Shown: positions 1 to 6,926 of the stretch, in pieces | Layout: each line of letters begins with the position of its first letter | Numbering within the stretch: the first letter of the stretch is position 1 | DNA from: Candidatus Bathyarchaeota archaeon | GTDB lineage: Archaea > Thermoproteota > Bathyarchaeia > TCS64 | Reading direction: 5' to 3' | DNA length: 6,926 bases | Assembly: GCA_030601645.1 (NCBI GenBank) | Contig: JAUWBQ010000094.1 | Coordinates: 1 to 6,926, forward strand | Notes under the pieces: model-generated | The model's input: the letters and a program-made list of their open reading frames with translations, nothing else | Told to the model about the DNA's origin: nothing | Databases searched by the model: none | Made by a program: the position numbers and the translations under genes

Positions 1-246
1 GCTAGGTCCGACGGCCTCTCCGAGGACAGGCTCATCGAGAGGGTCGAGGTGAACCTCTGGATGTCCGAGAGGGAGGTCGGCCTCCTCGCCTTCCCCAAGG
101 CCGACGGCACCCCGGACCTCATCGGGTTCAGCTCCACCGACGAGCGGGCCCACAGGTGGTGCAGGGATCTGTTCGACCACTACTGGGAGAGGGGCGAGCC
201 GGGACACTGGGACGAGATCCACCTCTACTCTGATGAGAAGCAGTGA
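1..246 (+). CDS. C-terminal fragment of a FilR1/TrmB-like archaeal transcriptional regulator (5' end outside window)
   Basis: The frame is open from base 1 to a TGA at 244-246 (81 codons), so the true start lies upstream and the internal ATG at 61 is not the start. What remains looks like the end of the FilR1-middle (DUF1724) effector domain, which follows a winged-helix DNA-binding domain in many archaeal regulators. The clues are a beta strand (VEVNLWMSE), a strand-turn 'LLAFPKADG', then 'LIGFSSTDERAHRWCRDLF' running into 'DHYWERGEP', the usual W..dLF.yYw-type final helix of that domain. The DNA-binding part is not in the window, so the family call rests on this tail alone. It would act in the cytoplasm as a ligand- or redox-responsive regulator; its target is unknown. 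The next gene is about 100 bp downstream and appears to have its own promoter. A TrmB-type sugar regulator tail is the main alternative. Confidence 0.6.
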   Translation, partial: ARSDGLSEDRLIERVEVNLWMSEREVGLLAFPKADGTPDLIGFSSTDERAHRWCRDLFDHYWERGEPGHWDEIHLYSDEKQ

Positions 247-308
247 GACCCCAACGCGCTCGCCATGACGATCCGCGCGCAAAGCGGTTCAATGTTTAGA
301 AGAACACA

Positions 309-339
309 CTAAATCTTAATTTAGTTAGAAATTTAAATT
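309..339 (+). promoter_or_regulatory. AT-rich promoter/operator region with two inverted repeats ahead of the small membrane protein gene
   Basis: A 6-bp inverted repeat (CTAAAT, 4-nt spacer, ATTTAG) covers 309-324, and a perfect 10-bp palindrome (AATTTAAATT) covers 330-339. The TTAATTTA stretch at 316-323 lies about 27 nt before the ATG at 350, the spacing expected of an archaeal TATA box with a leaderless or short-leader mRNA. The palindromes could be operator half-sites or just low-complexity AT sequence. The TATA role is inferred from composition and spacing. Confidence 0.35.
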
Positions 340-349
340 GAATAGGAAC

Positions 350-784
350 ATGCAGATACTATCTGATCCCGAATACTCCAGATCCGGTCCGGAATGGTGG
401 GTTTACGACCTACTCGTTCTGTTCTCACTGTTCATCGTCGAGATCTATGCCTCTATAAAATCGATCAGAGTCGTATGGATGGAAATTCCAAGGGAATTAT
501 ATACCAATGCGCTCCCAGGCAACGCACTGCCCGAGAACATCGTCGAGACCACCCCGTTGACCTCGAGCGGCCTAGAGACGCCCCTGCGGCGATTCAAGAT
601 ACACGACGAGGGGTGGAGCTCAAGGACCACGCAAATCTACATCGTCTTAGTCCTCTACGTCGCCGTCACCGGCTTTATCTCACTTTCCCTTCCCAAGCCC
701 CTGTTCTTTGGCTTCATCCAATGGGGGATGCCCTTCGTAGCGGCCTACTTCCTGGCTAGGTCGTGGCGGAGGGAGGAGCACTAG
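350..784 (+). CDS. Small three-helix membrane protein, function unknown
   Basis: I do not recognise this family. The 144-residue product has one hydrophobic helix near the N terminus (about residues 17-36, 'WVYDLLVLFSLFIVEIYASI'), a hydrophilic central region of about 55 residues rich in Pro, Glu and Leu, and two closely spaced C-terminal helices (about 95-113 and 118-136) ending in a basic tail 'ARSWRREEH'. The positive charges in the tail and after helix 1 favour a cytoplasmic C terminus and a cytoplasmic central region. I prefer the ATG at 350 because a TATA-like sequence sits about 27 nt upstream; an in-frame TTG at 338 would add four residues, and a stop at 326 prevents further extension. 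The stop at 782-784 lies in a CTAG palindrome that also holds the stop of the opposing ATPase gene. No catalytic or metal-binding motif is visible. Confidence 0.7.
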   Translation: MQILSDPEYSRSGPEWWVYDLLVLFSLFIVEIYASIKSIRVVWMEIPRELYTNALPGNALPENIVETTPLTSSGLETPLRRFKIHDEGWSSRTTQIYIVLVLYVAVTGFISLSLPKPLFFGFIQWGMPFVAAYFLARSWRREEH

Positions 785-1482
785 TATATAGATTCCTGTG
801 GGTACACGGTTATACCTCTGCCAGTGATCTTGTATGGTCTCGGCTGATCGTCGTGGTCGATGCCCCTCATCTTCTCCACCTGAATGGTCTTTGTTAGAGT
901 CGAACCGACCTTCGTGGTCTGCAGGACGATGACCCCCTGGGCCAGATATTCCTCCAGCTGGAGGCTCCGGGCTAGACCGCTCGACCGGAGCTCCAGGGTG
1001 ATCAGGCTCGTCGTGCCCAACTGGTTCAGGGTTTCGATGAGTTCGATGACCGCTCCCCTCCTCTTGACCACATCAGGAATCTGCATGACCAGCGACGTGA
1101 CTGGATCTACAACGATTCGTTTAGCCTGAGACCTCTTCGTCTCTCTCTCGAGGGTCGAGATCATCTTCTGTATTGTGGTCTCGCCTCCCTTGACCCTTCG
1201 GGGAGATGCATCGACGAAGGTGAACTTGCCCTCAGACTCGGCGTCCGAGAGGTTCCACCCGAAGGCCTCCATCTCGCTGCTGAGGTGCTCTTTCGGCTCG
1301 TCTAGGCTCACATAGAGGCCGTTCTCACCGTAACTATACGCGCCCTCAATGAGGAACTGGATGCTGAAGATGGTCTTACCCGACCCTGGTCCCCCCAGAA
1401 CCAGGATGGTTCTACCCCTTGGGAGGCCGCCTATCAACATCTCATCTAGACCACGTATCCCTGAGGGCGTTCGTTCGATCAA
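781..1482 (-). CDS. Single-domain KaiC-like (RadA/RAD55 superfamily) ATPase
   Basis: The 233-residue product matches one KaiC/RecA-fold domain from end to end. Residues 5-20 carry the usual 'TPSGIRGLDEMLIGGLP' entry. The Walker A motif is GGPGSGKT at 30-37, the strand with the catalytic acidic pair is 'YVSLDEP' (D61, E62), Walker B is IVVD at 123-126, and the C-terminal KxRG motif is K204-M-R206-G, followed by a 'GRGITVYP' end. All residues expected for ATP binding and hydrolysis appear present. Such proteins form cytoplasmic rings or filaments and often act as signalling ATPases; no partner is fused here. The start is a TTG (reverse complement of 1480-1482). The frame is open back to 1537-1539 but holds no ATG or GTG there, and the family N terminus fits the TTG. 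No Shine-Dalgarno is evident. The gene is divergent from the second KaiC-like gene and convergent with the small membrane protein. Confidence 0.88.
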   Translation of the reverse strand: MIERTPSGIRGLDEMLIGGLPRGRTILVLGGPGSGKTIFSIQFLIEGAYSYGENGLYVSLDEPKEHLSSEMEAFGWNLSDAESEGKFTFVDASPRRVKGGETTIQKMISTLERETKRSQAKRIVVDPVTSLVMQIPDVVKRRGAVIELIETLNQLGTTSLITLELRSSGLARSLQLEEYLAQGVIVLQTTKVGSTLTKTIQVEKMRGIDHDDQPRPYKITGRGITVYPQESIY

Positions 1483-1686
1483 GCTTATCGGATTTAATAT
1501 GCGAGACGACTTTATGGGATTTTTGGTAAGCTCTTTTTAATAAACGAATGCTGAAAAATCAACGTGTAACATCTGCCGATGATTATTAAATTCATCCTTT
1601 TTTAAAAATAGTATTGTAAAATCAGTGGATAATAACATAAATTTATAGTTAAATTTATTTAATATTGAAGAGATTCTAAATTAGAA
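1483..1686. promoter_or_regulatory. AT-rich divergent promoter region between the two KaiC-like genes
   Basis: This 204-bp spacer is far more AT-rich than the flanking genes and separates two divergently read ATPase genes. For the rightward gene, TTTATTTAAT at 1654-1663 lies about 28 nt before the TTG at 1687, suggesting a leaderless transcript; a second AT box sits at 1639-1648. For the leftward gene, TTTATTAAAAA-like sequence lies at about 1534-1545 on the minus strand, and CATATTAAAT lies closer to the TTG at 1482. I cannot tell which is used. No convincing coding sequence or RNA gene was seen here. Confidence 0.5.
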
Positions 1687-2400
1687 TTGTGCGCCCATTT
1701 CCTGATAGAAGGGGTAGACCAGCTCGTCCACGGTCAGACAAAGAGAGGTAACGTACTCCTACTATCAGCAATGCCAGGGACCGGAAAGAGTACATTCGGG
1801 CTCCAATTCCTTGAAGAAGGTTTCAGAGAAAATCAGCCGGGAATCGCGATTGTAACCGATATCTCATCAGAGGAGTTCGTCTCCATGGCCGATACATTCG
1901 GCTTCAGATGGGAGGGACACGTTGAATCGGGTCTTCTGAAGATCGTGGACTGTTACTCCCATATGCTGGGAAGAGGGCGCATGGGAAACGAGGTCTATTC
2001 GAAGTTCCAGGTCAATGATCCCGAGGACCTTACCAACGTGAGCATCACACTGAGCGAGGCACGGGAGGACACGGAAAATGGCCGGCTGCTGCTGGACAAT
2101 GCATCCACCTTGATACTTCTTTCGAATCCATCTGCGGGGGTCAAGTTTCTGTCAAGCATATCCTCGCGGATGAAACGAAGCGGGTTCACCTGTGTTTTCA
2201 TCCTAGAGGGCGGCGTTCACGATACACAGATCCTGAATAGGCTTCGCTACCTATTGGACGGGGTTCTGGACATGAGATTGGAGGAGACCGAGGACGACAG
2301 ACAAAGATTCTTCAGGATTTACAGCCTGCGCGGATGCAGGCACGAGACGAGGTGGATATCGTTCACCATCAAAGACAACGGCTTTTTCTTGGAGGTCTAG
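1687..2400 (+). CDS. Divergent KaiC-like/RAD55-type ATPase with altered catalytic motifs
   Basis: The 237-residue product is a single RecA-fold domain of the KaiC/RAD55 kind. Walker A is AMPGTGKST at 28-36 and Walker B is RLLLD at 133-137. Two motifs differ from the neighbouring ATPase: where KaiC proteins have an acidic pair after the second strand, this one reads D58-I59, so the presumed catalytic Glu is missing, and the C-terminal KxRG is S213-L-R215-G. It probably binds ATP but may hydrolyse it poorly; that is inference. The C terminus ('TIKDNGFFLEV') fits the normal end of the domain. The TTG at 1687 is the only start between the in-frame stop at 1666 and Walker A that allows a whole domain, and a TATA-like box lies at the right distance for a leaderless mRNA. 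The extracellular binding-protein gene follows after 134 nt, so cotranscription is possible but unproven. Confidence 0.85.
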   Translation: MCAHFLIEGVDQLVHGQTKRGNVLLLSAMPGTGKSTFGLQFLEEGFRENQPGIAIVTDISSEEFVSMADTFGFRWEGHVESGLLKIVDCYSHMLGRGRMGNEVYSKFQVNDPEDLTNVSITLSEAREDTENGRLLLDNASTLILLSNPSAGVKFLSSISSRMKRSGFTCVFILEGGVHDTQILNRLRYLLDGVLDMRLEETEDDRQRFFRIYSLRGCRHETRWISFTIKDNGFFLEV

Positions 2401-2451
2401 ACTTTGCGGGAGACTGCTCTCAAAAAAAATTCCAAGAAAAGCCTGCGAAGT

Positions 2452-2541
2452 ATGTCGTCTGCAACCCTAACTGACCCGATATCTTCACAGCCGTTTGATA
2501 TTTTCAGGATTATCGAGGAAACACGTGAGCTGAAATGCTAG
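2452..2541 (+). CDS. Possible 29-codon leader ORF overlapping the solute-binding protein start (doubtful)
   Basis: An ATG at 2452 opens a 29-residue frame ending at TAG 2539-2541, 4 bp inside the downstream coding region, giving an ATGCTAG overlap that could couple translation. The peptide includes 'PFDIFRIIEETRELK', which would form an amphipathic helix. The same frame is open all the way back to the stop of the KaiC-like gene at 2398-2400, so it could also be a remnant of a longer C terminus. No Shine-Dalgarno is clear. It may well be chance. Confidence 0.2.
   Translation: MSSATLTDPISSQPFDIFRIIEETRELKC
2494..2530 (+). promoter_or_regulatory. Weak TATA-like box and Shine-Dalgarno ahead of the solute-binding protein gene
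   Basis: TTTGATATTTTC at 2494-2505 is the best TATA-like sequence in the 134-nt gap and lies 30-41 nt before the ATG at 2535. GTGAG at 2525-2529 resembles the archaeal GGTGA Shine-Dalgarno core and sits 5-6 nt before the start. Both are weak matches; the gene could instead be read through from the ATPase gene. Confidence 0.3.
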
Positions 2542-3887
2542 GAAAGAGGATACCTCAGAGGACCAAGATATATTTCATATTCGCCGTAATCGGCCTCATA
2601 ATCGTTGGAGCCGCCGTCGTATACTTGATCGCCCCTCCGAGGACCTCGACCACTATCGTGGTTGAGCACTGGACCGAGCTTGTTGAACCCGATAGACAGA
2701 TCATCCTGAATCAACTAGCAGAAGACTTCATGGAAGAAAACCAAGGCATCGAGGTGGTCATCGTGCCCGTGCCGGAGGACGACCTCCCGGAAAGGCTCGC
2801 CGAGGCGAAGGAGGCCAACGCCCTCCCGGACACGGTGCGCGTCGGCTTCGGGCACGTGGGGGGATGGACCCTGGAGGGGATACTCGATCCGGGACCCGCC
2901 CAGGAGATCATCGATGAGCTAGAGGGCGACACCTGGGGCGCCGGAACCCTGGAGCTGTTCAGATCGCCGAGCGGCGAAGGATCCGCGGCCGTCCCATCCG
3001 ACGGCTGGCTGCAGGGGATATGGTACAGGAAGGACCTGTTCGAGGCAGCGGGCCTCGACCCCCCGACGACGTGGGACGCAATCTTGGAAGCATGCAGGGC
3101 CTTGAACAACCCCACGGAAGGCTTCTACGGAATCATGCTGGGCACAAACCCGGAGACCGTGTACACCCAACAATGCTACGAAGCGTTTGCCCTCTCAATC
3201 GACGCCAGGGCGTTCGACTACTACACAAGGGAGCCCACCCTAGATACACATGAGCAGGCGGCCACACTCGAGTTCTATGCCGAGCTGGCAAGCTACGCCC
3301 CAGCCACACCCATAACATGGGAGGATGCCAACGAATACTACCTGACGGGCAACAGCGCCATGATGATCTACTCGACGTACATCATCGACGACATCCTCGG
3401 AGTGGACAAGAGAGACTGGACGCCGATCCCGCAGCTATCCGAGAAAACAGGGTTCGTATCCACCATCGAGGGGCCGTCAGGGAAAAAATCTGCCTGGGGC
3501 GAACTCTACGGCTTCGGCATATCGACGACCGCCGACAAAGAGGCCGCAAAAGTCTGGATAAAATACATCCTCGAGGAACGCCTCTACGACTACGTCTCCA
3601 TCTCGATAGTGGGCATGCTGCCCGCGAGGAACACCATCATCGAGAGATGGAAGGAACATGAATACTTCGCAGAGTATTCCCCAGAGCTCGCGGACCAGAT
3701 AATATCCGGGTTCAACTTCATCGAGAGATGGGGATACCAGGACGGTAAGGTCTTCCCCGGGGTCGCCGAGCTATACAGCGAGTTCCCGATACCCCAGGTC
3801 ATCGGTAAACTGCTCGAGGGCGAGCTGACACCGGCAGAAGCCGCCCAGTGGGTCCAGGATGTAATGGAGGAGCTGACCCAAGAATAG
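2535..3887 (+). CDS. Membrane-anchored extracellular solute-binding protein, sugar-type (family 1)
   Basis: The 450-residue product is a full-length periplasmic-binding-type fold for the cell exterior. A basic N terminus (KRIPQRTK) precedes one hydrophobic helix at about 12-33; there is no lipobox Cys, so it is probably an uncleaved anchor or a non-lipoprotein signal. The mature part starts with 'VVEHWTELVEPDRQ' and 'LAEDFMEENQGIEV', typical first-lobe strand and helix of UgpB/MalE-like proteins. The family signature 'WYRKDLFEAAGLDPPTTWD' begins at W163, and 'NSAMMIYSTYIIDD' matches the second-lobe 'G.AAM' segment. Such proteins bind sugars or oligosaccharides (glycerol phosphate in UgpB) and pass them to an ABC permease, but no permease or ABC ATPase gene is in the window. 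The next gene starts 14 nt after the stop, so the two are very probably one operon. The ligand cannot be read from sequence. Confidence 0.88.
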   Translation: MLGKRIPQRTKIYFIFAVIGLIIVGAAVVYLIAPPRTSTTIVVEHWTELVEPDRQIILNQLAEDFMEENQGIEVVIVPVPEDDLPERLAEAKEANALPDTVRVGFGHVGGWTLEGILDPGPAQEIIDELEGDTWGAGTLELFRSPSGEGSAAVPSDGWLQGIWYRKDLFEAAGLDPPTTWDAILEACRALNNPTEGFYGIMLGTNPETVYTQQCYEAFALSIDARAFDYYTREPTLDTHEQAATLEFYAELASYAPATPITWEDANEYYLTGNSAMMIYSTYIIDDILGVDKRDWTPIPQLSEKTGFVSTIEGPSGKKSAWGELYGFGISTTADKEAAKVWIKYILEERLYDYVSISIVGMLPARNTIIERWKEHEYFAEYSPELADQIISGFNFIERWGYQDGKVFPGVAELYSEFPIPQVIGKLLEGELTPAEAAQWVQDVMEELTQE

Positions 3888-3901
3888 AGGAGAGAGTTGG
3901 A

Positions 3902-4558
3902 ATGAGAAGAACCGTCGGATCACAGAACTGGAAGATAATAGCATTACTCGTCTTAGTTTCCGTGGCATCGACACACGCCACGCCCCCCGTTCGTGGGCAA
4001 ACGGAGAGGCTGGTCGTCCTGATGCCCACACCTTCAAAATACATTGACCCATACATCGAGATGTTCCAAGAGTGGTACGAGGCAAAGACGGGAAAGACCA
4101 TAGAGGTCCAGCACTTCCGGCTGGGGGGCGTCAAATGCCTGAGCCACGTCGAGTCACAGGGAGGGAACCCGCAGGAAGACGTCGTCGCGAGCCTCGGATA
4201 CGACGAGTTCAAGAGGCTCAAGACAGGGGGCTTCCTCGAGGCCTACATGGCCCAGAACAGGGAGCAGATACCCGAGAAGATAGGCCCCCTCATCGGAAAG
4301 GATCAAGCCGGCTACTACACCGGTTTCAGCTTGGCGGCATATGGCATCATGCTGAACACACAGGTCATGGAGGACGAGAACCTGGCCAAGCCCACTGGAT
4401 ACATGGATCTCGCCCTGAACGAGGACTACTACGGACGCATAGCAAGGGGGTCGCCGATATCGACGAGCATCGCCCACGGAAACGCCGAGGTGATACTCGG
4501 ACACTACGGCTGGGTGCAAGGGTGGAACGTGAGCATCCAGCTGGCATCCCTTATATAG
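3902..4558 (+). CDS. N-terminal part of a solute-binding sensor protein, interrupted by a frameshift
   Basis: The reading frame begins at ATG 3902, 9 nt after a GGAG Shine-Dalgarno (3889-3892), and runs 218 codons to TAG 4556-4558. Residues 1-33 form a Sec-type signal (basic MRRT, hydrophobic 'IIALLVLVSVAS', likely cleavage near 'THA' or further on). The rest is the first lobe and hinge of an iron/AfuA-type extracellular binding protein: 'LVVLMPTPSKYIDPYIEMF', 'DEFKRLKTGGFLEAY', 'GYYTGFSLAAYGIMLNTQVM' and 'DYYGRIARGSPISTS' mirror the order of family motifs. The protein stops abruptly after 'GWNVSIQLASLI', in the middle of the fold. The missing second lobe is encoded immediately downstream in the -1 frame, so this is half of one gene, not a complete protein. 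An upstream in-frame extension to 3848 overlaps the previous gene and is not needed. Confidence 0.85.
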   Translation: MRRTVGSQNWKIIALLVLVSVASTHATPPVRGQTERLVVLMPTPSKYIDPYIEMFQEWYEAKTGKTIEVQHFRLGGVKCLSHVESQGGNPQEDVVASLGYDEFKRLKTGGFLEAYMAQNREQIPEKIGPLIGKDQAGYYTGFSLAAYGIMLNTQVMEDENLAKPTGYMDLALNEDYYGRIARGSPISTSIAHGNAEVILGHYGWVQGWNVSIQLASLI

Positions 4559-4560
4559 AC
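4541..4560 (+). other. Single-base frameshift point joining the two halves of the sensor gene
   Basis: The upstream frame reads 'QLAS' then L-I-stop (TAG 4556-4558), while the -1 frame picks up at 'PYIDRFF' from 4549. Adding one base in the CCC run at 4548-4550 gives a continuous 'QLASPYIDRFF' whose length fits the binding-protein fold. The codons TCC CTT do not allow a standard X-XXY-YYZ -1 slip, and no ATG, GTG or TTG occurs in the downstream frame until 4777, so programmed slippage or reinitiation is unlikely. A sequencing/assembly deletion or a real mutation explains it best. Confidence 0.75.
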
Positions 4561-5955
4561 AGGTTCTTCATCAGCACGGACACGGCCACGGCTTCAACCG
4601 CCTACGGGGAGTACGCCGCAGTCCTGACCAAGAACACGTACTGGAACGAGTACGTTCAGGCCGGATATCCGGTCGAGTGGATATGGCCCGACGACGGGAC
4701 GGGCGTCTACATCCTGTACGCTGGGATACTGAAGGGGGCTGAGAACCGGGAGAACGCAGAGCTCTGGATAGACTGGATGCTCAGCGGGGAGGGGCAGCGG
4801 GCCTGGGTCGAGTTCCGTCACGAGACGGTCTTGAGGTCGGACATCGTGCTGCCCGGGGGCATACCGACTCTGGACGAGCTGGACATCGCGGAGAAGATCG
4901 ATCCAGCCTACAACTCCACGGTCGTACAGCAGCAGTACGATGCGGTGAGCACCATCTGGTCCGAGAAGCTGATAGGGTCTCACAGCGTGATCCAGAAGAA
5001 CTACCTGAATAAGGACACGCTCTACGGCTACCTCGACAGCTGGATAATCAAGCCGACTCAGCAGGCGGACGACGCCATAACACAGGCCCAGAACACGATA
5101 GATCTGGTCGAGGCCGTGGAGCTGACCGAGACGGGACAGGTCCTGCTCCAGCAGGCGAAGACGAAGCTGTCCGAGGCTGAGACGGCATCCCGGATCTATC
5201 TCGACCATGAGAAGGCCGTGGAGCTGGCGAGCGAGTCCTACAGCCAGGCTCAGATTGCGGCGGGGTATTCTCCCCCTCCTCCAGTCTGGCCCTACTACCT
5301 GGCCATGATAATCGCGGTGGTCCTCGCCGGATCCGTCAGCGGGAAACTGGGATACGACTACTTCAAGAGACGGTACAAGGAGTCCATCGATGAGGTTTTC
5401 CAGAACCTTAAGGACAAGCTCGAGGTCGACGAAGCCGGGCGCCTTCTCCTGGTCAGCGACGTAATGAGGGTGCCCATGATCCTCGCCACGAGGGATCACA
5501 TCACCCAGATTCAGAAGACCTGTGAACGGATCCTGGGCAAGGAGAGGATGGTCGAGGTCATGTACCAGAGTGGCTTTGAGAGCGGTTATGATTTCGCCAC
5601 CGCGATCGCAAGCATGTCCGAGTTGAAGGGGGTGCAGATACTCGAAGAATACATGAGGCTGGCTTCGGTTCGAGGGTGGGGGCGCTTCAAAAAAATATTG
5701 ACCGATGTCGAGTCAGGAGTGTTCACCATCCAGATACAAAGTTCCATCGTCGAGGAGTTCCCACCCGGAGAGGGAAGGGTCTGTCATATCTGGAGGGGAC
5801 TATTCGCGGGAGTCGTCCAGGCGGTCCTTGAGAGCTTGGAGAAGACGGGGGATTTGAGGAGTGAGGAGACAATGTGTTTGGCAGATGGGGACTCTCATTG
5901 CGAAATACGAATCACAGTTACATCCACTGGATCTGATGACCTGAGTCCAATGTGA
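4549..5955 (+). CDS. C-terminal part of the sensor: binding-protein second lobe, helical stalk, transmembrane helix, V4R domain
   Basis: Numbering follows the repaired 684-residue protein. The second SBP lobe runs from about 217 to 370 ('STDTATASTAYGEYAAVLT', 'YAGILKGAENRENAELWIDW', 'VLRSDIVLPGG'). An Ala/Gln/Glu-rich helical stalk (about 375-455) leads to PPPP and one transmembrane helix at about 463-482 ('WPYYLAMIIAVVLAGSV'), then a basic, helical cytoplasmic linker. Residues about 514-680 match a V4R (4-vinyl-reductase-like) domain: 'RLLLVSDVM', 'GKERMVEVMYQSGFESGYDF', and the late Cys signature C628 ('GRVCHIWRGLFAG'), C659 and C667 ('ETMCLADGDSHCEI'). V4R domains are small-molecule-binding modules; the cysteines may bind metal. 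The topology puts the SBP outside and V4R inside, like a one-helix receptor. No start codon suits this part alone before 4777. An unusual fusion; the V4R call is firm, the sensing role inferred. Confidence 0.88.
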   Translation, partial: PYIDRFFISTDTATASTAYGEYAAVLTKNTYWNEYVQAGYPVEWIWPDDGTGVYILYAGILKGAENRENAELWIDWMLSGEGQRAWVEFRHETVLRSDIVLPGGIPTLDELDIAEKIDPAYNSTVVQQQYDAVSTIWSEKLIGSHSVIQKNYLNKDTLYGYLDSWIIKPTQQADDAITQAQNTIDLVEAVELTETGQVLLQQAKTKLSEAETASRIYLDHEKAVELASESYSQAQIAAGYSPPPPVWPYYLAMIIAVVLAGSVSGKLGYDYFKRRYKESIDEVFQNLKDKLEVDEAGRLLLVSDVMRVPMILATRDHITQIQKTCERILGKERMVEVMYQSGFESGYDFATAIASMSELKGVQILEEYMRLASVRGWGRFKKILTDVESGVFTIQIQSSIVEEFPPGEGRVCHIWRGLFAGVVQAVLESLEKTGDLRSEETMCLADGDSHCEIRITVTSTGSDDLSPM

Positions 5956-6245
5956 CTTGAATACTCCTTCATGAACTTTGTACACCGGGTAGTAATGGTC
6001 TGTAGAAGACATCGTAATATCGTGCGCGGTTTACGTTTTTACACATGGCAGGGAGCTGGTTACGTAAATATAGTTTGGGCGAGGAGCCCATCTTACATGG
6101 CACGCTCGCTTCACCCTTAACTTACCCCCTATCAACGATGGCGTTACATTCATCCGGTCTGCCTATTGCTTTGGAAGTCGGGATGGTTGTTTACTGTCCT
6201 TCCTCCCCTGGGAACACCGCGTGATTCTACACGTATAATTAGCGA

Positions 6246-6416
6246 ATGAATGTATACCAGGGTTGCAGCCATGCCCTTATATACCAGAGAGCGGGAATCT
6301 CTGGCGCTGGAGCTGTGGGTGATGCCGAACTCAAACACAGAGACCTCCTAGCCTTGATCCAGAAGTACGGGATGTACCCGGGGGAGAGGCGGGGGGGAGA
6401 GAAAGAAGATTCCTAG
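6246..6416 (+). CDS. Possible small protein of 56 (or 33) residues, unknown
   Basis: The frame is open from ATG 6246 to TAG 6414-6416. An inner GTG at 6315 gives a 33-residue product whose core 'ELKHRDLLALIQKYGMYPG' reads like a helix followed by a Gly/Arg/Glu-rich charged tail. A TATA-like TTATATA at 6277-6283 sits 32 nt before the GTG, which fits a short-leader transcript and argues for the shorter version. There is no Shine-Dalgarno at either start and no recognisable family. It is the only candidate gene in this spacer and may be spurious. Confidence 0.25.
   Translation: MNVYQGCSHALIYQRAGISGAGAVGDAELKHRDLLALIQKYGMYPGERRGGEKEDS
6277..6283 (+). promoter_or_regulatory. TATA-like box in the spacer
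   Basis: TTATATA stands out in a GC-balanced region and would place a transcription start near 6305-6310, just after the hairpin at 6284-6304 and just before the GTG at 6315. The surrounding TATACCAG octamer occurs twice (6253-6260 and 6280-6287), 27 bp apart. Its function is inferred from composition only. Confidence 0.3.
6284..6304 (+). repeat. 7-bp perfect inverted repeat (hairpin)
   Basis: CCAGAGA at 6284-6290 pairs perfectly with TCTCTGG at 6298-6304 around a 7-nt loop GCGGGAA. It adjoins the TATA-like box and has no following T-run, so it is more likely an operator or a structured RNA element than a terminator. Confidence 0.45.
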
Positions 6417-6504
6417 AAGCGTGGATGCGAAAAGTCGCAGCTGGGCTTTGACTCTACGTTTTAGATCATGTCCCACCAGGATTCTCCGCCTAGACTGGGT
6501 TCTT

Positions 6505-6926
6505 CTATTGTGCCTTGGGCTGGACCGCCTCGGCCTCTTCAGCCCTTGCCTCCTTGAAGGCCAGCGCGATCACTATCGACAAGGCGACCAAAGCGGCGGA
6601 GGCGAGGAACGGGCTCCTAAACCCCACGCCGCTGTAGAGATACACCGCCAACACTGGCGCCACGGTGCTCCCAAGCCGCATGCTCATCATCCTGACCCCC
6701 AGCGCCGAGCCCATCAGCTCCGATGGAATGAAGTCGGCCAGCAGCGCCAGGCTCGACGGCCAGGTCATGCTCCGCAACCCGCTCACCGCCGCGTAGAGGA
6801 CCAATAGGACCAGCCAGTCATCCACGAACAGCCAGGCCCCCAGCAGAAGGGGAATGGGCAGCAGGCTCAGAACCAGGACCTTCTTCCGCCCGTAGCGATC
6901 CGCCAGCCGCCCGCTGGGGATCTGGA
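6505..6926 (-). CDS. MFS transporter, C-terminal part (5' end outside window)
   Basis: On the minus strand the frame is open from the window edge to TAG (6505-6507), giving about 139 residues. It begins with the major facilitator motif A, 'PSGRLADRYGRKKVL', the loop with the conserved G-x-LADR-x-GRK pattern. Since four hydrophobic helices follow (about 'VLSLLPIPLLLGAWLF', 'WLVLLVLYAAVSGLR', 'GSTVAPVLAVYLYSG', 'FLASAALVALSIVIALAF'), this is most likely the motif A copy between helices 8 and 9 and the window holds helices 9-12. A charged tail 'KEARAEEAEAV' ends the protein in the cytoplasm. The GTG at 6825 is internal, not the start. It is an integral membrane secondary transporter; substrate cannot be told. 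It converges on the sensor operon across a 549-bp spacer and seems functionally separate. Confidence 0.88.
   Translation of the reverse strand, partial: QIPSGRLADRYGRKKVLVLSLLPIPLLLGAWLFVDDWLVLLVLYAAVSGLRSMTWPSSLALLADFIPSELMGSALGVRMMSMRLGSTVAPVLAVYLYSGVGFRSPFLASAALVALSIVIALAFKEARAEEAEAVQPKAQ

Follow-up and report, generated by a model that had tools for sequence, protein, structure and literature searches.

Can a solute-binding receptor signal across the membrane when its only cytoplasmic domain is one that normally receives small molecules? V4R, a prokaryotic domain related to the Bet3/TRAPP subunit of eukaryotes, is such an input domain. The question is raised by a gene in a 6,926-nucleotide stretch of DNA from a Candidatus Bathyarchaeota archaeon, which we refer to as the window (Table 1). 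A preliminary description of the sequence had proposed that this gene encodes a signal peptide, an extracellular solute-binding protein (SBP) domain, a helical stalk, a single transmembrane (TM) helix and a cytoplasmic V4R domain, and both Pfam and hydropathy agree with that order.

Table 1. Coordinates of the receptor gene, its parts and its neighbours in the window
Feature	Position	Strand	Basis or remark
KaiC/RAD55-type ATPase	1687..2400	+	Pfam ATPase/KaiC 119.9 bits; upstream of receptor
SBP_bac_1 solute-binding protein	2535..3887	+	Pfam 94 bits; ends 14 bp before receptor gene
SBP-TM-V4R receptor gene	3902..5955	+	ATG at 3902, stop at 5955
N-terminal signal peptide, about residues 1-33	3902..4000	+	hydropathy segment 12-30; cleavage site presumed
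Extracellular SBP, SBP_bac_6 / AfuA-FbpA type, P0003 35-330	4004..4893	+	split by frame break
Frame break	4550..4560	+	TA run, two bases more than P0003 reading
Helical stalk, P0003 331-458	4894..5277	+	AF2 helices
Single TM helix, P0003 461-483	5284..5352	+	hydropathy; AF2 helix 462-478
Juxtamembrane helix, P0003 484-505	5353..5418	+	joins TM to cytoplasmic domain
DUF5943 (PF19367), N-terminal part of V4R/XylR_N-type domain	5461..5691	+	Pfam E 2.5e-11
V4R domain (PF02830)	5743..5916	+	Pfam
Predicted metal site, P0003 numbering	5782..5901	+	C627 5782-5784, E655 5866-5868, C658 5875-5877, C666 5899-5901

The start, the stop and the two-frame translation of the gene are as first described, with frame 2 encoding the first part of the receptor and frame 1 the rest. 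The description had restored the frame by repairing a single base. Comparison with P0003, an intact relative whose cluster represents 8 member sequences and which matches 99% of the query at 98% identity, does not bear this out, as the window has two extra bases and not one missing. The extra bases lie inside CTTATATAGAC (4550-4560), in which the TA run spans 4552-4557 and where P0003 reads IQLASLIDRFF. Outside the break, the window and P0003 differ at 2 of 213 and 13 of 467 aligned positions. The break may be either a sequencing error or a true mutation. We number residues by P0003, in which the three V4R cysteines are 627, 658 and 666; they had been given as C628, C659 and C667 because the one-base repair made the protein one residue longer.

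The frame break in the window copy is what an artefact could leave behind, whether a misassembly that fused two genes or a pseudogene in decay. However, the uninterrupted SBP-TM-V4R order, for which the preliminary description had proposed to search other genomes, is present in at least 11 public clusters (from ena, ncbi, lgn and jgi; 57-98% identical), among them the intact P0003. The order is therefore not a product of misassembly; an artefact is refuted for the family, and we give it practically no credence for this gene.

The relatives were collected in two overlapping searches, each scoring the 7,995 or 7,996 candidates that shared most words with the query, which returned 24 and 29 proteins, or at least 32 together. 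At least 11 of the 32 (P0003-P0013, 606-698 amino acids) carry the SBP, stalk, TM helix and DUF5943-V4R in one chain. By precomputed Pfam labels, the same outer module is joined to a histidine kinase in at least 15 of the 32 (P0014, P0016, P0018-P0024 and P0026-P0031), and hmmscan confirmed the kinase in all four of these that were rescanned (P0014, P0016, P0027 and P0031). The remaining six include four short sequences that are possible fragments (P0015, P0025, P0032 and P0033) and P0034, a distant SBP with 24% identity. The sixth, P0017 (527 amino acids), has the full outer module and TM helix followed by about 40 residues with no recognisable output, and it is sister to the V4R form P0012 in the outer-module tree. 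A search with the membrane and V4R region alone, which scored 2,661 candidates, yielded the 11 V4R proteins again, with no different sensor attached to this V4R. Relatives outside this set were sought in plasmid records, which gave 280 matches. All of them were below 60% identity, with coverage of the query never reaching 80%; the ten matches listed aligned over the outer part only, at 27.8-29.8% identity. No confirmed relative was found in two scans of genome contigs and one of viral contigs, a weak negative given that few short patterns were used (only PMILTTRD and ASVRGWGRF in one of the genome-contig scans).

The V4R and kinase forms do not fall into two groups. We built one tree from the outer module of all 32 proteins, in which P0034 sits on a very long branch, and another from the SBP domain of the 26 V4R and kinase forms, omitting the other six. 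In both trees the V4R label requires three changes. The kinase forms P0014 and P0016 lie inside the main V4R clade, with P0016 on a long branch that makes its placement less sure, and the V4R forms P0012 and P0013 lie outside that clade, P0013 adjoining the large kinase clade. A single V4R clade is rejected (p-AU 1.9e-62). This rejection, together with the positions of P0014 and P0016, indicates that the output has been exchanged repeatedly on one sensor. Because both trees are unrooted, they do not fix the direction of the exchange. For the 11 V4R members, separate trees built from the outer and the inner half both split off P0012 and P0013 and place P0003 with P0004 and P0005, and they conflict in placing P0007-P0011. 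The shared deepest split indicates that the two halves evolved together. The pattern would fit a V4R that belonged to the gene from early on and gave way to kinases, which is not proof of it.

One alternative is a co-receptor, in which the V4R protein would form mixed dimers with an SBP-kinase paralogue by way of the outer module, stalk and TM helix that both have in common, and would tune or block the kinase according to an internal hydrophobic ligand. The two forms are on average 62.7% identical in the SBP and 42.8% in the stalk, enter the membrane through similar motifs (PPxWPYY in the kinase forms P0014 and P0018, PPSVIPYY in P0016), and have an output-less receptor, P0017, among their relatives. 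However, the stalk identity is modest, and the membrane helices of the two forms differ. We regard a co-receptor as unlikely.

In the receptor itself, hydropathy places an N-terminal hydrophobic segment in 10 of the 11 V4R members, the exception being P0010, whose sequence has no N-terminus; signal peptides of relatives end in VNAQ, AHAQ, VQAQ and similar motifs. The same scan finds one membrane segment ahead of the cytoplasmic domain in all 11, and in P0003 this segment (461-479) is followed by GKLGYDYFKRRY, with positive charges on the cytoplasmic side. The topology that had been put forward for checking, a single TM helix preceding V4R, is thus upheld by hydropathy across the V4R members. 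In the kinase forms P0018 and P0028, no segment exceeds the hydropathy threshold, although the alignment predicts one. The AF2 model of P0003 places stalk helices at 338-357, 360-365, 370-403, 409-430 and 435-453, and a juxtamembrane helix at 483-505 that has pLDDT below 50 and corresponds to helix 27-49 of the domain model.

The outer domain has both the Pfam match and the fold of an SBP. SBP_bac_6 (PF13343, cut-off 24.6 bits) scores 61.3 bits on intact P0003, and 24.1 bits (just below the cut-off) and 29.5 bits on the two halves in the window. A fold search with the full model was dominated by SBP structures and so tests residues 32-360 only. Among the fold matches of the outer domain was 6lkg, which we take to be HptA. 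We considered two ligands from the closest structures. In AfuA, the sugar phosphate is bound by His205, Asp206 and Glu229 (PMC4546632, as far as the excerpt covers it). The corresponding columns in the 11 V4R members hold T245 (S in P0013), Y246 (D in P0011) and Y269 (H in P0011); the three AfuA residues are absent, and an AfuA-type sugar phosphate was rejected. In FbpA, Tyr195 and Tyr196 are presumably the iron-binding pair. The second of these aligns with Y246. At the first, the 11 V4R members carry T or S; a Tyr stands one position earlier, at 244, in some kinase members. The full pair is absent, and ferric iron of the FbpA type was likewise rejected. The NCBIfam aminoethylphosphonate model also fails, scoring 36.6 bits against a cut-off of 392.75. 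P0011, which has a long branch in the SBP tree, carries Y246 to D, Y269 to H and H192 to L at otherwise near-constant positions; branch and substitutions suggest that it may bind another ligand while keeping the inner domain of its relatives.

Of the three parts measured, the cytoplasmic one shows the highest conservation among V4R members (mean identity 74.6%, compared to 70.1% for the SBP and 56.2% for the stalk). DUF5943 exceeds its own cut-off of 27 bits in the window (44.4), P0003 (43.6), P0012 and P0013, and on the same stretch XylR_N matches weakly in P0012 (0.0021) and P0003 (0.0061), with none listed for P0013. The Pfam check that had been suggested for V4R gave E 1.1e-6 in the window with a score of 29.1 bits, slightly below the 31-bit cut-off; on rescanning, P0013 passes (32.7 bits), and P0003 (28.3) and P0012 (27.7) fall below. 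Nine of the 11 V4R members have a precomputed V4R label, and the other two, P0004 and P0006, keep DUF5943 and all four metal ligands. The V4R/XylR_N fold was recovered by structure prediction: the AF2 fold of the cytoplasmic model is nearest, by Foldseek, to the phenol sensor domains of MopR, PoxR and DmpR. The two AF2 models, of this domain and of the full chain, are of medium confidence (pLDDT 65 and 67, pTM 0.63 and 0.47). An H-NOX fold ranked after the phenol sensors and was set aside, scoring lower (best 8.3) than MopR, MJ1460 and Bet3. When PDB sequences were searched with a profile of eight cytoplasmic domains, no V4R chain came up, MopR included; the only match, a lectin (E 0.19), was taken as chance.

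The three cysteines pointed out earlier are real, and with E655 they are invariant in all 11 V4R members. C627, E655, C658 and C666 align with C155, E178, C181 and C189 of the MopR zinc site in a weak sequence match (7vqf; E 0.45), and on this alignment we predict a putative zinc site as in MopR. For the His-Trp pair that anchors phenol, no candidate stands at the expected spacing, as judged without a full MopR alignment. W592 is the sole Trp of P0003 in columns 500-626 and is present in all 11; the only His residues there are H532 (10 of 11), H562 (P0012 and P0013) and H612 (P0011-P0013). V4R is the last domain, with no AAA+ sigma54 activator domain after it in the window or the rescanned relatives by Pfam, and HisKA and HATPase are absent from the window pieces, from the rescans of P0003, P0012 and P0013, and from the Pfam labels precomputed for all 11 V4R members. 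The claim that the receptor has no kinase, DNA-binding or cyclase output was borne out.

Pocket and cysteines together bear on another reading, in which V4R is only a second sensor, of a hydrophobic metabolite or redox state, that would alter the affinity of the outer domain or report the coincidence of two ligands, with no outer-to-inner output. According to the excerpts available, the V4R domain of DmpR binds phenol (PMC7264223), MsvR senses redox through three conserved V4R cysteines (PMC3729527), and PYP-V4R proteins have been interpreted as joining two inputs with no relay between them (PMC12826048). However, the cysteine spacing is 31 and 8 here compared to 26 and 8 in M. acetivorans MsvR, the invariant Glu near the cysteines makes a structural metal site as likely as a redox switch, and V4R occupies the output position of the sister kinases. 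We consider such an integrator unlikely.

The neighbouring genes offer candidates for a partner. The SBP_bac_1 protein encoded just upstream has an N-terminal hydrophobic stretch resembling a membrane anchor, and it is a possible partner of the receptor. A role as signalling hubs in archaea has been proposed for KaiC-like ATPases (cited in PMC5847659, in the part available), and for this reason we regard the upstream KaiC-like ATPase (1687-2400) as a candidate partner, by position only. It is more diverged (119.9 bits) than a second KaiC/RAD55-type ATPase at 781-1482 on the opposite strand (229.8 bits). A small, probably membrane protein at 338-784, with no Pfam family above the cut-off, is flanked by a fragment of a FilR1-type regulator (FilR1_middle) and by the opposite-strand KaiC-like gene. 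The regulator fragment and the two KaiC-like ATPases are what one would look for in archaeal DNA. A promoter and terminator scan, with models of bacterial types only, stayed at chance level.

SBP folds serve mostly transport, and a second SBP lies next to the receptor gene. Another reading is that the protein, anchored in the membrane, captures nutrients for an ABC transporter; V4R would then be an accessory domain that binds a lipid or a complex, and the protein would have no role in signalling. The relation of V4R to the Bet3 tethering subunit (PMC2253512, in the available text) would suit such a role. However, neither an ABC permease nor an ABC ATPase is present among the seven open reading frames or pieces scanned in the window, where an MFS fragment at the right end is the sole transporter, and the outer module is fused to histidine kinases in at least 15 of 32 homologues. 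Nutrient capture is very unlikely in our view.

We interpret the anatomy, the conservation as one gene and the exchange with kinases, each demonstrated at the level of sequence, as probably reflecting a single-pass transmembrane receptor that carries V4R in the output position and signals in trans. An outer ligand would close the SBP domain, and closure would pass through the stalk and TM helix to a presumed V4R dimer, which would sit where relatives have the kinase and do the signalling in the cytoplasm. V4R ends the chain, so the signal would have to go to another protein in trans. The hydrophobic pocket and metal site of V4R may add a second input from an internal ligand. We infer the output role from position, and V4R is usually an input domain. 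More tentatively, V4R may be a true output module of some archaeal transmembrane receptors, a membrane-tethered dimer that is switched by the SBP and either controls a soluble partner, such as a KaiC-like hub ATPase, or releases a hydrophobic messenger; we see this as a possibility of lesser weight. If it is true, receptors have switched several times between kinase and V4R signalling with the sensor unchanged. This natural series, in which one sensor carries a kinase in some members and V4R in others, shows V4R at the output position and makes its handling of a signal testable, in organisms whose signalling beyond two-component systems is poorly understood.

Among known systems, the SBP-histidine kinase fusions share the SBP, stalk and membrane entry with the receptor (best local identity to the query 47-66%) and have HisKA and HATPase instead of DUF5943-V4R, with PAS in P0014, P0016 and P0031 and GAF in P0016. 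In HptA-HptS of Staphylococcus aureus and in BvgS-type Venus-flytrap kinases, as is proposed for the receptor, a membrane signalling protein is driven by a sensor with the SBP fold; HptA, however, is a protein of its own, the SBP domains of BvgS are tandem and of a different type, and both systems end in a kinase (PMC8534201, as excerpted). On the cytoplasmic side, MopR, PoxR and DmpR combine XylR_N and V4R at the N-terminus and drive an AAA+ sigma54 activator, whereas the V4R of the receptor is its last domain. The available part of the work on MsvR of methanogens describes an archaeal V4R with three conserved cysteines, as here, in a homodimer (PMC3729527). MetOD1 likewise places a V4R-like domain with three conserved cysteines at the output position, but as the output domain of archaeal response regulators and not of a membrane receptor, and the authors suggest an enzymatic role (PMC5847659, in the excerpt available). 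The open-licence papers searched contain no report of an SBP-TM-V4R receptor, in line with the earlier statement that no described one was known, and none of them mentions DUF5943. PYP-V4R fusions resemble the receptor in having a sensor N-terminal to V4R and no apparent relay domain; the sensor in front is one for blue light, and the accessible portion of the paper mentions no membrane crossing (PMC12826048). These precedents each cover only parts of the receptor, and the PYP-V4R proteins are a published precedent for two sensors joined without a relay.
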